A stretch of DNA of 64,000 nucleotides from positions 32,110 to 96,109 of IMG/VR virus record IMGVR_UViG_3300037054_000079; one strand, written 5' to 3'. The notes below the pieces were generated by a model, which saw only the letters and a program-made list of their open reading frames with translations, was not told the DNA's origin and did not search any database. Position numbers and translations under genes: made by a program. This document shows positions 1 through 64,000 of the stretch, piece by piece (position 1 is the first letter of the stretch; every line of letters begins with the position of its first letter). The DNA comes from a virus.

Positions 1-471
1 TGTCGGACTTTTGGACCGGCGTTTTAGCCCCGCGCGCCACTTTGGATTATGCTTCATTCGCTCGCGTCCTGCTGCATAAGCTGCGCGCCACTTTGGGTCC
101 TGTGCGTTGCGCCTATTTGCGGCTAGATTATTTGCACGCCATTTTGGACTGCGCGACCTGCGCTTAACTCCCGCACGCCATGTTGAGCAACTAGGATCAC
201 AGCCACTTCCTGTCCTTGTCAAGTTGTAACCTTGAGGCACGTATGTCTTGAGCCGAGCAATCATTGCTCGTTCAAGCACGTGAATAGCTCTCACGGTTCG
301 CCGCTTTGCAAGCACTTTAAGTGTGGATGTGCCGAGTCCATGTTTCCGAATAGCCCGACCAAGGGGTGACTTGGCGCGAGCATGATCTCGCAAGCGACGC
401 TGCGGATCGACCGCAGTTCCTATGTAGCTTTTACGGTTGACCGTAATCTTGTAGAGATAGTGCAGAGTCAT
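1..471 (-). CDS. GIY-YIG homing endonuclease with C-terminal 17-residue repeats (cut by window edge)
   Basis: The frame opens at an ATG overlapping the upstream stop as ATGA and stays open to base 1, so at least 157 residues are coded and the C-terminus lies outside the window. The N-terminus reads LYKITVNRKSYIG, the paired motif of the GIY-YIG nuclease fold, followed by DPQRRLRDH with the conserved basic residues and a later glutamate (VLERAMI) that would bind metal. From about residue 97 the protein becomes a basic array of units like PKWRAxxxxxRR, spaced 13, 17 and 17 residues; in the DNA these appear as direct repeats. Such arrays serve as DNA-binding modules in related homing endonucleases. 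It is the last visible gene of a leftward run. The family is clear; the target is unknown. Confidence 0.85.
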   Translation of the reverse strand, partial: MTLHYLYKITVNRKSYIGTAVDPQRRLRDHARAKSPLGRAIRKHGLGTSTLKVLAKRRTVRAIHVLERAMIARLKTYVPQGYNLTRTGSGCDPSCSTWRAGVKRRSRSPKWRANNLAANRRNAQDPKWRAAYAAGRERMKHNPKWRAGLKRRSKSPT

Positions 472-962
472 TCATCAGTCTCTTGCGGTTTTAGTATTCG
501 AGCCGGAACAACTCCCGACCGGACGTATTCAGCCATCTCCATCTCGCTAACTCGAACGCCGCACAGTGTCAAGCCTCCGGTCTCGATACGATTAACGGCT
601 GCGACCTTCTCAGCGCGAGCAGCTTCTTCGGCAGTGATCTCGTTCTCGTGCGCAGCGAGGTCGGCGATCTGTTTTGTGATGTCATGCTCAAGATACTGTT
701 TGGCTTCGACGGCAGCAACAATGCGAGTGCCGAGCGCCACATCGCGCCGGGAGACGATGCGCGCCTGCGCCGGAGTCGCCATCTTCGGCTTGCGCTTCTT
801 GGCGGACTGTGCGCGAGCTTGCGAGATGGCGCAATCGACGCACCGGCCACCTTTTTGATACCTTGTTGTGCATCCACACCAACATGCAGAACCTTCGTAG
901 AACCGATCACCATTAAGTGCGGCAAAATCTCTATTTTTATTGCGCGGCCTACCGGCATTCAT
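468..962 (-). CDS. Hypothetical protein with N-terminal cysteine cluster
   Basis: About 164 residues. Near the N-terminus CWCGCTTRYQKGGRCVDC supplies cysteines in a zinc-finger-like arrangement. The following segment is basic (AKKRKPK), then comes a helical, Glu/Ala-rich stretch that could form a coiled coil. A GTG at 977 would add five residues; neither start has a clear ribosome binding site. The stop overlaps the ATG of the GIY-YIG gene, so the two are probably co-translated. A nucleic-acid-binding role is suggested only by the cysteine and basic composition. Confidence 0.6.
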   Translation of the reverse strand: MNAGRPRNKNRDFAALNGDRFYEGSACWCGCTTRYQKGGRCVDCAISQARAQSAKKRKPKMATPAQARIVSRRDVALGTRIVAAVEAKQYLEHDITKQIADLAAHENEITAEEAARAEKVAAVNRIETGGLTLCGVRVSEMEMAEYVRSGVVPARILKPQETDE

Positions 963-1009
963 GCTGCAATACCCCACGATGAACTAGCGTCAAAGCGATC
1001 TCGCTGTGC

Positions 1010-1159
1010 TTATACATGTCGTACAGCTACTTTTGGCTTTACCCGTGCGCGCGTAGCCTCTTTCAAGATTTTGATCGGCGGCGGCGGCGGACTCTCTGCC
1101 TTCGAGCGTCGCGATCCCTTCGGAGCCGGACGGTTCAAGGGTGAGTTACGTGTTTTCAT
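1010..1159 (-). CDS. Small basic proline-rich hypothetical protein
   Basis: 49 residues starting MKTRNSPLNR, rich in Lys, Arg and Pro, with a run of five prolines near the middle. The ATG overlaps the stop of the upstream gene (ATGA), which fixes the start inside a longer open frame. No family is recognised. The position in a tightly overlapping leftward run supports a real gene. Confidence 0.55.
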   Translation of the reverse strand: MKTRNSPLNRPAPKGSRRSKAESPPPPPIKILKEATRARVKPKVAVRHV

Positions 1160-1407
1160 AACATCCACTCCGGATAGCAGCCGGGCGGGACCCAACTGCA
1201 CATCGACGGCGAGTCGGTGCGGTCGCCGAAGCAACCGTCGAACGGCGACCGCCACCAAGGCTTCCTGTACTCAGCATCCCAAGCGCGCGGGTCATAGATC
1301 ACCATGATGCCGTGCTCATGCTCGTAGAGCTTTCGTCCATTGTACGTCTCGCCTACCTTGTTACGCATTCGTATCTGCCAATCTCCATAAGGGTTGCGCC
1401 AACTCAC
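1156..1407 (-). CDS. Hypothetical tryptophan-rich small protein
   Basis: 83 residues from a GTG that overlaps the upstream stop as GTGA, with AGGAAAC just before it. The sequence is rich in Trp, Tyr and Arg (WRNPYGDWQIR, YRKPWWRSP) and has two cysteines near the end. The segment NGRKLYEHEHGIMVIYDP looks like a beta hairpin. No family is recognised. It overlaps the next gene by ATGA. Confidence 0.6.
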   Translation of the reverse strand: MSWRNPYGDWQIRMRNKVGETYNGRKLYEHEHGIMVIYDPRAWDAEYRKPWWRSPFDGCFGDRTDSPSMCSWVPPGCYPEWML

Positions 1408-1679
1408 GGTGTTTCCTGTCCTCGGATGTATGCGGCGAGCTTGGCCTGATCCATCATCGTATTGTCGAGTCGCTCGACCATGCACGCGATGCGCTCGCGC
1501 TCGACCATGCGAGCGCGGTCATCACGCGCGAGATCGCGGACGGGATTGGTATCCCATCTTGCGGTGCATGTGCATGCGAGCACTTCCTCTGGAAAAGCGC
1601 GGGCGCGAAGAAGTTCGCAGGCGCTATCGTGGCGCACGCCGTCGATCTCGAACGGATATATCTCGTCGAGCACGATCAC
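1404..1679 (-). CDS. Hypothetical protein
   Basis: 91 residues beginning MIVLDEIYPFEIDGVRHDSA. The middle (AFPEEVLACTCTARWD) has two cysteines; the C-terminal half is charged and helical. It overlaps both neighbours by four bases, as expected for a translationally coupled phage operon. No function is assigned. Confidence 0.6.
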   Translation of the reverse strand: MIVLDEIYPFEIDGVRHDSACELLRARAFPEEVLACTCTARWDTNPVRDLARDDRARMVERERIACMVERLDNTMMDQAKLAAYIRGQETP

Positions 1680-1846
1680 GGCGTCGCTTCCTCGCTGATA
1701 AAGCAGTTCGAAACGTAGACATAGCTCGCAATGTCGCGGCGATGGTCAATCGCTTCGTCGTCGCTGTACGGCCCGGCGACAAGCTTCTGCGGCGCACCGT
1801 TGTTCATGACGGTGTAGTGCACGTAGAACTTTTTGGAAGTGTTCAT
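1676..1846 (-). CDS. Small hypothetical protein
   Basis: 56 residues starting MNTSKKFYVHYTVMNNG, chosen because this ATG overlaps the stop of the preceding gene. The protein looks like a short beta-rich domain with a conserved-looking GPYSDDEAIDHRRDI segment. No family is recognised. Confidence 0.6.
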   Translation of the reverse strand: MNTSKKFYVHYTVMNNGAPQKLVAGPYSDDEAIDHRRDIASYVYVSNCFISEEATP

Positions 1847-2904
1847 GTCTTTGATCTCGGCATCTCGTCGAGCACGATCACGCGGTAGTGTGGGTTCTGT
1901 GACCACCCCTCGTTATTTTCGAGCTTGATATCGCCAGCCTCATAGGCGCGGACAAACTCGCCCGGCAATAGGTGCAGCACGAGCGACTCCATCGGCTCAG
2001 ATATTGCTTCGAGCAGATCGTGCAGCGAGAAGCCGTTCGTCTCGCGCGCGGCACAATCCCGCAAGTGTTGTTCGACGGGGCCAATGATGACGGGGCCGAC
2101 ATGACCATCGCCGTGCAAGCTTAGCGGCTCGTCGCCTAGCAGCATGTCGATCACGGCTTCGATGGCTTTATGAGCCTGCGTACCACATTCAGCATTGGTC
2201 ATGCTGCGCTCGATGTCGCTAAGTTGACTGTCGAGAAGTTCGGCGATGGTGCCGGGCCGGTATTCGACAAAGCCCGCGCCGATGTCTGCCTTGCGCCATT
2301 CCTCACGACGTTTGGCAGCGCGCTCATGAAGCCACGAGGCGTCCGGCATTTCGCATGGCTCGAATAAATGCGCTCCCTCCATCCACTCGCCTTTTCCGAG
2401 CTTCAAATCGCCGCGACGCCAGCGGGCGCGCAACGCGGCATCATCGGCGGGTTCGTCGATGGGTCCGCCGCATATGGCGCAGTGCCGCGCGTCGTCAGGA
2501 TGCGGCTCCGGTTTGTGGATGTCCCAATCGTCTTCGCGCCACGAACGCGGCGGCTTGCTCGCAGGCGTTTCGTCGGCGAGCATCTCGTTTGCTATCTCTC
2601 GTTGCGCTTCCTCGTCGATGCCTGCGGCTCGCATCTGTTCGGCGATGTGCGCCGGGAATGGACTCACTATCAGGTCAGTGACGTGTTCGATGTGTTTGAG
2701 CCGGAGTAGTTCATCGCCAGCCTTGGTGAGACAGTCGTTCGCCGCACTGAGCTTGGAGATGGCATAGGTCAATCGCTGTTTGCGCGACTGCCCGTAGTCA
2801 AGTTTGAAAAGCGTGAGCAGGGTTTCGATGGTGTGCTCGCGGTCGGCGGCGGCTTTCTCGAACGCGACGTTGGCATCGTGCAGGGTCTTTTTGAATGTCA
2901 GCAT
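1843..2904 (-). CDS. Hypothetical protein with central CxxC motif
   Basis: 353 residues. The start at 2904 is preferred over the ATG at 2919 because GGAGTCCCC lies just before it, the same type of leader used elsewhere in this phage (for example before 11071 and 11394). The N-terminal hundred residues are helical with coiled-coil character. A central HCAICGGPI motif could be half of a zinc site. The C-terminal third is acidic and helical. It is the largest gene of the leftward run. I recognise no family. Confidence 0.65.
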   Translation of the reverse strand: MLTFKKTLHDANVAFEKAAADREHTIETLLTLFKLDYGQSRKQRLTYAISKLSAANDCLTKAGDELLRLKHIEHVTDLIVSPFPAHIAEQMRAAGIDEEAQREIANEMLADETPASKPPRSWREDDWDIHKPEPHPDDARHCAICGGPIDEPADDAALRARWRRGDLKLGKGEWMEGAHLFEPCEMPDASWLHERAAKRREEWRKADIGAGFVEYRPGTIAELLDSQLSDIERSMTNAECGTQAHKAIEAVIDMLLGDEPLSLHGDGHVGPVIIGPVEQHLRDCAARETNGFSLHDLLEAISEPMESLVLHLLPGEFVRAYEAGDIKLENNEGWSQNPHYRVIVLDEMPRSKT

Positions 2905-2938
2905 AGAAGGGGACTCCATGTTTTGTGTGGATCAGTGC

Positions 2939-3298
2939 TTACCGCACGATCAGGATGGGTGAGTGCTGGCGATGTGACCGGCGGTCACGCGGCAGCGGCG
3001 AGTCGGTGTCGCCTCTGCGAGAGCGCAGGTTTCCCCACCTGTCAAAGATGGCGGAGCGGTCGCGGATTTTGGCGGTGCCGTCTTGACCAACGCTCTTACT
3101 GTGTCGGTGACGGAACGAGTCGCCTACGTCTTGCGAATTGTGGAGCTTGCCAGTGCGCCCGTTGCGATCAAAGTCTTCGAGTTCGTTGGTGTGGGTACGG
3201 TGCTTGAACCCCATCCCGAGCGTCTGTTCCGGTTGCCCGGCTGTCGCCGGGATTGTGACCGCTGCCAAGAACGCGGCGGCGAGAATTACTTTGAGCAT
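2939..3298 (-). CDS. Small secreted protein
   Basis: 119 residues. MLKVILAAAFLAAVTIPATAG is a classic Sec signal peptide with likely cleavage after ATAG, and AAAGGA sits ahead of the ATG. The mature part is hydrophilic, with Arg/Asp/Gly stretches (FDRNGRTGKLH, FDRWGNLRSRRG) that look like two imperfect copies of one motif. The product is probably exported to the periplasm; its role is unknown. Confidence 0.7.
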   Translation of the reverse strand: MLKVILAAAFLAAVTIPATAGQPEQTLGMGFKHRTHTNELEDFDRNGRTGKLHNSQDVGDSFRHRHSKSVGQDGTAKIRDRSAIFDRWGNLRSRRGDTDSPLPRDRRSHRQHSPILIVR

Positions 3299-3531
3299 TG
3301 GGTAGTCCTTTCGTTGTGAACTAGCGGTGAAGCATTTTTCGAAATGAATGTCAAGGTCTGCCATCTCTTGAGTGGATCACAGCGGGAGCATTCGACGCAC
3401 GATCCCGGCTCCGCAACGTAGCGTTCGACGGCGTGCCCGTGACGACATGGTAGGTCGGTGAAGTATCAAGGCAGTCCAAGAGCGCGCGCCTCGTCGCGGG
3501 TGATGTGGTCAAGCATACTGCTGCCTAGCAT
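3286..3531 (-). pseudogene. Cysteine/histidine zinc-finger ORF interrupted by an in-frame TGA
   Basis: An ATG at 3531 with an upstream GGAG opens a frame that reads 21 residues (ending DEARALGLP), meets TGA at 3466-3468, and continues in the same frame as YFTDLPCRHGHAVERYVAEP followed by SCVECSRC. The stretch after the stop closely resembles a common phage zinc-binding motif of the type YFTGxPCxxGHxxxRY with a following CxxC, in which a residue such as Arg normally precedes YFT. One base change (CGA to TGA) would explain it. It may be a decayed gene, a sequencing error or a readthrough product. Its end overlaps the start of the secreted protein gene. Confidence 0.5.
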
Positions 3532-3573
3532 TTCGTTTTATCTCCTGTCAAGGGTTCGATTTCATTTCGTTTT

Positions 3574-3600
3574 ATTTTAATTTCGAAGTATCACTTTCAA
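3574..3600 (-). promoter_or_regulatory. Possible promoter for the leftward operon
   Basis: On the minus strand TTGAAA (3600-3595) and TAAAAT (3579-3574) are separated by 15 bases, inside an AT-rich stretch just upstream of the first leftward frame. The spacing is shorter than ideal, so this is only a candidate. Confidence 0.3.
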
Positions 3601-3905
3601 AAACTTGCGAGAGCGCGGCGCAAACTGCATATGACGTTTTCGCGATGGCATAGGAATTTGGTCCTCACCCCGTAGCTCATGGGGTCCCTCCTATTGCATT
3701 TCGAAACCAAGCAACTGACCCCAACCTTCACTGACGGCGGCATATCTTACTTGTGCCTGCGCTGCAATGCTTTCTCGTTGTCAACAGCAATCGTTGTGCA
3801 TCGTTAACGCACAGCGTCGAGCGGCTGCCACAACTACACTGTGTTGTCAAATCACATCTAACTACATGGTTAATAAGAACAATTCGAACTATTCATAGTG
3901 AGTAA

Positions 3906-4223
3906 TTAAGGTTGACAGGCAGCGAGCGCGCAGCGTGCCATTCATGATGACGAATTAGGGTTACCGGGTGGTGCGTTAATGATGAACGCAGAGTCGAGCG
4001 CGCCGGACGCGCCGGTTAACCTTGATAAGTATGGTGAACGCGCGCATTAAGCTTGACAACCATAGCAACGTAGACAACAATTAAGGTTAGTCAGGGGTGG
4101 CGCAGAATGGTTACTGCATGGTAGTGAGTATTAGTAAGGTTAACCGGCGCATGGTGGCGACGCTGCGTGCCATTAACCTTAACAATACATGATGAATACT
4201 GGCGAAAGCGGTGCATTAAGCCT
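3906..4223. repeat. Iteron-like TTAAGGTT / AACCTTAA cluster
   Basis: An 8-base word related to TTAAGGTT recurs on both strands at 3906, 3955 (TTAGGGTT), 4016 (as TTAACCTT), 4047 (TTAAGCTT), 4081, 4133-4140 (as AGTAAGGT, running into TTAACC), 4173 (as TTAACCTT, running into AA) and 4216 (TTAAGCCT). Two larger blocks (about 4014-4056 and 4171-4225) repeat the order: TTAACCTT, a spacer with ATG and GAA, GCATTAAGC. Short GTGAACGC-like words lie between. Such arrays are typical of initiator-binding origins or multi-site operators. Confidence 0.5.
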
Positions 4224-4305
4224 AATACAGCCTAGAAGTATGCTTAAAGTAACCAGTTTACCCTCGAAATTAGCCACAAATGAGGCAAAAATGATGTATA
4301 AAACA

Positions 4306-4336
4306 TCAGTTTTGATGTCTAAAGCATCAAAACTGA
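4306..4336. repeat. 12-bp perfect inverted repeat
   Basis: TCAGTTTTGATG (4306-4317) and its exact complement CATCAAAACTGA (4325-4336) are separated by TCTAAAG. The left arm itself contains CATCA and TGATG half sites. No T-run follows on either strand at the expected distance, so an operator is as likely as a terminator. Confidence 0.6.
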
Positions 4337-4507
4337 CGTTTCGTGCGCAGGCTATTAACTATAACATAGTTAACGCGGCCCTGAAAAGCCCTGTCATTTT
4401 GCATATTTCAATACTCCGGTGCTCGCCGGGGCAGAGTTTATCGCAATGTTGCCAAAACTTCGGGCGGAGCCGCCCGATCTGACTTACTCGACTTACTTAC
4501 ACGGCGG

Positions 4508-4596
4508 TTTTCCCCTTGCCCCTTTTTTATCTCTCTCTCCTTCTCTCCTTCTATCCTTCTCTCCCTCTCTCCTTCTATCATCTATTCTCACTCACC
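4508..4596. repeat. Polypyrimidine (CT-rich) tract
   Basis: Nearly 90 bases of the plus strand are almost wholly C and T, built from repeated CTCTCCTT and CTTCTAT units, directly upstream of the first rightward gene. It codes for nothing convincing. It may unwind easily or form a triplex. Confidence 0.6.
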
Positions 4597-4724
4597 GACC
4601 TACTATTTAAGCAGACAACTAGACAACATGACGCATCCTATTGCTACACAATAATAATCCTGCCTGTCTCACTCTCAAATCAGCCTTGCCAGTGTAAGAC
4701 AGATCATGTCAATAAACTACATGC

Positions 4725-4753
4725 TTGACATCGGCGCGGACCGAGAGTATCGA
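4725..4753 (+). promoter_or_regulatory. Sigma-70-like promoter of the rightward region
   Basis: TTGACA (4725-4730), a 17-base spacer and TATCGA (4748-4753). The expected start point falls at about 4760, which is the A of an ATG, so the first message may be leaderless. Confidence 0.5.
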
Positions 4754-4759
4754 ACCGGG

Positions 4760-5077
4760 ATGACTGAAAAACGATGCACTTTCACTACCTTATCATTCGA
4801 AAAACGGCTGTTGACGTACCTCCGCAAAGGCGTCGATATGCCTGACTATCGGTTCGCCGAGCGGTCCGGTCATGCAGTCGGCGCGCTGCGGGCTGTGATG
4901 ATCCGAACCGGAGAAACCCCGCAAGAAATATGCGACCGACTCGAAATCCCGACCGAGCAGTGGAGTGTTTTGCAAAAAGCCATTGGTCCACCACTGACAA
5001 AAGAACTTCTCTTGAGCAAGAAAAACCCCAAACATATCGTGCGAGCGTGCCCACATTGCGGCGGCCCGCTTGACTAA
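4760..5077 (+). CDS. Putative small DNA-binding protein with C-terminal CxxC
   Basis: 105 residues from ATG 4760. An ATG at 4706 would add 18 residues, but it lies upstream of the promoter-like sequence and lacks a good Shine-Dalgarno. The middle (MPDYRFAERSGHAVGALRAV, then RTGETPQEICDRLEIP) looks like two helix-turn-helix-like helical units. The end (RACPHCGGPLD) could be half of a zinc ribbon. It is the first gene of the long rightward unit, so a regulatory role is plausible but unproven. The start remains uncertain. Confidence 0.6.
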   Translation: MTEKRCTFTTLSFEKRLLTYLRKGVDMPDYRFAERSGHAVGALRAVMIRTGETPQEICDRLEIPTEQWSVLQKAIGPPLTKELLLSKKNPKHIVRACPHCGGPLD

Positions 5078-5225
5078 CATCCCGAACTGCCCGCGATGCG
5101 GCGGCGAGTGCAGCCGCACAGTCCTTCATCGTTTACGTGAAGGCTTCGCAGTCGGCCCGTGGCGCTGCACCGAATGCCCTTGGGTCGAACAGCAACTCAT
5201 GCACAACGACGAGGACAAGTCATGA
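5070..5225 (+). CDS. 51-residue zinc-ribbon protein (TTG start)
   Basis: TTG 5070 overlaps the preceding stop region and the stop overlaps the next ATG (ATGA). The peptide begins MTNIPNCPRCGGEC and continues to WRCTECPWVEQQ, giving CxxCxxxC and CxxC pairs about 20 residues apart, a small zinc ribbon. Similar tiny ribbons are common in phage early regions; no partner is known. Confidence 0.65.
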   Translation: MTNIPNCPRCGGECSRTVLHRLREGFAVGPWRCTECPWVEQQLMHNDEDKS

Positions 5226-5461
5226 CACCCGAACATGAAGCCGAACTACGATTGCGAGCGCGTGACAACACGGTGCTCGCGATGCTCGTCGATCTGCGCG
5301 ACAGCACAGCGTTTCATGAAAAGCCAATGGATGACGAGGACTTTTATCACGTCGCATTGCTGACGATGACTGATGTCGCGAACACATTCCAGAAGCTCGC
5401 GACCGAACAAGCAATGCGCGCGCCGCCCGAACCAATGATCTATAAAGGCAACGAGTCGTGA
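5222..5461 (+). CDS. Small hypothetical protein
   Basis: 79 residues starting MTPEHEAELRLRARDNTVLA, mostly helical and slightly acidic. The start is set by the ATGA overlap with the zinc ribbon gene. It overlaps the next gene by GTGA. No family is recognised. Confidence 0.6.
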   Translation: MTPEHEAELRLRARDNTVLAMLVDLRDSTAFHEKPMDDEDFYHVALLTMTDVANTFQKLATEQAMRAPPEPMIYKGNES

Positions 5462-5688
5462 TATATTATGAGGATCAATGTCCGCGCTGCCGCGTTCGGC
5501 GCACGCGACAGATTGACAAAACGTCAAGCACGTATTTTGTCACGTTTGCAGCGGCGTGTCCTGATAAGGATCGCTGTGAGCGCGAGATGATGGACGGCTT
5601 TGTGTTCACGAGTGATCGGTGCTACGCATTGGCATTGTGGGCACAAGGACCCGCGCAAATCGAGCTATGTGGCGACTGCGACACATGA
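5458..5688 (+). CDS. Cysteine-rich small protein
   Basis: 76 residues from a GTG overlapping the previous stop (GTGA). DQCPRCRVRR near the N-terminus and ELCGDCDT at the very end form two CxxC pairs, with further cysteines between (AACPDKDRCE). It is probably a zinc-binding domain. Its function is unknown. Confidence 0.6.
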   Translation: MIYYEDQCPRCRVRRTRQIDKTSSTYFVTFAAACPDKDRCEREMMDGFVFTSDRCYALALWAQGPAQIELCGDCDT

Positions 5689-5912
5689 AAAACCAATCAC
5701 CAATGCCGTTAACCGTAGAACTAGGAAAGCTGCGCATCGTTGTCACTGCGCCGGATTTCAAGTTGACACTCGAACAGGAAACAGCCATAGAGCAATGGTG
5801 GCAACGTCAGATCGACCGACTTGTCGAGAACGAGTTTCGGCACGTTGTAAGATTGCCCGATGAAGAAGCTGAGCTTCGCAAGCGAGGTCTTGGCGCATTG
5901 TGGAAATACTGA
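5685..5912 (+). CDS. Small hypothetical protein
   Basis: 75 residues starting MKNQSPMPLTVELGKLRI; the ATG overlaps the previous stop. A short beta segment is followed by a long amphipathic helix (LEQETAIEQWWQRQIDRLVE). No family is recognised. Confidence 0.6.
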   Translation: MKNQSPMPLTVELGKLRIVVTAPDFKLTLEQETAIEQWWQRQIDRLVENEFRHVVRLPDEEAELRKRGLGALWKY

Positions 5913-5922
5913 GAGGCACACT

Positions 5923-6177
5923 ATGGACGCAGATAAATTCGCAAGCTGCAATAGAGACGCGCCCGGCTATGCCGACAGCGTGCGCCGTCATGCTGCGCTC
6001 GATCCTGAAACCATGTTGCCGCGCACGGCGATCTATCGAGCGAGCGGCAACTGTGTTTTTGTTCACGGCCAACATTTCTTGACAGTGCATCCGACAGATA
6101 GCGACGATGTGACTCCGGACGAACAGGCGAAGATATTAGCGGACCTGCTCAATCGTGAGTATAGGGCAGCGGCATGA
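5923..6177 (+). CDS. Small hypothetical protein
   Basis: 84 residues starting MDADKFASCNRDAPGYADSV, preceded by GAGAGG. The central YRASGNCVFVHGQHFLTVHP looks like a beta-strand core, followed by an acidic helix. It overlaps the next gene by ATGA. The function is unknown. Confidence 0.6.
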   Translation: MDADKFASCNRDAPGYADSVRRHAALDPETMLPRTAIYRASGNCVFVHGQHFLTVHPTDSDDVTPDEQAKILADLLNREYRAAA

Positions 6178-6446
6178 AGCAAGTAATCTGGAAATTCACT
6201 CTCAAGTTAGAAGGCGGCGTGCAGACAATGATGGCTCCGCGCGACGCGGAGATATTGTGCGCTCGCGAACAGCACGAACAAGTTTGCGTGTGGTTTAGGG
6301 GCGACCCAACTGCGTTGCAAACAGAACGACAGATCGCCATAGTTGGCACAGGACATCCAGCGCCAATGCGGGATGAAAGTCGATATCTCGGCACTGCGAT
6401 GCTGGACGGCGGCGATCTGGTGCTGCACGTTTTCGAGCGCACATGA
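6174..6446 (+). CDS. DUF7352-like phage protein
   Basis: 90 residues with the pattern I associate with this small phage family: MKQVIWKFTLKL at the start, AEILCAREQHEQVCVW in the middle, then IAIVGTGHPAP, YLGTAMLDGGDLVLHVFE at the end. The length matches the family. Its biochemical role is not known. It overlaps both neighbours by four bases. Confidence 0.65.
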   Translation: MKQVIWKFTLKLEGGVQTMMAPRDAEILCAREQHEQVCVWFRGDPTALQTERQIAIVGTGHPAPMRDESRYLGTAMLDGGDLVLHVFERT

Positions 6447-7120
6447 CGCGCAACAATCTCATAATCAGTTGCGTGAGTGAGCGGTCAATGCACTACGCAT
6501 GGCTCGACGGCGATCCACAGCGCAATTGGGATTTGTGCTTGTCACCATATCGTCCTATCAGACCAGCATACTCTCACGACAGTATCCAAACCTACGGACT
6601 CAGAACCGAACCAAAGTTTGCTGCACTCCACGATCTGTTGACTCAAAATACTTGGTGGCACAGCTATCGCAACGTCATGCTTGTGGACGAAGACGTATTT
6701 GCGATGCCGCAAACGTGGTCACGCTTTTTCGACTGGATGGACAGAATACTAGCAGCAGAAATGGCAGCGCCAGCGTTGACGCCAAACTCGATCTTTTCAC
6801 ATCCGGTCACGGTGCAGCAGTTTAACAGTCGCGTGCGCCGCGTCAGTTTCATCGAGGGCATGATGCCATGCTTTCGCGCCAGAACTCTAAAACAAATGCT
6901 GCCGACATTTCTTGCCGATCCGACAGGCATGGGATGGGGCATTGACTACGTGTGGCCCAAGCTGCTCGACTATAAAGGCATCTATGTCGTCGATGATACG
7001 CCAGTCACGCATTGGCGTCCGGGCACCTACACGCGCAGCTATTGGCCGGAGGTTGAAGCCGTGTTGAAGAAGTACGACGCCGAAGACCGGCCCGAAGTGA
7101 CCTATGAGGTTGTGCTGTGA
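6443..7120 (+). CDS. DUF707-type glycosyltransferase-like protein
   Basis: 225 residues. NVMLVDEDVFAM gives an acidic patch like the DxD of GT-A folds, and GMGWGIDYVWPKLL is the signature stretch of DUF707 proteins, followed by IYVVDDTPVTHWRP. These proteins are thought to be glycosyltransferase-related; the donor and acceptor are unknown. It sits alone among small early genes, far from the sugar cassette at 42.6-48.9 kb, and could act with it. Confidence 0.7.
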   Translation: MTRNNLIISCVSERSMHYAWLDGDPQRNWDLCLSPYRPIRPAYSHDSIQTYGLRTEPKFAALHDLLTQNTWWHSYRNVMLVDEDVFAMPQTWSRFFDWMDRILAAEMAAPALTPNSIFSHPVTVQQFNSRVRRVSFIEGMMPCFRARTLKQMLPTFLADPTGMGWGIDYVWPKLLDYKGIYVVDDTPVTHWRPGTYTRSYWPEVEAVLKKYDAEDRPEVTYEVVL

Positions 7121-7344
7121 TCGACAGTCAGAGTGTAGCAATCCGCAGGGCAATGTCACTCGATGCCGAATGGCATCGCGCTGACGCACAGTTCCACGCG
7201 GCGTGCATCGTTGATGACCAGCCGGAGACGGGCCGCCAACGGCGCGCAGCTTGGCAAAAAGATTTTGATGCTCAGCCCGAACGACAAAAGCGGCGAGCCG
7301 CACAAAAGCGCGCGACACGCGCGGCTGCACGTACTGCGCCATGA
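7117..7344 (+). CDS. Small Arg/Ala-rich hypothetical protein
   Basis: 75 residues from a GTG overlapping the DUF707 stop. The second half is strongly basic and helical (ERQKRRAAQKRATRAAARTA), like a nucleic-acid-binding tail. No family is recognised. Confidence 0.55.
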   Translation: MIDSQSVAIRRAMSLDAEWHRADAQFHAACIVDDQPETGRQRRAAWQKDFDAQPERQKRRAAQKRATRAAARTAP

Positions 7345-7481
7345 TACAAATCCGCGATCATACATTCGTCAATCACAAGAGCGACGAGCAAATCTGTTGG
7401 ACGTGCGGGTTCGTAATACCGCGCGGTCTCGACGCCGCCGGGATTGTAGCGGCACGTCGCTCGATATCGGGAACGACCTGA
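7341..7481 (+). CDS. 46-residue protein with CxxC
   Basis: Begins MIQIRDHTFVNHKSDEQICW with an ATGA overlap, then TCGFVIPRGLD, giving CWTC. It may be a remnant zinc or redox motif. Short, but start and stop are tightly coupled to its neighbours. Confidence 0.5.
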   Translation: MIQIRDHTFVNHKSDEQICWTCGFVIPRGLDAAGIVAARRSISGTT

Positions 7482-7567
7482 CAATTGTCGCGCGCATAAT
7501 CGCGAGCGCCATCGGACTCGGCATCTTCATCTACGCGCTGCCGGTGAGGGTCAAGCTATGGACATGA
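7478..7567 (+). CDS. Possible 29-residue membrane peptide (CTG start)
   Basis: In frame from a CTG that overlaps the previous stop as CTGA, the peptide reads TIVARIIASAIGLGIFIYAL and then PVRVKLWT, one convincing transmembrane helix. CTG is a rare start, so translation is doubtful, but the spacing and the two membrane peptides that follow support it. Confidence 0.35.
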   Translation: MTIVARIIASAIGLGIFIYALPVRVKLWT

Positions 7568-7638
7568 AAGACAAGATCACTTACGCCATCGTCGCGGCAA
7601 TCGCGCTCGTGTTCGTAGCCATGTGGATATTCCTATGA
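7558..7638 (+). CDS. 26-residue single-pass membrane peptide
   Basis: MDMKDKITYAIVAAIALVFV and then AMWIFL, almost entirely one transmembrane helix with a short charged N-terminus. An ATG at 7564 in the same frame would overlap the previous stop as ATGA. It is one of three adjacent tiny membrane peptides. Confidence 0.45.
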   Translation: MDMKDKITYAIVAAIALVFVAMWIFL

Positions 7639-7772
7639 CCAAACTTGAAGAAGCAAATCTCCGCTGCGAAGCGATGATGCGAGCGACAGGAACCGGCGAG
7701 CTAATGGAGCGGCCACTACTTGCGCTTTTCGCGGTTCTTGCTGTAATCATAGCCTTAGCGTTTTGGCTATGA
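7635..7772 (+). CDS. 45-residue single-pass membrane protein
   Basis: An N-terminal charged helix (MTKLEEANLRCEAMMRATG) is followed by a C-terminal membrane helix (LLALFAVLAVIIALAFWL). It overlaps neighbours by ATGA on both sides. The function is unknown; small phage membrane proteins often modify the host envelope, which is only a guess here. Confidence 0.5.
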   Translation: MTKLEEANLRCEAMMRATGTGELMERPLLALFAVLAVIIALAFWL

Positions 7773-8071
7773 CCGATCTTGGCAAAGTTTGCTACAACAG
7801 TTGGGTGCGTGAAGCAGGGTTCGGCAAGGATGCGCGCGTCATGGACTACTCTAAGCTCGCAACGTACATGCAAGCACGCTGGCGCACTATAGCCCGCGAC
7901 ATCATCAAAGCAAATGAAGCCAATCACGAACAGCGCACGTCTGCGGAGTACACTAGACGTGTCCACGCCGAGGTTGCTCACATACGCAAAAAGGAAACCA
8001 CCGATGCCAAACCAACACGCACTCGCGCTAAGAAGCCGCGCCGCACTGTTTCGCGAGTGGCAAAAGTTTGA
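7769..8071 (+). CDS. Hypothetical basic protein
   Basis: 100 residues from the ATG that overlaps the preceding stop (a TTG six bases upstream is possible). The C-terminal quarter is a lysine/arginine-rich tail (TRAKKPRRTVSRVAKV). No family is recognised. Confidence 0.55.
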   Translation: MTDLGKVCYNSWVREAGFGKDARVMDYSKLATYMQARWRTIARDIIKANEANHEQRTSAEYTRRVHAEVAHIRKKETTDAKPTRTRAKKPRRTVSRVAKV

Positions 8072-8183
8072 ACTCGGCATGACGCCGCCAGCGAAGCTTG
8101 ACTTTCACGTCACGGCGGAGATATGCGACGATGCTGCAAGCGAGATCGACCGACTCGATAACACTCAGGAAGCAAGCCAATGA
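8004..8183 (+). CDS. Small hypothetical protein overlapping its neighbour
   Basis: 59 residues starting MPNQHALALRSRAALFREWQ behind AAGGAAACC. It overlaps the 3' end of the previous gene by 68 bases in another frame, unusually long for this region, but it has the better ribosome binding site. The C-terminal half (AEICDDAASEIDRL) is an acidic helix. Confidence 0.5.
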   Translation: MPNQHALALRSRAALFREWQKFELGMTPPAKLDFHVTAEICDDAASEIDRLDNTQEASQ

Positions 8184-8240
8184 CAAAATTCACTGACTTG
8201 TCTGTATGTTGAAAAGGGCTGTGAGACAGCCTATACGCGC

Positions 8241-8444
8241 ATGTATGATCGGTGCGAAAGTGGCATCACTCGATTTGAGTTGGGTGAGCAATTGCGGAGC
8301 GAGGGCTATCCGCCGGACAACCTGCAAACATATTCGCCGCGTCTCACAGACTTGGTGAAAGCAGGCCGAGCCATTATCCGGGGCAAGCGACGCGGCGATG
8401 GCCGGTGTAAACAGAACGTCTACATCGCCGACGATTGGGCCTGA
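8241..8444 (+). CDS. Winged-helix DNA-binding protein (start disturbed)
   Basis: 67 residues from this ATG. GITRFELGEQLRSEGYPPDN then TYSPRLTDLVKAGRAIIRG and NVYIADDWA fit a winged helix with recognition helix and wing. Upstream in the same frame the sequence still looks coding (YVEKGCETAYTR) but has no good start. The natural overlap start (ATG 8180) is in another frame and stops after ten codons. One indel near 8195 would join MTKFTD to this domain, so it may be frame-shifted. Confidence 0.5.
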   Translation: MYDRCESGITRFELGEQLRSEGYPPDNLQTYSPRLTDLVKAGRAIIRGKRRGDGRCKQNVYIADDWA

Positions 8445-8575
8445 CACAAGATATGGTGCAATAAGGCCAGCCGCGCCTATCGTGTCTGCGCCGCCCGAGT
8501 CAAGCACGATGTTTCCTTGACGTTTCGTGCTGGCGGTGCTACTGACACACTCGCTCAGCAACATTGTAGGTCCCC

Positions 8576-10828
8576 ATGGCCCCATCACTAGACGCGGCTC
8601 TCGATTACCTCACATGGAACCCAACTCACAAGCTTTTCCCGGTTGCTGCTGGCCTCAAGCTGCCGCCGTGCTTCGAGGGCTATCAAGCGAAAGCTTCAAG
8701 CGACCCCGAGCAAATCACGAAATGGCATACGCGGTATCCCGGCTGCTCGTGGGGCGTTGAGCCGACGAACAGCGGCATAGTTGTGCTCGATGCCGACTTG
8801 AAAGAGGGCAAGCACGGTCAAGCAACTCTCGACATGCTTGAGTTAGAGTATGGGCCGCGTCCAGCAACATCCACCGTGATAACGCCCTCCGGCGGCAAAC
8901 ATTTCCGCTTTAAGGCGACGGCGAAAGTCAAGCACCATTTCCGCATCAACGGCTTTGGCGAGCATCTCGATAGCCCACACTATACCATCATTCCGGGCTG
9001 CATCATGCGCGACGGGCGCACGTATGAATACGAGAACGATATCGAACTCGCCGACGCCCCGGATTGGTTTTTGAAACTGCCCGCGTGGTCCGCGCCCGCG
9101 CCAGCCGACCGCATGAACTCCAACGCGGAAGAACAGGTAGAGTTGGATCAGCCCGCGAATGTGAAGTGGGCTATAAACTTTTTGAAGAACGACGCGCCGG
9201 ACTCTATCGAAGGTCAGAACGGCAACAACACGACATTCAAAGTGGCATGTGAGTTGCGCAGTCACGGCGTCTCCGAGACCAACGCAAAGTCGCTGATGGA
9301 TACCTATTACAATATCTGGCCCAAGTGCGATCCGATTTGGGAAGTTGACGGTGACCTCGGACTCTACAAGATAGTCACGAACGCCTATGCCTACGCCAGT
9401 CTTGAAGCCCCCGGCGGCGCAACGGCGGAGTCTGATTTCGACGATGACCCACTTCCCCCATTGACTCCCAAAGAGAAAAAGAAAAGCGATAAGGCTGCCA
9501 AGGATAACAAAGCAAAAGCTGCTGCTGTGAGCACTCTGCCCCGGATGCTAGACCCAAGAACTTATGCCCCGGCAAAGGAAAAACTGCACGATCAGTGGGT
9601 TTGGTGCTCCACTCAAAAACAGTTCGTTCGGCGCTATGACGGACTGCTGTGGGATAAAGAACAGTTCGACTCGAATTTCAGTTATTTGTACGGGGGAAAA
9701 TCACCATACAAAGAGCTAGGGAAAACAGCGGGGAGCATCAGGCGTTTGGAGGGATTGAAGTTTGTGCCCGGACAGGCGGAGATAATGGATGGCGATATCT
9801 ATAACATCTGGCGGGAGTCCGAAATCACACCCAAGCAAGGCGACGCTACAATCTGGAATGAGCACATTGCATATCTGTTTCCCGACGACGAACAGCGAAA
9901 CCACCTTCTCAACTGGCTCGCGTGGGTCTACCGCAATCAAAAGCTGAAACCAAACCATGCGCTGCTTCTCGTGGGTGAAACACATGGCACCGGAAAGTCA
10001 TGGGTCGCGCGCGTCATGTCGCACTTGATGGGACTTAAAAATACCAAGCGCCCCAAAAACAGTTCGCTCAAGGGTGACTTCAACGGGTGGGCGCTGCAAT
10101 GCAAGTTTGCTATCATCGAAGAACTCATGCAGATCGGCAAGCGGGAAGTCGCGAACGAACTGCGTGACGTTATCACTGAGCCGACCATTGAAGTGAACAT
10201 CAAGAACGTCAAGGCTTTTGAGATCGACAACTATCTAGCGATGATGGCGATCTCAAACCATCCCGACGCACTGCCACTGGAAGAAAGCGACCGGCGGTGG
10301 CTCGTTCTCATGACGCACGCGCAAACGCGAGCGGATCACGACAGCTACTATTCCCGGCTGTTCAAGGTGCTCCACAATCCGGACGCACTCGCCGCCATTG
10401 CTGCCGAGCTTCGCGACCGAGATATTGGAAAGTACGACGCCCGCGAAAACGCGCCGATGACGCTCGCAAAGGGCGACATGATAACGTCCGGCCTCTCTGA
10501 TCTTGAACACTGGATGATGGATCACAGCGGCGAATACCCGCTTAGTGGTCGCATCATTGCTGTGGACGATGTGCTGACGGCTGTGCCCAACCATCTCTCG
10601 CGCTCGCGCCGATCCGCTGTTGGGTCAGTGCTGAAACACCGCTTTCGCGGAGTGCCACTAGGTCAACACCGACTAGCCGGTGGTGATCGAGCGATGCTGT
10701 GGGCAATCAACGGGACCGCCGCGACCAAGATCGAGGGTGTCAAATATGCGGCGCTCTATGAGCAAGATCGTAAAGATGCGGGAAGTGGCAAGAGCGTTAA
10801 CACGGCAGCCGAAGACTTTTCCAGCTAG
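8576..10828 (+). CDS. Primase-polymerase / DUF5906-type helicase
   Basis: 750 residues. Residues about 20-170 form a bifunctional primase/polymerase (prim-pol) domain: IVVLDADLKEGKHG supplies the metal-binding acid pair and STVITPSGGKHFRF the nucleotide-binding motif. A Lys/Ala-rich linker (about 290-320) leads to a superfamily 3-type helicase domain: HALLLVGETHGTGKSW is Walker A and KFAIIEELM a Walker B-like strand, followed by the sensor-type ISNHPDALPLEESDRRW. Such proteins prime and unwind phage or plasmid DNA. AGGTCCCC precedes the ATG. It is the first large gene of the replication module. Confidence 0.88.
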   Translation: MAPSLDAALDYLTWNPTHKLFPVAAGLKLPPCFEGYQAKASSDPEQITKWHTRYPGCSWGVEPTNSGIVVLDADLKEGKHGQATLDMLELEYGPRPATSTVITPSGGKHFRFKATAKVKHHFRINGFGEHLDSPHYTIIPGCIMRDGRTYEYENDIELADAPDWFLKLPAWSAPAPADRMNSNAEEQVELDQPANVKWAINFLKNDAPDSIEGQNGNNTTFKVACELRSHGVSETNAKSLMDTYYNIWPKCDPIWEVDGDLGLYKIVTNAYAYASLEAPGGATAESDFDDDPLPPLTPKEKKKSDKAAKDNKAKAAAVSTLPRMLDPRTYAPAKEKLHDQWVWCSTQKQFVRRYDGLLWDKEQFDSNFSYLYGGKSPYKELGKTAGSIRRLEGLKFVPGQAEIMDGDIYNIWRESEITPKQGDATIWNEHIAYLFPDDEQRNHLLNWLAWVYRNQKLKPNHALLLVGETHGTGKSWVARVMSHLMGLKNTKRPKNSSLKGDFNGWALQCKFAIIEELMQIGKREVANELRDVITEPTIEVNIKNVKAFEIDNYLAMMAISNHPDALPLEESDRRWLVLMTHAQTRADHDSYYSRLFKVLHNPDALAAIAAELRDRDIGKYDARENAPMTLAKGDMITSGLSDLEHWMMDHSGEYPLSGRIIAVDDVLTAVPNHLSRSRRSAVGSVLKHRFRGVPLGQHRLAGGDRAMLWAINGTAATKIEGVKYAALYEQDRKDAGSGKSVNTAAEDFSS

Positions 10829-10837
10829 GCTTGACAC

Positions 10838-11050
10838 ATGAAACTCTATGTTGCATTCATCACTCAAGGCGGCGACCGCGCTCGACACATAACCGGGCGC
10901 ACAGTCCTCAACGATACGGCAATGCCGGTTTTTGAGGCTGACATAAAGCTGATCGAGGACGAGATCGAGCGCCGCACCGGCTCCGATGTTGCCTTCATCA
11001 CTTTCATGCACCCATTAGAGGAAGATATCGACGACCCGGTATTAGCTTAA
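10838..11050 (+). CDS. Small hypothetical protein
   Basis: 70 residues, MKLYVAFITQGGDRARHITG onward, with an acidic C-terminus (EEDIDDPVLA). It lies between the primase and the SSB-like genes. No family is recognised. Confidence 0.6.
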   Translation: MKLYVAFITQGGDRARHITGRTVLNDTAMPVFEADIKLIEDEIERRTGSDVAFITFMHPLEEDIDDPVLA

Positions 11051-11070
11051 CCCACGAAAGGAAGTCTCCA

Positions 11071-11328
11071 ATGGCTAGGAATGACAAACGCATTGACTCT
11101 TACCTCGCAATCGACAGCGAGCGCGACTTTCAAGACGAGAAGTTTGCAGGCCAGCTCAATCTCTCAATCAGTGAGAACCTTCACGTTATGGAGAAGTTAC
11201 TCTCAGACGCGAAGACCAAATGGTATTATGGTGACTCGGAAGACGCGCTCAATCATGTGCGCAAGGTCGCCGCAGTTGCCACTCGGACTATGGAAGTCCA
11301 CGGTTCACCGCTTCGCAAACCGGCTTGA
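11071..11328 (+). CDS. Small hypothetical protein
   Basis: 85 residues behind AAAGGAAGTCTCC. Helical and charged, with a WYYGDSEDALNHVRKVA segment. Its position among replication genes suggests a replication accessory role, but nothing in the sequence proves it. Confidence 0.6.
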   Translation: MARNDKRIDSYLAIDSERDFQDEKFAGQLNLSISENLHVMEKLLSDAKTKWYYGDSEDALNHVRKVAAVATRTMEVHGSPLRKPA

Positions 11329-11393
11329 CAGGCGCATGCGGTGCGCGTAAAAGCGCACCACCTAACCAAAACCCAAACCAAGGAAGTCCCCAC

Positions 11394-11936
11394 ATGAGCG
11401 ATGATCCCAAAGTCAAAGCACTCGAATTGGCAATCCACGGCGGCGGCGATCATGCCCAAGTCGTCGCCCGCGCGGCTGCCTATCACTCCTACCTAACCGG
11501 CGGTAAGCTCGCGCCAGTGGCTACTACAGCAGGCAAATCCGGCACTGCACCAGCCGCGACCGGCAAGCCTGCGCCTGCTGCGACGACTGGCAAGCCCGCA
11601 CAGCAGACAGCCAAGCCCGGCGCTGCGACCGGCAAGCCCGCACAGGCGGCCAAGCCCGCTGCTAAACCTGCTGCGGCAGCGGCTCAGGCTGGAAAATACT
11701 CGATTGACCAAGTTCGCGAGATCATCAAGAAGGTCGTCGCGACCGATGGCCTTGGCAAAGAGATGGCCGTCGAACTGCTCGACACCGAGGGCGGCGTCAA
11801 GAAAATCAGCGATCTCAAGCCCGCCGATTACGACAAGGTGTATGAGGCGTGCGATGGTGCGCTTCACGGTGGCGAAGCCGGTGCGACCGGCGACGCAGGC
11901 GCGGTCGAGTTCGACGAAGACGATCCGACCGCGTAA
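11394..11936 (+). CDS. Protein with Ala/Pro/Lys repeat linker and acidic tail
   Basis: 180 residues from an ATG behind AAGGAAGTCCCC. Residues 1-35 are a helical domain; about 36-100 is a low-complexity linker of ATGKPAPAATT-like repeats; about 101-160 is a helical domain (YSIDQVREIIKKVV, KKISDLKPADYDKVYEA). The last residues are FDEDDPTA. Nearly the same end (DEDDDPTA) is found on the ssDNA-binding protein at 18247-18882, and the DNA around both stop codons is alike. An acidic tip is how single-strand binding proteins recruit partners, so this may be a replication partner. That is inference. Confidence 0.6.
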   Translation: MSDDPKVKALELAIHGGGDHAQVVARAAAYHSYLTGGKLAPVATTAGKSGTAPAATGKPAPAATTGKPAQQTAKPGAATGKPAQAAKPAAKPAAAAAQAGKYSIDQVREIIKKVVATDGLGKEMAVELLDTEGGVKKISDLKPADYDKVYEACDGALHGGEAGATGDAGAVEFDEDDPTA

Positions 11937-11942
11937 GCGGTC
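11927..11942 (+). other. Hairpin with the stop codon in a GTAA tetraloop
   Basis: GACCGC-GTAA-GCGGTC is a perfect six-pair stem whose four-base loop is of GNRA type and contains the TAA stop of the upstream gene. The same structure (five pairs) recurs at the stop of 18247-18882. Confidence 0.5.
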
Positions 11943-12111
11943 GGCCTATGCACGGTTAGGGGTCGTGTGAAACCTGAGCCGAGTCTATCCCCGCATCGCC
12001 GCAAGGCGAGAACTCGGCTTGGGACCGTCTTACTTATGGGGCGGGTCGTAATCCTCCGTGATGCGACATGCAAACCGCTCCATAAGTAAGACGGCTCACA
12101 TGGAGGTTACG
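11943..12111 (+). promoter_or_regulatory. Structured 5' leader upstream of the HIRAN gene
   Basis: Hairpin A pairs AGCCGAGT (11977-11984) with ACTCGGCT (12012-12019) and contains an inner TCGCC-GCAA-GGCGA hairpin. Hairpin B pairs 12025-12044 with 12075-12094, 20 pairs with one wobble. Its 30-base loop carries TCCTCC (12052-12057), complementary to the GGAGG (12102-12106) before the start at 12112. Such an arrangement could hide or release the ribosome binding site. It may be a cis-regulatory RNA or a small RNA; no known riboswitch class is recognised. Confidence 0.55.
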
Positions 12112-12441
12112 ATGAAAGTTTCACGACAGGTCACGATCACCGGCTCGACGTTCTACTTGAACGCGACGGCGTACATCAAGCGGCTTCGCCCCGGCGATCC
12201 GCTGATCCTCAAGCGCGAACCCGAACTCAAGTATGACCCGAACGCGGTCGCGATATACATGCCATCAGGATTTGGCGATAAGCAACTCGGCTATGTCCCG
12301 CGCGGACTCGCCGCCGAGCTTGCGCCGATTATGGACGCAGGAACGGAAGTGGCCGCTGTGCGCGCGCGCACCGCGCTCGAAGGCGTGTTGCAATTAACTT
12401 GGGATGATGGCACGCCCGAACCAGAACCGGAGGCTGCATAA
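12112..12441 (+). CDS. HIRAN domain protein
   Basis: 109 residues. ITGSTFYLNATAYIKRLRPG, KYDPNAVAIYMPSG and LGYVPRGLAAELAPIMDAG match the HIRAN fold, which in helicases binds DNA ends or damaged DNA. Here it stands alone with a Pro/Glu tail. The start at 12112 follows a strong GGAGG; earlier in-frame ATGs fall inside the leader hairpin. It is likely a DNA-processing accessory. Confidence 0.75.
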   Translation: MKVSRQVTITGSTFYLNATAYIKRLRPGDPLILKREPELKYDPNAVAIYMPSGFGDKQLGYVPRGLAAELAPIMDAGTEVAAVRARTALEGVLQLTWDDGTPEPEPEAA

Positions 12442-12442
12442 C

Positions 12443-12739
12443 ATGGCAACGAACAACAGTTCTTCTAGCGGCGGCATCGGCTTCCTTGGCCTGCTCACCA
12501 TCCTATTCATCGGACTCAAGCTCACGCACTATATTGATTGGTCGTGGTGGTGGGTCCTCGCGCCGATTTGGGGCGTGTTCGCGGTCGTGCTCGCCGTTCT
12601 CGGAGTTGGCGCGTTTGTCTATGTTCTTGGCTTGGGCGCTCCTATTACGCTCGACGCTTTTGCGAAAAGAAAGAGACGAGCGCGGCGAGATGAACTGGAT
12701 CGCTTGATAAAGGCGTCGTCAAAAGCTGACAAGCCATAA
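12443..12739 (+). CDS. Two-helix membrane protein
   Basis: 98 residues. A Ser/Gly N-terminus (NNSSSSGGIGFLGLLTILF) and the pattern IDWSWWWVLAPIWGVF are typical of a widespread small phage membrane protein (sometimes named transmembrane Fragile-X-F). Two membrane helices at about 10-27 and 34-67 are followed by a basic cytoplasmic tail. The function is unknown. Confidence 0.7.
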   Translation: MATNNSSSSGGIGFLGLLTILFIGLKLTHYIDWSWWWVLAPIWGVFAVVLAVLGVGAFVYVLGLGAPITLDAFAKRKRRARRDELDRLIKASSKADKP

Positions 12740-12846
12740 TGCCGGAAGACGAGCGCCCATGGTGGCCGGTCCCGTCCGAGGTAGTTGAGCCTAGTGGAGT
12801 CGATCACGAAGACGAAGCCGACAATGCGTACATGGAGAGTGAGTGA
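12739..12846 (+). CDS. 35-residue acidic peptide
   Basis: MPEDERPWWPVPSEVVEPSG and then an acidic tail (DHEDEADNAYMESE). The ATG overlaps the preceding stop (TAATG). Short and without known relatives; its position supports translation. Confidence 0.45.
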   Translation: MPEDERPWWPVPSEVVEPSGVDHEDEADNAYMESE

Positions 12847-12849
12847 GTC

Positions 12850-13371
12850 GTGACCACAGTTGCATACAAAGCTGGCATTATGGCGTGCGATAGTTGCTAC
12901 GCCGAAGATGAAATGCTTATCACCCGCCGCAGCAAGATCACGCGCCTTGCGTCCGGCGCACTGCTTGGCAAAGCAGGCGACTCGGATGACCGGCACGTCG
13001 AGGCGCTATTTGCCCACGTCAAAACCCCGCGCGGGATGCCGACTCGAAAACAGATTTTAGAGTTGCAGATTGACTATTATGGATTGTTCGTGCTGCCGAA
13101 GGGCCGCATCTTTCTCATAACGATCACTCCGCCCAATAAAGACAAGGGACATGATCATTGGTCCGGCGGCATCGACGAGATCGGCGAGAGCTTCTATGCT
13201 ATCGGCACAGGCGCGGCGCACGCGCTCACTGCAATGGAGTGCAATCGGTCAGCCAAGGAAGCGGTCAAGTTCGCATGCCAGCGTGACTTGAACTCACGCC
13301 CGCCGATCCATGTCGTGCCGCTCAAGAAGCCGCCACGCGCGGCGAAAGTCAAGCCGAAGCGGAGAGCATAA
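12850..13371 (+). CDS. Proteasome/HslV-like Ntn hydrolase
   Basis: 173 residues from a GTG. The N-terminus MTTVAYKAGIMACDS resembles proteasome beta-type and HslV proteins, where removal of Met exposes the catalytic threonine; a downstream aspartate (ACDS) and lysine (RRSKITRL) occupy the places of the conserved helper residues, followed by the GKAGDSDD turn. The C-terminal extension is basic. Phages carry single-gene relatives of unknown substrate. No partner unfoldase is seen. Confidence 0.7.
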   Translation: MTTVAYKAGIMACDSCYAEDEMLITRRSKITRLASGALLGKAGDSDDRHVEALFAHVKTPRGMPTRKQILELQIDYYGLFVLPKGRIFLITITPPNKDKGHDHWSGGIDEIGESFYAIGTGAAHALTAMECNRSAKEAVKFACQRDLNSRPPIHVVPLKKPPRAAKVKPKRRA

Positions 13372-13613
13372 TGCCCTTGGACTTGCCAGCCTTTTCGATC
13401 AACCCCGCAGCCGTTAAAGTCGTGGATGCGGCGTGCAGGCTTGTCGATGGTGGCGTCGGCAATTTTAGGCAGACCATGGTCGATTGGGACGCGCTCGTTA
13501 AGGCTGTTGCCAACTATCGCACCAGCCCTGATCCGAATGCTGCTAAACGTAATCGCGACGAACACGGGCCGGACATCCCGACTCAAGACCTCGATTGGAG
13601 AAGCAGACAGTGA
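13371..13613 (+). CDS. Small hypothetical protein
   Basis: 80 residues from an ATG overlapping the previous stop (TAATG). A helical N-terminal half (PAAVKVVDAACRLVDGGVGN) and an acidic, Arg-containing C-terminus. No family is recognised. Confidence 0.55.
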   Translation: MPLDLPAFSINPAAVKVVDAACRLVDGGVGNFRQTMVDWDALVKAVANYRTSPDPNAAKRNRDEHGPDIPTQDLDWRSRQ

Positions 13614-13957
13614 GCCAAATGCATCCGATGCTCGTGCCGCTCTTGAACAAGTGCGAGCCGCCTGCTCGCGTGGTCGCGTTTGCAGTCCCGACGCGCATCC
13701 TGCGCATCCTGCAAACGGACGAGGCCGGGTGTACTTTCCGAGTCGAGCAACTCGTCGAGCACGGCGGCTTTGGCGGCCCGGAGCCAAAAGGCGACTGGAA
13801 AACCCTATCGACGCACGGCAATCAAGTACCGGGGCAGTCCCTTAGTGTTGCATTCGAGGCGCTTTGGAAAGCGCAGACAAACTTGATCTATAAACTCAAG
13901 AAGCGTATGGCATCGAAATTCCCGACCGTAGCGCAGCCGAATGGGGCCGTAAAATGA
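13610..13957 (+). CDS. Hypothetical protein
   Basis: 115 residues from a GTG overlapping the previous stop (GTGA). The middle (TFRVEQLVEHGGFGGPEPKG) looks like a small beta domain, followed by a helix (FEALWKAQTNLIYKLKKRM). No family is recognised. Confidence 0.55.
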   Translation: MSQMHPMLVPLLNKCEPPARVVAFAVPTRILRILQTDEAGCTFRVEQLVEHGGFGGPEPKGDWKTLSTHGNQVPGQSLSVAFEALWKAQTNLIYKLKKRMASKFPTVAQPNGAVK

Positions 13958-14157
13958 AACGGGTCAAGACAATAATCGCGACCGATAATGGTGGCGATGT
14001 TGAACTCCACATCGCGATCAAAGTCATTGTCAAGCACCGTGCTCTCACGCGCGGCGAGAGCCGAACCTTGCTCAACAAGCTTGTCGATGATATGATGTTC
14101 AACGTCAAGAACGCGCCGTACATCGACACGAGCTATGCGGAGATGGCCCTCAAATGA
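13954..14157 (+). CDS. Small hypothetical protein
   Basis: 67 residues with an ATGA overlap at both ends. A beta segment (VELHIAIKVIVKHRALTRGE) is followed by a helix. The function is unknown. Confidence 0.55.
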   Translation: MKRVKTIIATDNGGDVELHIAIKVIVKHRALTRGESRTLLNKLVDDMMFNVKNAPYIDTSYAEMALK

Positions 14158-14390
14158 GCAAAATCAACGTGCTGCCCGGCGACGAGCCGCCAACTCCCGA
14201 AGTGCTGGCGCAGGCCATCGTCGATATTGCAGCGGGCCTGAAGAAGCTCAATGCGTCTCGACTGAAAAGCAATGCGGTCGTGCTTCTCGTGCACGAGGCC
14301 AGCGGCGTCGGCAAGCCAGCAGTGCGCGCAGTTCTCGATGCGCTTGCCACTCTCGAACAAACGTATCTGAAACCGAAAGACCGGAAATGA
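14154..14390 (+). CDS. Small hypothetical protein
   Basis: 78 residues, all-helical in appearance (PEVLAQAIVDIAAGLKKLNA, KPAVRAVLDALATLEQTYL). Coupled to both neighbours by ATGA. No family is recognised. Confidence 0.55.
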   Translation: MSKINVLPGDEPPTPEVLAQAIVDIAAGLKKLNASRLKSNAVVLLVHEASGVGKPAVRAVLDALATLEQTYLKPKDRK

Positions 14391-14620
14391 GCATCGCCAA
14401 AGTCGAGCCGGTTAGCAAAGATCGCATCGTGATCCGTATGTCCCCCGGCTATAAAGCCGTGACGTTCAAGCTTGCTGACGGCGGAGCCGAATGTGTGATA
14501 CTCGACAAGGACTCGACCGAAACAACACGGCTAGGCGTCGCGCCACCGCAGCCCGGCCACATGCTAGAGATCAATCATATTGACTACGGCGTCGAAATAG
14601 TATACCGAGCCAAACCATGA
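14387..14620 (+). CDS. Small beta-rich hypothetical protein
   Basis: 77 residues from the ATG overlapping the previous stop. Repeated beta strands (IVIRMSPGYKAVTFKLADGG, HIDYGVEIVYRAKP) suggest a small barrel-like domain. The function is unknown. Confidence 0.55.
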   Translation: MSIAKVEPVSKDRIVIRMSPGYKAVTFKLADGGAECVILDKDSTETTRLGVAPPQPGHMLEINHIDYGVEIVYRAKP

Positions 14621-14712
14621 AGCCCGAAACAATCAGTACGCTCGCGCTCGTTATTGTGGTCGTTATCATGCTGAGCGTGATCGCGCTTTTCGCGCGCGGA
14701 GTACTCGTCTAA
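14617..14712 (+). CDS. 31-residue membrane peptide
   Basis: MKPETISTLALVIVVVIMLS and then VIALFARGVLV: one membrane helix. ATGA overlap before it, TAATG overlap after it. Confidence 0.5.
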   Translation: MKPETISTLALVIVVVIMLSVIALFARGVLV

Positions 14713-14807
14713 TGCTCAGGAAATGGATTGACATCTGGCTTGAGTGGCTCGAACAGTTTCGGCGCTTGGTCGTGCCAGATAAGGATCGCGACAATGGCGT
14801 CTCGTAG
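14712..14807 (+). CDS. 31-residue Trp-rich peptide
   Basis: MLRKWIDIWLEWLEQFRRLV and a charged end (VPDKDRDNGVS). It is an amphipathic helix with Trp on one face, which could lie on a membrane or bind a partner. Coupled to the membrane peptide before it. Confidence 0.45.
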   Translation: MLRKWIDIWLEWLEQFRRLVVPDKDRDNGVS

Positions 14808-14973
14808 AGTGGAAGAATACGCCCACCAATACGGACTGTCCAACCGCCAAGCGAAGCGGCGCATGGGCGGACGCCGGTCCGAGTCCGGCGTTTTCCAGAT
14901 CGCGCGTGGCGCTGCGGTGCAGGGCACCGGCAAAAAAGGTAAGAGTGCAAAGAAAGGCGCAGGCGGAGCATGA
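14794..14973 (+). CDS. Small basic hypothetical protein
   Basis: 59 residues, MASRRVEEYAHQYGLSNRQA then RRMGGRRSESG and a Lys/Gly tail. The pattern of a short helix-turn-helix with a basic tail suggests nucleic acid binding. No family is recognised. Confidence 0.5.
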   Translation: MASRRVEEYAHQYGLSNRQAKRRMGGRRSESGVFQIARGAAVQGTGKKGKSAKKGAGGA

Positions 14974-15209
14974 CAAAACAGACAGTAAGGACAACGACAA
15001 AGCTGGCGACAAAGCCCGCACCGCAACAGACCACGCGGCACTATGGTCCGTGTCCGGCTTGTTCGGGCAGCGGCAAGCTGCGCAATTTGGTGCGGGCGCG
15101 CAACGTGAAACAACTGCGGAGCCAAGTGCCTGCGGCGGAGCGCAACAGAATGTGCAATATCTGCGGCGGCAAAGGTCAAGTCATCACAAGGGAAACGACA
15201 AAGAATTAA
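14970..15209 (+). CDS. DnaJ-type zinc-ribbon small protein
   Basis: 79 residues. PCPACSGSGKL and MCNICGGKGQV are two CxxCxGxG units like those of the DnaJ cysteine-rich domain, enough for one zinc. The N-terminus is basic and Thr-rich. It is probably a small zinc protein, not a chaperone, since the J domain is absent. Confidence 0.65.
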   Translation: MTKQTVRTTTKLATKPAPQQTTRHYGPCPACSGSGKLRNLVRARNVKQLRSQVPAAERNRMCNICGGKGQVITRETTKN

Positions 15210-15210
15210 C

Positions 15211-16548
15211 ATGGCAGACAACGGACACCGGAAGCTATCCCCCTCAAGTAGCCATCGTTGGATGAACTGCGCCGGGAGCATCGCGCTCATTGGCGACGAG
15301 TCATCGTCCGCCGGTATGCCCGCGATGATGGGCACCGCCGCGCACAAGGTCATCGAGACGATGATCTCGAACAATGAGCATGAGGCTCGCGAGTATCTTG
15401 GCAAGGTCGTTCTTGTCAAGCAAGCTGGCGACGAGCCATCCGAACTTCACGACAGCGCCGATCCATACATGCTCAACACAGACGGCACGACGCGCGCCGG
15501 GTGGTTCGCGTTCCCGGTCAATGAGGATATGGTCAGAAGCGTGCAAGTCACCATCGACGAGTGCGACCGCATCATCGCCGATATGTTTCACCCGGAAATC
15601 TTCGCCGAACGCTTCCTCGATATGTCGTGGCTCGATCCGCGCTGCGGCGGCACCGCCGACTTCACCGCCGTCGAGCCGTTCGGTGTCGCGCACTTGGTCG
15701 ATCACAAGAATGGCCGCGTCGTCGTCGAGGTCGTGGACAACGATCAGTTGAAGAACTACGCGGTGGGCGTGGCGCACGAACATCCTGACTGTGAAAGCGT
15801 GCGCGTCACGATCTCGCAGCCGAACGCGCCGCATGCGGAAGGCGCGGTGCGCATGGTCGAGTTCACGCGCGACGAACTGGCGATCTATGAAATCGAAATC
15901 AAGAAGGCTGCCGACGCCACGGCGATGCCGAACGCGCCACTGCGCGCGGGCGATTGGTGCGAGTGGTGCCCGGCCAAGACGCGCTGCCCGGCGTTCGAAG
16001 CAATGGCGATGGCTGAGGCTGCCGAGGACTTTGGGTTTAGTCCGGCTGAGGGACGAATGCCGGAGACGTTCGATGTGCTAGGCGAACTGGACGTTCCCAC
16101 GGTCAACACCGAGCGCACCGACGATCTCTATCGCAAGCGCAAGCTGATCCCACTGCTCGATCAGTGGTCGCGTGAGGTTGACTCGGCGATCCTGACGCAT
16201 CTCATGAACGGTGTGCCAGTCGGCGATCTCAAACTCGTGCGCGGCAAAACGAACCGCAAGTTCATCGTCGATAATGTCGAGGTCGAACAGCGGGTCAACA
16301 AGGATGTGCCGGGTGTCGCTCTCGTTGACTTGTGGACTGAGCCGAAGTTCAAAGGTCCGGCGCAAGTCGAGAAGCTTGGCGCGGACAAGGACGAACGCAA
16401 GCTCATGAAGGCCATCGTCGCCGAACTCGCCGCGAAACCGCCGGGCAAGTTGTCTGTCGCGCTCGCGAACGATCCGCGTCCGGCGGTCGATCCCGCCGAA
16501 GAAGCGGCGACTGAGTTCGCCGCCGACCCAATCGAGGGAGAGGATTGA
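15211..16548 (+). CDS. DUF2800 / RecB-Cas4-like nuclease
   Basis: 445 residues. LSPSSSHRWMNCAGSIAL, GTAAHKVIE, then GGTADFTAV and VDHKNGRVVVEVVDNDQLKN give the acid, acid and lysine of a PD-(D/E)XK nuclease. GDWCEWCPAKTRCPAF holds cysteines that, with the N-terminal one, can bind an iron-sulfur cluster as in Cas4 and AddB. The family travels with the Enc34-type SSB in phage replication modules, as here (18247-18882). A role in recombination or end processing is likely. Confidence 0.85.
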   Translation: MADNGHRKLSPSSSHRWMNCAGSIALIGDESSSAGMPAMMGTAAHKVIETMISNNEHEAREYLGKVVLVKQAGDEPSELHDSADPYMLNTDGTTRAGWFAFPVNEDMVRSVQVTIDECDRIIADMFHPEIFAERFLDMSWLDPRCGGTADFTAVEPFGVAHLVDHKNGRVVVEVVDNDQLKNYAVGVAHEHPDCESVRVTISQPNAPHAEGAVRMVEFTRDELAIYEIEIKKAADATAMPNAPLRAGDWCEWCPAKTRCPAFEAMAMAEAAEDFGFSPAEGRMPETFDVLGELDVPTVNTERTDDLYRKRKLIPLLDQWSREVDSAILTHLMNGVPVGDLKLVRGKTNRKFIVDNVEVEQRVNKDVPGVALVDLWTEPKFKGPAQVEKLGADKDERKLMKAIVAELAAKPPGKLSVALANDPRPAVDPAEEAATEFAADPIEGED

Positions 16549-16808
16549 TGCCTAGCGCCGCCGATGAAAGCTTCGAGCAGAGTCGCGGGGATGTGCACGC
16601 GAAACCAATTCACGCTGACATTACGGAGGGGATACACCTATTGTCCCGCTCGAACTTCTATTTAGCCGAGGACGCGCGCCGACCGGAGGGTCCAAATATC
16701 GGGTCGAATGGCGAGCACCTTACCATCTCTTTTTTATCGCTCAACCGGACGCACCTTGCCGAACGGCTGGGCGCACTGGAATGGTTGAATGAGAGGGCTA
16801 GGATATGA
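16548..16808 (+). CDS. Small hypothetical protein
   Basis: 86 residues from the ATG that overlaps the nuclease stop (TGATG). Mixed composition with a C-terminal helix (HLAERLGALEWLNERARI). No family is recognised. Confidence 0.55.
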   Translation: MPSAADESFEQSRGDVHAKPIHADITEGIHLLSRSNFYLAEDARRPEGPNIGSNGEHLTISFLSLNRTHLAERLGALEWLNERARI

Positions 16809-17098
16809 GTAGCATCCTGTCTACCGACGATGAAGCTCTTGTAAAGCGCATTCGAGGTCCACAGCGAGAAACGATCAATGCAGTCGCCGACGAGCATACC
16901 CGTCAGCTACTTCTTGCGGCGTTTGGTTTTCGCAATTCGACGCTTGGGCAACGCCGCGCGGTATCGCGCCGAATAACTCTGGCGCTGAAAAAACAAATTC
17001 TTGCCTATCCGGCGGGAGTGTACGACCGCACAATCGCGCAACAGTTGAATGTAGCGATCAATCCTGTATCGCGGCTACGTCGAGGGACTCGAAAATGA
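16805..17098 (+). CDS. Hypothetical basic helical protein
   Basis: 97 residues. The C-terminal part (YDRTIAQQLNVAINPVSRLR) has the look of a helix-turn-helix, so DNA binding is possible. Coupled by ATGA overlaps on both sides. Confidence 0.55.
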   Translation: MSSILSTDDEALVKRIRGPQRETINAVADEHTRQLLLAAFGFRNSTLGQRRAVSRRITLALKKQILAYPAGVYDRTIAQQLNVAINPVSRLRRGTRK

Positions 17099-17433
17099 AG
17101 CCAGTCCCAACAAAAGATGCCACGCACAAGTTTGCCAAGCCCGCGAATTGGGACGACGAGGCGAACGGCAAGTGCGGCGATCTGTCCGTTCGCGTGCAGA
17201 AGTTCGGCGCGACCGAACTTATTGAGTGCGTAAGCACGTGGGCACCGACAGAGGCAGAACTCATACTGCTCTTGCGCGGCGGAGTCGTAGTTCTGAGCAT
17301 CGTCGGAACGCAGCCGCCGGTCGCAGTCACCGCCGAGGATTGTCCGCACATGGTCTTCGACGACAGCACTGCGCCGCTGCCGGATGAAGACAGTCTCGGA
17401 CGCGAGCCGGAGGCGGGCAACGATGGTGGCTAA
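17095..17433 (+). CDS. Hypothetical protein
   Basis: 112 residues. A beta-rich middle (GDLSVRVQKFGATELIECVS, LILLLRGGVVVLSIVG) and an acidic C-terminus. No family is recognised. Confidence 0.55.
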   Translation: MKPVPTKDATHKFAKPANWDDEANGKCGDLSVRVQKFGATELIECVSTWAPTEAELILLLRGGVVVLSIVGTQPPVAVTAEDCPHMVFDDSTAPLPDEDSLGREPEAGNDGG

Positions 17434-18046
17434 ACCTTACAAGTGCATCGTCTGCGGCAACACAGACCCGGACACGTTCGCCCGATGCTATCATCCGGGA
17501 TGTCCGGACGGTCACGATCAGCCGGGGCGCTTCCCGAGCTATCCGCCGACGCCCCTCACAGCCGAGGACCGGCGCGCGGGCCGCGTGATACTGCTCATTC
17601 TTGCATTCTTGCTTATCAGCATGGTCTACGCCTGCAATCTCGTTCTGAGTACAGCGCACGCAGCCGATCACGGTTATGACCACTCCGCGCCGGTCGTGCA
17701 GTGGTTTGACGGCCTGTTGCAGCCGGATCGGCCAGTCGCCGCGACCGATCCACTCCTATACGGATGCTGCACAAAGAGCGACGCTTACGAGGCCGACATC
17801 TATGACGTGGAGGGCTACAACACAGGCCGAAAAATGTGCAACGCGACGATCACAGAGGGCAGCGAGAAGAAGTTTGCGGATAGCAGCACTCGTACAGCCA
17901 TCCCGAACGGTACAAAGATTGAGTTCGCTTGCTCTAAAGTGAACCCGCCAAAAGACGGCAACCCGACAGGGCACGCATGGATTTTTGCGGCTGCTAGTGG
18001 CGTTCATACCACGTTCTGTTTTGTCCCACTACTGCCGGGGTCGTGA
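17423..18046 (+). CDS. Membrane-anchored protein with N-terminal zinc knuckle
   Basis: 207 residues; the ATG overlaps the upstream stop by 11 bases. YKCIVCGNTD plus CYHPGCPDGH forms a cytoplasmic zinc-type knuckle, a helix (RVILLILAFLLISMVYACNL) spans the membrane at about residues 53-76, and the C-terminal 125 residues with six cysteines would be periplasmic, probably disulfide-bonded. The topology is inferred. The function is unknown. Confidence 0.6.
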   Translation: MVAKPYKCIVCGNTDPDTFARCYHPGCPDGHDQPGRFPSYPPTPLTAEDRRAGRVILLILAFLLISMVYACNLVLSTAHAADHGYDHSAPVVQWFDGLLQPDRPVAATDPLLYGCCTKSDAYEADIYDVEGYNTGRKMCNATITEGSEKKFADSSTRTAIPNGTKIEFACSKVNPPKDGNPTGHAWIFAAASGVHTTFCFVPLLPGS

Positions 18047-18047
18047 C

Positions 18048-18200
18048 ATGAGTTGTGAGGGCTGCAAAGAGCGTCGAGAAGCGGCTGCGGCGCTGCTGCG
18101 CGAGATGCGCGACTCATTCCTGCGCAAAGTAGGCGTCATACACATGCCGCCGCCAAAAGAAATTCAACCGCCGAAGGTTGACTCGCCGAGCGGGCGGTGA
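18048..18200 (+). CDS. Small protein with CxxC
   Basis: 50 residues starting MSCEGCKERREAAAALLREM, a helix with an N-terminal CEGC, and a Pro-rich end. It sits directly before the SSB gene. The function is unknown. Confidence 0.5.
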   Translation: MSCEGCKERREAAAALLREMRDSFLRKVGVIHMPPPKEIQPPKVDSPSGR

Positions 18201-18246
18201 TAAGTCCCGCGTGCCACTTAAAACCAAAACCATGAAAGGATACAAG

Positions 18247-18882
18247 ATGGCAACGAAAGCAGCGACGCCCGCAAAGGCGTTAAAAACTCCGAGGTTCCGC
18301 GTGAGCTTCGAGAGCGTGTTCGAAAAGTCCGCCTTTGGCACCAGCACTCCAAGTTGGTCGCTTACCGGGCTGTTCTACCCCAAGACTTTCACCGACGACG
18401 AGAAGCAAAAGTGGATGGCTATCCGCAAGCAGCTTGACGTTGTGTCGCTGGAAGCTTTCAAGAAGCCGATGAAAGAACTCGACCGGGGTCTCTACAAGAC
18501 GCCGTATCACAAGGGCAACGAAAAGTCCTATGAAGGCTACGGCGATCCGGATATGGTCTACTTCCGTATGGCAAGCGCGCTGCGCAAGCCACAGATCGTA
18601 GACTTGACCGGCAACGCGATCACCATCGAGAACCGAGAAGAATTTTACTCGGGATGTTGGGCGCGCGCTTCGGTCAACGTGTTCGCGAGCGTCAAGTGGA
18701 AGTCCCTGTCCATTGGTCTCGGTAATCTGCAAAAGATCAAGGACGATACATCGTTCATGGGCGGTACATCAGCCGAGGAAGATTTCGGTGGTGACACGCC
18801 TGAGTTCGAGACGGGCACGGATGACACCGATTTTGGTATCGGTGGCTCTGCGGCTGACGAGGATGACGATCCGACCGCGTAA
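18247..18882 (+). CDS. Enc34-type (DUF2815) single-stranded DNA-binding protein
   Basis: 211 residues behind AAAGGATACAAG. RFRVSFESVFEKSAFGTSTP, WSLTGLFYPKT, then YSGCWARASVNVFASVKWKS and GNLQKIKDDTSFMGG follow the DUF2815/Enc34 ssDNA-binding pattern. The last 40 residues are very acidic and end DEDDDPTA, an SSB-like tail for partner binding. It coats ssDNA during replication. The neighbouring DUF2800 nuclease and Pol A agree. The stop codon lies in the same tetraloop hairpin as at 11927-11942. Confidence 0.85.
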   Translation: MATKAATPAKALKTPRFRVSFESVFEKSAFGTSTPSWSLTGLFYPKTFTDDEKQKWMAIRKQLDVVSLEAFKKPMKELDRGLYKTPYHKGNEKSYEGYGDPDMVYFRMASALRKPQIVDLTGNAITIENREEFYSGCWARASVNVFASVKWKSLSIGLGNLQKIKDDTSFMGGTSAEEDFGGDTPEFETGTDDTDFGIGGSAADEDDDPTA

Positions 18883-18915
18883 GCGGTAGGCTAGGCGGCG
18901 CGAAAGCGTGAGCCG

Positions 18916-18957
18916 ATCCTCGGCGAACTTCTCCATGGCTCGCCGGGGATTTTCTTC
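18916..18957 (+). terminator. Rho-independent terminator after the SSB gene
   Basis: ATCCTCGGCGA (18916-18926) pairs with TCGCCGGGGAT (18940-18950), with one wobble, and is followed by TTTCTTCTTT. Confidence 0.7.
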
Positions 18958-18974
18958 TTTGCAAAGGACAAGAG

Positions 18975-19256
18975 ATGTTCACACGAAATCCGCCGCCGCC
19001 CCCGGCTCCGCCGCCGCCGGTTATCACCAAGATCGAGTTACTCGCCGACGCTATAGAGGCCATGGTGGTCGCGGTGAACGTCGCGCTTAAAGACCCGCCG
19101 CCGCGTAACGCATACGTCGCGGTTAAAACAGCCCGCGATGAAATGGCGACAGCCTTGCGAGAGTTTTTGCTGCCCACATTGCGAGTTGTCGGCGGACGGG
19201 ATATGGATAGTTTCATAGATGATCCATTCCAGTTTGGGCCTCCGAAGAAACAATGA
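18975..19256 (+). CDS. Hypothetical protein with proline-rich N-terminus
   Basis: 93 residues behind AAAGGACAAGAG. It starts MFTRNPPPPPAPPPPV, followed by a helical domain (AVKTARDEMATALREFLLPT). No family is recognised. It is the first gene after the terminator and overlaps the endonuclease gene by ATGA. Confidence 0.6.
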   Translation: MFTRNPPPPPAPPPPVITKIELLADAIEAMVVAVNVALKDPPPRNAYVAVKTARDEMATALREFLLPTLRVVGGRDMDSFIDDPFQFGPPKKQ

Positions 19257-19753
19257 GGGACCGGCTCACAGTTTTTCGAGATGATAAGCACCGACGCGGT
19301 GTCGAGTCAGCCCGACGATACCGCGCGGCGCATCCTGAGCGCGTTGAAGGATCGTTCGCCCGCTGGCGTAAAGCTAACCCTACAACTTCGGCTGAGCGCC
19401 GCCGCGCCGATATAGCATGGTGCAAGAAACATCCTGTTCGCTACCTATTACGTGGCGCGCGTGCTAGGGCTAAGCGCAAAGGCATCCCGTTCAATTTATG
19501 TGAGGCTGACCTTTTACCCGCGCCAAAATGGTGCCCCATCTTAGGGCTGCGTCTTATCTACGGTGTTGACGGCAAAAGCCGACACCTGTACGAGAACGGA
19601 GCCGCAGCGTCACTAGACCGCATCAAAAATGCACGGGGATACGTGAAAGGAAATGTCATCATCATAAGCTTGCGTGCTAATCTTTTGAAGGGTCAGGCTA
19701 CATTGACTGAACTCAAAAGGATCGCCGCCTTCTATTCACGGATAGGAGGCTAA
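19253..19753 (+). CDS. HNH-type endonuclease upstream of the DNA polymerase
   Basis: 166 residues. A basic N-terminal half (ARRYRAAHPERVEGSFARWR) leads to WCPILGLRLIYG, AASLDRIKNARGYVKGNVII and SLRANLLKGQATLTELKRI, the pattern of a common phage-associated homing endonuclease. Such genes often sit beside conserved replication genes. Its end abuts the polymerase frame, which has no ordinary start codon, so its arrival may have altered the polymerase start. Confidence 0.7.
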   Translation: MRDRLTVFRDDKHRRGVESARRYRAAHPERVEGSFARWRKANPTTSAERRRADIAWCKKHPVRYLLRGARARAKRKGIPFNLCEADLLPAPKWCPILGLRLIYGVDGKSRHLYENGAAASLDRIKNARGYVKGNVIIISLRANLLKGQATLTELKRIAAFYSRIGG

Positions 19754-19754
19754 A

Positions 19755-22700
19755 ATTATATTTTTAGATTTTGAGACGAGGGGTGTGGTCGATCTGATAA
19801 AGGTCGGGCAGACTCGCTATGCAATGGACGAAGCAACACAGGCGCTTTGTTTTTGTTGGTCGTTCGATCAAGAGATCAAAGTCGATCTGTGGCACCGCGA
19901 GCATCCGTGGATCGTCAAGAGCACATTCCCCCGAGAGTTGTGCGAGCGCATCGCCAGCGGCGAGCTAGTCGAGGCGCATAACGCGGGCTTCGAGTTTCAT
20001 ATTTGGAATTTAGTGCTGTGCCGGGAATTTCCCGAGTTCGCACCATACCTCTTGAAGCTTGAGCAAATGCGCTGCTCAGCCGCGAAAGCCTCGTGTCTCT
20101 CGCTGCCCCGCGCGCTAGGCGATGCGGTGAACGCAGTCAATCTTCCGCAAAAGAAACTGGCGGACGGTCGCCGACTCATAAACAAGCTCAGCAAGCCGCA
20201 TATCCGTAAGGTCAAGACGGTCGATCAGGGTAGGATCGACCTCGGCTACAGCAAAAAAGAAGCGACCACGGTCGAGAACGTCACCGAATGGTGCGAGGAA
20301 GAAGCCGAGCACCGCAAGAATTGGGTCTACTGCGCGCAGGACGTGCGCGCCGAGCGCGGTCTCTCGAACTTCTGCCCCGAGATGACGCCGCGCGAACTCG
20401 AATACTGGCAAATGGATTTTCGCATGAACGAGCGCGGGATCACGCTCGATCTCCCCGCTGCCGAAGTGGCGCTCGATCTTGCCGCTAAAGAGACCACGCG
20501 ACTCAACACCGAACTGCAAGAGATCACGAGCGGCACCGTGCCGAAAGGTTCGCAGCGCGCCAAGCTGCTCAAGTGGATAAATGGTACGTTGCAGGAAGTT
20601 GTAGGTGAGCAGGTAGCCGGATTAGCCAATACCAAGGCAGATACGCTTTCCTTTTCGCTCCACGGCGTGCCCACAAAAGCCGGAGAGGAAGCTAAAGCTG
20701 CTGCCAAACCGGAGGTCGATGCGAAGTGGGAGGCCATCGGCATCAACGGTCTTCCGATACGCCGCGTGATGGAAATCTGCATGGAAGTCAACCGAACCTC
20801 CGTGTCAAAGTACGATCAAATGGTCAACAGCGTTTGCCCGGACGGCAAGCTGCATGACATCATGCTCTACAACGGCGCGGACCGCCCGGTAAGCGGCGAT
20901 GCGGAAGTGCTGACTCGCCAAGGGTGGCAGCGGATTGATGAATGGCAGGGCGGCGAGATCGCTCAGTGGGCACATAAGAAATTCAGCGCGGGTGAGATCA
21001 CATTCGCCCCCGCAACGCGCGCGGCCTTTGCATACACCGGCGATATGGTACGGATGGTCGGCCCGAGTACAGAACTGCTTTGCACGGTCGATCATAAAAT
21101 CCCACTCATTAGCTGCCGAGACAATCTGACGGACTTTGCAGCAGGCGAAGTCGGTCGCTGTAATTGGGCGGCCCCTCTTGCGGGCCATTATACAGGCGCG
21201 CCTGAGCCGCACCCCCGCACGCGTCTCATTGTCATGTATCAGGCGGATGGCCGCACTCCCGAGGGAGCCGGAGCGCTGACCCTCCACTTTCGGAAATCAA
21301 GAAAGATAGCGCGGTGCAAAATGCTGTTACAGGCGGCCTCGTTGAAGTTCATCGAGCGGGTTGACGGAGATGGCTCTACCAATATCAAGATCGTTGCTGC
21401 GCCCGGATGGCTGCGCCGCTCCAAAGAATTTGGAGCTTGGCTACTAGATCATGATCCAGTGGTGTTCGTTGACGAGCTAAAGCACTGGGATGGCTGCACC
21501 GATAAGCGAAACATAGCTCCGGGAACCTCCTACTCGACATGCTCTAAAAACAATGCTGAGTGGGTGCAGACAATGGCGTCGCTCGCGGGGACGCGCGCAC
21601 ACATTGAAGATCGTGGCACCCGCAATGAGAATTGGAGCCGAAGTTACCGCGTGCATGTCCATAGCGCAGGCGCACGGAGTTGGCTTAAGAAAGGATGGAC
21701 GTTTGAGCGCGAGCCTAGCACGGGAGAAGTCTACTGCGCGCGAACGGAAACTGGCTATTTTCTTGTCCGCTATAACGGGACAATTCAAGTAACTGGGAAC
21801 ACGGGCCGATGGTCCGGCAAAGGTGTGCAGCCCCACAACTTCGTGCGCGGCTGGACAAAGGATATGTCTTCCGCATGGGAAGACATCATGTCGCTCGACC
21901 TCGACCTCATTACGATGATATGGGGCGAGCCGATGGTGGTGCTCGCGAAAGCGTGTCGCGGCGCGCTCATAGCATCCGAAGGCAATGAGTTATACGCCGC
22001 CGACTTCAACGCCATCGAAGCTCGCAAGCTCGCATGGCTGGCAAACTGCGTGAAGCTGCTCACGCTGTTCCTGAGCGGCGGCGATCCGTACATTGAAATG
22101 GCGTGCGCGATCTATCAGCTTCCGCTTCCGACAACTAAAGCGGAGCGCGACCTCTTTAAGAAAGAGCACAAGAGCGAGCGCAATCTTGGCAAGAAGGCCA
22201 TTCTCGGGCTAGGCTACGCAATGGGGTGGGAGAAGTTTCAGGCGACCGTCTATGCTGACGAGGGCATATGGCTCGAAGACGAGTTCTGTCAGCGAGTCGT
22301 GCGCATTTATCGCAAGGAAATGTACCCTGAAATCCCGGCGCTGTGGGCGAACACCGGCATTGCAGCCATCGGCGCGGTGCAGGAAGGTGGCGAGTGGTTC
22401 GTTGGCGGCGACGAGCTTGGAGTCGGTGGCGTCAGCTACTTCATGAGCGATGACAGGAATTTCTTGCACTGTTGGTTGCCTAGCGGTCGCTTACTCGCGT
22501 ATCTATATCCCGAAGTGCATGTGCGGGTGAACTACCGCTTCGCCGCCCTCAATGAGCGCGGCAAGCCGACGATGGTTATGTTCCCGGCGAAGAAGAACGT
22601 GCCGATGAACCGCGTGCGCTATCACGCCGAGAAGATAGCGGAGAAACAGCATAAGCGGCTGCTCGACGACAAGCCCGCGAGTTTCCTATCGCCGCACCTA

Positions 22701-23003
22701 TCATTCATGGGCCGCAATATCGTCACTAAACAGTGGCAGCGGTGCGGCACCCACGGCGGATCGCTCGTCGAGAACTACGATCAGGCGTCGTCTCGCGATC
22801 TGCTCGCCGAAGCAATGTTGCGCGTAGATCAAGATGAACGATTTGGGCTGTTGCTCTCGATCCACGATGAAGTGATCGCTGAGGCCCCTATTGGCACTTG
22901 CTCGCTTAAAGAGTTCGAGGATATGATGGCTATCGTGCCTGATTGGGCACCGGGTATGCCAATCGCCGCTGAGGGTTGGATAGGACCGAGACTTAGAAAA
23001 TGA
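19755..23003 (+). CDS. polA: Family A DNA polymerase with 3'-5' exonuclease and intein
   Basis: The first ordinary start (GTG 19785) lies after the essential exonuclease motif LDFETRG. The frame upstream is open only back to TAG 19743-19745, and GGAGG (19745-19749) stands five bases before ATT 19755, so an AUU start giving IIFLDFETRG is proposed (1082 residues). The exonuclease completes with HNAGFEF and YCAQD. Residues 378-682 are an intein splitting YNGADR from TGRWSGKG. The polymerase domain has motif A AADFNAIEARK, motif B RNLGKKAILGLGYAMG and motif C SIHDEVIAE. After splicing about 777 residues remain, a usual length. It is the main replicative enzyme. The start codon is the uncertain part. 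Confidence 0.9.
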   Translation: MIFLDFETRGVVDLIKVGQTRYAMDEATQALCFCWSFDQEIKVDLWHREHPWIVKSTFPRELCERIASGELVEAHNAGFEFHIWNLVLCREFPEFAPYLLKLEQMRCSAAKASCLSLPRALGDAVNAVNLPQKKLADGRRLINKLSKPHIRKVKTVDQGRIDLGYSKKEATTVENVTEWCEEEAEHRKNWVYCAQDVRAERGLSNFCPEMTPRELEYWQMDFRMNERGITLDLPAAEVALDLAAKETTRLNTELQEITSGTVPKGSQRAKLLKWINGTLQEVVGEQVAGLANTKADTLSFSLHGVPTKAGEEAKAAAKPEVDAKWEAIGINGLPIRRVMEICMEVNRTSVSKYDQMVNSVCPDGKLHDIMLYNGADRPVSGDAEVLTRQGWQRIDEWQGGEIAQWAHKKFSAGEITFAPATRAAFAYTGDMVRMVGPSTELLCTVDHKIPLISCRDNLTDFAAGEVGRCNWAAPLAGHYTGAPEPHPRTRLIVMYQADGRTPEGAGALTLHFRKSRKIARCKMLLQAASLKFIERVDGDGSTNIKIVAAPGWLRRSKEFGAWLLDHDPVVFVDELKHWDGCTDKRNIAPGTSYSTCSKNNAEWVQTMASLAGTRAHIEDRGTRNENWSRSYRVHVHSAGARSWLKKGWTFEREPSTGEVYCARTETGYFLVRYNGTIQVTGNTGRWSGKGVQPHNFVRGWTKDMSSAWEDIMSLDLDLITMIWGEPMVVLAKACRGALIASEGNELYAADFNAIEARKLAWLANCVKLLTLFLSGGDPYIEMACAIYQLPLPTTKAERDLFKKEHKSERNLGKKAILGLGYAMGWEKFQATVYADEGIWLEDEFCQRVVRIYRKEMYPEIPALWANTGIAAIGAVQEGGEWFVGGDELGVGGVSYFMSDDRNFLHCWLPSGRLLAYLYPEVHVRVNYRFAALNERGKPTMVMFPAKKNVPMNRVRYHAEKIAEKQHKRLLDDKPASFLSPHLSFMGRNIVTKQWQRCGTHGGSLVENYDQASSRDLLAEAMLRVDQDERFGLLLSIHDEVIAEAPIGTCSLKEFEDMMAIVPDWAPGMPIAAEGWIGPRLRK
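20886..21800 (+). other. Intein with LAGLIDADG-type homing endonuclease in DNA polymerase
   Basis: 305 residues. The start PVSGDAEVLTRQGWQRIDEW aligns with intein block A, but position 1 is Pro instead of Cys or Ser. Block B is CTVDHKIP. A central region contains LIVMYQADGR and VDELKHWDGC, the two acidic DOD-type endonuclease motifs. Block F is GEVYCARTETGYFLV with a cysteine, and the end is IQVTGN, so the terminal Asn is kept but the penultimate His is Gly. The next extein residue is Thr. Pro1 plus the block F Cys recalls class 3 inteins; the Trp expected two residues after the block B His is Ile here. Confidence 0.85.
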
Positions 23004-23485
23004 CGCCACAGCAAAAATGGTACGCTTCACATCCGCCGGAGTATCATGTGTGGAAAGACATGATCTCCCGGTGCTATACACCAACTCGGAAAAACTTTGC
23101 TTATTATGGCGGTCGCGGAGTGACGGTGTGCGCCCGCTGGCGGAAATCTTATGCGGCGTTCTTTGCGGATATGAAGCGGCGACCATCGGCGCGACACGAG
23201 CTAGACCGATATCCCGACAAGAATGGCCCCTATGCCCCGGACAATTGCCGGTGGGCGACGAAACGACAGCAACAGCAAAACATCCGCACAAATCATATCT
23301 TAGAGTTTTGTGGATTGCGCCAGTGCATCACTGAATGGGCGCGGCAAATCGGGATTAGCCCGCAGGCTCTATATTATAGGTTGTCCCGTTCGCAAATGTC
23401 TGTTAAGGAAGCATTGACTCGTCCCCCGCGTCAGTATGGAGGACAGCTATGCAGACCGAAACTAAGTCAAGGACTTCTCAGGTGA
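23000..23485 (+). CDS. HNH-family phage endonuclease
   Basis: 161 residues, overlapping the polymerase stop by ATGA. YHVWKDMISRCYTPTRKNFA, YYGGRGVTVCARW, then HELDRYPDKNGPYAPDNCRW match a frequent phage homing-endonuclease-like family. The C-terminal 50 residues (ITEWARQIGISPQALYYRLS) form a helix-turn-helix that would bind DNA. It flanks Pol A on the other side from the 19253 endonuclease. Confidence 0.72.
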   Translation: MTPQQKWYASHPPEYHVWKDMISRCYTPTRKNFAYYGGRGVTVCARWRKSYAAFFADMKRRPSARHELDRYPDKNGPYAPDNCRWATKRQQQQNIRTNHILEFCGLRQCITEWARQIGISPQALYYRLSRSQMSVKEALTRPPRQYGGQLCRPKLSQGLLR

Positions 23486-23850
23486 CGCGGCTCAATCGCG
23501 TACAGGCTGACGAGATCGCGCAGACGCTTGACACGCTAAGTGTCATTGCGCTCGATCATCCGGACACTGTTGACTCGGATAGTCAGACCTATGCACAGGC
23601 GTTCACAAGCGCCGCCGATGCCATTCGTATTCTCTCGAAACAGAAAGCCTTGACACCGGAGGTCAATGAGGCGTATCAGGCCACCGGATATCTGCTTGAT
23701 CTGGACGAGGAAAACCACCGGCTGCGACTAGCACTTTATCAGGGCGATCCAAAGAATGTGCGCAGTTTCCTATTGCTCGACTCGCCCGAGGTCTATGACA
23801 CAGCGCAGCGCCTAATCAGGAAGTATGACATCCTTGAAGGGATAAAATGA
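23449..23850 (+). CDS. Hypothetical protein
   Basis: 133 residues behind GGAGGACAGCT, overlapping the endonuclease end by 37 bases. All-helical, with TYAQAFTSAADAIRILSKQK and a long C-terminal helix. No family is recognised. Confidence 0.6.
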   Translation: MQTETKSRTSQVTRLNRVQADEIAQTLDTLSVIALDHPDTVDSDSQTYAQAFTSAADAIRILSKQKALTPEVNEAYQATGYLLDLDEENHRLRLALYQGDPKNVRSFLLLDSPEVYDTAQRLIRKYDILEGIK

Positions 23851-24710
23851 TGATCGAAGCACAGTCCCCCGTGCCTCTCTCGAAAAACGTCCCCGGCCTA
23901 CCGACAGACACCGCATACCGTGCGGCGGAGTTCATCGAGACATACACTGGCCGAGCGTTCTACCCACTCAACCCGCGCCAAGAAGATATCTCGATCATCG
24001 ACATCGCTCACGGCTTGTCATTGCAGTGCCGGTACGGTGGCCAGATTACCGACTTCTACTCCGTCGCCGAGCATTCCGTGCTGCTCGCAATGTACGCGGA
24101 GCAAGAACTGCACGCAAACGTCATTGACTGTTTGCAAATCCTCATGCACGACGCGCCCGAAGCGTTCATGACTGATATCCCGCGCCCGGTCAAACAGTAC
24201 ATGCCCGAGTACCGCAAATGGGACCACGGTATCGACGAAGCGATCCGCACGTGGCTGAGTCTCGAAGGGGTCAAGCGCCCCGACTTTCAAGACGAGATCG
24301 ACAGCCGTATCATCGTGGACGAGCGCGCCCAACTCAAGAGCGATAGCGGGCTTGATTGGGGCCACAACCTCGAGGCGCTTGACCTCGAAATGCAGAAGTG
24401 GGCACCGCGCCGCGCCGAGATTGAGTTTCTCATGCGCTATACCGCGTACACCAACGCGCTCTTTCATGCGCCACAGTACGCGCGCGAAGGGTGGAACGGT
24501 CAATACGTCCGGGCTATTCATTCCGACGCTGGCAGCGACGATCCGGCGATAGTCGATGTGGTCGAAGTTGACCTGCGCGGCGGCGTCGCCCGCGTCAAGC
24601 TGCGCAGCGATGACGGGATGCTCGTGCGAGATAAAGAGCGCGGGCGCTTTCCCCGCCCCGCGTGGAAATGGATGCACGGCAAGTTCGCGCTGACAGAGGT
24701 CGGCCTATGA
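23847..24710 (+). CDS. HD-domain phosphohydrolase (YfbR-like)
   Basis: 287 residues. The N-terminus (YTGRAFYPLNPRQEDISIID) is typical of phage HD hydrolases. VAEHSVLLAMYAE supplies the first His and QILMHDAPEAFMTDIPRPVK the HD pair, and a later Asp completes the metal site. The family removes phosphate from (deoxy)nucleotides, so the likely role is shaping the nucleotide pool. The last 60 residues (VDLRGGVARVKLRSDDGML) are an extra beta-rich piece of unknown role. It overlaps both neighbours by four bases. Confidence 0.8.
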   Translation: MMIEAQSPVPLSKNVPGLPTDTAYRAAEFIETYTGRAFYPLNPRQEDISIIDIAHGLSLQCRYGGQITDFYSVAEHSVLLAMYAEQELHANVIDCLQILMHDAPEAFMTDIPRPVKQYMPEYRKWDHGIDEAIRTWLSLEGVKRPDFQDEIDSRIIVDERAQLKSDSGLDWGHNLEALDLEMQKWAPRRAEIEFLMRYTAYTNALFHAPQYAREGWNGQYVRAIHSDAGSDDPAIVDVVEVDLRGGVARVKLRSDDGMLVRDKERGRFPRPAWKWMHGKFALTEVGL

Positions 24711-24919
24711 GCATTGGGCTTCCCTATGAAGAAGCTAGAGTCGCTCTCGTGAGGGGCGGCTGCATACGTCACTCGACGATGCCAAAAGAGCAGGCGCTAA
24801 AGTTGGCTTGCTGGCCCGGAATTGGAGTTCCGGTTTTGGTTGACAAAGCTGGCAAGATTGTAGGAGAATTTAAGCTGACTGAAAAAGAGTGCCGTTCATT
24901 TTTGTGGGAGATCGTGTAG
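24707..24919 (+). CDS. Small hypothetical protein
   Basis: 70 residues starting MSIGLPYEEARVALVRGGCI, ATGA overlap before and TAGTG after. VPVLVDKAGKIVGEFKLTEK looks like a beta hairpin. No family is recognised. Confidence 0.55.
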   Translation: MSIGLPYEEARVALVRGGCIRHSTMPKEQALKLACWPGIGVPVLVDKAGKIVGEFKLTEKECRSFLWEIV

Positions 24920-25197
24920 TGAGCATCGAGCGACCCGAACAGGGCATGTTGGTGATCCAGTGCGATGCGTGCGAGGATCACATCGACTTCACCGCCGACG
25001 AGGGGCAGCCGAGCAGCGATCCCGTGGCCTGTCTCAAACTCGCCAAGGAACTCGAATGGCGGTCCTATAAGCAGACGGGGTTCGACTGGCAGCACTTTTG
25101 TCCGGTGTGTGCCCCGGCGGCGGACGCGGAGGCGCAGCGTAAGCATAAGAGCGATGCCGAGCGAGAACAGATCAAGCAACGCAACGCCCGTGGCTGA
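24919..25197 (+). CDS. Zinc-binding small protein
   Basis: 92 residues from a GTG overlapping the previous stop. VIQCDACEDHIDF and HFCPVCAPA provide two CxxC pairs about 43 residues apart; the C-terminal tail is charged and helical. It is probably a zinc ribbon of unknown role. Confidence 0.55.
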   Translation: MSIERPEQGMLVIQCDACEDHIDFTADEGQPSSDPVACLKLAKELEWRSYKQTGFDWQHFCPVCAPAADAEAQRKHKSDAEREQIKQRNARG

Positions 25198-25360
25198 GGA
25201 TTTAGAAACTGAGGCTCGCCGACGCTTCCCGTGGTGCTTCCCGCCGCAGACCAACATTGAAGACGCGGATCGAGTGGCTCGCGGTAAGCCAATCAGAGAT
25301 TGGGAGTTGACTCGGGCAAAAGCTCGTGCGCAGGTTTTAGCGGAGCGCGCCCGTGGCTGA
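25190..25360 (+). CDS. 56-residue hypothetical protein
   Basis: Starts at a GTG overlapping the previous gene by 8 bases: MAEDLETEARRRFPWCFPPQ. Its stop overlaps the helicase GTG start by 8 bases. Charged and helical; the function is unknown. Confidence 0.5.
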   Translation: MAEDLETEARRRFPWCFPPQTNIEDADRVARGKPIRDWELTRAKARAQVLAERARG

Positions 25361-26807
25361 TTGGTTTCATCAGGCATACGAATACAAGATCGGGAAACAA
25401 AAGCGCGGTCGTGGCTTGCTTTGGCCGATGCGGTCCGGCAAGTCCAAGGGCATCATCGACAAAGCCAACTTCCTTTTCAAGCACAAAGAGATCGAGGGCG
25501 CTATCGTGCTCGCGCCGAACGGCGTTCATATCAATTGGTCGGCCAACGAGATACCAAAATGGTCGTGGCGCGAGAACGGGCGGTTCGGCACCTTCGCGTG
25601 GAGCACACCGAAGCGCGGCGACCTCGCGCGCATCAATCGGTTCTCTCGGTTACTGCACTTTCAAGGCATGAAGTGGTTCACAGTCAACAAGGAAGCCTTG
25701 AACCATCCCGAATGTCAGGCGGCTCTCCGCAAGTTTATGGTGTCGTGCCACAACAAGTTCATGCTGATCGTGGACGAGAGCCATCACTTCGCACGCCCCG
25801 GCGCGAAGCGGACGCGGCTCGCGCGCGGACTCGCTAAGAAGGCGGTGTACCGCGAAATCGCGACTGGCACCGTCATCCTGAATAGCCCGCTGCGGGCGTT
25901 CTCGCAGTTCGAAATCTTGCAAGAGAGCGCGCTTGGATTTGACAACTACACCGATTTCAAAGAGCGATACGCTATCATCGAACAGCGCAGCATCCCCGGA
26001 CGCCGCCGCACGCGCGAAGTCATCACCGGCTATCAGAACATGGACGAGCTTCGCGAGCGCATGGCGAAATGGTCGAGCGTCGTCGTGCGCGAAGATATCC
26101 ACGACATGCCCGAACTGCTGCGCACCGAGCGCCCGGTCATCATGAGCGAGAAGCAGCGGTTCGCCTACCTCGAAATGGTAAGTCGTCATATCGTCGAGAT
26201 CGGCGACGATCTAGTCGGCGCGCGGGACGGCGGCGCTCGTGTCACTAAGCTGCATCAAATAGCCAACGGCTACATCGTTGCCTCGGATACCGGGCAAATC
26301 CATACAATCGACGATGAAGCGCCGATATACGAGGCAATGCTCGAACAGGTCGGCGGCACGCTGCCCGGCAAGTCGATTGTGTGGTGCCGCTTCCGCGAAG
26401 ACGTGCGCCGAGTGGTGAAGTACCTCGAAACCCACGGCTACCCCGGCAAGGTGCTGACGTACTTCGGCGACACGCCGATGGACGAGCGCGAGCCATTGCG
26501 GGTGCAGTTCAACACGGACCCGAACATCTTCGCCCTCGTGGGCACGCTTGGGACCGGCGGCGAGGGCCTCGACTTCTCCGGCGCGGACGCGGTGATCTTT
26601 TTCTCGATCCCGCCGAACACGGTGCAGGTCAAGCAAGGCGAGGAACGCGCGACGGCGGTCGGCGGCAAGACAGTGACGGTGGTGCGGATAACGACGCCGG
26701 GAACGGTCGTTGACCGCCTTTGGAGTATTATTGACGGGAACTCGACCCTCGCCGACTCAGTGTCCGGGCGCGGGCTGCGCGATCTGCTGCGAGCGACCGA
26801 TATTTGA
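25353..26807 (+). CDS. SNF2-type superfamily 2 helicase
   Basis: 484 residues from a GTG. LLWPMRSGKSKGI is Walker A, FMLIVDESHHFAR the DESH box, REIATGTVILNSPLRAFSQF motif III. In the second RecA domain come SIVWCRFREDVRRVV, VGTLGTGGEGLDFSGADAVI and QVKQGEERATAVGGKTV at the motif VI position. This is the compact phage SNF2-like form without accessory domains, usual in Enc34-type replication modules. It acts as a DNA translocase or helicase. Confidence 0.85.
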   Translation: MADWFHQAYEYKIGKQKRGRGLLWPMRSGKSKGIIDKANFLFKHKEIEGAIVLAPNGVHINWSANEIPKWSWRENGRFGTFAWSTPKRGDLARINRFSRLLHFQGMKWFTVNKEALNHPECQAALRKFMVSCHNKFMLIVDESHHFARPGAKRTRLARGLAKKAVYREIATGTVILNSPLRAFSQFEILQESALGFDNYTDFKERYAIIEQRSIPGRRRTREVITGYQNMDELRERMAKWSSVVVREDIHDMPELLRTERPVIMSEKQRFAYLEMVSRHIVEIGDDLVGARDGGARVTKLHQIANGYIVASDTGQIHTIDDEAPIYEAMLEQVGGTLPGKSIVWCRFREDVRRVVKYLETHGYPGKVLTYFGDTPMDEREPLRVQFNTDPNIFALVGTLGTGGEGLDFSGADAVIFFSIPPNTVQVKQGEERATAVGGKTVTVVRITTPGTVVDRLWSIIDGNSTLADSVSGRGLRDLLRATDI

Positions 26808-27120
26808 TATGCGGAAAGTATCAAAAAGTGCGACTTTGCGCAAGTGAGATATACCAAAGAGCAGGGCCGCCCCAACACCAGCCGGGACGGCCCTCAATTT
26901 AAGTGTCAAACTTGGGTTGGTATGTCGTTGTGTGTTCTCCATAACCTACAGCGAGCGGACGCGCTTTCGCGGGCCCAAACATGATACCTATGCGCTATTT
27001 CATACGAGCCTCCATAGCCGTTCGCGGCTTTGAACTTGAGCGATGACCGAAGCTAAGCACTAGACAGCCGCCGGGCCAACTGCTAAGTGGGGCGGTGGTT
27101 AAAGAAGGGTTACGGACCTT
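26808..27120 (+). other. 313-bp intergenic region with hairpins
   Basis: No convincing gene (one 12-codon frame only). AGGGCCG (26863-26869) pairs with CGGCCCT (26888-26894), a probable terminator without a good T-run. At about 27013 AGCCG-TTCG-CGGCT forms a small UUCG-loop hairpin. Further on a CCGCC/GGCGG pair lies before the next gene. The region may separate two transcription units; no clear promoter is seen. Confidence 0.45.
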
Positions 27121-27351
27121 ATGAACGTTAGCGATCTTATCGGCGTGCTCAGTAAGTTTGATCCCGACCTCGATCTCACGGTCGCCGGGGTTGACTTCGT
27201 CGTGATCCACGAGCGCACGGGCGGCTGGACCGGGCACACTCCGAACACGCATCAAAAGTGGATCGAGATCAACCCGCCGGAGACAGTCGAGCCGGTGGCC
27301 ACCGAAATTCTCGAACGGATGCGCGACAGATTTAGAGAGACCAGCGAATGA
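27121..27351 (+). CDS. Small hypothetical protein
   Basis: 76 residues beginning MNVSDLIGVLSKFDPDLDLT, a pattern (leading helix, then a beta strand with VDFVVIHE) frequent in small phage proteins with lysis-unrelated unknown roles. AAGAAGG is rather far upstream. ATGA overlap to the next gene. Confidence 0.6.
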   Translation: MNVSDLIGVLSKFDPDLDLTVAGVDFVVIHERTGGWTGHTPNTHQKWIEINPPETVEPVATEILERMRDRFRETSE

Positions 27352-27590
27352 CGCTTTATGCTCTTGTCTTCGCCGGAGCCTTCATTTTAGATTTTGTGTG
27401 GGCGCGTTACAACCTTGCAATCTCGCAACAGCGCGTGATAGCCTCCGGCGTGTTCGCCATGCTGATCTATGTGGGCAACAACAGCATCGTGATTGGCATC
27501 GTGAACGATCCATGGCTGCTCGTCCCCTCCGCAGCCGGAGCGTTTCTCGGAACAATCTTGAGTGTATGGATGCACAAGCGAGGACTGTGA
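27348..27590 (+). CDS. Three-helix membrane protein
   Basis: 80 residues with membrane helices at about 2-19, 30-50 and 55-75 (LVFAGAFILDFVWARYNLAI, GVFAMLIYVGNNSIVIGIV, LLVPSAAGAFLGTILSVWMH). Resembles small phage membrane proteins with the DFVWARY motif. The function is unknown. Confidence 0.6.
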   Translation: MTLYALVFAGAFILDFVWARYNLAISQQRVIASGVFAMLIYVGNNSIVIGIVNDPWLLVPSAAGAFLGTILSVWMHKRGL

Positions 27591-27688
27591 TGACTGACGC
27601 AATAATAGCGATTTTTATTATAGCTGGTGCTTTCACAGCGTTTGCAATTTTCGTGGTTGCGACATTAAAAGAGGGAGGATGGTGGTGA
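27590..27688 (+). CDS. 32-residue membrane peptide
   Basis: MTDAIIAIFIIAGAFTAFAI then FVVATLKEGGWW: a single membrane helix. The ATG overlaps the previous stop; a GTG three bases earlier is also possible. Its 3' end carries the GGAGG of the next gene. Confidence 0.5.
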   Translation: MTDAIIAIFIIAGAFTAFAIFVVATLKEGGWW

Positions 27689-27942
27689 TGACTGAAAAAC
27701 CCTTTGTAGAGTTCTCCAAAACCGACGATGGCGTCGTAGTCGTCCGGCTCACCAACGAGGGCCTCGCGCTCGTTGAGGATCAAGCCGCCGGTCGCATTAT
27801 CCTCGATCCGTTCGATAAGGCACTCGAAGGCTGCGTCCGAAAAGGTCTCATGCGCATCGTGCCACTGCCGGGCGGCGGCGAGGGAGTCGAGATCACCGAG
27901 CTAGGCCGCCAAGTTGCCAACGCCGCGCTTGAGGACAAGTGA
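27688..27942 (+). CDS. Hypothetical protein (winged-helix-like)
   Basis: 84 residues. ATG 27688 is chosen for its spacing from GGGAGG; earlier in-frame ATG and GTG are too close to it. VEITELGRQVANAALED and the preceding KGLMRIVPLPGGGE resemble the wing and last helix of a winged-helix domain. DNA binding is only a possibility. Confidence 0.5.
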   Translation: MTEKPFVEFSKTDDGVVVVRLTNEGLALVEDQAAGRIILDPFDKALEGCVRKGLMRIVPLPGGGEGVEITELGRQVANAALEDK

Positions 27943-28073
27943 TGGCTACCCGCAAGAAAGGGATCACAGTCAAGACGCCGCAATGGTGGCGGCACTTGCG
28001 CAAGTATGTGCATCGACAGTTCTGGAAACGCCAGCGCCGCGCCGATAAGAAGGAACTGAAATCCAATGACTGA
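27942..28073 (+). CDS. 43-residue highly basic protein
   Basis: MATRKKGITVKTPQWWRHLR and then a Lys/Arg-rich helix. Start overlaps the previous stop (TGATG) and the end overlaps the next ATG. It is probably a nucleic-acid-binding peptide. Confidence 0.5.
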   Translation: MATRKKGITVKTPQWWRHLRKYVHRQFWKRQRRADKKELKSND

Positions 28074-28290
28074 TCTGAGAGTCGTCAAGTTCCCCGCGCC
28101 CGACCCGCGCAGTGCAAAAGAAATCTTGGAGCAAGCACTCAAGGCCAACTTGACGAACGTCATAGTTCTCAGTCAGCGTGAGAACGGCGACATTTATCAC
28201 GAGGAATGCGACGGCATGACGTTGGGCGAGATCAACTGGATCATCGACAGCTATAAATTTTGGCTGATGAAGAAGGCGGACAAAGAATGA
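28066..28290 (+). CDS. Small hypothetical protein
   Basis: 74 residues; NVIVLSQRENGDIYHEECDG is a compact beta region between two helices, similar in shape to other small phage early proteins. No family is recognised. Confidence 0.55.
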   Translation: MTDLRVVKFPAPDPRSAKEILEQALKANLTNVIVLSQRENGDIYHEECDGMTLGEINWIIDSYKFWLMKKADKE

Positions 28291-28547
28291 TTAAGTACGG
28301 CTCGATGGTGGACCGGCTGACTCGCCAGCTAGAGGCGAAGGGCGTGCCGGGCGCGCGAGCCGAAGCGGTCGCGCACTTGCGCGAGCACGGCGTGATCGAC
28401 GCCGCCGGACGACTGACAGCGAAGGGGCGCTCGCGCACGGCTATGGGGCCAGCCGGTCGCGCCAAGGACCGCGCCGCGCAACAGACTGGCCACAAGAAAT
28501 CCGAATACAAATACAATCCGCGCACGAACAGGGCGACACTCAAATGA
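28287..28547 (+). CDS. Basic hypothetical protein
   Basis: 86 residues starting MIKYGSMVDRLTRQLEAKGV. A helical N-terminal half and a Gly/Arg/Lys-rich second half (TAKGRSRTAMGPAGRAKDRA) that could bind nucleic acid. ATGA overlaps on both sides. Confidence 0.55.
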   Translation: MIKYGSMVDRLTRQLEAKGVPGARAEAVAHLREHGVIDAAGRLTAKGRSRTAMGPAGRAKDRAAQQTGHKKSEYKYNPRTNRATLK

Positions 28548-28813
28548 GAATGCCACAAGACTTCGTTGATGCGATCAACACCGCCGTTAAGGTGGTCAAC
28601 CCCGAGGCTGGACATAGGACTTCCGGCTCGATGACATTGGGCACCGACTTTGATGAATGGCTTGGTCCCGAAGCGATGCTGAAATATGGCTTTGGCCCGA
28701 TCCCCGCAGAGGCGGTCGCCGCATTCAATGCTAAGTTTGCTGAAAAGCGGGACGAGTTGAAGGCGGCGGTGGTAGCGTCTTCGGTTGAGGTCGAGAGAAG
28801 GCGTATGAAATGA
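28544..28813 (+). CDS. Hypothetical protein
   Basis: 89 residues. SGSMTLGTDFDEWLGPEAM in the middle, with a long C-terminal charged helix. No family is recognised. Confidence 0.55.
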   Translation: MRMPQDFVDAINTAVKVVNPEAGHRTSGSMTLGTDFDEWLGPEAMLKYGFGPIPAEAVAAFNAKFAEKRDELKAAVVASSVEVERRRMK

Positions 28814-29055
28814 CCGACACTCTCGACAGCGTGCCGCGCGACAAGTTCGTCTTCTTTCATGACGGGGACTTCCATCCGGTCACAAATATGTGGGACAATG
28901 ACGGCGACTTAATCGACGATCCCAAACGTGCATTTCGAGCGGTCATCTATCTTGGACCCGCTGAATGGCTTGCCACCCGCGTCTCGCCGGGTGAGATCGA
29001 ACGACGCGACACAGTAGAGGCGAGACTCAACACCAAACTCCGGAGGATAGAATGA
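28810..29055 (+). CDS. Hypothetical protein
   Basis: 81 residues; FVFFHDGDFHPVTNMWDNDG is followed by AFRAVIYLGPAEWLATRV. Coupled to neighbours by ATGA. The function is unknown. Confidence 0.55.
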   Translation: MTDTLDSVPRDKFVFFHDGDFHPVTNMWDNDGDLIDDPKRAFRAVIYLGPAEWLATRVSPGEIERRDTVEARLNTKLRRIE

Positions 29056-29378
29056 AAAAGTTGTTACTTATTACGGCGGCGCTCATGTTCTCGACAGCAT
29101 TAGCGTTTGCCGAACCGTGTGGCGATCATCGTGGGGATGCCGGAGTTGGCATCAATATCGGTGGCGCGCATATCGGCGTCGGCGTTGGCGGGCGTCACGA
29201 GGATCGCGGCGAGCGTCGCGATGGCCGTGACGAGCGTCGCGGCGAACACCGTGACGAAAATCGTGGCGAACATCACTTCCATCGTGGCTTCCATGGTGGT
29301 CACGACCGCGACCTGTATCGTGGCGATCCCTGCTGGAATTGGCTTCCGGTCGCCGGATGGGTCTACATCTGCGACTAA
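29052..29378 (+). CDS. Secreted His/Arg/Glu-rich protein
   Basis: 108 residues. MKKLLLITAALMFSTALAFA is a Sec signal peptide, cleaved after AFA. The mature chain has a Gly-rich start (GVGINIGGAHIGVGVGG), a repeated DRGERRDGRDERRGEHRDE region and a His/Gly cluster, and two cysteines near the end (GDPCWNWLPVAGWVYICD). The periplasmic location is clear; metal binding by the His cluster is possible. Confidence 0.65.
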   Translation: MKKLLLITAALMFSTALAFAEPCGDHRGDAGVGINIGGAHIGVGVGGRHEDRGERRDGRDERRGEHRDENRGEHHFHRGFHGGHDRDLYRGDPCWNWLPVAGWVYICD

Positions 29379-29385
29379 CCTGCGA

Positions 29386-29409
29386 TCTCCCGGTCGAGAG
29401 ACCGGGAGA
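29386..29409 (+). terminator. Terminator-like hairpin
   Basis: TCTCCCGGTC-GAGA-GACCGGGAGA, ten perfect pairs with a GNRA loop, directly after the secreted protein gene. The following CGTTTCC is a weak T-run, so termination may be partial. Confidence 0.55.
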
Positions 29410-29448
29410 CGTTTCCGCGCGAGAGCGCACATCACTAGGAGAACTACA

Positions 29449-29769
29449 ATGCTACTCAAGATCATGAGCGCCGAAAACGCGGCGGACGATGACAGCCGAA
29501 AGACATTCCAACTTCACGATGGAGTCTCGACGGTAAGCTTCGAGCGCGAGCCAGACGGACTCAATCCCGGTGGCGAGCAACGTGCCCAAGCCCACGCCAC
29601 TTTTGCTGACAACACGACATGCGTATTCGACGTGCCCGGCAACGCCTACGTGATGAACGACAACGGCAAGACGGTCGCCAGCTTTGGCTCCGCCGGGTTG
29701 CCGGGGCACTATCGCGTCGATGAAAAGCGCGAGCCGCGCAAAGGCGACAGAGGGCCAATCGAACGATAA
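29449..29769 (+). CDS. Hypothetical protein
   Basis: 106 residues behind AGGAGAACTAC. Beta-rich middle (TCVFDVPGNAYVMNDNGKTV) and a charged tail. No family is recognised. Confidence 0.6.
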   Translation: MLLKIMSAENAADDDSRKTFQLHDGVSTVSFEREPDGLNPGGEQRAQAHATFADNTTCVFDVPGNAYVMNDNGKTVASFGSAGLPGHYRVDEKREPRKGDRGPIER

Positions 29770-29990
29770 TGGGCGCGCACTACACCAAGCATGAAGTGTT
29801 CGCGAGCGGCTGGACCGGATGGGTTTCAGCCGCTCGCCTCCATAAGATTGCGTGCTGTGATTGTGGCCTGATCCAAGACTTTCGATTTCGCGTCCGCGAT
29901 GGCGTGATAATGTTCAAGGCCCGACGCAATGTCCGCTCGACCGCGCAGCGGCGGCGCACCCCGCAAGAGTTTAAGAGGCGACGCCGATGA
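29769..29990 (+). CDS. Small basic protein with CxxC
   Basis: 73 residues from an ATG overlapping the previous stop. IACCDCGLIQDFRFRVRDG resembles a short phage family in which a cysteine pair precedes a strand ending in FRVR. The C-terminus is very basic (RRRTPQEFKRRRR). Confidence 0.55.
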   Translation: MGAHYTKHEVFASGWTGWVSAARLHKIACCDCGLIQDFRFRVRDGVIMFKARRNVRSTAQRRRTPQEFKRRRR

Positions 29991-30385
29991 TCGAGATAAA
30001 CGTCCACCTGAGAAGTGCGATTTCGAAGACCCGAGACCGGGAGCTTGCGCGCTTTGTGATCTGCAATACCAACGAGGACGCGCCGCCCGGCGAGGGGCAT
30101 TATTACGTCGAGTCTTACCGGGGCCGCTCCACGGCGGCGCTCGACCGGCGGAAGCCTAGCCGGTCCGGCGAGGTCCGCCATCACCGCCGGGAAGCCGAAC
30201 ACGTGCTCAATCTAGTCGCCAAGGCGCTACAGGCCATGGGATACGGGCAGGCCCCGGCGGAGCCGCGCGCCGCTGCGCCCCCGGATCGGGCGCGGCATCG
30301 GACGCCCGATTGCATCAAACCTCCTAGAAACACGTTTCTAGGTCGCCACGGGCCTGTTTTTCAGGTGTCGAGCGGCGGCCCCTAA
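29987..30385 (+). CDS. Hypothetical protein
   Basis: 132 residues. The first half (MIEINVHLRSAISKTRDREL, FVICNTNEDAPPGEGHYYVE) looks folded, the second half is Pro/Arg-rich and probably unstructured. Near the end the DNA contains CCTAGAAACACGTTTCTAGG (30323-30342), a perfect inverted repeat, so the true 3' end may be earlier or the signal overlaps the gene. Confidence 0.5.
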   Translation: MIEINVHLRSAISKTRDRELARFVICNTNEDAPPGEGHYYVESYRGRSTAALDRRKPSRSGEVRHHRREAEHVLNLVAKALQAMGYGQAPAEPRAAAPPDRARHRTPDCIKPPRNTFLGRHGPVFQVSSGGP

Positions 30386-30401
30386 AGGCTCGATTTCAAC
30401 A

Positions 30402-30418
30402 CCGTATCCCGGATACGG
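30402..30418. promoter_or_regulatory. 17-bp palindrome, operator candidate
   Basis: CCGTATCC-C-GGATACGG is a perfect eight-base inverted repeat around one base, between a gene end and the DUF932 promoter candidate. The size and symmetry suit a dimeric regulator, but no regulator is identified. Confidence 0.4.
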
Positions 30419-30482
30419 GTCTAAGCTGTTGAACCTATTGATTTTTCCACCGGAAAGCGCCAAAACCGGCCCGGCAGTGGAA

Positions 30483-30504
30483 AAGGCCCTGTTAACCGGG
30501 CCTT
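30483..30504 (+). terminator. Terminator-like hairpin upstream of the DUF932 gene
   Basis: AAGGCCC-TGTTAACC-GGGCCTT, seven perfect pairs, followed by AACCAT instead of a T-run. Confidence 0.45.
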
Positions 30505-30535
30505 AACCATCGCTTCAACTCGTGCCATTTTATTC

Positions 30536-30563
30536 TTGCATTCAAAATCCAATGAGCTATGTT
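30536..30563 (+). promoter_or_regulatory. Promoter candidate for the DUF932 gene
   Basis: TTGCAT (30536-30541), 16-base spacer, TATGTT (30558-30563), about 65 bases before the ATG at 30627. Confidence 0.4.
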
Positions 30564-30626
30564 CCGGTCGTGGCCGCTACCGGCCCGGAACAGAGGGCGA
30601 TCTCGCCCCATAAAAGGACTACTTCA

Positions 30627-31658
30627 ATGGCTGACAATATCGACTTCTCAAACGACCGCGCAAACATCGCCTACCTCGGCTCGCGCAAGGACGTGTGGCA
30701 TCATCACGGTCAAGAGATGCTGGCGGGCCAAGCGACCGCCGAATGGCGCAAACAGGCTGGCCTCGAATTTTCGGCCATCCTCACTCCCGTCTTCACCAAC
30801 TTGAACGGCCCCGACTTCGCGCATATCGCCGCTGATAAACGCATCGTCGAGATCGACAACAAACGCGCTATCGTGCGCAACGACACTGGCGCGGTTCTCG
30901 GCTTCGCCTCTGACGGCTATCAGCCCCACCAACCTTCGGAAGTCCTCGATTGGTTTGACCGTTACATTTCGGTCGATGACCGCTTCCAACTCGACGTTGC
31001 CGGTTCGCTCAAGGGCGGCGCGATCATTTGGGCCACTGCCAAGTTCAACGGCGAACACACTGTCGCTGGCGAAAAGCATACGGCCCGTGTGCTCATGTCC
31101 ACCACGTTCGACGCGACTCGTGCGACCATCAACAAGATGACCGAAACCCGCGTGGTCTGCAATAACACTCTCGACACCGCGCTGGCCGATGGCAACTCTT
31201 GCATCCGTACCACGCACCGCTCGAAGTTCGATGCGGCCCGCGTCGGCAAGGAACTGGCCGTGCTGGCTCAGGGCGTCGCGAACTACAAACAGATCGGCGA
31301 TGCGCTGGCGCAGAACGAGATGGCGAAAGAGGAAGTCGCGCAGTTCTTCAAGACGCTGCTCGACATCCCCTTCGATCAGGCGAAGGAAGATACCTCGACC
31401 CGCAAGCTTAATCAGTTCGCGGCGTTGAACCAAGCCTACCGCACCACGGTCGGCGAGCGGAATGGTCAGGGCGGCGACGCTTGGACCGCTTTGCAGGCGA
31501 TCACCCGCTACGTCGATCATGATCGGTCGGCGCGCGGCGACAACGAGAGTGAGGCCCGGTTCGCCTCTGCTCAGTTCGGCACGGGAAACGTGATGAAGGG
31601 GCGCGGAATGCAACTTCTCCTGCCCCGCATCAAGGACAAAGTATTGATCGCAGCCTAA
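30627..31658 (+). CDS. DUF932 phage/plasmid-like protein
   Basis: 343 residues from an ATG behind AAAAGGACTACTTC. FSAILTPVFT, DGYQPHQPSEVLDWFDRYI, GGAIIWATAKF, then VLMSTTFDATRATINKMTET and RVVCNNTLDTAL follow the DUF932 (TIGR03299) pattern. Its molecular role is unproven; it has its own promoter and terminator, suggesting high or separately timed expression. Its last nine codons recur, mostly with synonymous changes, at the end of the next gene. Confidence 0.82.
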   Translation: MADNIDFSNDRANIAYLGSRKDVWHHHGQEMLAGQATAEWRKQAGLEFSAILTPVFTNLNGPDFAHIAADKRIVEIDNKRAIVRNDTGAVLGFASDGYQPHQPSEVLDWFDRYISVDDRFQLDVAGSLKGGAIIWATAKFNGEHTVAGEKHTARVLMSTTFDATRATINKMTETRVVCNNTLDTALADGNSCIRTTHRSKFDAARVGKELAVLAQGVANYKQIGDALAQNEMAKEEVAQFFKTLLDIPFDQAKEDTSTRKLNQFAALNQAYRTTVGERNGQGGDAWTALQAITRYVDHDRSARGDNESEARFASAQFGTGNVMKGRGMQLLLPRIKDKVLIAA

Positions 31659-31665
31659 ACACAAC

Positions 31666-31696
31666 GGGGGGCCATTGAAAGTGGCCCCCCACTTTT
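31666..31696 (+). terminator. Strong rho-independent terminator after DUF932
   Basis: GGGGGGCCA (31666-31674) pairs perfectly with TGGCCCCCC (31682-31690), loop TTGAAAG, followed by ACTTTTTC. Confidence 0.8.
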
Positions 31697-31709
31697 TCGG
31701 ATAGAGATC

Positions 31710-32534
31710 ATGTGTCGAGCAGACCGAATTAGTTTCTCAGTGAAAACCGCCCCGCGTATAAAGCGCCGGGACAACTTCACTTGCGTACTCTGCGGGCGGC
31801 GCGGCGTCCCCCTCGATGCCCACCATATTGAACCGTACATTGCTAATCCGTCTCGCTTGCACGATCCGGCTAACTGCGTTTCTCTTTGCGTAGAGACATG
31901 CCACCTGCTCGCGCATGATGGGCACTATAAGCGTATTGATAAAGAGATTGCCGTCAAATTATCCGAGTACACTGCCCGAGTTCATAGTCCGGAAGCTTGG
32001 GCTGAGATTGCAAAGCAAATCATCATTGAGGACGGGATTGCAAAAGAGCGCCAAGCGAACGGCTTTGACCAAGCATGGAAACACTGGCGAGAAAAGGTTG
32101 CGGACCGAAAAGCAAGAGGCTGGCCGGAAGATATGTTAGATGCTCCTATAGGAGCGCGTTGTGTTTCGCGCGGCCACCCCGATAGTGTATCAGCCCGCGC
32201 CGTGGTTGCAGGGGTCAAGCCGCTCACTGCTCTGCGGCGCATGAGAGCCGGTGCGCCGGAGAACGAATGGTACTTATCGGTTGAGGCGTATCGAAACCTG
32301 CACGCAGCGACTCCCGAAGAAAAAGCGGTTGGTGAAGCACGGGCTGATTGGAATGAGATTTATAGAAAGCGCGTCGAGTGGGGATGGTCAAAAGATCGTC
32401 TCTATGATAAGCCGGTAAAGACTCCGCCGCCGAGAAACAATGGTAAGTCGCACTCCGAAGAAACTAAACGGCGAATGTCTGTTTCTTGTATTCGTTTCAA
32501 CGCCGAAAAGGACAAGGTGTTGATCCCGGCGTAA
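31710..32534 (+). CDS. HNH homing endonuclease with NUMOD3-like motif
   Basis: 274 residues. RDNFTCVLCGRRGVPLDAHH then NCVSLCVETCHLLAHDGHY is a complete HNH zinc-type nuclease core in the first 75 residues. NGKSHSEETKRRMSVS near the C-terminus is the NUMOD3-type DNA-binding motif of homing endonucleases. The last residues EKDKVLIPA copy the end of the DUF932 protein (KDKVLIAA) at both DNA and protein level. The gene thus seems to have inserted at the 3' end of the DUF932 gene, leaving a second copy of that end. Confidence 0.8.
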   Translation: MCRADRISFSVKTAPRIKRRDNFTCVLCGRRGVPLDAHHIEPYIANPSRLHDPANCVSLCVETCHLLAHDGHYKRIDKEIAVKLSEYTARVHSPEAWAEIAKQIIIEDGIAKERQANGFDQAWKHWREKVADRKARGWPEDMLDAPIGARCVSRGHPDSVSARAVVAGVKPLTALRRMRAGAPENEWYLSVEAYRNLHAATPEEKAVGEARADWNEIYRKRVEWGWSKDRLYDKPVKTPPPRNNGKSHSEETKRRMSVSCIRFNAEKDKVLIPA

Positions 32535-32548
32535 CAGCTACCGGCGAC

Positions 32549-32570
32549 GGCGGGGTCTACTGGCCCCGCC
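32549..32570 (+). terminator. GC-rich hairpin after the HNH gene
   Basis: GGCGGGG-TCTACTGG-CCCCGCC, seven perfect pairs without a T-run. A related longer hairpin follows at 32585-32616. Confidence 0.5.
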
Positions 32571-32584
32571 GATCTCTGGAAACT

Positions 32585-32616
32585 CGGCGGGGCCTATTCG
32601 CGATCTGGCCCCGCCG
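32585..32616 (+). terminator. Second GC-rich hairpin
   Basis: CGGCGGGGCC (32585-32594) pairs perfectly with GGCCCCGCCG (32607-32616), followed by AACTTTATT. Together with 32549-32570 it looks like a duplicated terminator. Confidence 0.55.
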
Positions 32617-32689
32617 AACTTTATTCGCGAACGCGCATAAACTGATTTTATACGCGATAGCGCATAGGTCACGCCGCCTAACCAGCGGC

Positions 32690-32960
32690 TACTTGATGGT
32701 CACGACATCTAGGATCGAACCGGGAAGGTCCCCGGAAACAACGTGGCTAGGCTTGCAGTGTGGATCGGCCCGCTTGTGGAAAGCGTAACCGGGGCAACGT
32801 GGAGGGGAAGGTTCGAAGCCGACTCCCATGAAGCGACCCCGGCCACTTGACTGCCCCGGCAACCAGTGCTACGCACCGGCATCGCATGGCACTGGCCGCG
32901 AGGCTTAGGACGCGATCTAACGGGACCCCCAAGCCACAAGGGTCCCGGCCTTTGGAGGTC
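32690..32960 (+). other. Structured non-coding region, RNA candidate
   Basis: About 270 bases without a gene but dense in long-range complementarity: CCGGGG (32789-32794) with CCCCGG (32837-32842); CCAGTGC (32863-32869) with GCACTGG (32889-32895), extended by outer CGG/CCG pairs; GGGACCC (32922-32928) with GGGTCCC (32940-32946) just before the GGAGG of the next gene. A GGTTCGAA word recalls a T loop, but no tRNA can be folded. It may be a small RNA or a leader. Confidence 0.4.
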
Positions 32961-32965
32961 CCCGA

Positions 32966-33175
32966 ATGCCCAAACTCAATCAAGCTCAGTACGCGATTGG
33001 CCGCACCGCTTATGGCGCGGGCGAAGGCGTCGCCTCGATTGCCGCGCGTGCCGATCTGCTCACTGGCCCCGGTCCGGCGCACACCGACGATGAAGACGCG
33101 GTGCCGAGTCTATTCTGCGGCTTCCTCGACGGCCTGCTCGCCGACATCCGCAAGATCGCGGCCTCCATCCCTTGA
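32966..33175 (+). CDS. Small hypothetical protein
   Basis: 69 residues behind GGAGGTCCCCGA, MPKLNQAQYAIGRTAYGAGE onward, helical with an acidic patch (HTDDEDAVPSL). No family is recognised. Confidence 0.6.
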   Translation: MPKLNQAQYAIGRTAYGAGEGVASIAARADLLTGPGPAHTDDEDAVPSLFCGFLDGLLADIRKIAASIP

Positions 33176-33336
33176 CCCGCGAGCCTCTCGCAGAGATCAA
33201 GTCATGGCCGTGCGCTCTCGGCGCGGCTTGCCATTGCACGTACAGCACGCACTTCAACTGTCCCCATAATGTGAGGCCCACATCCAATGACAACACACCG
33301 CCAAAAAGCAAAAGCGAAACTAAGAAAGCTTCTTAG
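33172..33336 (+). CDS. Possible 54-residue Cys/His-rich protein (TTG start)
   Basis: TTG 33172 overlaps the previous stop (TTGA). The peptide SWPCALGAACHCTYSTHFNC holds four cysteines and a histidine, followed by PHN. It overlaps the next gene by 50 bases in another frame. The cysteine pattern argues for coding, the overlap against. Confidence 0.35.
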   Translation: MTREPLAEIKSWPCALGAACHCTYSTHFNCPHNVRPTSNDNTPPKSKSETKKAS

Positions 33337-33709
33337 CGCGCCGTCTGTACTCGAACCCAAGCCGTACTTCGCCACCGACTACAACGAGCGTAAGGGCATC
33401 CCGATTGTCACCGGCCTGCTCGACTACTTTCCGCTCTCCGCGATTGAAGTTGCCAAGGTCAGCGCGGCGGGGAATGCGCAGCACAATCCCGGCGAGGAAC
33501 TGCATTGGGCGCGCGGCAAGTCGATGGATCAGTGCAACACTGCCGTCCGGCACATCATGGAGCGTGGCGGCTGCAAGCGCCTCGGTCTCGACGGCAAGGA
33601 CACGGACGGGACCTATCATCTCGCGAAAGCGATCTGGCGTCTCATGGCGCAGCTTCAACTCGATCTCGAAGAAGAACGCGGTCTCGGACCGTCGCGAGCG
33701 TCAAAGTGA
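33287..33709 (+). CDS. dATP/dGTP diphosphohydrolase-family protein (DUF5664)
   Basis: 140 residues. RKGIPIVTGLLDYFPLSAIE, VAKVSAAGNAQHNPGEELHW, ARGKSMDQCNTAVRHIMERG and YHLAKAIWRLMAQLQLDLEE are the family's conserved blocks, all-helical with acidic and histidine residues for metal. Relatives hydrolyse deoxynucleoside triphosphates, so it probably adjusts the dNTP pool with the HD protein at 23847-24710. The specificity cannot be read here. Confidence 0.72.
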   Translation: MTTHRQKAKAKLRKLLSAPSVLEPKPYFATDYNERKGIPIVTGLLDYFPLSAIEVAKVSAAGNAQHNPGEELHWARGKSMDQCNTAVRHIMERGGCKRLGLDGKDTDGTYHLAKAIWRLMAQLQLDLEEERGLGPSRASK

Positions 33710-33891
33710 GTGAGTCGGCAAAGCTATCGCCCGAACAGATTGCCGCTTTTCGCGTGCAAGCCGTGACGCGCGAGATCACCAATCGGCAGATCGACGCCGC
33801 CGTCATGACGGGGCTGCCACTCGCAAAGGGGAAGTGGCTGCTCACACCGATGGCCGGGACGACTCGCACAATCTACCGGCACGTGAAATAG
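33706..33891 (+). CDS. Small hypothetical protein
   Basis: 61 residues from a GTG overlapping the previous stop. LSPEQIAAFRVQAVTREITN RQIDA is helical, with a beta-like end. No family is recognised. Confidence 0.5.
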   Translation: MSESAKLSPEQIAAFRVQAVTREITNRQIDAAVMTGLPLAKGKWLLTPMAGTTRTIYRHVK

Positions 33892-33892
33892 C

Positions 33893-34333
33893 ATGGCGCT
33901 AGAAAAAAGTCTGTGGCAGCGCGTGAAGAAGGGCGGCGTCGCGTTGAAGCTACTCGGCCATCGCGTCATGCTGACACGCATCGAGAACATGGTCGATGAA
34001 GGCACGCCCGATGTAGAAGGCGCTATTAACGGGCAGCAGATATGGGCTGAGTTGAAATCATGCGCTCGACCCGCCAAGGCCAAGACTCCAATCCGCCCGA
34101 AGTCACGCCCATCGCAATCGGATTGGCACCGCGAGCGCACCGCCGCCGGGAGCCGCCACCACTATGTGCTGATGCAGGTCGGTGAAGCTAGTCAAGCAAA
34201 ACTTTACCTCATACCCGGACGCGAGTACGATAATATCGTAGCGCCGGAGATTGACCTTGAAATCTTGAGCGTTCTCGGCTATACAACTGAGCCGATGACG
34301 CAAGTGCTTTTACGGGCGGCGGCAGGATGGTAG
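33893..34333 (+). CDS. VRR-NUC/PD-(D/E)XK-like nuclease
   Basis: 146 residues. RIENMVDEGTPDVEGAINGQ then IWAELKSCARPA gives the E, PD and ExK of a PD-(D/E)XK site; RPSQSDWHRERTAAGSRHHY is the usual follow-on helix. The size fits small phage VRR-NUC-type or Holliday-junction-resolvase-like nucleases found beside SNF2 helicases and Pol A. It probably resolves branched DNA. Confidence 0.72.
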   Translation: MALEKSLWQRVKKGGVALKLLGHRVMLTRIENMVDEGTPDVEGAINGQQIWAELKSCARPAKAKTPIRPKSRPSQSDWHRERTAAGSRHHYVLMQVGEASQAKLYLIPGREYDNIVAPEIDLEILSVLGYTTEPMTQVLLRAAAGW

Positions 34334-34335
34334 GC

Positions 34336-34632
34336 ATGGCGCGCAAATATAAAACGGTTAAAGAGTACGCCATCAAGCTTCTGCTCCATCCTGTCACCCT
34401 TGACACTGGCCTTGGGACGCGGCATATCGGCTATAGTTACCTGCAAATTCTCAGCAAGATCAGACAGCGTTTTCCTATCGTCATATACGGCGGCCCACAC
34501 AAAGGGAAGCCGCTTCGCATGACGGTCAAGGACTTGCAGAAACTTGCGTGCAGTGTCAATCAGGATGATCCGACTGCGCGGCTACCCGTTCGTCCTCGCC
34601 ACAAGAAGCGTCGCCGGAAGAAAAGAGCTTGA
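34336..34632 (+). CDS. Hypothetical basic protein
   Basis: 98 residues from ATG 34336 (ATG 34327 would overlap the previous stop by 7 bases and add three residues). Ends in a Lys/Arg run (RPRHKKRRRKKRA). The middle reads IGYSYLQILSKIRQRFP, possibly a helix-turn-helix. DNA binding is likely but unproven. Confidence 0.55.
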   Translation: MARKYKTVKEYAIKLLLHPVTLDTGLGTRHIGYSYLQILSKIRQRFPIVIYGGPHKGKPLRMTVKDLQKLACSVNQDDPTARLPVRPRHKKRRRKKRA

Positions 34633-34892
34633 ACAAGTATGATCGCTACAATTGCAGTCCGAAAGGGCGGGAACGCCTGCGGCGCTATCGTATGACTACC
34701 AAGTATCTCGAACGCAAACGTGCCTATAGCAAATCGCCGAAGGGCCGTGAAACAAGAAGGAATTACGTCAATGCCGAGCCAACTAAAATCAGACGCCGAG
34801 CGACTCGCCGACGCGGAAAAGCTAATCCGCCAAAAGAACACACGGCTTATACAACTCGAACGCCTCGTCCGAGAGACGACGCAAGTCAATGA
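34629..34892 (+). CDS. Basic protein with SPKGR repeats
   Basis: 87 residues from a TTG overlapping the previous stop. CSPKGRERLRRYRMTTKYLE and YSKSPKGRETRRNYVN are two copies of a repeat common in phage proteins and in DNA-binding tails of some homing endonucleases. It overlaps the phosphoesterase gene by 122 bases in another frame, so the C-terminal part may not be real. Confidence 0.45.
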   Translation: MNKYDRYNCSPKGRERLRRYRMTTKYLERKRAYSKSPKGRETRRNYVNAEPTKIRRRATRRRGKANPPKEHTAYTTRTPRPRDDASQ

Positions 34893-35910
34893 CAGCGCCG
34901 AGAAGGTGCGGCGGGATATTTTCCAGCTTGAGGAATACTCGCCGGAGCCGCCTAAGTGGCTCAACCGTGAACCGGGCAAAAGCTCGACGGGCATTCCACT
35001 CATTTGTTTGAACGACTGGCATTGGGGCGAGATCGTCGATCCCGATCAAGTCGGCGGCATCAACAAGTTCAATCGGGCCATCGCGCGCAAGCGAGTGCAT
35101 GTGCTGAGCGATACAGTCATCGACCTTTGCTTCAATCACATGACGAACCCGAACTATCCGGGCGCGGTCGTCGCCATTCTAGGCGACATGATAACCGGCA
35201 ACATCCACGAAGACCTGCGTGAGACCAATGACGGGCCGATCATGTGGTCAGTCAACGAGGTCGAGAACCACATCATCGGTCTGCTACTCTCATGGAAAAA
35301 GAAATTCAAACATCTCGCCATCATCTGTGTGCCCGGCAATCACGGGCGCAACACCGTCAAGCCGCGCATCAACAACCGTGTCTATGAAAGCTACGAGTGG
35401 CTGATCTATTGCCACATCGAACAATACTTCCGCAACGATCCGGATGTGAGCGTGTATGTGCCGAACGAGGTCGATGCTCACTTCTCGATCTTCGGGCACC
35501 GCGTCATGGCGACTCACGGCGACACACTCGGCGTCAAGGGCGGTGACGGCCTGATCGGCGCGCTAGGCCCAATCGCACGCGGCGCAATGAAGATCGGCGC
35601 GCAGCAACGCCAGATCGGGCGCGACTTCGACACGCTCGTCATCGGCCACTATCACTTCTACTTGCCACGCGGCGACGGGACGCCCGTGCTGCTCAGCCCG
35701 GCGCTCATGGGCCACAACACTTACGCGCACTTGCAATTGCGCGTGAAGGCGTCTAGGCCATCGCAGGCGCTCGCCTTCATCCATCCGAAGCACGGGTTCA
35801 CCGCGCAGTGGCCGATGTACCTCGACGAGAAGCGGCTCAACCCGAAAACGACCCCATGGTTCGTATGGGGCGGCGCGCGGACCAATCGCGATCTCGGACT
35901 CGACGTGTAA
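34771..35910 (+). CDS. Calcineurin-like metallophosphoesterase
   Basis: 379 residues behind AAGGAATTACGTC. NDWHWGE (DxH), VVAILGDMITG (GDxxxG), IICVPGNHGRN (GNH), VMATHGD and VIGHYHFYL (GHxH) are the five metal-site motifs in order. The first 70 residues are a coiled-coil-like extension. Phage members may act as Mre11-like nucleases or phosphatases; neighbours suggest DNA processing. Confidence 0.82.
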   Translation: MPSQLKSDAERLADAEKLIRQKNTRLIQLERLVRETTQVNDSAEKVRRDIFQLEEYSPEPPKWLNREPGKSSTGIPLICLNDWHWGEIVDPDQVGGINKFNRAIARKRVHVLSDTVIDLCFNHMTNPNYPGAVVAILGDMITGNIHEDLRETNDGPIMWSVNEVENHIIGLLLSWKKKFKHLAIICVPGNHGRNTVKPRINNRVYESYEWLIYCHIEQYFRNDPDVSVYVPNEVDAHFSIFGHRVMATHGDTLGVKGGDGLIGALGPIARGAMKIGAQQRQIGRDFDTLVIGHYHFYLPRGDGTPVLLSPALMGHNTYAHLQLRVKASRPSQALAFIHPKHGFTAQWPMYLDEKRLNPKTTPWFVWGGARTNRDLGLDV

Positions 35911-35923
35911 TTCGGAGGAAGAC

Positions 35924-36220
35924 ATGAACTTAAAAACGTGCACCCGCGCCGAATGGGACGCGGAGAAGATCGAGGAAAACCGGCGCACGGGCGCGCACGG
36001 ATTTGACCCCGGTATGCCGTGGCACGTCGCCAACTGGCGCGAGCGCATGGGGATAGCTCTATTTTGGGGCATCATGTGGGGCGGCGTATTTCCTGCGATG
36101 TTAATCGGCGGCTTGATGTTCATCGGCCTGATCTTCGATGGGGTAGCCATCACATCCGCCGCGCACGATAGCTGCTTAAAGCGCGCGACGAACGGCTACG
36201 AAATTCGGGCGTGCCACTAA
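35924..36220 (+). CDS. Membrane protein
   Basis: 98 residues behind CGGAGGAAGAC. A charged N-terminal half, then a hydrophobic stretch (GVFPAMLIGGLMFIGLIFDG) that spans the membrane once or as a hairpin, and two cysteines at the end. The function is unknown. Confidence 0.6.
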   Translation: MNLKTCTRAEWDAEKIEENRRTGAHGFDPGMPWHVANWRERMGIALFWGIMWGGVFPAMLIGGLMFIGLIFDGVAITSAAHDSCLKRATNGYEIRACH

Positions 36221-36552
36221 TGACTCCGATTGTAGGCTCACTCGTTTCGTTCTTCGGGAGCATATCGCTCCCGGACCTCGCCAATGGCGTCTTCGAAGGC
36301 GGTCTCTCGATATTCTTGTTCAAGGGGATATTGAAACTGCGCCATGACCGCAAGGTCCTTGGGTTCTACTGGCCCACGGTCTTGTGGACATCGACGTGGG
36401 GGATTTACAATTTATATTTCTACCCGCATCTCGGCCAGTGGTGCTCGTTCACTGGCGGCCTATTCGTCGTCGCCTTCAATCTGACATGGCTTGCGCACGT
36501 CGCCTATTACGCCAAGCAAGCGCGCGAGCAACAGACGTGTATGCCGGGCTAA
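36220..36552 (+). CDS. Multi-pass membrane protein
   Basis: 110 residues from an ATG overlapping the previous stop (TAATG). Hydrophobic segments around residues 25-40, 50-65 and 80-98 (GFYWPTVLWTSTWGIYNLYF, GGLFVVAFNLTWLAHVAYY). Last gene of the rightward unit. The function is unknown. Confidence 0.6.
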   Translation: MTPIVGSLVSFFGSISLPDLANGVFEGGLSIFLFKGILKLRHDRKVLGFYWPTVLWTSTWGIYNLYFYPHLGQWCSFTGGLFVVAFNLTWLAHVAYYAKQAREQQTCMPG

Positions 36553-36560
36553 AAGAAAAC

Positions 36561-36582
36561 GCGGAGACCTTGCGGTCCCCGC
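36561..36582 (-). terminator. Terminator between convergent units
   Basis: GCGGAGACC (36561-36569) pairs with GGTCCCCGC (36574-36582) with one mismatch. On the minus strand it is followed by GTTTTCTTTT, a good T-run for the leftward unit; on the plus strand it may also slow rightward transcription. Confidence 0.65.
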
Positions 36583-36643
36583 GCTCTCCCTTCGGTTCGG
36601 GTGGTGGGCCTTGGACGGCCTCCTGCCTCCCTCCCCAAATCAT

Positions 36644-37030
36644 TTACGCCGTAAGCGGGGTGCCGGACGCACCGGGATCGGCACCGGACGCACCGGACGC
36701 GCCGGGTACACCGGACGCTCCCGTAGCCGCGTCGGCGACCGCCGCAGTGGCAGGCGCTAGAGCGGTGCGAGCCGCCGCGACGCCGGTCGCCAGCTTGGCG
36801 ACCTGTGCCTCAATCGCCGCCGTGTTGTCGGGCGCGATGTTCGCCAGTGCGGCGACATCCGTTTCCAACTGCGTGACGATGGTTCCGATTTCGGCGAGCG
36901 CGTCAGTGACCCCCGCCGTGAGGTCCGCAACTGCATCTACCATAGCCATGTTCCCTTCTTGAATGACGACTCGAAGACGATCCGCGAGCCGTTCTGCGAT
37001 CTTGTCGATGTCTCTATCGTGCAAGAACAT
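36644..37030 (-). CDS. Hypothetical protein with collagen-like tail
   Basis: 128 residues from the ATG behind AGAGGAAATCC. The N-terminal 95 residues are helical with heptad character (LTAGVTDALAEIGTIVTQLE), suggesting a trimeric coiled coil. The end is Gly/Ala/Ser/Pro-rich (GASGVPGASGASGADPGASG), like short collagen-type triplets. It could be a small fibre or surface protein. It is the last gene of the leftward unit. Confidence 0.55.
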   Translation of the reverse strand: MFLHDRDIDKIAERLADRLRVVIQEGNMAMVDAVADLTAGVTDALAEIGTIVTQLETDVAALANIAPDNTAAIEAQVAKLATGVAAARTALAPATAAVADAATGASGVPGASGASGADPGASGTPLTA

Positions 37031-37104
37031 TGGATTTCCTCTCGGTGATGCGAGTTTATAGCACGAGCGCATTGTGCGTCCAACCGTCTTTTTGAAAATG
37101 TTTT

Positions 37105-37926
37105 TTAGCGGGTTGGTCGGCTGCCTTTGCGCATATTATCAACGCTCCACAGCGGTTGGTAATTTGTGAAGTGACATGCTTGCAGAAATTGTGCGCGATC
37201 AGTCAGATCAAATTTTGCGAGTGGAATTATGTGATCGAGATGCCACCCGTCGATTGCCCAATTATCCCACGTCATGTCAGGCTGCCATTGTGCCTCAATG
37301 TAAAGTTTGAACTCCCCTACCGGGCAACCAAGATCGCGGACAGCGGAACCGCCCCGCTGGCCATTTCTGATGATTTTATGGACACGCTGGCGAAGACGAG
37401 TGGCGATCCTGCGGTGTGCGCCTCGATCTAAATGAGTAAACCGCCAAGTACCGTAGAAAGTTCTATAGACCGGCTTTTCCTTGCCCTTAGCGCGCGCCTT
37501 CCGGCACGCCAATGCGTATGCTTTTCTGCAAGCGGCGGTGTTTAATTTCTTTTTATCCTTGCGCTCTCGCTCAGGATCACTCATAGCGTGCTGCAACCGC
37601 CATGCTTTCGCTTTTTCTTTTGCCTTTGCTTTCCGAGCACGCAGTCGCGCTTTTCGTCTCCACGGCTTCTCAGCCATAGCGAAGTATGCTTGTCGCGCGG
37701 CCCGCCGCGCCCCGACCACAGGCATTGACCGTCGCGCTTTCCGTCGCGTAGACCCGAGTACCTTAGCCCGTGCCTTGGCCTGCTCTGGCGTTAGCTTGAT
37801 GCCAGCCTCAATGAGATCATCATGGATTACTCCACCACTGGACGCTATTCGTGTCGCAATTTTGCGACCACGATTTTGAACTTGGGCTAGTCGCAGATTA
37901 TAGGGGTCAATGGGATCGCGGATCAT
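37105..37926 (-). CDS. HNH endonuclease with long basic N-terminus
   Basis: 273 residues from ATG 37926 (a GTG at 37944 is possible; neither has a good ribosome site). The N-terminal 150 residues are extremely Lys/Arg/Ala-rich and helical, a DNA-binding region. The C-terminus (DGWHLDHIIPLAKFDLTDRA, FLQACHFTNYQPLWSVDNMR) is a typical phage HNH core. It is a free-standing homing-type enzyme between the collagen-like gene and the lysis region. Confidence 0.72.
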   Translation of the reverse strand: MIRDPIDPYNLRLAQVQNRGRKIATRIASSGGVIHDDLIEAGIKLTPEQAKARAKVLGSTRRKARRSMPVVGARRAARQAYFAMAEKPWRRKARLRARKAKAKEKAKAWRLQHAMSDPERERKDKKKLNTAACRKAYALACRKARAKGKEKPVYRTFYGTWRFTHLDRGAHRRIATRLRQRVHKIIRNGQRGGSAVRDLGCPVGEFKLYIEAQWQPDMTWDNWAIDGWHLDHIIPLAKFDLTDRAQFLQACHFTNYQPLWSVDNMRKGSRPTR

Positions 37927-37974
37927 ATAGCTTGAATAGCACACTAGCGTCGCCGAGTCTACAGTGAACCGTTT

Positions 37975-38220
37975 TCAGTGGAGAGTATCGTAGTGATCTG
38001 CAAAGTAAAATTCTTTTCCGCCGAGTCCGTGCATCACCGTGACCGAATGAAGGGGACCGTCGAGCTTCGTCTGCCAGAACAAAATGAACTTGCGCAGGCG
38101 CGGGAACACGGGCGCGGTGTCCATGTCTTGCCAAATATATTCTTGGAGAAGCCACAGGTGATCGGGCCGACGATAGCGGATCAAGGCTGTGGTGAGATCA
38201 CTTTTCAGCAACGGGGGCAT
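37975..38220 (-). CDS. Small hypothetical protein
   Basis: 81 residues. The ATG overlaps the upstream gene by 23 bases and has GGAGG at the right distance, which supports the start. Aromatic- and His-rich (DHLWLLQEYIWQDMDTAPVF). No family is recognised. Confidence 0.55.
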   Translation of the reverse strand: MPPLLKSDLTTALIRYRRPDHLWLLQEYIWQDMDTAPVFPRLRKFILFWQTKLDGPLHSVTVMHGLGGKEFYFADHYDTLH

Positions 38221-38710
38221 TTTCGCCGCCTCCCCTTATCGTCGCGACAACAAACGGTGCTGTGTAGCTGTAGTGGAAGCGCCACACTGCCCATTGCAGG
38301 CCGTTGCACCACCGCTGGATATCCGAATGATAGGTCGCCGGGCCTCCCGCTATCCCGAATGGGATGGTGAACTGTTTCACAAACTGTCGTGAAGTCTTCT
38401 CTAATAAAGCAGGATAGATAGTTGGCTCCGGAGCGAAGGTAAAGACGCGCCCTGACGAGTCCTCTACCCACCGATGTACGTTGCCCTCGCAGGCGCGGAG
38501 TTCGCGAGCTTGGAAGATTATATAGGACGCCTCGCCCGGTCGCACAGGCGACGGCGTGATAGTCAAGCTGGATATATCTAAGGGTTCGCGGCGGTCGCAT
38601 ATCATGATAGTCGCGACCCCGAGCAAAGTCGCAAGAATGGGCGGCAGTGCCCGTGCGACTATGACCTGATACATCGCAAACATGCGATCTAGTTCTTGGC
38701 GGATAGGCAT
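38198..38710 (-). CDS. Membrane-anchored protein, paralogue A
   Basis: 170 residues. An N-terminal helix (ALPPILATLLGVATIMICDR) anchors a periplasmic domain containing VHRWVEDSSGRVFTF, FVKQFTIPFGIAGGPATYHS and a C-terminal WAVWRFHYSY. It aligns along its length with the gene at 38934-39413, so the two arose by duplication. The function is unknown; lysis-region position suggests an envelope role. Confidence 0.6.
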   Translation of the reverse strand: MPIRQELDRMFAMYQVIVARALPPILATLLGVATIMICDRREPLDISSLTITPSPVRPGEASYIIFQARELRACEGNVHRWVEDSSGRVFTFAPEPTIYPALLEKTSRQFVKQFTIPFGIAGGPATYHSDIQRWCNGLQWAVWRFHYSYTAPFVVATIRGGGENAPVAEK

Positions 38711-38949
38711 TTTAAGACCTCCCCCTGTTTATTAGAAGGAAAAGATCGGGCGAAGGTCTCAGGTGTGCTCGCGGATTTTGAGAACGCATCAACGATACCC
38801 CGGCAGAACGGTTTGGTATTTCGCTCGCGCGGGATTTGACGGTGATGGTGGTGAGACGGCGAGCAAAAGAATAAAAAGCACCGCGCCTCGGCGCTAGACG
38901 GCGAGAGCAAGAACGCCGCCAACATGAGGACAGCTATTTTATTTTGCAT
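38689..38949 (-). CDS. Small secreted protein
   Basis: 86 residues. MQNKIAVLMLAAFLLSPSSA is a signal peptide; the mature part has a CFLFFC pair, a run of four His and two further cysteines. It lies between the paralogue pair and overlaps both. The role is unknown. Confidence 0.55.
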   Translation of the reverse strand: MQNKIAVLMLAAFLLSPSSAEARCFLFFCSPSHHHHRQIPRERNTKPFCRGIVDAFSKSASTPETFARSFPSNKQGEVLKCLSAKN

Positions 38950-39413
38950 CTTCCATCTATCGGACGACGAACGTCAAAGGAGTAGGAGTAAAGGTTCTTC
39001 GTGGGAAAGGCCCATTGCACATAATTCCACTTCTTGTAGAGTTCGGCGTCAGAATAATACTTCGCGGGGCCGGGACTCATGCCATACGGGATCGGGAACT
39101 CCTTGATGATCTCTTGTTCAACGTTGAGCTTCTTGATTTGATCGTTCACAACAGGGGAGTCCGAGAGGTAGAAGATAACTCCCGCGCTATCAATTAGGCT
39201 TCGATGAACAACGCCGCCGTATTCAGAGTGTTTGATTTGCCCGTAATGAAAGGTCACAATCTGCCCGACATCAACAACTGGCGGAATGACCTTGCCCCAT
39301 ACCATTGTGCTTGGTGATGCGCGATCAATCGCCATGATGGCAGTGACGCCGAGAAACAGTGCGAAAGATGCTGGCACGACATGGGAATAAAAGATTGCCA
39401 TTGCCCTGTTCAT
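38934..39413 (-). CDS. Membrane-anchored protein, paralogue B
   Basis: 159 residues from the ATG that overlaps the upstream stop. FALFLGVTAIMAIDR is the membrane anchor. VVHRSLIDSAGVIFYLSDSP and IIKEFPIPYGMSPGPAKYYS match paralogue A (38198-38710). The conserved IPYG/IPFG and GPA blocks may form the domain core. The function is unknown. Confidence 0.6.
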   Translation of the reverse strand: MNRAMAIFYSHVVPASFALFLGVTAIMAIDRASPSTMVWGKVIPPVVDVGQIVTFHYGQIKHSEYGGVVHRSLIDSAGVIFYLSDSPVVNDQIKKLNVEQEIIKEFPIPYGMSPGPAKYYSDAELYKKWNYVQWAFPTKNLYSYSFDVRRPIDGRCKIK

Positions 39414-39622
39414 TTGGGAGTTCCCGGTCCTGTGAGCATGTGAATAATCGTCCATACAGTTAGCATGGCTGTTGGCAAGCCAATGAGCCACACGCCCCAA
39501 AGGCGCACTAAGTTGTGCCAATGTATGCGGCGCTCGAACCACCGGAGAACTCGGCGCGTGATGCGCCGCTCCTGCGGATCGAGTGGCCCCGTAGATAGCT
39601 CGTCGTCCGGGTCCCATGCCAT
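39410..39622 (-). CDS. Small membrane protein
   Basis: 70 residues. A charged N-terminal half (PQERRITRRVLRWFERRIHW) and one membrane helix (LWGVWLIGLPTAMLTVWTII). It overlaps paralogue B by ATGA. Confidence 0.55.
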   Translation of the reverse strand: MAWDPDDELSTGPLDPQERRITRRVLRWFERRIHWHNLVRLWGVWLIGLPTAMLTVWTIIHMLTGPGTPK

Positions 39623-39641
39623 TCCCCTACCCCTAATGTTT

Positions 39642-39887
39642 CTACTTGTATTGAGGACACCCGAGATTGACGCCGACTTGATTACGCTGCTTCAAATCCA
39701 TAGCGAGAAGCGCGGCGGCGAACCGTTTTGACATCGGGGACTTCAACGTGGATGTGTACTTGATTGGCCCAATCAGCGCCCGGCAGATCGGCGCGATGGA
39801 TGACGGCGGTAGTTGTGACTTGAGATCGCAACCCGCAAGCAAGAGCGTGGCGCTGGCGACGGCGAAAATTACGATTTCTCTGCGCAT
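39642..39887 (-). CDS. Lipoprotein, outer-membrane spanin candidate
   Basis: 81 residues. VASATLLLAGC is a lipobox, so Cys20 would be lipidated. The mature part (ICRALIGPIKYTSTLKSPMS, then QRNQVGVNLGCPQYK) resembles small alphaproteobacterial phage lipoproteins I associate with the o-spanin role. It directly follows a membrane protein gene in the lysis cassette, the usual order of spanin pairs. Spanin assignment is by context. Confidence 0.6.
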   Translation of the reverse strand: MRREIVIFAVASATLLLAGCDLKSQLPPSSIAPICRALIGPIKYTSTLKSPMSKRFAAALLAMDLKQRNQVGVNLGCPQYK

Positions 39888-39889
39888 GT

Positions 39890-40270
39890 TTAATTCTCCG
39901 GATTATCCCATGGGTCCTTGGCGGCGCGAGCCGCCGGAGTTTTGGTCTTAGCGACTGCCTTGTCGGTGACGTTCTCAATCACGACCGTCTTTGCTACGCA
40001 CTCTTTGCGGGCATCAACCGCGCCGACGTATTCGGAGACGAGAATAACGCCCGCGATGAACGCCACCCACAGCAAGTCTTTGCGCAGCGGCTTGAAGAAA
40101 GCGGCGAGAGCCGGGCCGACCGCAGGGATGCCCGCGAGCAACTGACTGCCGACTGCGAGGAAGATGCTGGCGGCAATGACACCGTACAGGATGCCCTTGT
40201 GCCAGATACTCGACCACGCGCCCGCGAAGAAAAGCTGCGCCGAAGTCATTAGATGGTCGATGGCCCACAT
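39890..40270 (-). CDS. Membrane protein, inner spanin or holin candidate
   Basis: 126 residues behind GGGGGAATAAG. Hydrophobic segments at about 27-58 and 65-85 are followed by a soluble tail with two close positions for contact to the lipoprotein that comes next (VAKTVVIENVTDKAVAKTKT). The order before a lipoprotein gene fits an i-spanin; two membrane segments would also fit a holin. Confidence 0.5.
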   Translation of the reverse strand: MWAIDHLMTSAQLFFAGAWSSIWHKGILYGVIAASIFLAVGSQLLAGIPAVGPALAAFFKPLRKDLLWVAFIAGVILVSEYVGAVDARKECVAKTVVIENVTDKAVAKTKTPAARAAKDPWDNPEN

Positions 40271-40271
40271 C

Positions 40272-40637
40272 TTATTCCCCCGCTTTGTCGAGATATTCTA
40301 TTGCAAGCCGTAACAGGGTTTGATTGTCTTTGAAGTGACCAAGCCCATGATTGCAGTTGTTGCACAGGATACCGCGAACCTTTCTTGTTTCGTGGTTATG
40401 ATCGGTCGCCCATGTAGGCATACCATTTCTTCCAGCCGTTCCGTTCGGGGTTGGGCTTTTGCAAATCGCGCAAGCCCGACCCTGTGCATCAAATAGGTCT
40501 TCCCATGCTTCAAGTGTCAGACCAAACTTGTGCTTGATATGAAATCGACGCATATAGTTTGTCCGCGCTACTTTTGCGGCGGCGCTCGAATAGGGGCGCT
40601 TCTCGGCGGCGCGGGAGTTTTGGCGTTTCGTTGTCAT
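40272..40637 (-). CDS. Recombination endonuclease VII-type HNH nuclease
   Basis: 121 residues. FGLTLEAWEDLFDAQGRACA then ICKSP, TWATDHNHETRKVRGILCNN and CNHGLGHFKDN form the EndoVII zinc-type HNH core with CxxC pairs. It sits inside the lysis cassette between lysozyme and spanin candidates, a typical free-standing homing endonuclease position. Confidence 0.75.
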   Translation of the reverse strand: MTTKRQNSRAAEKRPYSSAAAKVARTNYMRRFHIKHKFGLTLEAWEDLFDAQGRACAICKSPTPNGTAGRNGMPTWATDHNHETRKVRGILCNNCNHGLGHFKDNQTLLRLAIEYLDKAGE

Positions 40638-40641
40638 CTGA

Positions 40642-41337
40642 TTATTTTTCCATAAGCCAGCCGAGGAACCCGGGCTTAGGTTCGGGGACCGGGGGCTTCA
40701 TAACTGGCTCTCGCGCGGGCGCGGTCAGGTCAACCTTTTTCATTTCCTTGATGGCCGTCGCCTGATCGACGTTGACGTGCGGCTCCCTCATGACTTCCTC
40801 GTCGGGGATAGGCGGCTCGTTCACATTGTAGCACATCTTGCGTTCGGCCTTGCGACGGCTGACGAGACCCGGCAGGACTCGGCCCGCCGCCTTGTCGTAC
40901 AGCAACAGCGCATCGCAGCCCTTGTTCGGCTCACCAGCGTTGATGTAGCGCGCCATGCTCGACTTGCACATAGCGCCGCCGCCAATGTTGTAGGTGGCCG
41001 AGAGCATAGCCGCGTGCCTGTATCCCGGCATGGGAACATGGATGCAACGCTCAAGCATCTTCTCGTAGCGCGGCAAATCATCCGCGAGCATCTTTTGGCA
41101 CTGAATTTTTGTGTATGTGTCACCGATCTTCACGTTCTCGATGTGGCCGTAGCAGACGGTGTTGACGCCTCGCGGATCGAAGCTTTGATGCTCACCGACC
41201 GACTTGCCGCCGTGCATGTTCGTCATACCCTCGACAACAACGAGGAACGCAACCGTGACGGCGACCCACCCGCCGCGACCCTTCGGGTTGATCTTCGTAA
41301 CTTCGGTGTCGAGAGCGGGGTTGTTCGTGTCACTCAT
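40642..41337 (-). CDS. Endolysin, lysozyme (GH24-like) with signal anchor
   Basis: 231 residues. WVAVTVAFLVVVEG places a hydrophobic N-terminal anchor directly before the catalytic Glu, as in signal-anchor-release lysozymes; FDPRGVNTVCYGH carries the following Asp and Thr of the E-D-T triad. MLSATYNIGGGAMCKSSMAR and LVSRRKAERKMCY are the usual lysozyme C-terminal motifs. A Pro-rich tail follows. It would cleave peptidoglycan after release or export. Confidence 0.8.
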   Translation of the reverse strand: MSDTNNPALDTEVTKINPKGRGGWVAVTVAFLVVVEGMTNMHGGKSVGEHQSFDPRGVNTVCYGHIENVKIGDTYTKIQCQKMLADDLPRYEKMLERCIHVPMPGYRHAAMLSATYNIGGGAMCKSSMARYINAGEPNKGCDALLLYDKAAGRVLPGLVSRRKAERKMCYNVNEPPIPDEEVMREPHVNVDQATAIKEMKKVDLTAPAREPVMKPPVPEPKPGFLGWLMEK

Positions 41338-41662
41338 GTGGGTTATACCTAGTGTGCCGCCCTTTGCGGGTATTTTTGAAGATGGTCAGTATTTCACGTA
41401 TCCGGTTTTGGCGGTACGGCGACAACAGGGGGTAGAGGGTCATCATTATAGCAGCGGCCCGATAGCCTGCTATCGACCAAATAAAGAGTGGTTTTTTCCG
41501 GCGCAAGCATATATTTCCGTACCCGAAAATACGTTTGAGCTTTTCAAGCGACGGGCTATATTTTTGACCGGAGGACACAACTGGCGTGCGCCTGCTAAGA
41601 GTAAAACACCCTTCGCCATCTAAAAACCCCGCCGCCCAATGAAGATCATGTGTGGAAATCAT
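41330..41662 (-). CDS. LAGLIDADG-type endonuclease, single motif
   Basis: 110 residues. LHWAAGFLDGEGCFTLSRRT is the LAGLIDADG helix; SPSLEKLKRIFGYGNICLRR and AAAIMMTLYPLLSPYRQNRI are the usual strand and helix parts. One motif means it would act as a dimer. It lies between holin candidate and lysozyme and overlaps the lysozyme start by 8 bases. Confidence 0.72.
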   Translation of the reverse strand: MISTHDLHWAAGFLDGEGCFTLSRRTPVVSSGQKYSPSLEKLKRIFGYGNICLRRKKPLFIWSIAGYRAAAIMMTLYPLLSPYRQNRIREILTIFKNTRKGRHTRYNPHE

Positions 41663-41970
41663 AGGTCAACGCCCTTTTGGTTCATCAAGCGGAAGATGCC
41701 GCCGACAAAGACGATGAAGATGACGATGGCCGCGAACAAGCGCGGCGGGAGCCACGACATGAACGCAGGTACGATCATGTACGCGGCGGTGAAGGCCATC
41801 AACACGAATTGCGCCCGCATTGACCACAGCTTGTGAAAGTCTCGCCAGTTCGGATCGAACCACAACTGCGCTTGCTGACGCGGCGTCTCTTTCCCGATTT
41901 GCGTCGGGTCAGTCTGCACCACGCGAGCGGGTGCGACTTCGAGAACAACTGGCGCGGCGGGTTCGGTCAT
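41659..41970 (-). CDS. Holin candidate (DUF7940-like)
   Basis: 103 residues from the ATG overlapping the upstream stop. A soluble N-terminal half ends in WFDPNWRDFHKLWSMRAQFV, followed by two membrane helices separated by a short PPR turn (LMAFTAAYMIVPAFMSW, LFAAIVIFIVFVGGIFRL). Size, topology and position before the lysozyme fit a holin. Confidence 0.6.
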   Translation of the reverse strand: MTEPAAPVVLEVAPARVVQTDPTQIGKETPRQQAQLWFDPNWRDFHKLWSMRAQFVLMAFTAAYMIVPAFMSWLPPRLFAAIVIFIVFVGGIFRLMNQKGVDL

Positions 41971-42209
41971 ATTGAAACCTTTTTGGCTAAGAACCGTGTC
42001 ATGCCTTCTTCCGTGTCGCATCGGCTGTCTATAATCACAAGGGCGACACCCTTGTCCAAAATTATCTTCATGTCCGCGAGCAGTGCGCGTGGCTTCTCAG
42101 CCTCACATTCTGCAATCGAGCCGAAGGTCTTATCGTGCACAACTGCCACCGGGTCACCGGGACCAATAGGCGACAGAAGCAAGTACAGATAGACGGCGGA
42201 CGGCGACAT
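41967..42209 (-). CDS. Small hypothetical protein
   Basis: 80 residues starting MSPSAVYLYLLLSPIGPGDP, with two cysteines (IAECEAEKPRA, DSRCDTEEG). The first 14 residues are hydrophobic and could be a weak signal. No family is recognised. Confidence 0.5.
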   Translation of the reverse strand: MSPSAVYLYLLLSPIGPGDPVAVVHDKTFGSIAECEAEKPRALLADMKIILDKGVALVIIDSRCDTEEGMTRFLAKKVSI

Positions 42210-42214
42210 TACGC

Positions 42215-42505
42215 TTACGCCGCCGGTTGAGCCGGGTTCGGATTGACAAGTGGAGCCGGAGTGAGGGGCTTCACAACGACAGGCATCGCGGGGCTGATGG
42301 TCTTTACCGCATCGGCAACTACCTTGGCCTTCGCGGTGGCCACATCGGCGGAAGCTTTTGTTTCGAGCGCCCGGAGCGCGGCCCGGAGATCGGACGGGAC
42401 TCCGCTGATTTTGTCTTTGATGTACTGAGACGAGAACACACCGAGCAGGAACACCGCGCCAAGTGCGCCGAGTAGCCAAAAGCCGTCAAGAGCGAGTTTA
42501 AGCAT
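42215..42505 (-). CDS. Membrane protein with helical tail
   Basis: 96 residues behind GGAGACCTCCC. One membrane helix (WLLGALGAVFLLGVFSSQYI), then an Ala-rich helix that could form a coiled coil, and a Pro-rich end. First gene after the minus-strand promoter; could belong to lysis. Confidence 0.55.
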   Translation of the reverse strand: MLKLALDGFWLLGALGAVFLLGVFSSQYIKDKISGVPSDLRAALRALETKASADVATAKAKVVADAVKTISPAMPVVVKPLTPAPLVNPNPAQPAA

Positions 42506-42542
42506 GGGAGGTCTCCGGGGGAAGGGGGTTAATGTATCCCGT

Positions 42543-42571
42543 TAACTATACGAAACTGCCCCGTTTGTCAA
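42543..42571 (-). promoter_or_regulatory. Promoter for the lysis region
   Basis: On the minus strand TTGACA (42571-42566) and TAGTTA (42548-42543) are 17 bases apart; TATAGT at 15 bases is an alternative. It precedes the first lysis-region gene. Confidence 0.55.
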
Positions 42572-42596
42572 CAAAAGGATTGACGAGGGTCTAACT

Positions 42597-43184
42597 TCAA
42601 GCCTTCATATGGTAATTTCGGCTTGATCGCGACGGTGGGCGCGGGTCCGGGATGTCGGAACGCAGCCATTCGAGCGTTGGCGCTCCAAGTATTTCTTGCG
42701 TCCAGCCTGACATGCTACGCACGAATGGTGCGAGTTCCCGAATGTGCGAGAGCCACGAGCGCCGAAATCCGTGCGCATTGACCCACGGTATTTGACGTTT
42801 GAAGTGCAGCCCCTCCGGCTCCATCGGAACTCCGCAACAGATTATTTTCCGATACTGTTCTTCGCGCGCGATCTTGACGGCGAACAGACCAACCGACCCA
42901 AGCCAGTCGCGGGTCCACTGATCGACGTTCGCGTAGCCTCGATGCGCCCACAGGACAGCGGGGCGCGCTCTCCCGGCAGCCTCACGACGCGATAGCCACC
43001 CGACGAGATTGTCCGGGTGCAGAGTGACACCGTGGTCAATAGCGGTGGGGAAGTCCTCGATCATGGTGTTGCAGACGAAAACCTTCCACGGCAACCCGGC
43101 GGCGGCGCACAGCTTGAGCGCCGCGACGTATTCGGCGAGCGGATCATTGCCGCCGCCTATGACCAGCGCGACGGTATCGGTCAT
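42597..43184 (-). CDS. Rossmann-like protein of the sugar cassette
   Basis: 195 residues. ALVIGGGNDPLAEYVAALKL is a nucleotide-binding-like start, followed by WKVFVCNTMIEDFP and VLWAHRGYANVDQW. The fold may resemble DUF115/MptE-like or capsule-related proteins. Last gene of the cassette, overlapping the previous by ATGA. The activity is unknown. Confidence 0.5.
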   Translation of the reverse strand: MTDTVALVIGGGNDPLAEYVAALKLCAAAGLPWKVFVCNTMIEDFPTAIDHGVTLHPDNLVGWLSRREAAGRARPAVLWAHRGYANVDQWTRDWLGSVGLFAVKIAREEQYRKIICCGVPMEPEGLHFKRQIPWVNAHGFRRSWLSHIRELAPFVRSMSGWTQEILGAPTLEWLRSDIPDPRPPSRSSRNYHMKA

Positions 43185-43420
43185 TGCCGAACTCGGAACG
43201 TGATCTCCGGAGTGGAAGCGTAGAACACCGGACCGTGACTGTCCGGGCCGCCCTCGCGCCATATCAGGTTGCCGCCGGGCATCCGATGATTGCACATATA
43301 GAGCGTGGCGGCACTTTGCGCTTCCTCATATGTGCCGCACAGCACTTCGATCAAGAAGAACTCGTCGTTCTGCGCGTGAGCAAAACGCCCCTCAACTATC
43401 TTTCCGCTTCTCCGCAGCAT
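43181..43420 (-). CDS. Small hypothetical protein in the sugar cassette
   Basis: 79 residues from ATG 43420, overlapping the reductase end by 29 bases. FFLIEVLCGTYEEAQSAATL and GPVFYASTPEITFRVRQ suggest a small alpha/beta domain. No family is recognised. Confidence 0.5.
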   Translation of the reverse strand: MLRRSGKIVEGRFAHAQNDEFFLIEVLCGTYEEAQSAATLYMCNHRMPGGNLIWREGGPDSHGPVFYASTPEITFRVRQ

Positions 43421-44342
43421 TTGCGTTCTCCCGATACCAATCCCAAGTTTCCTGTAGCCCCCGGTCGAGCGAGTATTCCGGCGCGAACCCAAGCCCGCGC
43501 AGCCGACTCAAGTCAAGCGTGCAACACATCCGCCCGTTCGGCATATTGGTGTCGTACTTCACCCGGTCGGGCGATACGCCGCTGATCGCCGACAGTTTCT
43601 CGACGACCTGCTTGATGCTCCATGTTGTGCCGTTGCCGATGTTGATAGCCCCGCTCACATTGGCCATCGTGATATGCACGATCCGAGCGAGGTCTTTGGA
43701 GTAGAGGAAGTCACGCTCCGGCGAGCCGTCGCCCCACAACTCGACTGACGTGCCCAATTTCTCCGCCATATCAAATTTCCAGATCAGCGACGGCAGCACG
43801 TGCCCGTTGACTGGATCGAACTTGTCGCGCGGCCCGTACAGGTTGCCCGAGACGAGGTAGACCCAATCGAGGCCGTAGCTGTCACCGTAGGCTTCGAGCA
43901 TGGCGAGCATCCCGCGCTTGGCGTGTGCGTAGGCGCTCTCCGAGCCGTGCGGGCGACCGTCGAAGATAGTTGACTCAGGGATCGGCGTGACTTTAGGCGG
44001 CCACGCATAGATCGCGTTCGTACCCATGACGACAATCTTTTTCACGCCGACCTGCTTCGAGGCGTCGATCACGGCGGTATTTATGAGCGTGTTTTCGAGG
44101 TATGCGAGACCTTGGTGCTTCATGTTGCCGATTATCCCGTAGACGCGGGCGGCGGCATGGAAGACGTAGACCGGGTGAACCTGTTCGAACAATTTGGCGG
44201 TGGCGTTGAAGTCGCGCAGATCGCAGTTCGACCGTCCTATGCCGACTACGTTGGAGAAGCCCTGAGCTTCGAGATGATCGACAACGGCGGACCCGGCGAG
44301 GCCAAGCGCGCCGGTCACGAGAATGGTGTCTGACTGTTTCAT
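43392..44342 (-). CDS. GDP-fucose synthase-like NAD(P)-dependent epimerase/reductase
   Basis: 316 residues, short-chain dehydrogenase fold. ILVTGALGLAGSAVVDHLEA binds NADP; YAHAKRG is the YxxxK pair; NLYGPRDKFDPVNGHVLPSL matches the substrate loop with the His that corresponds to His179 of E. coli GDP-fucose synthase. At the position of the second epimerase residue (E. coli LGSSCIYP, Cys109) this protein reads MGTNAIYAW, so the Cys is Ala. It may therefore reduce the 4-keto sugar without full epimerisation, giving for example GDP-rhamnose rather than GDP-fucose. Start overlaps the upstream stop. Confidence 0.75.
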   Translation of the reverse strand: MKQSDTILVTGALGLAGSAVVDHLEAQGFSNVVGIGRSNCDLRDFNATAKLFEQVHPVYVFHAAARVYGIIGNMKHQGLAYLENTLINTAVIDASKQVGVKKIVVMGTNAIYAWPPKVTPIPESTIFDGRPHGSESAYAHAKRGMLAMLEAYGDSYGLDWVYLVSGNLYGPRDKFDPVNGHVLPSLIWKFDMAEKLGTSVELWGDGSPERDFLYSKDLARIVHITMANVSGAINIGNGTTWSIKQVVEKLSAISGVSPDRVKYDTNMPNGRMCCTLDLSRLRGLGFAPEYSLDRGLQETWDWYRENANAAEKRKDS

Positions 44343-45265
44343 GCTTTCCCTCGGGGGTTCATAGCAGCGATGTGGGCGCGACGCTGCAACATCAAGCGTT
44401 GCGTCTCCAAAATTGACTGTTGATGCGATGGACGGGGACTGCGACCCGACCGCGCGAGAGCGATTTGTGCTTCGTCTCGCATTAGCTGAGTTCGTGAGTG
44501 ACTCTGTTCTTTTGACCACGACATAGCCGGGGGCATCGGCGGTGGTGGCGCAGACTTGCCAGCGAGATAAAGTTCGCGTGCCTGCATAAGAGGTCGCCAG
44601 AACTCCGGAGCCTTGACAGAGTGGATCATGACCGCCCCGCGCAGAGCCGCGTTCCACCCCAACTCAAAAGACCGGCGGTCCGAAGAAATTGGTCCAGTAA
44701 TCCCATCGCTGAAATTCTTCCACGGGACCCCGGCTTTGACCGCCAGTTGCACCATGTAATGATCTATGAAAGGAAGCGTCGGGTTCATGTCGAGGTTCTT
44801 GTCCATGATGGGGGCAAGTAGTCGCTCGATCACTTTTCGGCTCATGAAGTACGGCGGCTGGAAAGCGAGCCGTGGAAATCCATCCATGTAGAACCCGAGT
44901 TCGCGCTCCCGCACGTTATCGACGACTAGGTTTGACCACAAGAAATCCGGCTCAGCGTAGAGGTAGTCCGGGATTTTCGGCGAGAGACAAACGCTATCCG
45001 AGTCGTGGCACAGGAAAAAGTCCTCCGGGTACTCCAACAGCATCTTCAAGTGCTCGTACTGACGGTCGAGCGAAAGCTGCCCGGTGTACGCGCGCTTGCC
45101 GCCGAAGCGGCTCTCGATGCCGGGCTGTTGAATTTCGACTTTCGAGTCTATCGGAGACATGATGGTGACCGGGCACTCGTGGTGCAGATACATCTCACGA
45201 GCCGAGGACACTTGAGCAAGGTCCCCTGCGTAGCAATGCACCGAAACGCGCGTGTTCTTATTCAC
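44339..45265 (-). CDS. Glycosyltransferase-like protein, paralogue 1
   Basis: 308 residues from a GTG overlapping the previous stop. VSVHCYAGDLAQV, HHECPVTIMSPIDSKVEI, FFLCHDSDSVCLSPKIPDYL with a DxD-type acidic motif, and FMSRKVIERLL. It aligns with 45262-45963 throughout. The last 70 residues are a Pro/Arg/Gln-rich extension lacking in the paralogue. Probably a GT-A-type transferase using the sugar made by its neighbours; inferred. Confidence 0.6.
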   Translation of the reverse strand: MNKNTRVSVHCYAGDLAQVSSAREMYLHHECPVTIMSPIDSKVEIQQPGIESRFGGKRAYTGQLSLDRQYEHLKMLLEYPEDFFLCHDSDSVCLSPKIPDYLYAEPDFLWSNLVVDNVRERELGFYMDGFPRLAFQPPYFMSRKVIERLLAPIMDKNLDMNPTLPFIDHYMVQLAVKAGVPWKNFSDGITGPISSDRRSFELGWNAALRGAVMIHSVKAPEFWRPLMQARELYLAGKSAPPPPMPPAMSWSKEQSHSRTQLMRDEAQIALARSGRSPRPSHQQSILETQRLMLQRRAHIAAMNPRGKA

Positions 45266-45963
45266 GAATGATCCCCGTTGTATAGCTTGTGCGCGTGCAT
45301 GAGGCACATCAAAGTCTCTCGCGTCTTGACTGCGTGAACAAAGGTCGTTCCGCGATAGCGCACGGCATCCCACGCGGCTCCGGCGAAGAAGGGATCGTAA
45401 GTCGGGAAGCTGACCGCTTCGGGAAATCCCTTCCAGTGCAGTCCGGCTTTGATCGCCAATTGGATGAGCCAGTAGTCGATGAACAGCATCTCCGGGTTCG
45501 GGGTAACACCATCGGCGACGGCGAGCAATCCCTCGATTGTCTTGCGTGACATGAACCACGGGGGATGAAGGGCGATGTGGGGAAATCCTTCGGGATAGAA
45601 TGCTTGCTGTTGCGGGATGTCATCGAGCTTGAGGTTTGTCCACAGCAGGTCCGGCTCCGCATAAAGGTAGTCAGGAAGTTTCGGCGTGAGACAGAATGAG
45701 TCAGCGTCGTGGATCAAGAAGAAGTTTTCCGGGAAAGTCAGCAAGATTTTAAGATGCTCTCGCATACGAGTGATTGCTTTTTCCCCAATATAGCAACGCT
45801 CGCCACCGAAGCGCGTCTCGACATCCGGTATCTCAACCTTCGAGTCTTCGGGTGATAGGACTACGAGCGGACAATCGTGGTGCAGATAGATATCGAGAGC
45901 GTTGACGACTTGTTGTCGGTCACCAGCATAACAACACACAGCGACGCGCGTGTCTTCGTTCAT
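45262..45963 (-). CDS. Glycosyltransferase-like protein, paralogue 2
   Basis: 233 residues. [51 protein letters not shown] and [11 protein letters not shown] match paralogue 1. HDADS is the likely metal/nucleotide-sugar motif. It directly follows the dehydratase gene by ATGA. The acceptor is unknown. Confidence 0.6.
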
Positions 45964-47003
45964 GGCTTGGTTTCCTCTGCAACATCATGCGCGACCATCT
46001 CGCGCACGAGTTCATGGAAGCTGACTTGACACTTCCATCCAAGCTTCTCAAACGCCTTCGACGGATCGCCGAGCAGCGCATCGACTTCGGTCGGGCGGAA
46101 ATACTTTGGGTCAACATGAACGAGCTTACGGCCAGTCTTTCTTGAGAAGCCGTATTCGTCTACGCCATCTCCCATCCAGCCGATCTCAATCCCGATTTCC
46201 GCAAACGCCAGTTCGACGAACTCCCGCACCGAATGCGTCTCGCCACTGGCGATCACATAGTCGCCCGGCTCCGGTTGTTGTAGCATGCACCACATCGCTC
46301 CGGCGAAATCGCGAGCATGGCCCCAATCGCGCAGGGCGTTCAAGTTGCCGAGATAGAGACAGTCTTGCTTGCCTGCGCTGATCGCGGCGACCGCCCGAGT
46401 GATCTTGCGCGTCACAAATGTCTCACCGCGCCGGGGCGACTCGTGATTGAACAGGATGCCGTTCGAGGCATGAAAGCCGTAGGCTTCGCGGTAGTTGACC
46501 GTGATCCAATAAGCGTACAGCTTCGCCGCGCCGTAGGGGCTGCGTGGATGGAATGGTGTGTGCTCGTTTTGCGGTGGCGGCGAGTTGCCGTACATCTCGG
46601 ATGTTGAGGCTTGATAAAATCGGGTGTCACATCCCAATCCTAGAATGCGCAGACCTTCGAGCAGGCGCAGCGTTCCCATCGCGTCCGAGTTCGCGGTGTA
46701 CTCAGGCGTCTCGAAGCTCACATGCACGTGGCTTTGCGCGGCCAGATTGTAGACTTCGGTCGGCTGCACTTCTTGCATGATCCGAAGTATACCCGTGGAG
46801 TCCGTCATGTCGCCGAAGTGCAACGTGAACTTCGCGCCGCGTTCATGCCGATCATGTTGTAGGTGGTCGATGCGCGCGGTGTTGAACGACGAGGACCGGC
46901 GCTTGATGCCGTGGACCTCGTAGCCCTTGTCGAGCAAGAGTTCGGCTAGGTAGCTGCCATCTTGGCCCGTCACGCCTGTTATAAGAGCGACTTGCTTTGT
47001 CAT
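45960..47003 (-). CDS. gmd: GDP-mannose 4,6-dehydratase
   Basis: 347 residues, full length for the family. [20 protein letters not shown] is the NADP-binding loop; [51 protein letters not shown] with the catalytic Ser/Thr-Glu, and [13 protein letters not shown] with YxxxK are diagnostic. It turns GDP-mannose into GDP-4-keto-6-deoxymannose, the first step to GDP-fucose, GDP-rhamnose and related sugars. Intact, so probably active. The reductase partner is 43392-44342. Confidence 0.92.
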
Positions 47004-47839
47004 GCTTTTCCTCTTTGGTATATTTGCTTCTGGAAGATCGTTGCGCGCTCCGCCCGGATACGGTCCACGGTTATCCGGTTGTTTTGAAGTTGCGGCGAGG
47101 GTGACAGGCGGAGCCACGGAGCGGCGCGCATAAGTAGCCCCACTTTATTCCGTCCGGGCGCACTCGCCCCGAGTAAACTCGCGCGGGCAATCAGGTCATC
47201 TCGGGTCAAGATAGCAGGCCAGTTGGTGACACAATGATACCCAAAGCTGCGGGGTCTTGCTGTCGGGATGATTGGACCACGTGAAGTCCAACCTTCGTAA
47301 GAGAAATCCCGAGCGACATCCTCCGGTGCCCACTTGAAGCCGCCACGAGCTTCACACTCTCCCCGATAGGTCTGCGAGATTTGCATGTCATTAAAAATCT
47401 TGAACTTCTCGTCGTAACAAAAATCTATGAGTCGCTTTGTTACCAAAGCGAAGCCGCCGTTGCCGACTTTACATCCGGGCCAGTTCTGACACATGCCAGC
47501 GCCCCACGGTGCGCCGATGTAGTCGTACTGCAAAAATTCGTCCCGCCACATAGCCGGATCGCAGACCCCGGCGTCCCACTCCATGAGCAGGGCGTGCGAC
47601 GTTTCAATGCCGCGCGCTGCTTCGGTATAGTAGAATGCGCCCGACACTCTCTTATCCGGCCAGTCGGCGACCTTGACGTACCGAGCGCCGGGCACGGCGA
47701 GGCGTTCGCAGTCATCCGTATAGATCAGGACGCCCCCGCCGAAGTTGACCTTGCTTATGAGATCGAGGACCGTGATGCGGGTCAGATCGTGCGCGCGAGT
47801 CGTCGGAACGACCAATGTCACGTTCGAGATTTCGGTCAT
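47000..47839 (-). CDS. DUF5672-like glycosyltransferase
   Basis: 279 residues. [20 protein letters not shown] at the start, [11 protein letters not shown] with an acidic motif, then [12 protein letters not shown] and [17 protein letters not shown], the signature of DUF5672 sugar-transferase-like proteins. [12 protein letters not shown] supplies further acids. Overlaps the dehydratase by ATGA. Donor and acceptor unknown. Confidence 0.7.
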
Positions 47840-48903
47840 GCGCGCATTCCCATGTTCGCGCGAGCTATCATGGCGCGCTGTAATTGAAGCTGTTGCCCGG
47901 AGAGAGTTGGGCGCGGTGTTGTCTCCGCCGGGTCAAACATCTCTGAAAGTGGTGTCCGAATTATGTGGTCGTTTTTCGGACAAATCGTGGACAAAAACTC
48001 GCGCAGTTTTGCAGTGGCGACCGGCATGTCGAGAACTTTCGCGCAATACCTACCACAAGAACCCCCGCAACTGCAAGGCTCAATTGGCTCGATCCCAAGG
48101 AACGGCGAGAAGCGCGCTCCGGCGCTCGCCCACGAGGCGCGCTCATACCCTCCGATGATTGACACCACAGGGGTCTCAACAGCCATGGCTAGGAGCGTGC
48201 CGAAGCCGCCGGACGTGAACACGAGGGCCGCGCGCGAGAACAATGCCGCAAGCTGTTCGAAGACAAGCTCGCCTTTGTGAAAGGTCACGTCCGCCTTGAG
48301 TTTTGGCCCGACGATCCACTCGCGTCCGGGCACGAGGTCGGCGACCGACACGACAAAGAAATCGTCACGGATGGTGGAGAGCAGTTCCGCGTATTGCGTC
48401 TCGTTGGCGTTGCGCACCGCGCCGCCCGCCCACTCAGGTCGGGCGGTGAGCGGTCTATAGACCATGATTGGTTTCACTGTATTCCACTCTTTCAGCATTT
48501 GTTGAACAGGCGGTTTCCAGTGATCGGGCACAGGCATGCGGAAGTCAGCGGCGGCGAAATCGCAGCCGGTAGCAGCGCACAGAGTTTCAAGGATTGTCTT
48601 GCTTGGGGTCGAGCCGATGCTACGCCCGTTATAGGCGACGCCTATTGAGCGGATGCCCGGCGGCGCGGCACGCGAGAACTTCGCAGCCTCGCTTGATCGC
48701 GCCGCATTCTTCGTTTGAGTGCGGAGATTGACTCTCTTAGACAAGAACTTTACATCGGTAAAATCATCGTAGATGCACGGCCAAGAAGTTTCGAGCCACA
48801 CATCATGGCGCTGCCTAAGCTGATGGATGATCGCCCTCATGTGAAGGCAATCACCCATGCCGTGAAATCCACGGATCAGTAATGGGGACTTCGCTTCCGC
48901 CAT
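47836..48903 (-). CDS. GT9-like (heptosyltransferase-type) glycosyltransferase
   Basis: 355 residues. LLIRGFHGMGDCLHMRAIIH is the N-terminal GT-B start; the C-terminal domain has VFEQLAALFSRAALVFTSGG, FGTLLAMAVETPVVSIIGGY and a cysteine cluster CSCGGSCGRYCAKV. The fold resembles ADP-heptose:LPS heptosyltransferases and related proteins. First gene of the cassette, just downstream of the tRNA. The specificity cannot be told. Confidence 0.65.
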   Translation of the reverse strand: MAEAKSPLLIRGFHGMGDCLHMRAIIHQLRQRHDVWLETSWPCIYDDFTDVKFLSKRVNLRTQTKNAARSSEAAKFSRAAPPGIRSIGVAYNGRSIGSTPSKTILETLCAATGCDFAAADFRMPVPDHWKPPVQQMLKEWNTVKPIMVYRPLTARPEWAGGAVRNANETQYAELLSTIRDDFFVVSVADLVPGREWIVGPKLKADVTFHKGELVFEQLAALFSRAALVFTSGGFGTLLAMAVETPVVSIIGGYERASWASAGARFSPFLGIEPIEPCSCGGSCGRYCAKVLDMPVATAKLREFLSTICPKNDHIIRTPLSEMFDPAETTPRPTLSGQQLQLQRAMIARANMGMRA

Positions 48904-48920
48904 GGCACGGCCTTTTATTA

Positions 48921-48998
48921 TGGTCAGGGCGACAGGATTTGAACCTGCGACCTCCTGTATCCGAGACAGGCGCTCTAACCAAACTGAGCTACGCCCTG
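48921..48998 (-). tRNA. tRNA-Pro (anticodon CGG)
   Basis: Cloverleaf on the minus strand: acceptor CAGGGCG/CGCCCTG with seven perfect pairs, U8-A9, D stem GCTC/GAGC, anticodon stem CCTGT/ACAGG with loop CTCGGAT, so anticodon CGG; T stem GCAGG/CCTGT with loop TTCAAAT. A73 and an encoded CCA follow. C1-G72 with A73 is the bacterial proline identity set. Base 37 is A where proline tRNAs usually have G. It reads CCG codons. Confidence 0.9.
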
Positions 48999-49004
48999 AA
49001 ACCT

Positions 49005-49382
49005 TTAGCCGTGCGTGATAGATGCAGCGGTTAGGGTAACTGGTTGGCCCGCGACAATCGAGACCGAGGACAGAACGATGTCGGTGGCGCTCAGGCCGAC
49101 CGTGAGGCCGGAGATGATGACCGTGCCAGCCGCGTTGAATGCTTCGGCGGCGGCGGCGGTGCCCGAGTTGGCTGCGGTCGCGCAAGTGAGCGGCAAACTG
49201 GAAAACGATAGGACGCCGGAAGTGACGGTGCCGCACGTAGCCGCGAAGTAGATCGTCGCGAGCACGAGGCCCATCGCGGTCGTGCCGATTTCGAGATAGC
49301 CCGGAGGCGTACCGGCGTCAATCGCGGTGACCACATCGGTCATGCGAGTCGTTTTCAGCGTCGTGTTGTATGTGGCAGTCAT
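49005..49382 (-). CDS. Structural or decoration-like protein
   Basis: 125 residues behind AAAGGAAGACCACC. Starts MTATYNTTLKTTRMTDVVTA; Ala/Thr/Ser-rich and beta-strand-forming throughout, without charged clusters, typical of phage surface or tail-tip proteins. Located at the end of the tail module. Confidence 0.55.
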   Translation of the reverse strand: MTATYNTTLKTTRMTDVVTAIDAGTPPGYLEIGTTAMGLVLATIYFAATCGTVTSGVLSFSSLPLTCATAANSGTAAAAEAFNAAGTVIISGLTVGLSATDIVLSSVSIVAGQPVTLTAASITHG

Positions 49383-49404
49383 GGTGGTCTTCCTTTCGTG
49401 GAGG

Positions 49405-50967
49405 TTAGCAGACGAAAAACACGCGCCGCAGGGTTGTCAACGCTGCACCGCTGCCGAGAGCCTGAAATATGTCCGGGGCTTCAACAACAGTGAACGTGCC
49501 TGAGACTGGCGTATAGCCTATTACGTTAACCACGTCAACTGCTTCAATTGAGGACCATCTTCCGCTGACTCCCGGCGTGGTGGCGAGAGCCGCGAAGATG
49601 TCCTTGGCTTCGGTGACGGCGAGGGAACCAGTAATCGGTCGAATGCCGTAGGCCGAGAAGATATCCGGGGCTTCGGTCGAGAGCCACGTGCCGAGAGTAT
49701 GTATGTAGCCGGTGGCCGCGAACGTATCTGCGTTCTCAGTCACCATGAAGGTCGCGGTGATCCCCGCCGCTACGCTCCATCCCGCCGCCGCGAACGTGTC
49801 GGGGGTGTCGGTGACAGCCATAGTGCCCGCAAGGCCACCCGGATCGACAACGATGGCGTCAACGACCATGCCCCAATCAAGTTCGCCTTCGGTGAACGTC
49901 TCAGTCTCGCTAGAGAGCGCCGCGATAGAACCCTTGTAAGCGGAGTGCGTGTACTCCCAATCGGTGCCCAAGGTGTTCGACACGTGGTCGATGATAGTGA
50001 AGCCGGTCGGCGGCGTGCCAACTGCGTTCGAGTTGTTGCCCGAACCCCAAAACGCAATAGCCATGACGTTCGAGCCATTGGTCGCGACGCCGCCCACGGA
50101 AGGATTAGTTGTGCTTCCGGTTACGTCAGTGTTAGTTGCCGGAAGGGAGCCGTTCGTATCCCACGGCGCGGAGATAGTTGCGCCCGCGACGGCGAACACG
50201 GTGACATTGGCGTTGTCCATCGCCCCATTGAAGGTGACGGTAGTAACATCGGCGGTGAGCGGCGACGGCGCGTGCGCCCACCATATCTCGACTACTTGTG
50301 GATTAGTATGGCGACCGCCAGTGAACGTCAGACGCTTGCGAAGCCCCCACGTTAGGCCAGCGGTATTAGATATTGAGGATACCTGCGGCGAACCCGCAGC
50401 GGCTAGTTCCGCGCCGATCAGTGCGATAATGATATCATCGCTGCGCGTAGTCGTCAGCGTCGCGGCGGCGGTGGTCGCGCTGTGGCTGCTTCCGGATGCA
50501 AAACCATCCGGGATAAGCATCCGAAAGCCGCTGATCTTGAACTCGATCTCGCGTATGTATGGACTGTTGCTCGTCGAGCCGCCGGTTTGAAAGAGACCAT
50601 AATAGCGATAGCCAGTGCTGTTCGTATAGCCGTGAGCTTCCGAAGCCGATGTCCCGCCGAGATTGATACCTGTCGAAAGATCGGTCCACGTCGAGTTATC
50701 CGGCGATCCGCGCCACGACCACGTACCTTGTGACTGTATGCCGCTCTGATACCACGTGAACTCGTCAATGATAGGATGCTGACCAGCGCCAAAATCAAAT
50801 ATGACGCTTGCAGCAGTTTGTCCGCTGTTCCACCAATAGGCATCGGCCTGCGAGCCATCGAGCAGCGCCGTGCTGACGCCGGACGAGACCAAGCCGCCCG
50901 AAGGCGTTACGGTAATCGCCGGGTTGCGGATGCCCGTGCCGCCGAGATTGGTGTAAGCAGTCGTCAT
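49405..50967 (-). CDS. Tail protein with discoidin-like domain and six 22-residue repeats
   Basis: 520 residues. Residues about 40-147 (ADAYWWNSGQTAASVIFDFG, WSWRGSPDNSTWTDLS, YIREIEFKIS) look like an F5/8-type C (discoidin) carbohydrate-binding domain. A second beta domain spans 150-380. From residue 381 six imperfect units of the form GxxxVTEAxDIFAAxGxxP follow in tandem to about 509. Probably a receptor-binding or adhesion tail protein; inferred from domains and position. Confidence 0.65.
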   Translation of the reverse strand: MTTAYTNLGGTGIRNPAITVTPSGGLVSSGVSTALLDGSQADAYWWNSGQTAASVIFDFGAGQHPIIDEFTWYQSGIQSQGTWSWRGSPDNSTWTDLSTGINLGGTSASEAHGYTNSTGYRYYGLFQTGGSTSNSPYIREIEFKISGFRMLIPDGFASGSSHSATTAAATLTTTRSDDIIIALIGAELAAAGSPQVSSISNTAGLTWGLRKRLTFTGGRHTNPQVVEIWWAHAPSPLTADVTTVTFNGAMDNANVTVFAVAGATISAPWDTNGSLPATNTDVTGSTTNPSVGGVATNGSNVMAIAFWGSGNNSNAVGTPPTGFTIIDHVSNTLGTDWEYTHSAYKGSIAALSSETETFTEGELDWGMVVDAIVVDPGGLAGTMAVTDTPDTFAAAGWSVAAGITATFMVTENADTFAATGYIHTLGTWLSTEAPDIFSAYGIRPITGSLAVTEAKDIFAALATTPGVSGRWSSIEAVDVVNVIGYTPVSGTFTVVEAPDIFQALGSGAALTTLRRVFFVC

Positions 50968-50970
50968 CGG

Positions 50971-51810
50971 TTAGCCTGTGATTGCCGCGCGCAGCGTTAT
51001 CGAGATATCGGCGAGGGTGGCGTCTTGTACCGCCGGGGCGTTGATCGTCAAGATATCGCCCGGAACGAACGTGACCGCTCCGGTAAACGAGAACGAGACC
51101 GCTCCGCTTGTGGGGAATATCACACTGCCGATTGCCGCGCCATTCTGAGCAAGCGGGAAAGTCGCAGAGGCAGTTGCCGCCGTGACATAATCGGCTTGCG
51201 AAGCGGTCAATCCACTAGGGAACGTGATAGTATCAGGACTCTTGTATCTAAGCACCAATTCGCCCGTATTTGGCATGCCCGAAATGAACAGCGCGAGGTT
51301 GCGATAGTCAGTGACCCATGCCGCATCGAAGTCGGTGCCACTGTTCTTGGCGAGTCGTTGTGCGATTGTGCCACCCGGCGTAAGCGCGTTCGTCGCTGCC
51401 GCTATCAGAAGTCCGTAGTAGTTGTGGCCGAGTCCATCGTTTGCGGAGGCACTAAAAGTGGCCGCGCTTGTGTGCGGAAACAGGATCATATAGGTCGCGT
51501 TCGCGTCCGTGACGATATCGTAGGGGGCATAGACGGTGACGGGTGCCCAAGGGCCTCGGAAATTCCATTGTGCAGTCGGCAAAATATACGGCCCGAGGAC
51601 CGCGTGGTTCGTGAGATGCACGAACATCTGATTGCCGTTGACGACGAAATAGTCGATGTCCGCGTTTTGTCCTGCGTGATCCTGCAATGCCGCGAGTTGA
51701 CTGGCGAGAACCCAAAAGTTGATGTCAATCTGATTTGCCGAGAGATCGGCTCCGAGACCGCCGCCCCATCGAGTTGCATCTGTTTCGCGGTAGGTGATTT
51801 GGTCAACCAT
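50971..51810 (-). CDS. Tail fibre-type protein
   Basis: 279 residues. GPYILPTAQWNFRGPWAPVT, VYAPYDIVTDANATYMILFP and HTSAATFSASANDGLGHNYY are the carbohydrate-binding-module-like pattern often found in phage tail fibres and collar proteins. The C-terminal third is beta-rich and low in charge. Overlapping position with other distal tail genes supports a fibre role. Confidence 0.65.
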   Translation of the reverse strand: MVDQITYRETDATRWGGGLGADLSANQIDINFWVLASQLAALQDHAGQNADIDYFVVNGNQMFVHLTNHAVLGPYILPTAQWNFRGPWAPVTVYAPYDIVTDANATYMILFPHTSAATFSASANDGLGHNYYGLLIAAATNALTPGGTIAQRLAKNSGTDFDAAWVTDYRNLALFISGMPNTGELVLRYKSPDTITFPSGLTASQADYVTAATASATFPLAQNGAAIGSVIFPTSGAVSFSFTGAVTFVPGDILTINAPAVQDATLADISITLRAAITG

Positions 51811-51830
51811 AGCGGGTCTCCGTTGTCATC

Positions 51831-53564
51831 TCAGGAAAGGAGAATGGGGTTACCATCGCGGTCTCGGGGGCCGATGTAGACGGGGTTCTCGGGGTTAGTA
51901 GTGTCCCATCTTGCGGGGTTAAGTTGCCCGGTGTGCTGATAGGTAGCATAAGCCGGTTGAAAAATCCATAGCTCTCCATGAGAAAACCAGTAGCCCGCTG
52001 GAATGCCTGCGATGAACGTCCCGGTGTCAATGCCAAATTTGGGCGCGCTCACCGGAAAGCCTAGCGGTATATTCGCAAAAAAGGTTCTAGGATACGGGAA
52101 TTTGATCGGGTCAATAAGGAAGCCGGTGGCACCATCGGGTAGAGTATAGTAATAGCCCTCATATTGATTGCGCTCCATGCCGTCCATTGCCTGCTGATCG
52201 GCATTGCACGACGCCGAAGTCTCATTCCACATGATATCGTATAGGTACGCGACTGAGGCTGCTAAAGCCGGGGGCACTTTCGCGTCGGTTGGCGGAGTGT
52301 CGAGCGGTGATCCCGGAGGCGGAGGGATTTGTGGGAGGTTCGCGATGCCCGTGAGGTCCCATATATCCGGCGTCCCTCTCTCGCCCGGAGCGCACTTAGG
52401 ATAGCTGACTTTGAAACTGAGCACGCCCCATCCGGGTCCGTCAGCCTCTAATTCCTGCTGTTGCGCGTAGGTCGGGTTCGGGTCTTGGCTTATGAGGACT
52501 GCGTTATCTAACGATGTGTAGCCGAACGATGGAAGTGGAGCGCCGGGTCCGGTTTCCGTGGAAGCATTAAATATGCCGTAGTCAGTTCCGACATTTGGTA
52601 GACGGCGTGAGGCCCAAATCGCCTCGGCAAAGTTATTGTAGAGTTCTGGAAATTGAACCGTGTCTTGTGACCACTCATACTGTTGCTGCACAGGTATCCA
52701 CCAATACCACGGCCCGCTTGGAGCACTCGATCCGCAAATCCACCACAGCGGTCCCGGATTTAGCACAGCACTTGGGGCTTTGCCGAGCCACGGGCCTTTG
52801 CTGTCTTTTGGCCAGCGGACATAGGGATCAGGGTCGGTATTATCCGGGGGGATCGGCTTGCCGGTCTCGGGGTCCGTCACATATCTAGTCGTGTCAATAT
52901 CGTTTATACCAGATTGGGGAATGGACATGAGCCATCCATTGTGATTTGGCCCGAGAAACGAGATTGCGTCCACTCTATTATTGAGCAGAAACTTGTTAGG
53001 AATAGGGTCTGCTAATAGTCGTTCGGTGTTAGCATCAGTATCGGAAACAGTTCCGTCCACGAGTAGCTGTATTACATGAATATGCGACGAACGAGTTGTA
53101 TAGTCAGACGAGTCCGCCGTCAATCCGTTGCCGGTATGGTCTACAACAGCATCATGGATGCCCGATGGCGGCATCATCAAAGACATTTCGGTCTTGTTCG
53201 GGAGCACAAAACTGATGGCGTCAAGAGTTTCCATATCGAGCATCTGTGTCGGGTCAGTCGCACTTTGATAGCGAGTCATGTGACACTCGCGGGTATAGCC
53301 CTTTTGAGTCTTTGGGTCCGTGTTTGGGGGGTCTTGGATACTAGCTCCATCGCCGGTGTTGTCTATGACGCGGGGGTGGGAGTTTGTCTTGGCGGTTACG
53401 TCAATGATGTATTCCTCCGTGTTGCCCTGATTGTTGCCGCTGTAGTCATAGCCCTCGGATTTTGCCTTCGTCATTACGACAAGATCAATGACTTGGACAT
53501 CCACATATATAGTTTTGTCTTGCGGGTTCTTACATCGAACTTTGTGTGTGGAGCGCGTCGCCAT
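51831..53564 (-). CDS. Putative distal tail protein
   Basis: 577 residues, rich in Pro, Asn, Asp and aromatic residues, with several Trp clusters (GPLWWICGSSAPSGPWYWWI) and AASVAYLYDIMWNETSAS. It aligns with no family I know. The length, composition and place between the hub candidate and fibre genes suggest a structural tail-tip component. Confidence 0.5.
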   Translation of the reverse strand: MATRSTHKVRCKNPQDKTIYVDVQVIDLVVMTKAKSEGYDYSGNNQGNTEEYIIDVTAKTNSHPRVIDNTGDGASIQDPPNTDPKTQKGYTRECHMTRYQSATDPTQMLDMETLDAISFVLPNKTEMSLMMPPSGIHDAVVDHTGNGLTADSSDYTTRSSHIHVIQLLVDGTVSDTDANTERLLADPIPNKFLLNNRVDAISFLGPNHNGWLMSIPQSGINDIDTTRYVTDPETGKPIPPDNTDPDPYVRWPKDSKGPWLGKAPSAVLNPGPLWWICGSSAPSGPWYWWIPVQQQYEWSQDTVQFPELYNNFAEAIWASRRLPNVGTDYGIFNASTETGPGAPLPSFGYTSLDNAVLISQDPNPTYAQQQELEADGPGWGVLSFKVSYPKCAPGERGTPDIWDLTGIANLPQIPPPPGSPLDTPPTDAKVPPALAASVAYLYDIMWNETSASCNADQQAMDGMERNQYEGYYYTLPDGATGFLIDPIKFPYPRTFFANIPLGFPVSAPKFGIDTGTFIAGIPAGYWFSHGELWIFQPAYATYQHTGQLNPARWDTTNPENPVYIGPRDRDGNPILLS

Positions 53565-53566
53565 GA

Positions 53567-53806
53567 TTATAAACTCACTTCCGTAAGCTTCAACTTTAGC
53601 GCCGCGCTGTTTGGGGCGCTCTCTTTATGGACTTCGCCCATCTTCGTGCTCACTGTCCCACTTCCGCTGTAGGCAAAGATTTTAGTCCCGCCGCGAAGCC
53701 CAATACTGAGTCGCACGGGCGCGGCTCCGGCGACGCCCGGCGTAATCACACGCACGGGCGTAACGTCTTCACCTTGGTATGGTCGGACGACTTGTTCTAA
53801 ACTCAT
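53567..53806 (-). CDS. Small tail-module protein
   Basis: 79 residues, beta-rich (VRLSIGLRGGTKIFAYSGSG), with a Lys/Leu-rich end. Overlaps the hub candidate by ATGA. The role is unknown. Confidence 0.5.
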   Translation of the reverse strand: MSLEQVVRPYQGEDVTPVRVITPGVAGAAPVRLSIGLRGGTKIFAYSGSGTVSTKMGEVHKESAPNSAALKLKLTEVSL

Positions 53807-56484
53807 AGAGACGACTCCGCTGCGAGATCAATGCCCTTGTTGATGACGAGCCGACTCACGATGGGTGCGTAGGACCCCTCGAATGTGCCGCCGACCACGG
53901 GCTTAAAGAATATATTCCATGAAACGGGATTAGCTTCCATCACATATGGTGTGCTTCGTGCCGTATAGAAAAGTGCTTGCTGCACATTGTACCAATCGCG
54001 CGCTGCACTAAATCCGGTTACGGTAGTAATCGCGCCGCCGTCCCCGGTTTCCTGTTGCTGCGCTGGCGGAACTTGAAAATTGATCTCTGCCAAATAAGAG
54101 GCAACCGGGAATGAAGCTTCAATGATAGCGGCTTGACCAGTAGCGTTCATAAGTCCCGCACTATAGTTCCCTGTAGTCGGGTCGAATGTCCCATACCCCC
54201 TAGTTGAAGGGACACCCGCGCTCATGTTAAATTCGCCGTACGCGCGACCGCCGTTGCCGTCCGGGTGAGGCTCGCTGACTGAGCTTAGGTCGGTGATGGG
54301 GAACGAAATCCCGTCATCAAATGGATAGAACCTCGGGGGCGTGTACGTGACATCGCTAGTCGGGAACCCGATGATCTCCCCATCCATCTGTTGATAGTTG
54401 CTTTGCATATAGCCGCTGCTCGCGTACACTCCGACGCCGGGGTTTGTCACGATACCGCCTTCTAAGCCAACCGCGCACCCGATCTCGATGTGCCCAATCT
54501 CTTTTCCGCCCCGACTCGACAAGGAGTACGATATGATTTTGCCGGTAGCGGTGCCTCCCGGAAGTCGAGAGTCGTTAATTGTCGCGTTCATACGGCACGA
54601 CAAGCTCGTAGCTAAATCAAATGGGCAATCCCACCCGACCGTGACAGCGCGCGAACGCTTGCGCAACCGGGCGCGAGCTTTCGAGATCAGGTATTCGACA
54701 CTGTTCTGCCCGCGCTGAGTCGGGAAGTAGCATCGTGCGGGGACGTTCCCCGGCGTCCCGCCAGCGGGGATTTGGAGGATCGCCGGGCTGACACCGAGAC
54801 AGGTCCAGACGACCGAGCCGTCCGACACGGTAGCCCCATATGTCGTGGTGAAAGTGGGAGCAAATATGTGGTCTATGATGATCGGCGCGGGCGTCCCCTC
54901 GTCGCTCGTTTTGATCTCTGGCACATAGGAGTATTGTTCATTGACCGCGTTTGTCTCGCCGGGTGTAGTGCATAGATAGTAAGTCGTCTCGCCCGTGGGG
55001 TCAAAATTTCCGGTATTCAGATCGAACGTGACCTTTTGATAGCAGATTATCTCTCCGCGCGGCACAAAGGAGGCTTCTGCCCAATCCGGAGCGTGGGTAA
55101 GCGGCGACAAGCCCATGCTCGACCAATGCACGCTGCCGTCAACGACAACGGTGCCGGGCACATCGCTAAAAGTCGGCTCAATGCCACCAGCGGTGCCAGC
55201 CTGTACGCAGACTTGATGCGCTAGTCCGCCGGGCGTAGTTGGGTCGTTCGGGAAGATGATCTGTCCTAGACCAACGTACTTTCCGGCGAAGTCACTCCAT
55301 GCGTCAATCTGCTGTAGAGGTTCGCCGACATCCGTTCCTGAGATCGAGATCAGTTCACTATGTTGCGCCACGGTCGGCGAGGCCAAGACGCTTTGCGTGT
55401 CGGCAATCACATCGAACGCTAAAAGCTCCGAGAAGGCTCGTTTCGCGTCGTAGCGCAACGTCATATCGCACGCGAGGTTCCACAGCGGGACAGTTTGCCC
55501 CGCGAGGGAGTAGGTAGACGGGCGATTGTCCGGTGGATCGGAATATGGATCGCAGAGACCACCCCGGCCAAAATAAGTTAGCAGGCCGGAGAGAGGATTT
55601 GGTGATTGGAGTGCGGCATAAGAAAATGACTGAGACGAGGAAACAACTGAGCAGTCAAACTCGACCACATCCCCGTAAAAAGTTTGGCTGACACTTTGAC
55701 TTACAGTCGGGGTCTCCGCGACATGATAAACATCCGCGACGTAGGTATACTCGGCTTTCCACCCGCCACCTAGACTAGCGCCGCCTTTCGGCCAGTCGCT
55801 CATGAAAGTGTCGCCGGTATAAGAGGCAACATTCAAGATGGGCATCGAGACAAAGCCCGTTGCTCGCTGAGTCCACTTGACCGTTGCTTCAACGCGAACA
55901 TTCGTAAGGGGCGCTTCACCGATCTTGAGCGACAAACTTTTGTAGAACGCATCGTCCACGTCAAAGACAGCCGTACCGTCTTCACCGATCAAAATATCGG
56001 ACGCCGTTGTTGTGAGCGCGGTTCGGTCGATATGCCACAATGCCGACCAGCCTTCGAGCACCGAGTCCGGCTCGTCACGGTGCGCGTCATCCAAGAATAC
56101 GCCGTCATAGAACGGCGAGATTTTCATTGCCTCGGCGACGGCTTGCTTGTCTTCGATATAGGTATGCGCACGCGCGATGAACTTGAGCGTGATTTTCTCG
56201 TCGAAGATACTTGTCGGGATGCCGAGCAAAACTCCGAAGAACAGTGGGACTATGTGTCCGTTCGTCGGGTCCTGTCGTGCGAACCATGCCCACACCTTGC
56301 GACCCGGATTGAGCAGGCCAATGCGCGGATTGATGATCTCAAGGTCCAGTGTCGGGTGCTGCCCTTCATCGTGCTTGAGGTCGAACGAGAAAATATCCTC
56401 GTCCACAACAGTCATCGTGGTCGGATCAAACGTGGTTTCGTTTTCGTAGACCCACGCAAAATAAAAGGATGGAATAGAGGTCAT
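53803..56484 (-). CDS. Baseplate/tail hub candidate
   Basis: 893 residues. The N-terminal 120 residues (IFSFDLKHDEGQHPTLDLEI, VWAWFARQDPTN, PLFFGVLLGIPTSIFDEKIT) resemble the hub-type beta domains that open tail baseplate proteins. Later parts are beta-rich with many cysteines and end GIDLAAESSL. Large size and place downstream of tape measure fit a central tail-tip protein. The assignment is by position and pattern. Confidence 0.55.
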   Translation of the reverse strand: MTSIPSFYFAWVYENETTFDPTTMTVVDEDIFSFDLKHDEGQHPTLDLEIINPRIGLLNPGRKVWAWFARQDPTNGHIVPLFFGVLLGIPTSIFDEKITLKFIARAHTYIEDKQAVAEAMKISPFYDGVFLDDAHRDEPDSVLEGWSALWHIDRTALTTTASDILIGEDGTAVFDVDDAFYKSLSLKIGEAPLTNVRVEATVKWTQRATGFVSMPILNVASYTGDTFMSDWPKGGASLGGGWKAEYTYVADVYHVAETPTVSQSVSQTFYGDVVEFDCSVVSSSQSFSYAALQSPNPLSGLLTYFGRGGLCDPYSDPPDNRPSTYSLAGQTVPLWNLACDMTLRYDAKRAFSELLAFDVIADTQSVLASPTVAQHSELISISGTDVGEPLQQIDAWSDFAGKYVGLGQIIFPNDPTTPGGLAHQVCVQAGTAGGIEPTFSDVPGTVVVDGSVHWSSMGLSPLTHAPDWAEASFVPRGEIICYQKVTFDLNTGNFDPTGETTYYLCTTPGETNAVNEQYSYVPEIKTSDEGTPAPIIIDHIFAPTFTTTYGATVSDGSVVWTCLGVSPAILQIPAGGTPGNVPARCYFPTQRGQNSVEYLISKARARLRKRSRAVTVGWDCPFDLATSLSCRMNATINDSRLPGGTATGKIISYSLSSRGGKEIGHIEIGCAVGLEGGIVTNPGVGVYASSGYMQSNYQQMDGEIIGFPTSDVTYTPPRFYPFDDGISFPITDLSSVSEPHPDGNGGRAYGEFNMSAGVPSTRGYGTFDPTTGNYSAGLMNATGQAAIIEASFPVASYLAEINFQVPPAQQQETGDGGAITTVTGFSAARDWYNVQQALFYTARSTPYVMEANPVSWNIFFKPVVGGTFEGSYAPIVSRLVINKGIDLAAESSL

Positions 56485-57005
56485 TACACTTTCCTCAAGT
56501 ACGTTCGATCAGGCACAACAGCTGAAACTTTGCCGCTGTCTTCGCCCGTGTTTTTGTAGTACAGGCCGCCAGTCATCGCTGCTTTGGAGCGCGCACGCCG
56601 ATTAGCGCCGTCATCCGTTGCCGGGCGATTGGCTGTGTTGTTCATGTGCCCGGTGATATTGTACTGCGCGACCGAAGGTTTTGCATCGAGTGGTACGAGA
56701 GTCTTGTCGTGCCCCATTGTCGGACGCTCAGTGGGACGCTCAGTCGGATAGTAATCGTTCTTCGCGATTAAGGTCTTGCCATATTCGCGGTCGCCGTTCC
56801 AGCCTTTGCCGTCTGCCGGGATGCCAATGCGCGCCTCAAGCGCGATCTTTGCCGCCGCAGCGGTGCCAACATGCACCGCGCCAGTCGGCCCCGGTTCGCC
56901 AGTTGGCGAACCGTGATACCACACAGGCAGCGTCAGCGGCGTGCGACCGATCTGATCGACTCCGCCGCCGTGCGCTGCGCTCCCATGTCCCTTGGCGTCT
57001 TTCAT
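56484..57005 (-). CDS. Tail-module protein with ART-like motif
   Basis: 173 residues from ATG 57005 (57032 is possible). LPVWYHGSPTGEPGPTGAVH then VGTAAAAKIALEARIGIP resembles the HGS/HGT and HVGT blocks of ADP-ribosyltransferase-like folds, but a catalytic Glu motif is not evident. The rest is Asn/Lys/Thr-rich. Sits in the tail module, so could be delivered with DNA; speculative. Confidence 0.45.
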   Translation of the reverse strand: MKDAKGHGSAAHGGGVDQIGRTPLTLPVWYHGSPTGEPGPTGAVHVGTAAAAKIALEARIGIPADGKGWNGDREYGKTLIAKNDYYPTERPTERPTMGHDKTLVPLDAKPSVAQYNITGHMNNTANRPATDDGANRRARSKAAMTGGLYYKNTGEDSGKVSAVVPDRTYLRKV

Positions 57006-57235
57006 TTCGTCTCTCGTCTCTGACACTCGCATTCGACTTGCTTGTTCACCGTGCCAACCGACTCGCGCACGATGTAGCTGCCGCTGCCGGTCGTTATCAT
57101 GGTGCCCTTGCTATAGCCAACCGGGGCAGCGCGGACCGCGACGACCGAACTCGGATTGATTGCGATGGTGCTCCCGTCTAGCCCGGTGAAGTAGACAAGG
57201 TGCCACGCGATTAGGAAAATACTTACGATCATCAT
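57002..57235 (-). CDS. Small membrane or secreted protein
   Basis: 77 residues. MIVSIFLIAWHLVYFTGLDG is a hydrophobic N-terminus; the rest (TIAINPSSVVAVRAAPVGYS) is beta-rich with a Cys pair (ECECQ) near the end. Coupled to the gene before it. Confidence 0.5.
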   Translation of the reverse strand: MMIVSIFLIAWHLVYFTGLDGSTIAINPSSVVAVRAAPVGYSKGTMITTGSGSYIVRESVGTVNKQVECECQRRETK

Positions 57236-57696
57236 TCTTCCTCAAGATCGAGGTCCCATCCGATAACACACTTCCATTCGTCAAGATGTAACGAGAGCGT
57301 ACCCACGAGCATGTTCAAGGCCGGGCGATAGAACGTGTAGTTGCCCTGCGTGTAGCTCGATCCGCTGACTTCGGGACGCCCCGGCGAGCCGGGGCTGCCG
57401 GTGAGATAACAGAGTTCGGCGGCGCAATGGACCGTCACGAGCATGCCGGGCCACAGATTGTCAAGCGGCGGCGTCGTGTTATCGGAACACGAGATTTTCG
57501 AACTGTACTTGCGGAATATCGGGTTCGAGATGTCCTTGAGGACGCCGTTGATTGTGCGTTCCTGTTGCTTGGCGTCATTTATCACGGCGAGCGTTTGCGT
57601 CAAGCCCCGCGCCTGCCACAGCATCGTACCGAGACCGCTGATCTGCAAGAGCGTGTCATTGTATATTGAAACCGGGACGATTGTCTCGAAGCTCAT
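57232..57696 (-). CDS. Tail-module hypothetical protein
   Basis: 154 residues starting MSFETIVPVSIYNDTLLQIS. Beta-rich with three cysteines and an acidic end (WDLDLEEE). Its position after the tape measure suggests a distal tail part. No family is recognised. Confidence 0.5.
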   Translation of the reverse strand: MSFETIVPVSIYNDTLLQISGLGTMLWQARGLTQTLAVINDAKQQERTINGVLKDISNPIFRKYSSKISCSDNTTPPLDNLWPGMLVTVHCAAELCYLTGSPGSPGRPEVSGSSYTQGNYTFYRPALNMLVGTLSLHLDEWKCVIGWDLDLEEE

Positions 57697-57705
57697 GGTG
57701 TGTCC

Positions 57706-57924
57706 TTATCTGACTTTGCGTCCGCCGGGCGGTACGGTGCCGCGACCGACACCCTCGCGCGGGTCGTTACCGCCGCCAGTCGTCAGCCCTTTGATCGGCT
57801 TCTTGGTCGTGAACGGGACGCCTGCGCGGATCGAGGCGGCTCCGGCGTCGCGCAGATCGGTGCGCATTGTCGAGCGCCCGCCGATGATGGCCGGGCAGGG
57901 GAGATCGGACCGTTTGCTTTCCAT
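57706..57924 (-). CDS. Small tail-module protein
   Basis: 72 residues from the ATG behind AGGAGCACTCC. Gly/Arg/Pro-rich and basic. An upstream in-frame ATG (58044) would add 40 residues overlapping the tape measure end; the ribosome site favours 57924. Confidence 0.45.
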   Translation of the reverse strand: MESKRSDLPCPAIIGGRSTMRTDLRDAGAASIRAGVPFTTKKPIKGLTTGGGNDPREGVGRGTVPPGGRKVR

Positions 57925-58031
57925 TGGAGTGCTCCTAAGTGGCGCGAAGCGCGGGAGGGGTGTGTTACGGTCGGCGCTTTCGACCGCGAAGCCGGTGGAG
58001 CGTGAAAGATTGGCTATGACTGTCTCGCGCA

Positions 58032-60506
58032 TTATCTCACCCATGAGGGCTTACGCCCGGCGGAAGAAGATTGCTGACTGATCGCATAACTCGTGAGCTT
58101 CTCCGCCACGTCCTGCGGTGCGTGTAAGCCGTCGAAGTGATGGCCGTCAATGCTCAAGTTCAAAACTGATCCGGCCTTTTGTGCCCCGCTCGCTGCCGGT
58201 CGTCCAACTCCGGCGAGCACCGGGCCGCCCATGGCGAAGCCGGGGAACTGCATATTGTTTAGTCTGTCGAACACATCCGAACCGTAAGCGCGCACAGCGG
58301 CGGCGCGCATGACGAACTCACCGTTCGAGAGTCGCGCTAAGATGCTGTCGCTTGTGCCACTGCCGGGTCCACGAATAGCACCGCCGTCAGCGTTACCGCT
58401 AACGGGAGCGGAGGCGGGCGATTGCGGTTGCGATTTCGATTGCGGTTCACTCCCGGCGGCGTCTATGATCCTTTTTAATGCGGCGGCGGCTGCCTGAGCC
58501 TGTTCTGAGAGTGCCGAAAGCGGCGCGATGGTCGCCTTGGCTTTTTCGCCAAGGTCGGAAACGGCGGCTGTCGCTGGTGCTTCCGGTGCTGACACTTTCG
58601 GTGCTGGCGCTCCCGATGTCGGCGCTGGCGCTCCCGACGCTGGCGCTCCCGACGCTGGCGCTGGCGCTGCGCCGTCCCGGAGCTTTTGCCAGTCAATCCC
58701 GTCAAGGACACTCATATGATCCCTGAATTGGCTTAATGATCCAGCGGCTCCGATGGCTTGCTCTTTGAGGTCCCCGAGCGGCTTGCTGTCCTCGGGCTTA
58801 ACCACCGGAGGCGCGTTGCCATCGACGTTCTGCCGTCGCTGCGCAGCCAACTCATGTAGCAGATTGGTGAAAAAACCCGCCGCTCCGCCAGTGCCGCCGG
58901 GGATGACATCTTTCTTATCTGCAACTACTTTCAGAACATCGGACCGAGCTTCCGCCCCTAAACTGGCGACCTTCGACACAATATCTGTGAGCTTCTGCAA
59001 CTCCGCGCCCTGTTGGATAAAGGCTGGATTTTTCTCTCCCTCTGAGGTTACTTTTTTAATGTCCAGATTTTCGAGGGCTTTCACAATCTCCGCGCTGCCC
59101 TGTCCTTGACGCCCGCCACCCCTTTGCGCGATCATGGCGTTCTTATCGGCTTCGGTCAATCCGCTCCGTGGATTTTGAAACAGCTTGGCCAGTTCGGCCA
59201 TGAAATCTTCCGGCGCAAATTTGCGACCTTCATCCCGCGCGCGCTGCTGAGCCTGCTCTTGAACGGCCTGATTTTTGTTCCGGGTTGATATATCGTCGAG
59301 ATGCCCGGCAAGCGGACCTTCACCACGCATACCCCCTTGTATGAGTCGGGGGTCTTTCAGCATCGTTTCGTATTGTTTTTCGGCAGCCTCTTTCACGTGC
59401 GTCAGCGCCATAGCAAGCGCGTTGGCAGCACGCGCCGGAGCAGTGAGGCTTTCGGCGAGGTCCTTGGTCTGTTTTTGAAGTGCTTGGTCGTAGTGAAGTT
59501 GTGCTTTCTCGACCGGAGAAACCGCTGTTTGATCCTTCGTCTGTTTCAACATCGAGTCGGAAAGAGACTGAATGCTTTTTGCAAGCGACTGCTGCGCTTG
59601 TTCCTGTTTCAAGGCTAAGTCGCGTGGGGCAGTCTCTTGTTTATAATCCGCGTTCTTTGACGCAAGCTCCGCCGAGTACACACTCTGTTGCGCGCGACGG
59701 ATTTGCAGTTGTTTATTCGCCTCTTTATTCGGCGTGCCGCTTTGCAAATCCTGTAGCCGCTGTTGTGCTTCCTCGACACCGAGGCTCGCTGACGTAGCGC
59801 CGAGATCGGCAGCGGCAACCGAGGTATCGCGCATCGCGTCGGCTAGAGCATTGACGGATGCTTGGACACTTAGCGCGGCGGAGCCAACAGAAAGCATATC
59901 ATTGGAGGCTGTCGATGCCGCGTCCGCAGCGGCAAACTGCAAAGTATGATAGGCGTCGGCGACCGATATAATATCTTCGCGAACTTTGAGTGCTTGATCT
60001 TGCGCAACCTCTGCGTTTTTGGCCTGTGCATCTTGGACCTCAAGATTAGCCGATACAACACCTTCGGCGGCTGACTCTTGCACAGCCCCGGAAGTACGCA
60101 TTATCCGATTAACTTCGGAGACCGAGTTGGCTACGCTAGTTGTCATACGCTGGACGGCGCGTTCCACCTGTTGCGGACCGACTCCAAACTTTGCGAAGGC
60201 TGCTTCCAGTCCTTGCATACCCGCTATATTAGTGCCGAAGGACTCTCCGAGGTCTTCCAACTTGACTCCGGTCTCAGCCGTTTTCTCCGCGAGTGTCGCT
60301 AACGCGACGCCCATAGCTGTAAGAGCGATGACTATACCGGCGGCCCCCTTGCCAAACAGCGCAAGGCCGCTTGATCCGCTTTCCGCAGCTGTGGCTATTG
60401 ACTCGAACGCACTCTCGGCCTCGTGCGCCATCGTGACAAAGGTCGCGCCGACATCACCGACGCCTTCGACGGATATGTGTTGAACAATGTCTTCAAGATC
60501 AGCCAT
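58032..60506 (-). CDS. Tail tape measure protein
   Basis: 824 residues. Long helical and coiled-coil regions, a hydrophobic stretch near residue 55-75 (AAGIVIALTAMGVALATLAE), an Ala/Pro/Gly/Ser low-complexity segment at about 630-665, and the C-terminal SDSILARLSNGEFVMRAAAV, the common tape measure ending. It sets tail length; about 0.15 nm per residue gives a tail near 120 nm. Placed after the chaperone genes as usual. Confidence 0.85.
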   Translation of the reverse strand: MADLEDIVQHISVEGVGDVGATFVTMAHEAESAFESIATAAESGSSGLALFGKGAAGIVIALTAMGVALATLAEKTAETGVKLEDLGESFGTNIAGMQGLEAAFAKFGVGPQQVERAVQRMTTSVANSVSEVNRIMRTSGAVQESAAEGVVSANLEVQDAQAKNAEVAQDQALKVREDIISVADAYHTLQFAAADAASTASNDMLSVGSAALSVQASVNALADAMRDTSVAAADLGATSASLGVEEAQQRLQDLQSGTPNKEANKQLQIRRAQQSVYSAELASKNADYKQETAPRDLALKQEQAQQSLAKSIQSLSDSMLKQTKDQTAVSPVEKAQLHYDQALQKQTKDLAESLTAPARAANALAMALTHVKEAAEKQYETMLKDPRLIQGGMRGEGPLAGHLDDISTRNKNQAVQEQAQQRARDEGRKFAPEDFMAELAKLFQNPRSGLTEADKNAMIAQRGGGRQGQGSAEIVKALENLDIKKVTSEGEKNPAFIQQGAELQKLTDIVSKVASLGAEARSDVLKVVADKKDVIPGGTGGAAGFFTNLLHELAAQRRQNVDGNAPPVVKPEDSKPLGDLKEQAIGAAGSLSQFRDHMSVLDGIDWQKLRDGAAPAPASGAPASGAPAPTSGAPAPKVSAPEAPATAAVSDLGEKAKATIAPLSALSEQAQAAAAALKRIIDAAGSEPQSKSQPQSPASAPVSGNADGGAIRGPGSGTSDSILARLSNGEFVMRAAAVRAYGSDVFDRLNNMQFPGFAMGGPVLAGVGRPAASGAQKAGSVLNLSIDGHHFDGLHAPQDVAEKLTSYAISQQSSSAGRKPSWVR

Positions 60507-60508
60507 GG

Positions 60509-61051
60509 TTATTCCCCGCCCCGGAACTCGGAGTCAAAGATTGAGCGAAAGTTGCCCATCACACTCTGCACGATCTCGTTTGTGTGGAAAAGTTTTGGTA
60601 TCGTTACGCTCTCGATGCCAAAATATCGCGGCAGTTTATCGGAGATTGCAAACAAGAGGGGGTGCCCGTACTTGCGCGGGTACTTGGCCGAGAATAGGCC
60701 GCCGTATTCACTCGGGCGGATTTTCTCCGCATCCGTCCCGGTAATTGGTATCCATAAAAGCGGATCGCCGTGAATGACGCCGCCGGTTTCGAACAGGGCG
60801 AGAGCCGGATCGCCGCCAATCAAACTCACTCTCATATTGCCGAGTGATCCGGGTAGCACTTTGACACCGATGTCCGTTGTCCACGCGCCGCCAAAACCTG
60901 CGCTTGTAATGTCGTCTTTGACCTGATCCAAGATCATCGACGCGGCCATATTTGTCGCCGCCGTGATCGCGCGGTCAAAGCGGTCTTTGAGACCCGCTAA
61001 GTTTCGCTGAAACTTTTTGGCGACTCCGGCCCCATCGTAGATAAATCTCAC
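60509..61051 (-). CDS. DUF6441-type tail protein
   Basis: 180 residues from the GTG that overlaps the chaperone stop (GTGA). RFDRAITAATNMAASMILDQ, VKVLPGSLGNMRVSLIGGDP and PRKYGHPLLFAISDK match a family of alphaproteobacterial phage tail proteins. Located between chaperone and tape measure. Exact role unknown, probably tail assembly. Confidence 0.65.
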   Translation of the reverse strand: MRFIYDGAGVAKKFQRNLAGLKDRFDRAITAATNMAASMILDQVKDDITSAGFGGAWTTDIGVKVLPGSLGNMRVSLIGGDPALALFETGGVIHGDPLLWIPITGTDAEKIRPSEYGGLFSAKYPRKYGHPLLFAISDKLPRYFGIESVTIPKLFHTNEIVQSVMGNFRSIFDSEFRGGE

Positions 61052-61200
61052 TGGTCTCTCTCCCACATCTCAAGCTGTTGCTTGATCGCTTTACCGTCGC
61101 CGCTCGCGCTGAGCGAACCAATCGCGAGTTGACCGTGTAGATCACGTTCTTGTCGTCGAGCAGCGAGAAACGTGTAGGCCGCAATCTGGCGAGGGGTCAG
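61048..61200 (-). CDS. Second tail chaperone reading frame (-1)
   Basis: 50 residues: LTPRQIAAYTFLAARRQERD onward to KAIKQQLEMWERDQ, like the small C-terminal part of tail assembly chaperones. Its first codon is CTG overlapping the stop of the preceding gene (CTGA). The frame is -1 to it, and GGAAAC l directly precedes the stop, so a -1 frameshift making a fusion is the likely expression route. No other start fits. Confidence 0.6.
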   Translation of the reverse strand: MTPRQIAAYTFLAARRQERDLHGQLAIGSLSASGDGKAIKQQLEMWERDQ

Positions 61201-61673
61201 TTTCCAGACGGCAGCGGTGTCGTGTCCAGCGGCAATGAGGGACTCAATGGCGGCTGCGAGTTCGTAGCCATCGCCCTTCCAAAGTTGACGGATGCGGCTA
61301 CGCTGGCGAGACCCGCGATCCGTTCCACGAAAGGGCCGAAGCCATCCTTGAACGTCAGCCGCATGACCGCTTCCAAGATATCGAGTTGAGTACCTACTGC
61401 TAGTTTAGCGGCGATCTGCTCTGTCGGTTCGTCTCTCGGTTTTCCGGTCGCACTTGCGATCATCGCCTGTAGCAACTTGGGGGCCGCCGCGAGCATCTCA
61501 TTCATATTGACAGCGCCGGGAGCCAGCCATTTTCCAGCTTCCGGAAATCGTTGCAGAAGATCAATCAAGCTATCAACTGATAGCCCGTACACGTCGAGCA
61601 TTTGATCGCCGACTGGCACTCGCTCATGCGGAGCGCCTATGTCGGTCAGGCTTAGTCCCTGTTCTTGAGCCAT
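61197..61673 (-). CDS. Tail assembly chaperone (pre-tape-measure protein)
   Basis: 158 residues. LSVDSLIDLLQRFPEAGKWL and AAKLAVGTQLDILEAVMRLT, FKDGFGPFVERIAGL form a helical chaperone of the gpG type; a Pro/Ser-rich end leads to the stop. Together with the -1 frame it corresponds to the gpG/gpGT pair found between tail tube and tape measure in siphoviruses. Confidence 0.68.
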   Translation of the reverse strand: MAQEQGLSLTDIGAPHERVPVGDQMLDVYGLSVDSLIDLLQRFPEAGKWLAPGAVNMNEMLAAAPKLLQAMIASATGKPRDEPTEQIAAKLAVGTQLDILEAVMRLTFKDGFGPFVERIAGLASVAASVNFGRAMATNSQPPLSPSLPLDTTPLPSGN

Positions 61674-61719
61674 GGGGGGAGTCTTCCTTGTGTGAGAGAG
61701 GGGAGGTTATACGCAATTC

Positions 61720-61744
61720 GCCGGGTGAGTTATACTCACCCGGC
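61720..61744. terminator. Hairpin between tail genes
   Basis: GCCGGGTGAGT-TAT-ACTCACCCGGC, eleven perfect pairs, no T-run on the minus strand. It could lower expression of the downstream chaperone relative to the tail tube, or protect an mRNA end. Confidence 0.55.
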
Positions 61745-61760
61745 CATCGCCGTATTGATG

Positions 61761-61807
61761 TTGCGCGAACGCGAACTTAGTTGCGCGAACGCGAACTTAG
61801 TTGCGCG
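61761..61807. repeat. Tandem 20-bp repeat at a gene end
   Basis: TTGCGCGAACGCGAACTTAG occurs twice in tandem (61761-61780, 61781-61800), plus a partial third copy that holds the last codons of the gene ending at 61797. On the minus strand each copy repeats the stop region (CGCAACTAA). Confidence 0.7.
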
Positions 61808-62231
61808 TGGGGCGCAGCGCGATAGGCAATTTCGAGGGATTGATGCCGACACGAGCCGCCGCCCGCGCGAGTTGATCCGTTTGCGACTGTGCAGCCGGGG
61901 CCGACTTAGCAGCCGGATCGGGGGCCGGGGGCGTCGCCGGGGCTGCCTTAGCAGCCGGGGGCGTCGCCGGGGCCGCCTTAACTGCCGGAGCGGCCTGTAC
62001 GGATGCCTGAGCGGGAACATAGGGAGCTTTGACCGGGGGCGGAGCCGCCTTTTGTTCATCGGAGGCTTGCACAGGCTTTTGGGCTTGAAGGAAGCCGGGC
62101 AGGCCGGTCGCGCCTTGCGCTACTTCGTTCTTGAGTTCGATGATCCGCCCGGCGAGGACCGCGACTTCGGTCGGGTCTGTCTCGGCATCCAGCTTGGCTT
62201 CGACGGCGGAGAGTTCGGTTTGAAGGTCCAT
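61797..62231 (-). CDS. Coiled-coil protein with Ala/Pro linker
   Basis: 144 residues behind GGACACTCC. Residues 1-40 are a heptad-type helix (LQTELSAVEAKLDAETD); the middle is a repeated KAAPATPPA low-complexity stretch; the end is a short basic helix. It lies between tail tube and chaperone genes. The role is unknown. Confidence 0.55.
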   Translation of the reverse strand: MDLQTELSAVEAKLDAETDPTEVAVLAGRIIELKNEVAQGATGLPGFLQAQKPVQASDEQKAAPPPVKAPYVPAQASVQAAPAVKAAPATPPAAKAAPATPPAPDPAAKSAPAAQSQTDQLARAAARVGINPSKLPIALRPTRN

Positions 62232-62260
62232 TGGAGTGTCCTCTCAGAATAAGAGTTCGA

Positions 62261-62506
62261 TCAGGCCGCCGGAGGCGCGAGCGCCCCGAGGGCTTGCTGA
62301 GCCGCCGCGAGTTGAACACCGGCAGCCGTCAATTGCTTCTCTTTGTTCGCCTTCATGTCGGCGATGGCGGCAGCGTGCGCGTCGTTGATCGGTTTGATGG
62401 CGGCGATCTGCGCCAACTGTTGTGTGGCTCGTCCGACTCGCGCGGTCAGATCGCGGATTTCGATGGTAAGACGAGCACCAAGAACGGCGGGGTTGACATC
62501 AGTCAT
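62261..62506 (-). CDS. Small helical protein
   Basis: 81 residues, almost entirely helix-forming and Ala-rich (RLTIEIRDLTARVGRATQQL, EKQLTAAGVQLAAAQQALGA). Likely a coiled coil. Companion of the gene at 61797-62231. Confidence 0.55.
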   Translation of the reverse strand: MTDVNPAVLGARLTIEIRDLTARVGRATQQLAQIAAIKPINDAHAAAIADMKANKEKQLTAAGVQLAAAQQALGALAPPAA

Positions 62507-62544
62507 GGGGGGATTTTCTCCGAAAAGGGGTTAGATCAGGCTGT

Positions 62545-62574
62545 GACCTGATAGCCCTTTCGAGCTATCAGGTC
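62545..62574 (-). terminator. Terminator-like hairpin after the tail tube gene
   Basis: GACCTGATAGC-CCTTTCGA-GCTATCAGGTC, eleven perfect pairs, with outer GGCT/AGCC pairing. No strong T-run. Probably an attenuator that sets the high tail tube level apart from downstream genes. Confidence 0.55.
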
Positions 62575-62583
62575 AAGCCCTGA

Positions 62584-63150
62584 TTAGTACGGCTTCGGTG
62601 AGTTCGGCAGCGACGCTTGCGCAGTACCGAAAGTCGCGAGTTGCTGGTCGTACAGCACGTCGCCTTCGAGGTCGATGGTGCCCCACGTGTTGCCGATCAG
62701 GCTGAGAGCCTTGTTCGGCGAGAGCTTCACGAGCGGGAAGTTGACGGTCCAGATCGGGCCGATGTCGTTGGTGCCGACGAACTGGACCGCTCCGTAGATG
62801 ACCGGATTGGCGAACACGTCGATCACATCCGGCGACGGCGATGGGCCGCCCGAAGGCAGACCGAGCAGCGCGAACCCAAGGTTGCGCGCCGTAAATTCCT
62901 CAAGAACCATCGTGAGGGAGCCGGAGATTTCGGTGACAGCGGTGAAGTCCTTGACCTTGACGCCGGTCCGCGAACTGTAGTGATCGAGTTGCGTGACTTT
63001 CGCCATGAACTCGAAGGTCGGGCAGTTGCCTGCATCGACGAAAGCGGACTCGCCAAGAAGCTTGATCGAGATCACGCCCTTGCCGATGTAATAGTTGCCG
63101 ATGTTCGGCGAAATCAGTGAGCCTTCGACAAGTTCGTTTCCAAGAGGCAT
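62584..63150 (-). CDS. Major tail tube protein
   Basis: 188 residues. NYYIGKGVISIKLLGESAFV, DAGNCPTFEFMAKVTQLDHY and KDFTAVTEISGSLTMVLEEF match tail tube proteins of siphoviruses; the rest is a beta sandwich. It is followed by a hairpin and the chaperones, the standard order. It builds the tail tube. Confidence 0.78.
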   Translation of the reverse strand: MPLGNELVEGSLISPNIGNYYIGKGVISIKLLGESAFVDAGNCPTFEFMAKVTQLDHYSSRTGVKVKDFTAVTEISGSLTMVLEEFTARNLGFALLGLPSGGPSPSPDVIDVFANPVIYGAVQFVGTNDIGPIWTVNFPLVKLSPNKALSLIGNTWGTIDLEGDVLYDQQLATFGTAQASLPNSPKPY

Positions 63151-63167
63151 GGTCGGTCTCCCTCAGT

Positions 63168-63659
63168 TTAGATCAATTCGCCGGGTACAAGAGGATAGAT
63201 GAAAGTAATCGACGCCCCAAGCTGCCCCTGCATCGTTCGGTTGCGCGCTAGATCGGTCACGCACCCGTCATAAGATATCTGCCCGTTGTTCCCAACTATG
63301 GCCTGCAAGGTCTTGTCGTTGAGAATTGTCCCCAAGATTGCCAACCTTGCCATGTTCAAATCTTCGCCGACATTCACGTTGTTCGGTTTCCGAACATCGA
63401 GCACCACGTAAATCTCCGGCGTCATTCGCATCAGCTTCGCGCCCGGCGGTCCGCCTCGTCCCGGTGGCGCTTGAATGCCACGCGGGTCGGACACTTCATC
63501 GGCATCGAGTAGGATGATGCCGGGGACCAATTCCTTTGGAAGCTCGTTGCGATTATGCACAAAGTTCTTCGCCGGAATAGTCCCATCCGAGAGCGTGATC
63601 GTCAAACCGTTGAGCAGGGTATGTACCTGCGCAAGAATATCTGTCCTTCGATCCCGCAT
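63168..63659 (-). CDS. Tail terminator or neck protein candidate
   Basis: 163 residues. RRTDILAQVHTLLNGLTITL at the start, ELVPGIILLDADEVSD and PEIYVVLDVRKPNNVNVGED are the alternating strands of tail-terminator-like (gpU-type) proteins, which sit just before the tail tube gene. Assignment by position and fold guess. Confidence 0.55.
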   Translation of the reverse strand: MRDRRTDILAQVHTLLNGLTITLSDGTIPAKNFVHNRNELPKELVPGIILLDADEVSDPRGIQAPPGRGGPPGAKLMRMTPEIYVVLDVRKPNNVNVGEDLNMARLAILGTILNDKTLQAIVGNNGQISYDGCVTDLARNRTMQGQLGASITFIYPLVPGELI

Positions 63660-63660
63660 C

Positions 63661-64000
63661 TTAGCGCCTCACGGTGAACTCGTACAAAACGGTTATCCCC
63701 GCTGGCGCGTATTTCTTAACGGGGCACGTAAACGGTAGTACCTCGTTTTCGACGGGGACGGGCGCGGGGGGCTGCACGAACGTCACCAACTGATCTCGTT
63801 CATTATCAGGCGGCTCGCCATCGAGTCCGACTGCCGACATTATGACCTTGCGGTCGGTAGGGTTCGCCAACTGAGACGCGGCATCTTTTGGCATCTCGTC
63901 CACCACAACGACCCAACAATCTCGGTCACTTGGGGCGTCAGTCGTGCGGCGCAACTTCGCAGCCATGCCGAACTTCTTGACAAGACGATCTCCAATATCC
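63661..64000 (-). CDS. Head-tail connector-type protein, cut by window edge
   Basis: At least 112 residues. An ATG lies at 63966, but the frame is open upstream to the window edge and reads DIGDRLVKKFGMAAKLRRT, the typical N-terminal region of a small head-tail joining protein, so the true start is outside. The rest (DCWVVVVDEMPKDAASQLAN) is beta-rich. Confidence 0.55.
   Translation of the reverse strand, partial: DIGDRLVKKFGMAAKLRRTTDAPSDRDCWVVVVDEMPKDAASQLANPTDRKVIMSAVGLDGEPPDNERDQLVTFVQPPAPVPVENEVLPFTCPVKKYAPAGITVLYEFTVRR

Follow-up and report, generated by a model that had tools for sequence, protein, structure and literature searches.

How does a conserved reading frame that overlaps a phage tail gene, and lacks a conventional start codon of its own, come to be translated? 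The question is raised by a 64,000-nucleotide stretch of viral DNA (hereafter, the window; bases 32110-96109 of a viral record 96,109 bases long), in which two frames of the minus strand overlap upstream of a tape measure gene. The model for such an arrangement is phage lambda, whose G and G-T proteins occur in a ratio near 30:1 and contact the tape measure protein through G and the major tail protein through T (PMC5009743). The initial annotation proposed a fusion of this kind and placed its junction at the stop codon of the first frame, where the second frame was said to begin at a CTG and GGAAAC was regarded as a plausible slip site. From comparison of the window with its relatives, we conclude that the locus is very probably a lambda G/G-T-type tail assembly chaperone pair, with the -1 slip at a different site, the heptamer CCCTTTC.

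Two overlapping frames in a tail gene cluster

The two frames and their predicted joint product are as follows.

61673..61197, minus strand: ORF G, the 0-frame tail assembly chaperone, 158 aa, with ATG at 61673 and TGA at 61199..61197
61329..61048, minus strand: T part in the -1 frame, 93 aa after the slip, with TGA at 61050..61048 and without an ATG, GTG or TTG start
61673..61051, minus strand: predicted G-T fusion, 115 aa (61673..61329) plus 93 aa (61329..61051), 208 aa in all

Relative to ORF G, the -1 frame is open from 61404 to 61048 on the minus strand, and the list of ORFs in the window holds none of at least 50 aa in this frame that starts with ATG, GTG or TTG. The initial annotation was thus right in assigning the second frame to -1 and in finding no normal start for it.

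ORF G matches the Pfam family PF23789 (Pre_tape_measure) over residues 8-128 (E 1.1e-15, 58.2 bits, cut-off 27), and its relative in contig L002 likewise scores over the curated cut-off (41.8 bits). ORF G also matches phrog_5260, a tail protein family (E 5.5e-12), and, more weakly, phrog_11703, annotated as 'tail length tape measure protein' (E 5.8e-6); the latter label is probably a misnomer, because the RefSeq record of Burkholderia phage AH2 labels its own G and G-T in the same way. The T part matches phrog_19318, of unknown function, weakly (E 0.0027). PDB sequence searches with the G and T parts yielded nothing usable. The AlphaFold models are of moderate quality (mean pLDDT 79.1 for T and 78.3 for G), and the PDB fold search gave no match at E <= 0.001 for either part (best E 2.7 for T and 0.14 for G).

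The neighboring genes with family matches are the following.

62584..63150, minus strand: major tail protein with an Ig-like domain (phrog_807, E 9.9e-25)
60509..61051, minus strand: gene after T, weakly similar to DUF6441 and HK97-gp10; probable start GTG 61051, with a longer version from GTG 61066 in the ORF list
58032..60506, minus strand: tape measure protein, 824 aa (phrog_3547, E 2.9e-20)

Read along the minus strand, the major tail protein gene is followed by two small ORFs that match no family, then by G/T, the DUF6441-like ORF and the tape measure gene. Both matches of the gene after T fall below the Pfam cut-offs (DUF6441, 22 bits against 27; HK97-gp10, 14.9 against 21.4), and among the tblastn matches listed for the tape measure protein, annotated tape measures align over 9-13% of its length. 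The gene order and the families fit a tail assembly chaperone pair, G/T lying between the major tail protein and tape measure genes as in G/G-T-type loci. The gpG/gpGT-like fusion that the initial annotation considered likely is well supported by this position, by PF23789 and by the homology of the G part to proteins of AH2, Loktanella and Vibrio phages that is described below.

Relatives of the locus

Scans of IMG/VR with the proteins of the window and their alignments identified 25 contigs, all with both frames; their names carry 23 different dataset numbers. Upstream of the slip, ORF G is 39-58% identical to 16 relatives (alignment A5). Counts of nonredundant loci refer to 22 sequences, L013, L029, L052 and L053 being left out as near-identical to retained sequences in the compared stretches. 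The codon alignment, the anti-Shine-Dalgarno test, the T alignment and the consensus fold comprise 18 sequences, assembled before L051-L058 joined; A5 comprises 17, without L032, which starts inside the gene.

One gene split into two frames, by faulty sequencing or by a recent disabling indel, would look just like this layout in a single genome. Such an origin is extremely improbable here, given that the two-frame layout recurs in all 26 sequences with their many dataset numbers, that both frames are constrained in turn (see below), and that the published AH2 pair is laid out alike.

Outside IMG/VR, relatives are sparse. In the phage collection, tblastn gave no match for the G and T parts of the window itself (thresholds E 0.01 and 0.1) or for the T part of L030 (E 1). 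With the G part of L031, 11 records were found, AH2 and Loktanella being counted twice; only AH2 fell below E 0.01 (E 4e-4), and Loktanella phage pCB2051-A, six Vibrio phage records and one Mycobacterium phage followed at E 0.04-0.7. A profile search of genome contigs with alignments A1 and A5 confirmed no relative, hence no prophage or host, and the lineage of the window is known here only from IMG/VR contigs.

An invariant slippery heptamer in the middle of the gene

Within the overlap, the window contains a single heptamer of the form X XXY YYZ in phase with ORF G.

61335..61329, minus strand: slippery heptamer C CCT TTC, 0-frame Pro114-Phe115, read in -1 as CCC TTT

The heptamer lies mid-gene, 43 codons before the 0-frame stop. 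It is identical in the window and all 25 relatives (26/26; 22/22 after removal of redundancy), so that, as in G/G-T-type pairs, the overlap holds a conserved slippery heptamer in phase. Additional in-phase XXXYYYZ heptamers occur in four of the 22 loci, one in each, and none is shared between loci. The presence of a heptamer is by itself weak evidence, since chance occurrence is not rare: when overlaps of the same length were recoded synonymously at the codon usage of these loci, 829 of 5000 recodings contained some in-phase XXXYYYZ. The argument rests instead on invariance across relatives, and even there the count of 26/26 overstates the independent evidence, because the relatives share ancestry and the counts ignore kinship. 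The scans did not select for the heptamer codons: the patterns derived from the T alignments lie outside the heptamer, and the A5 pattern covered Gly-Pro but with degenerate codons.

Conservation extends to the choice of synonymous codon. The proline of the heptamer is encoded by CCT in 18/18 aligned sequences. This codon is uncommon in these loci, where it accounts for 14% of proline codons; over the 90 codons preceding the heptamer, 6 of 83 proline codons are CCT, and at two other conserved proline columns it was found in 0/17 and 1/17 sequences.

In the phage set of PMC10885494, all four bases are allowed at each of X, Y and Z, which places CCCTTTC within the known heptamer form. Among the literature matches listed, there was no phage tail paper that names CCCTTTC or CCCUUUC as a slip site. 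In mycoviruses, CCC_UUU_C has been named as the site of a proposed +1 shift (PMC9029208). One further candidate report was discarded, the letters occurring only in a primer in the matched portion of PMC10748352.

A fusion could also be generated by slippage of RNA polymerase instead of the ribosome. Some bacterial genes that contain long runs of A or T are known to undergo transcriptional slippage; the runs in CCCTTTC are just three bases long, and we assign this route an almost negligible probability.

Coding constraint changes frame at the heptamer

Upstream of the heptamer, mean column entropy is 1.20 bits at the wobble position of the 0 frame and approximately 0.5 at the remaining two. Downstream of it, in the compared block, the high value moves to the wobble position of the -1 frame (1.22 against 0.33-0.49 elsewhere), and mean pairwise identity there is 0.72 in the -1 frame against 0.41 in the 0 frame. 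From this shift in entropy and the difference in identity, it follows that coding constraint lies on the 0 frame before the heptamer and on the -1 frame after it. The 0-frame stop falls within the compared downstream block in two of the 22 loci, and the part of G beyond the slip varies among relatives from 27 to 51 residues.

Alignment of the T parts (A4, 18 sequences) shows where the -1 product becomes conserved. Residues 2-10 after the slip are variable and linker-like; conservation begins at about S11 (61299) and is most pronounced in the GxGYE block (61275 on). Between the upstream -1 stop and this block, ATG, GTG and TTG are absent from the -1 frame in 26/26 sequences. In eight of the 22 nonredundant loci, a -1 stop is only 3-4 codons from the heptamer, so that there ribosomes must enter the -1 frame beyond this stop.

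It is conceivable that T is made separately from a non-canonical start in the -1 frame, either the CTG at 61200 or an ATC at the SRIR motif. At about the position of this motif, an ATC is indeed present in the -1 frame of the window and 13 relatives (14/26), but it is missing in the other 12. No sequence of the 26 has a CTG in the -1 frame before the GxGYE block, and the CTG of the window lies further on, inside another conserved motif, W-K-L-T-P-R. Internal initiation would, in addition, leave the invariant heptamer unexplained. Taken with the absence of the usual starts, these observations make separate initiation very improbable, and entry into the T frame by slippage at CCCTTTC is the reading that we retain.

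The stop-proximal sequence is an improbable junction

The sequence at the end of ORF G, on which the initial annotation had focused, is as follows.

61205..61197, minus strand: GGA AAC TGA with CTG at 61200..61198; 0-frame stop region, not a conserved slip site

The description of these bases was accurate: the minus strand reads TCT GGA AAC TGA CC, and the CTG (61200..61198) overlaps the TGA (61199..61197). Their interpretation does not hold. The -1 frame does not begin at the CTG, being open from 61404 and encoding a protein that is conserved from S11, and the CTG marks no boundary, being Leu44 of the T part within W-K-L-T-P-R.

A -1 slip at T GGA AAC, immediately before TGA, would join the full 158-aa G to the portion encoded after the CTG. 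A stop immediately after GGA AAC suits this proposal, as does A AAC, a slippery A-site tetramer. Published work on phages KL1 and Colossus, moreover, predicts GGGAAAC as their slip site. Yet T GGA AAC does not conform to X XXY YYZ, as it breaks the XXX in the P site. No heptamer of the lambda type (GGGAAA; GGGAAAG in lambda itself) adjoins the 0-frame stop, and stop contexts vary among relatives: GGAAACTGA is found at the 0-frame stop in just 4 of the 26 sequences, the stop falls anywhere from 27 to 51 codons past the heptamer, and the relative L004/L009, with the same gene pair, reads AAG CTT ACC there, with no CTG, GGAAAC or TGA. A slip at GGAAAC would also leave untranslated a -1 frame that is conserved already 75-100 nt upstream. 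We therefore consider this junction very improbable. On the aligned sequences, the CTG is an internal leucine codon, GGAAAC is not a conserved slip site, and the initial annotation was correct about the family and mistaken about the junction. The first base of the favored site, CCCTTTC, lies 130 bases 5' of that of GGAAAC.

Comparison with known phage systems

The closest described system is gp56/gp55 of Burkholderia phage AH2 (Casjensviridae), a published predicted -1 frameshift pair at AAAAAAG (PMC3483164). The profile of the G part aligns with the 0-frame proteins of AH2, Loktanella phage pCB2051-A and Vibrio phage vB_VhaS-MS03 (hhalign 98.2%, E 2.7e-14), the match ending at residue 111, just short of the slip site. 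The T profile matches the T part of the Vibrio phage (hhalign 93.4%, E 2.5e-7) and gave no significant match to that of AH2 (hhalign 1.7%).

AH2 and the window thus share a homologous G part, the location of G/T upstream of the tape measure gene and a predicted -1 shift at about the same position; in both, the 0 frame continues beyond the slip, by 18 residues in AH2. They differ in the heptamer, AAAAAAG in AH2 and CCCTTTC in the window, in the T parts, and in the gene between T and the tape measure gene, which AH2 lacks and the window has. MS03 and pCB2051-A resemble the window in the G part, although the links from single-sequence tblastn are weak (E 0.3-0.4), and they also have an in-phase AAAAAAG in place of CCCTTTC. 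In all three phages (L064, AH2; L065, pCB2051-A; L066, MS03), AAAAAAG occupies aligned Lys-Lys columns of alignment A6, within about one codon of the position of CCCTTTC when the alignment is extended by eye from a shared LTF motif.

Burkholderia phage KL1 offers a different comparison. Its gp18/gp19 pair has a predicted slip site GGGAAAC directly before the stop, and a tail gene lies between T and the tape measure gene in KL1, HK97 and SPP1 (PMC3483164). KL1 is therefore like the window in having a -1 pair followed by such a gene and unlike it in the stop-adjacent GGGAAAC, the very pattern that the initial annotation expected in the window. The likeness to lambda, where a -1 slip also makes a minor extended chaperone, is one of presumed function, and the lambda slip occurs near the 3' end of G (PMC5009743), as opposed to mid-gene in the window.

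In the records of two of these phages, the annotation around AAAAAAG is incomplete. In pCB2051-A (3153-3470), the -1 frame that follows AAAAAAG carries no annotation; in vB_VhaS-MS03 (3342-3626), the last part only of the -1 frame is annotated, as a short hypothetical protein. Neither record annotates a fusion.

Candidate stimulators of the shift

Upstream of the heptamer, the window contains one candidate stimulator.

61351..61336, minus strand: Shine-Dalgarno-like stretch TCAAGGATGGCTTCGG, with 9 bases between AAGGA and the heptamer; possible stimulator

The 16 nt that precede the heptamer contain Shine-Dalgarno-like 4-mers in 14 of the 22 loci, compared with 308 of 1609 background windows; in these 14 loci the words sit 7-10 nt upstream of the heptamer, and they are absent from the other eight. 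Of 18 loci, 9 pair with the anti-Shine-Dalgarno sequence better than 95% or more of their synonymous recodings do, under the assumption of an E. coli-like anti-Shine-Dalgarno that may not be that of the host. These patterns make a Shine-Dalgarno-type stimulator likely in the gene family. The stretch in the window itself pairs no better than its synonymous recodings (0.66) and is an unproven candidate in this phage.

For a conserved or unusually stable RNA structure 3' of the heptamer, no support emerged from folds of 11 of the 26 sequences or from a consensus of 18. The fold downstream of the heptamer in the window has z-scores of 0.01 (83 nt) and -0.64 (51 nt), z-scores are mixed over the 11 folded sequences (12 folds), and the consensus fold shows almost no covariation. 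A consensus pairing of heptamer bases with GGAAAGG of the conserved W-K-G codons was set aside: both sides change in one of its ten pairs, and we judged it a by-product of invariant codons.

Proposed mechanism and implications

Most ribosomes would read ORF G to its stop, yielding the 158-aa G protein. At ..GGC CCT TTC G.., a minority would slip back by one base, the P-site tRNA-Pro moving from CCU to CCC and the A-site tRNA-Phe from UUC to UUU; both the slippage and its efficiency are inferred. Slippage on X XXY YYZ keeps pairing for both tRNAs. The heptamer and the two frames together predict that the slipped ribosomes would continue in the -1 frame to 61048 and produce the 208-aa G-T. If lambda is a guide, G may coat the tape measure protein and the T portion of G-T may bring in the major tail protein. 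For the wider family, we see about an even chance that AAAAAAG (AH2, Loktanella and Vibrio phages) and CCCTTTC were exchanged at an ancestral protein position, with simultaneous slippage of the Pro and Phe tRNAs in the CCCTTTC lineage helped by Shine-Dalgarno-like sequences rather than by 3' structure.

The kind of system is already well known; what is added here is a further member, from a lineage with CCCTTTC. Gene callers that need ATG, GTG or TTG would miss the 93-aa T part, and the fusion corrects the gene model. The proposed mid-gene position of the slip illustrates how stop-proximal sequence can mislead about where a tail-chaperone shift occurs, and the 26 sequences with an invariant heptamer, set against AAAAAAG in related phages, amount to a compact natural experiment on slippery-site exchange.

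Additional observations on the locus

The hexamer GGGAGG is present 24-29 nt 5' of the heptamer, farther upstream than the Shine-Dalgarno-like words, in 8 of 18 upstream stretches (L010, L014, L015, L022, L023, L027, L028 and L030). The sole tRNA gene in the window (48921-48998, minus strand) encodes a tRNA-Pro whose CGG anticodon would decode CCG, the most frequent proline codon of the related loci, but not CCT as used in the heptamer.

In the window, the probable start of the gene after T (GTG 61051) overlaps the T stop as GTGA. Among 20 sequences, the context of the T stop is GTGA in 10 and ATGA in 4, an overlap that suggests translational coupling of T and the next gene. Similar ORFs follow T in L002, L004, L005, L010, L015 and L016 (by eye). 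Upstream of ORF G, inspection by eye revealed two head-to-tail copies of the 20-base unit gttgcgcgaacgcgaactta (plus strand) at 61760-61799, at the 3' end of an Ala/Pro-rich ORF (61797-62231).
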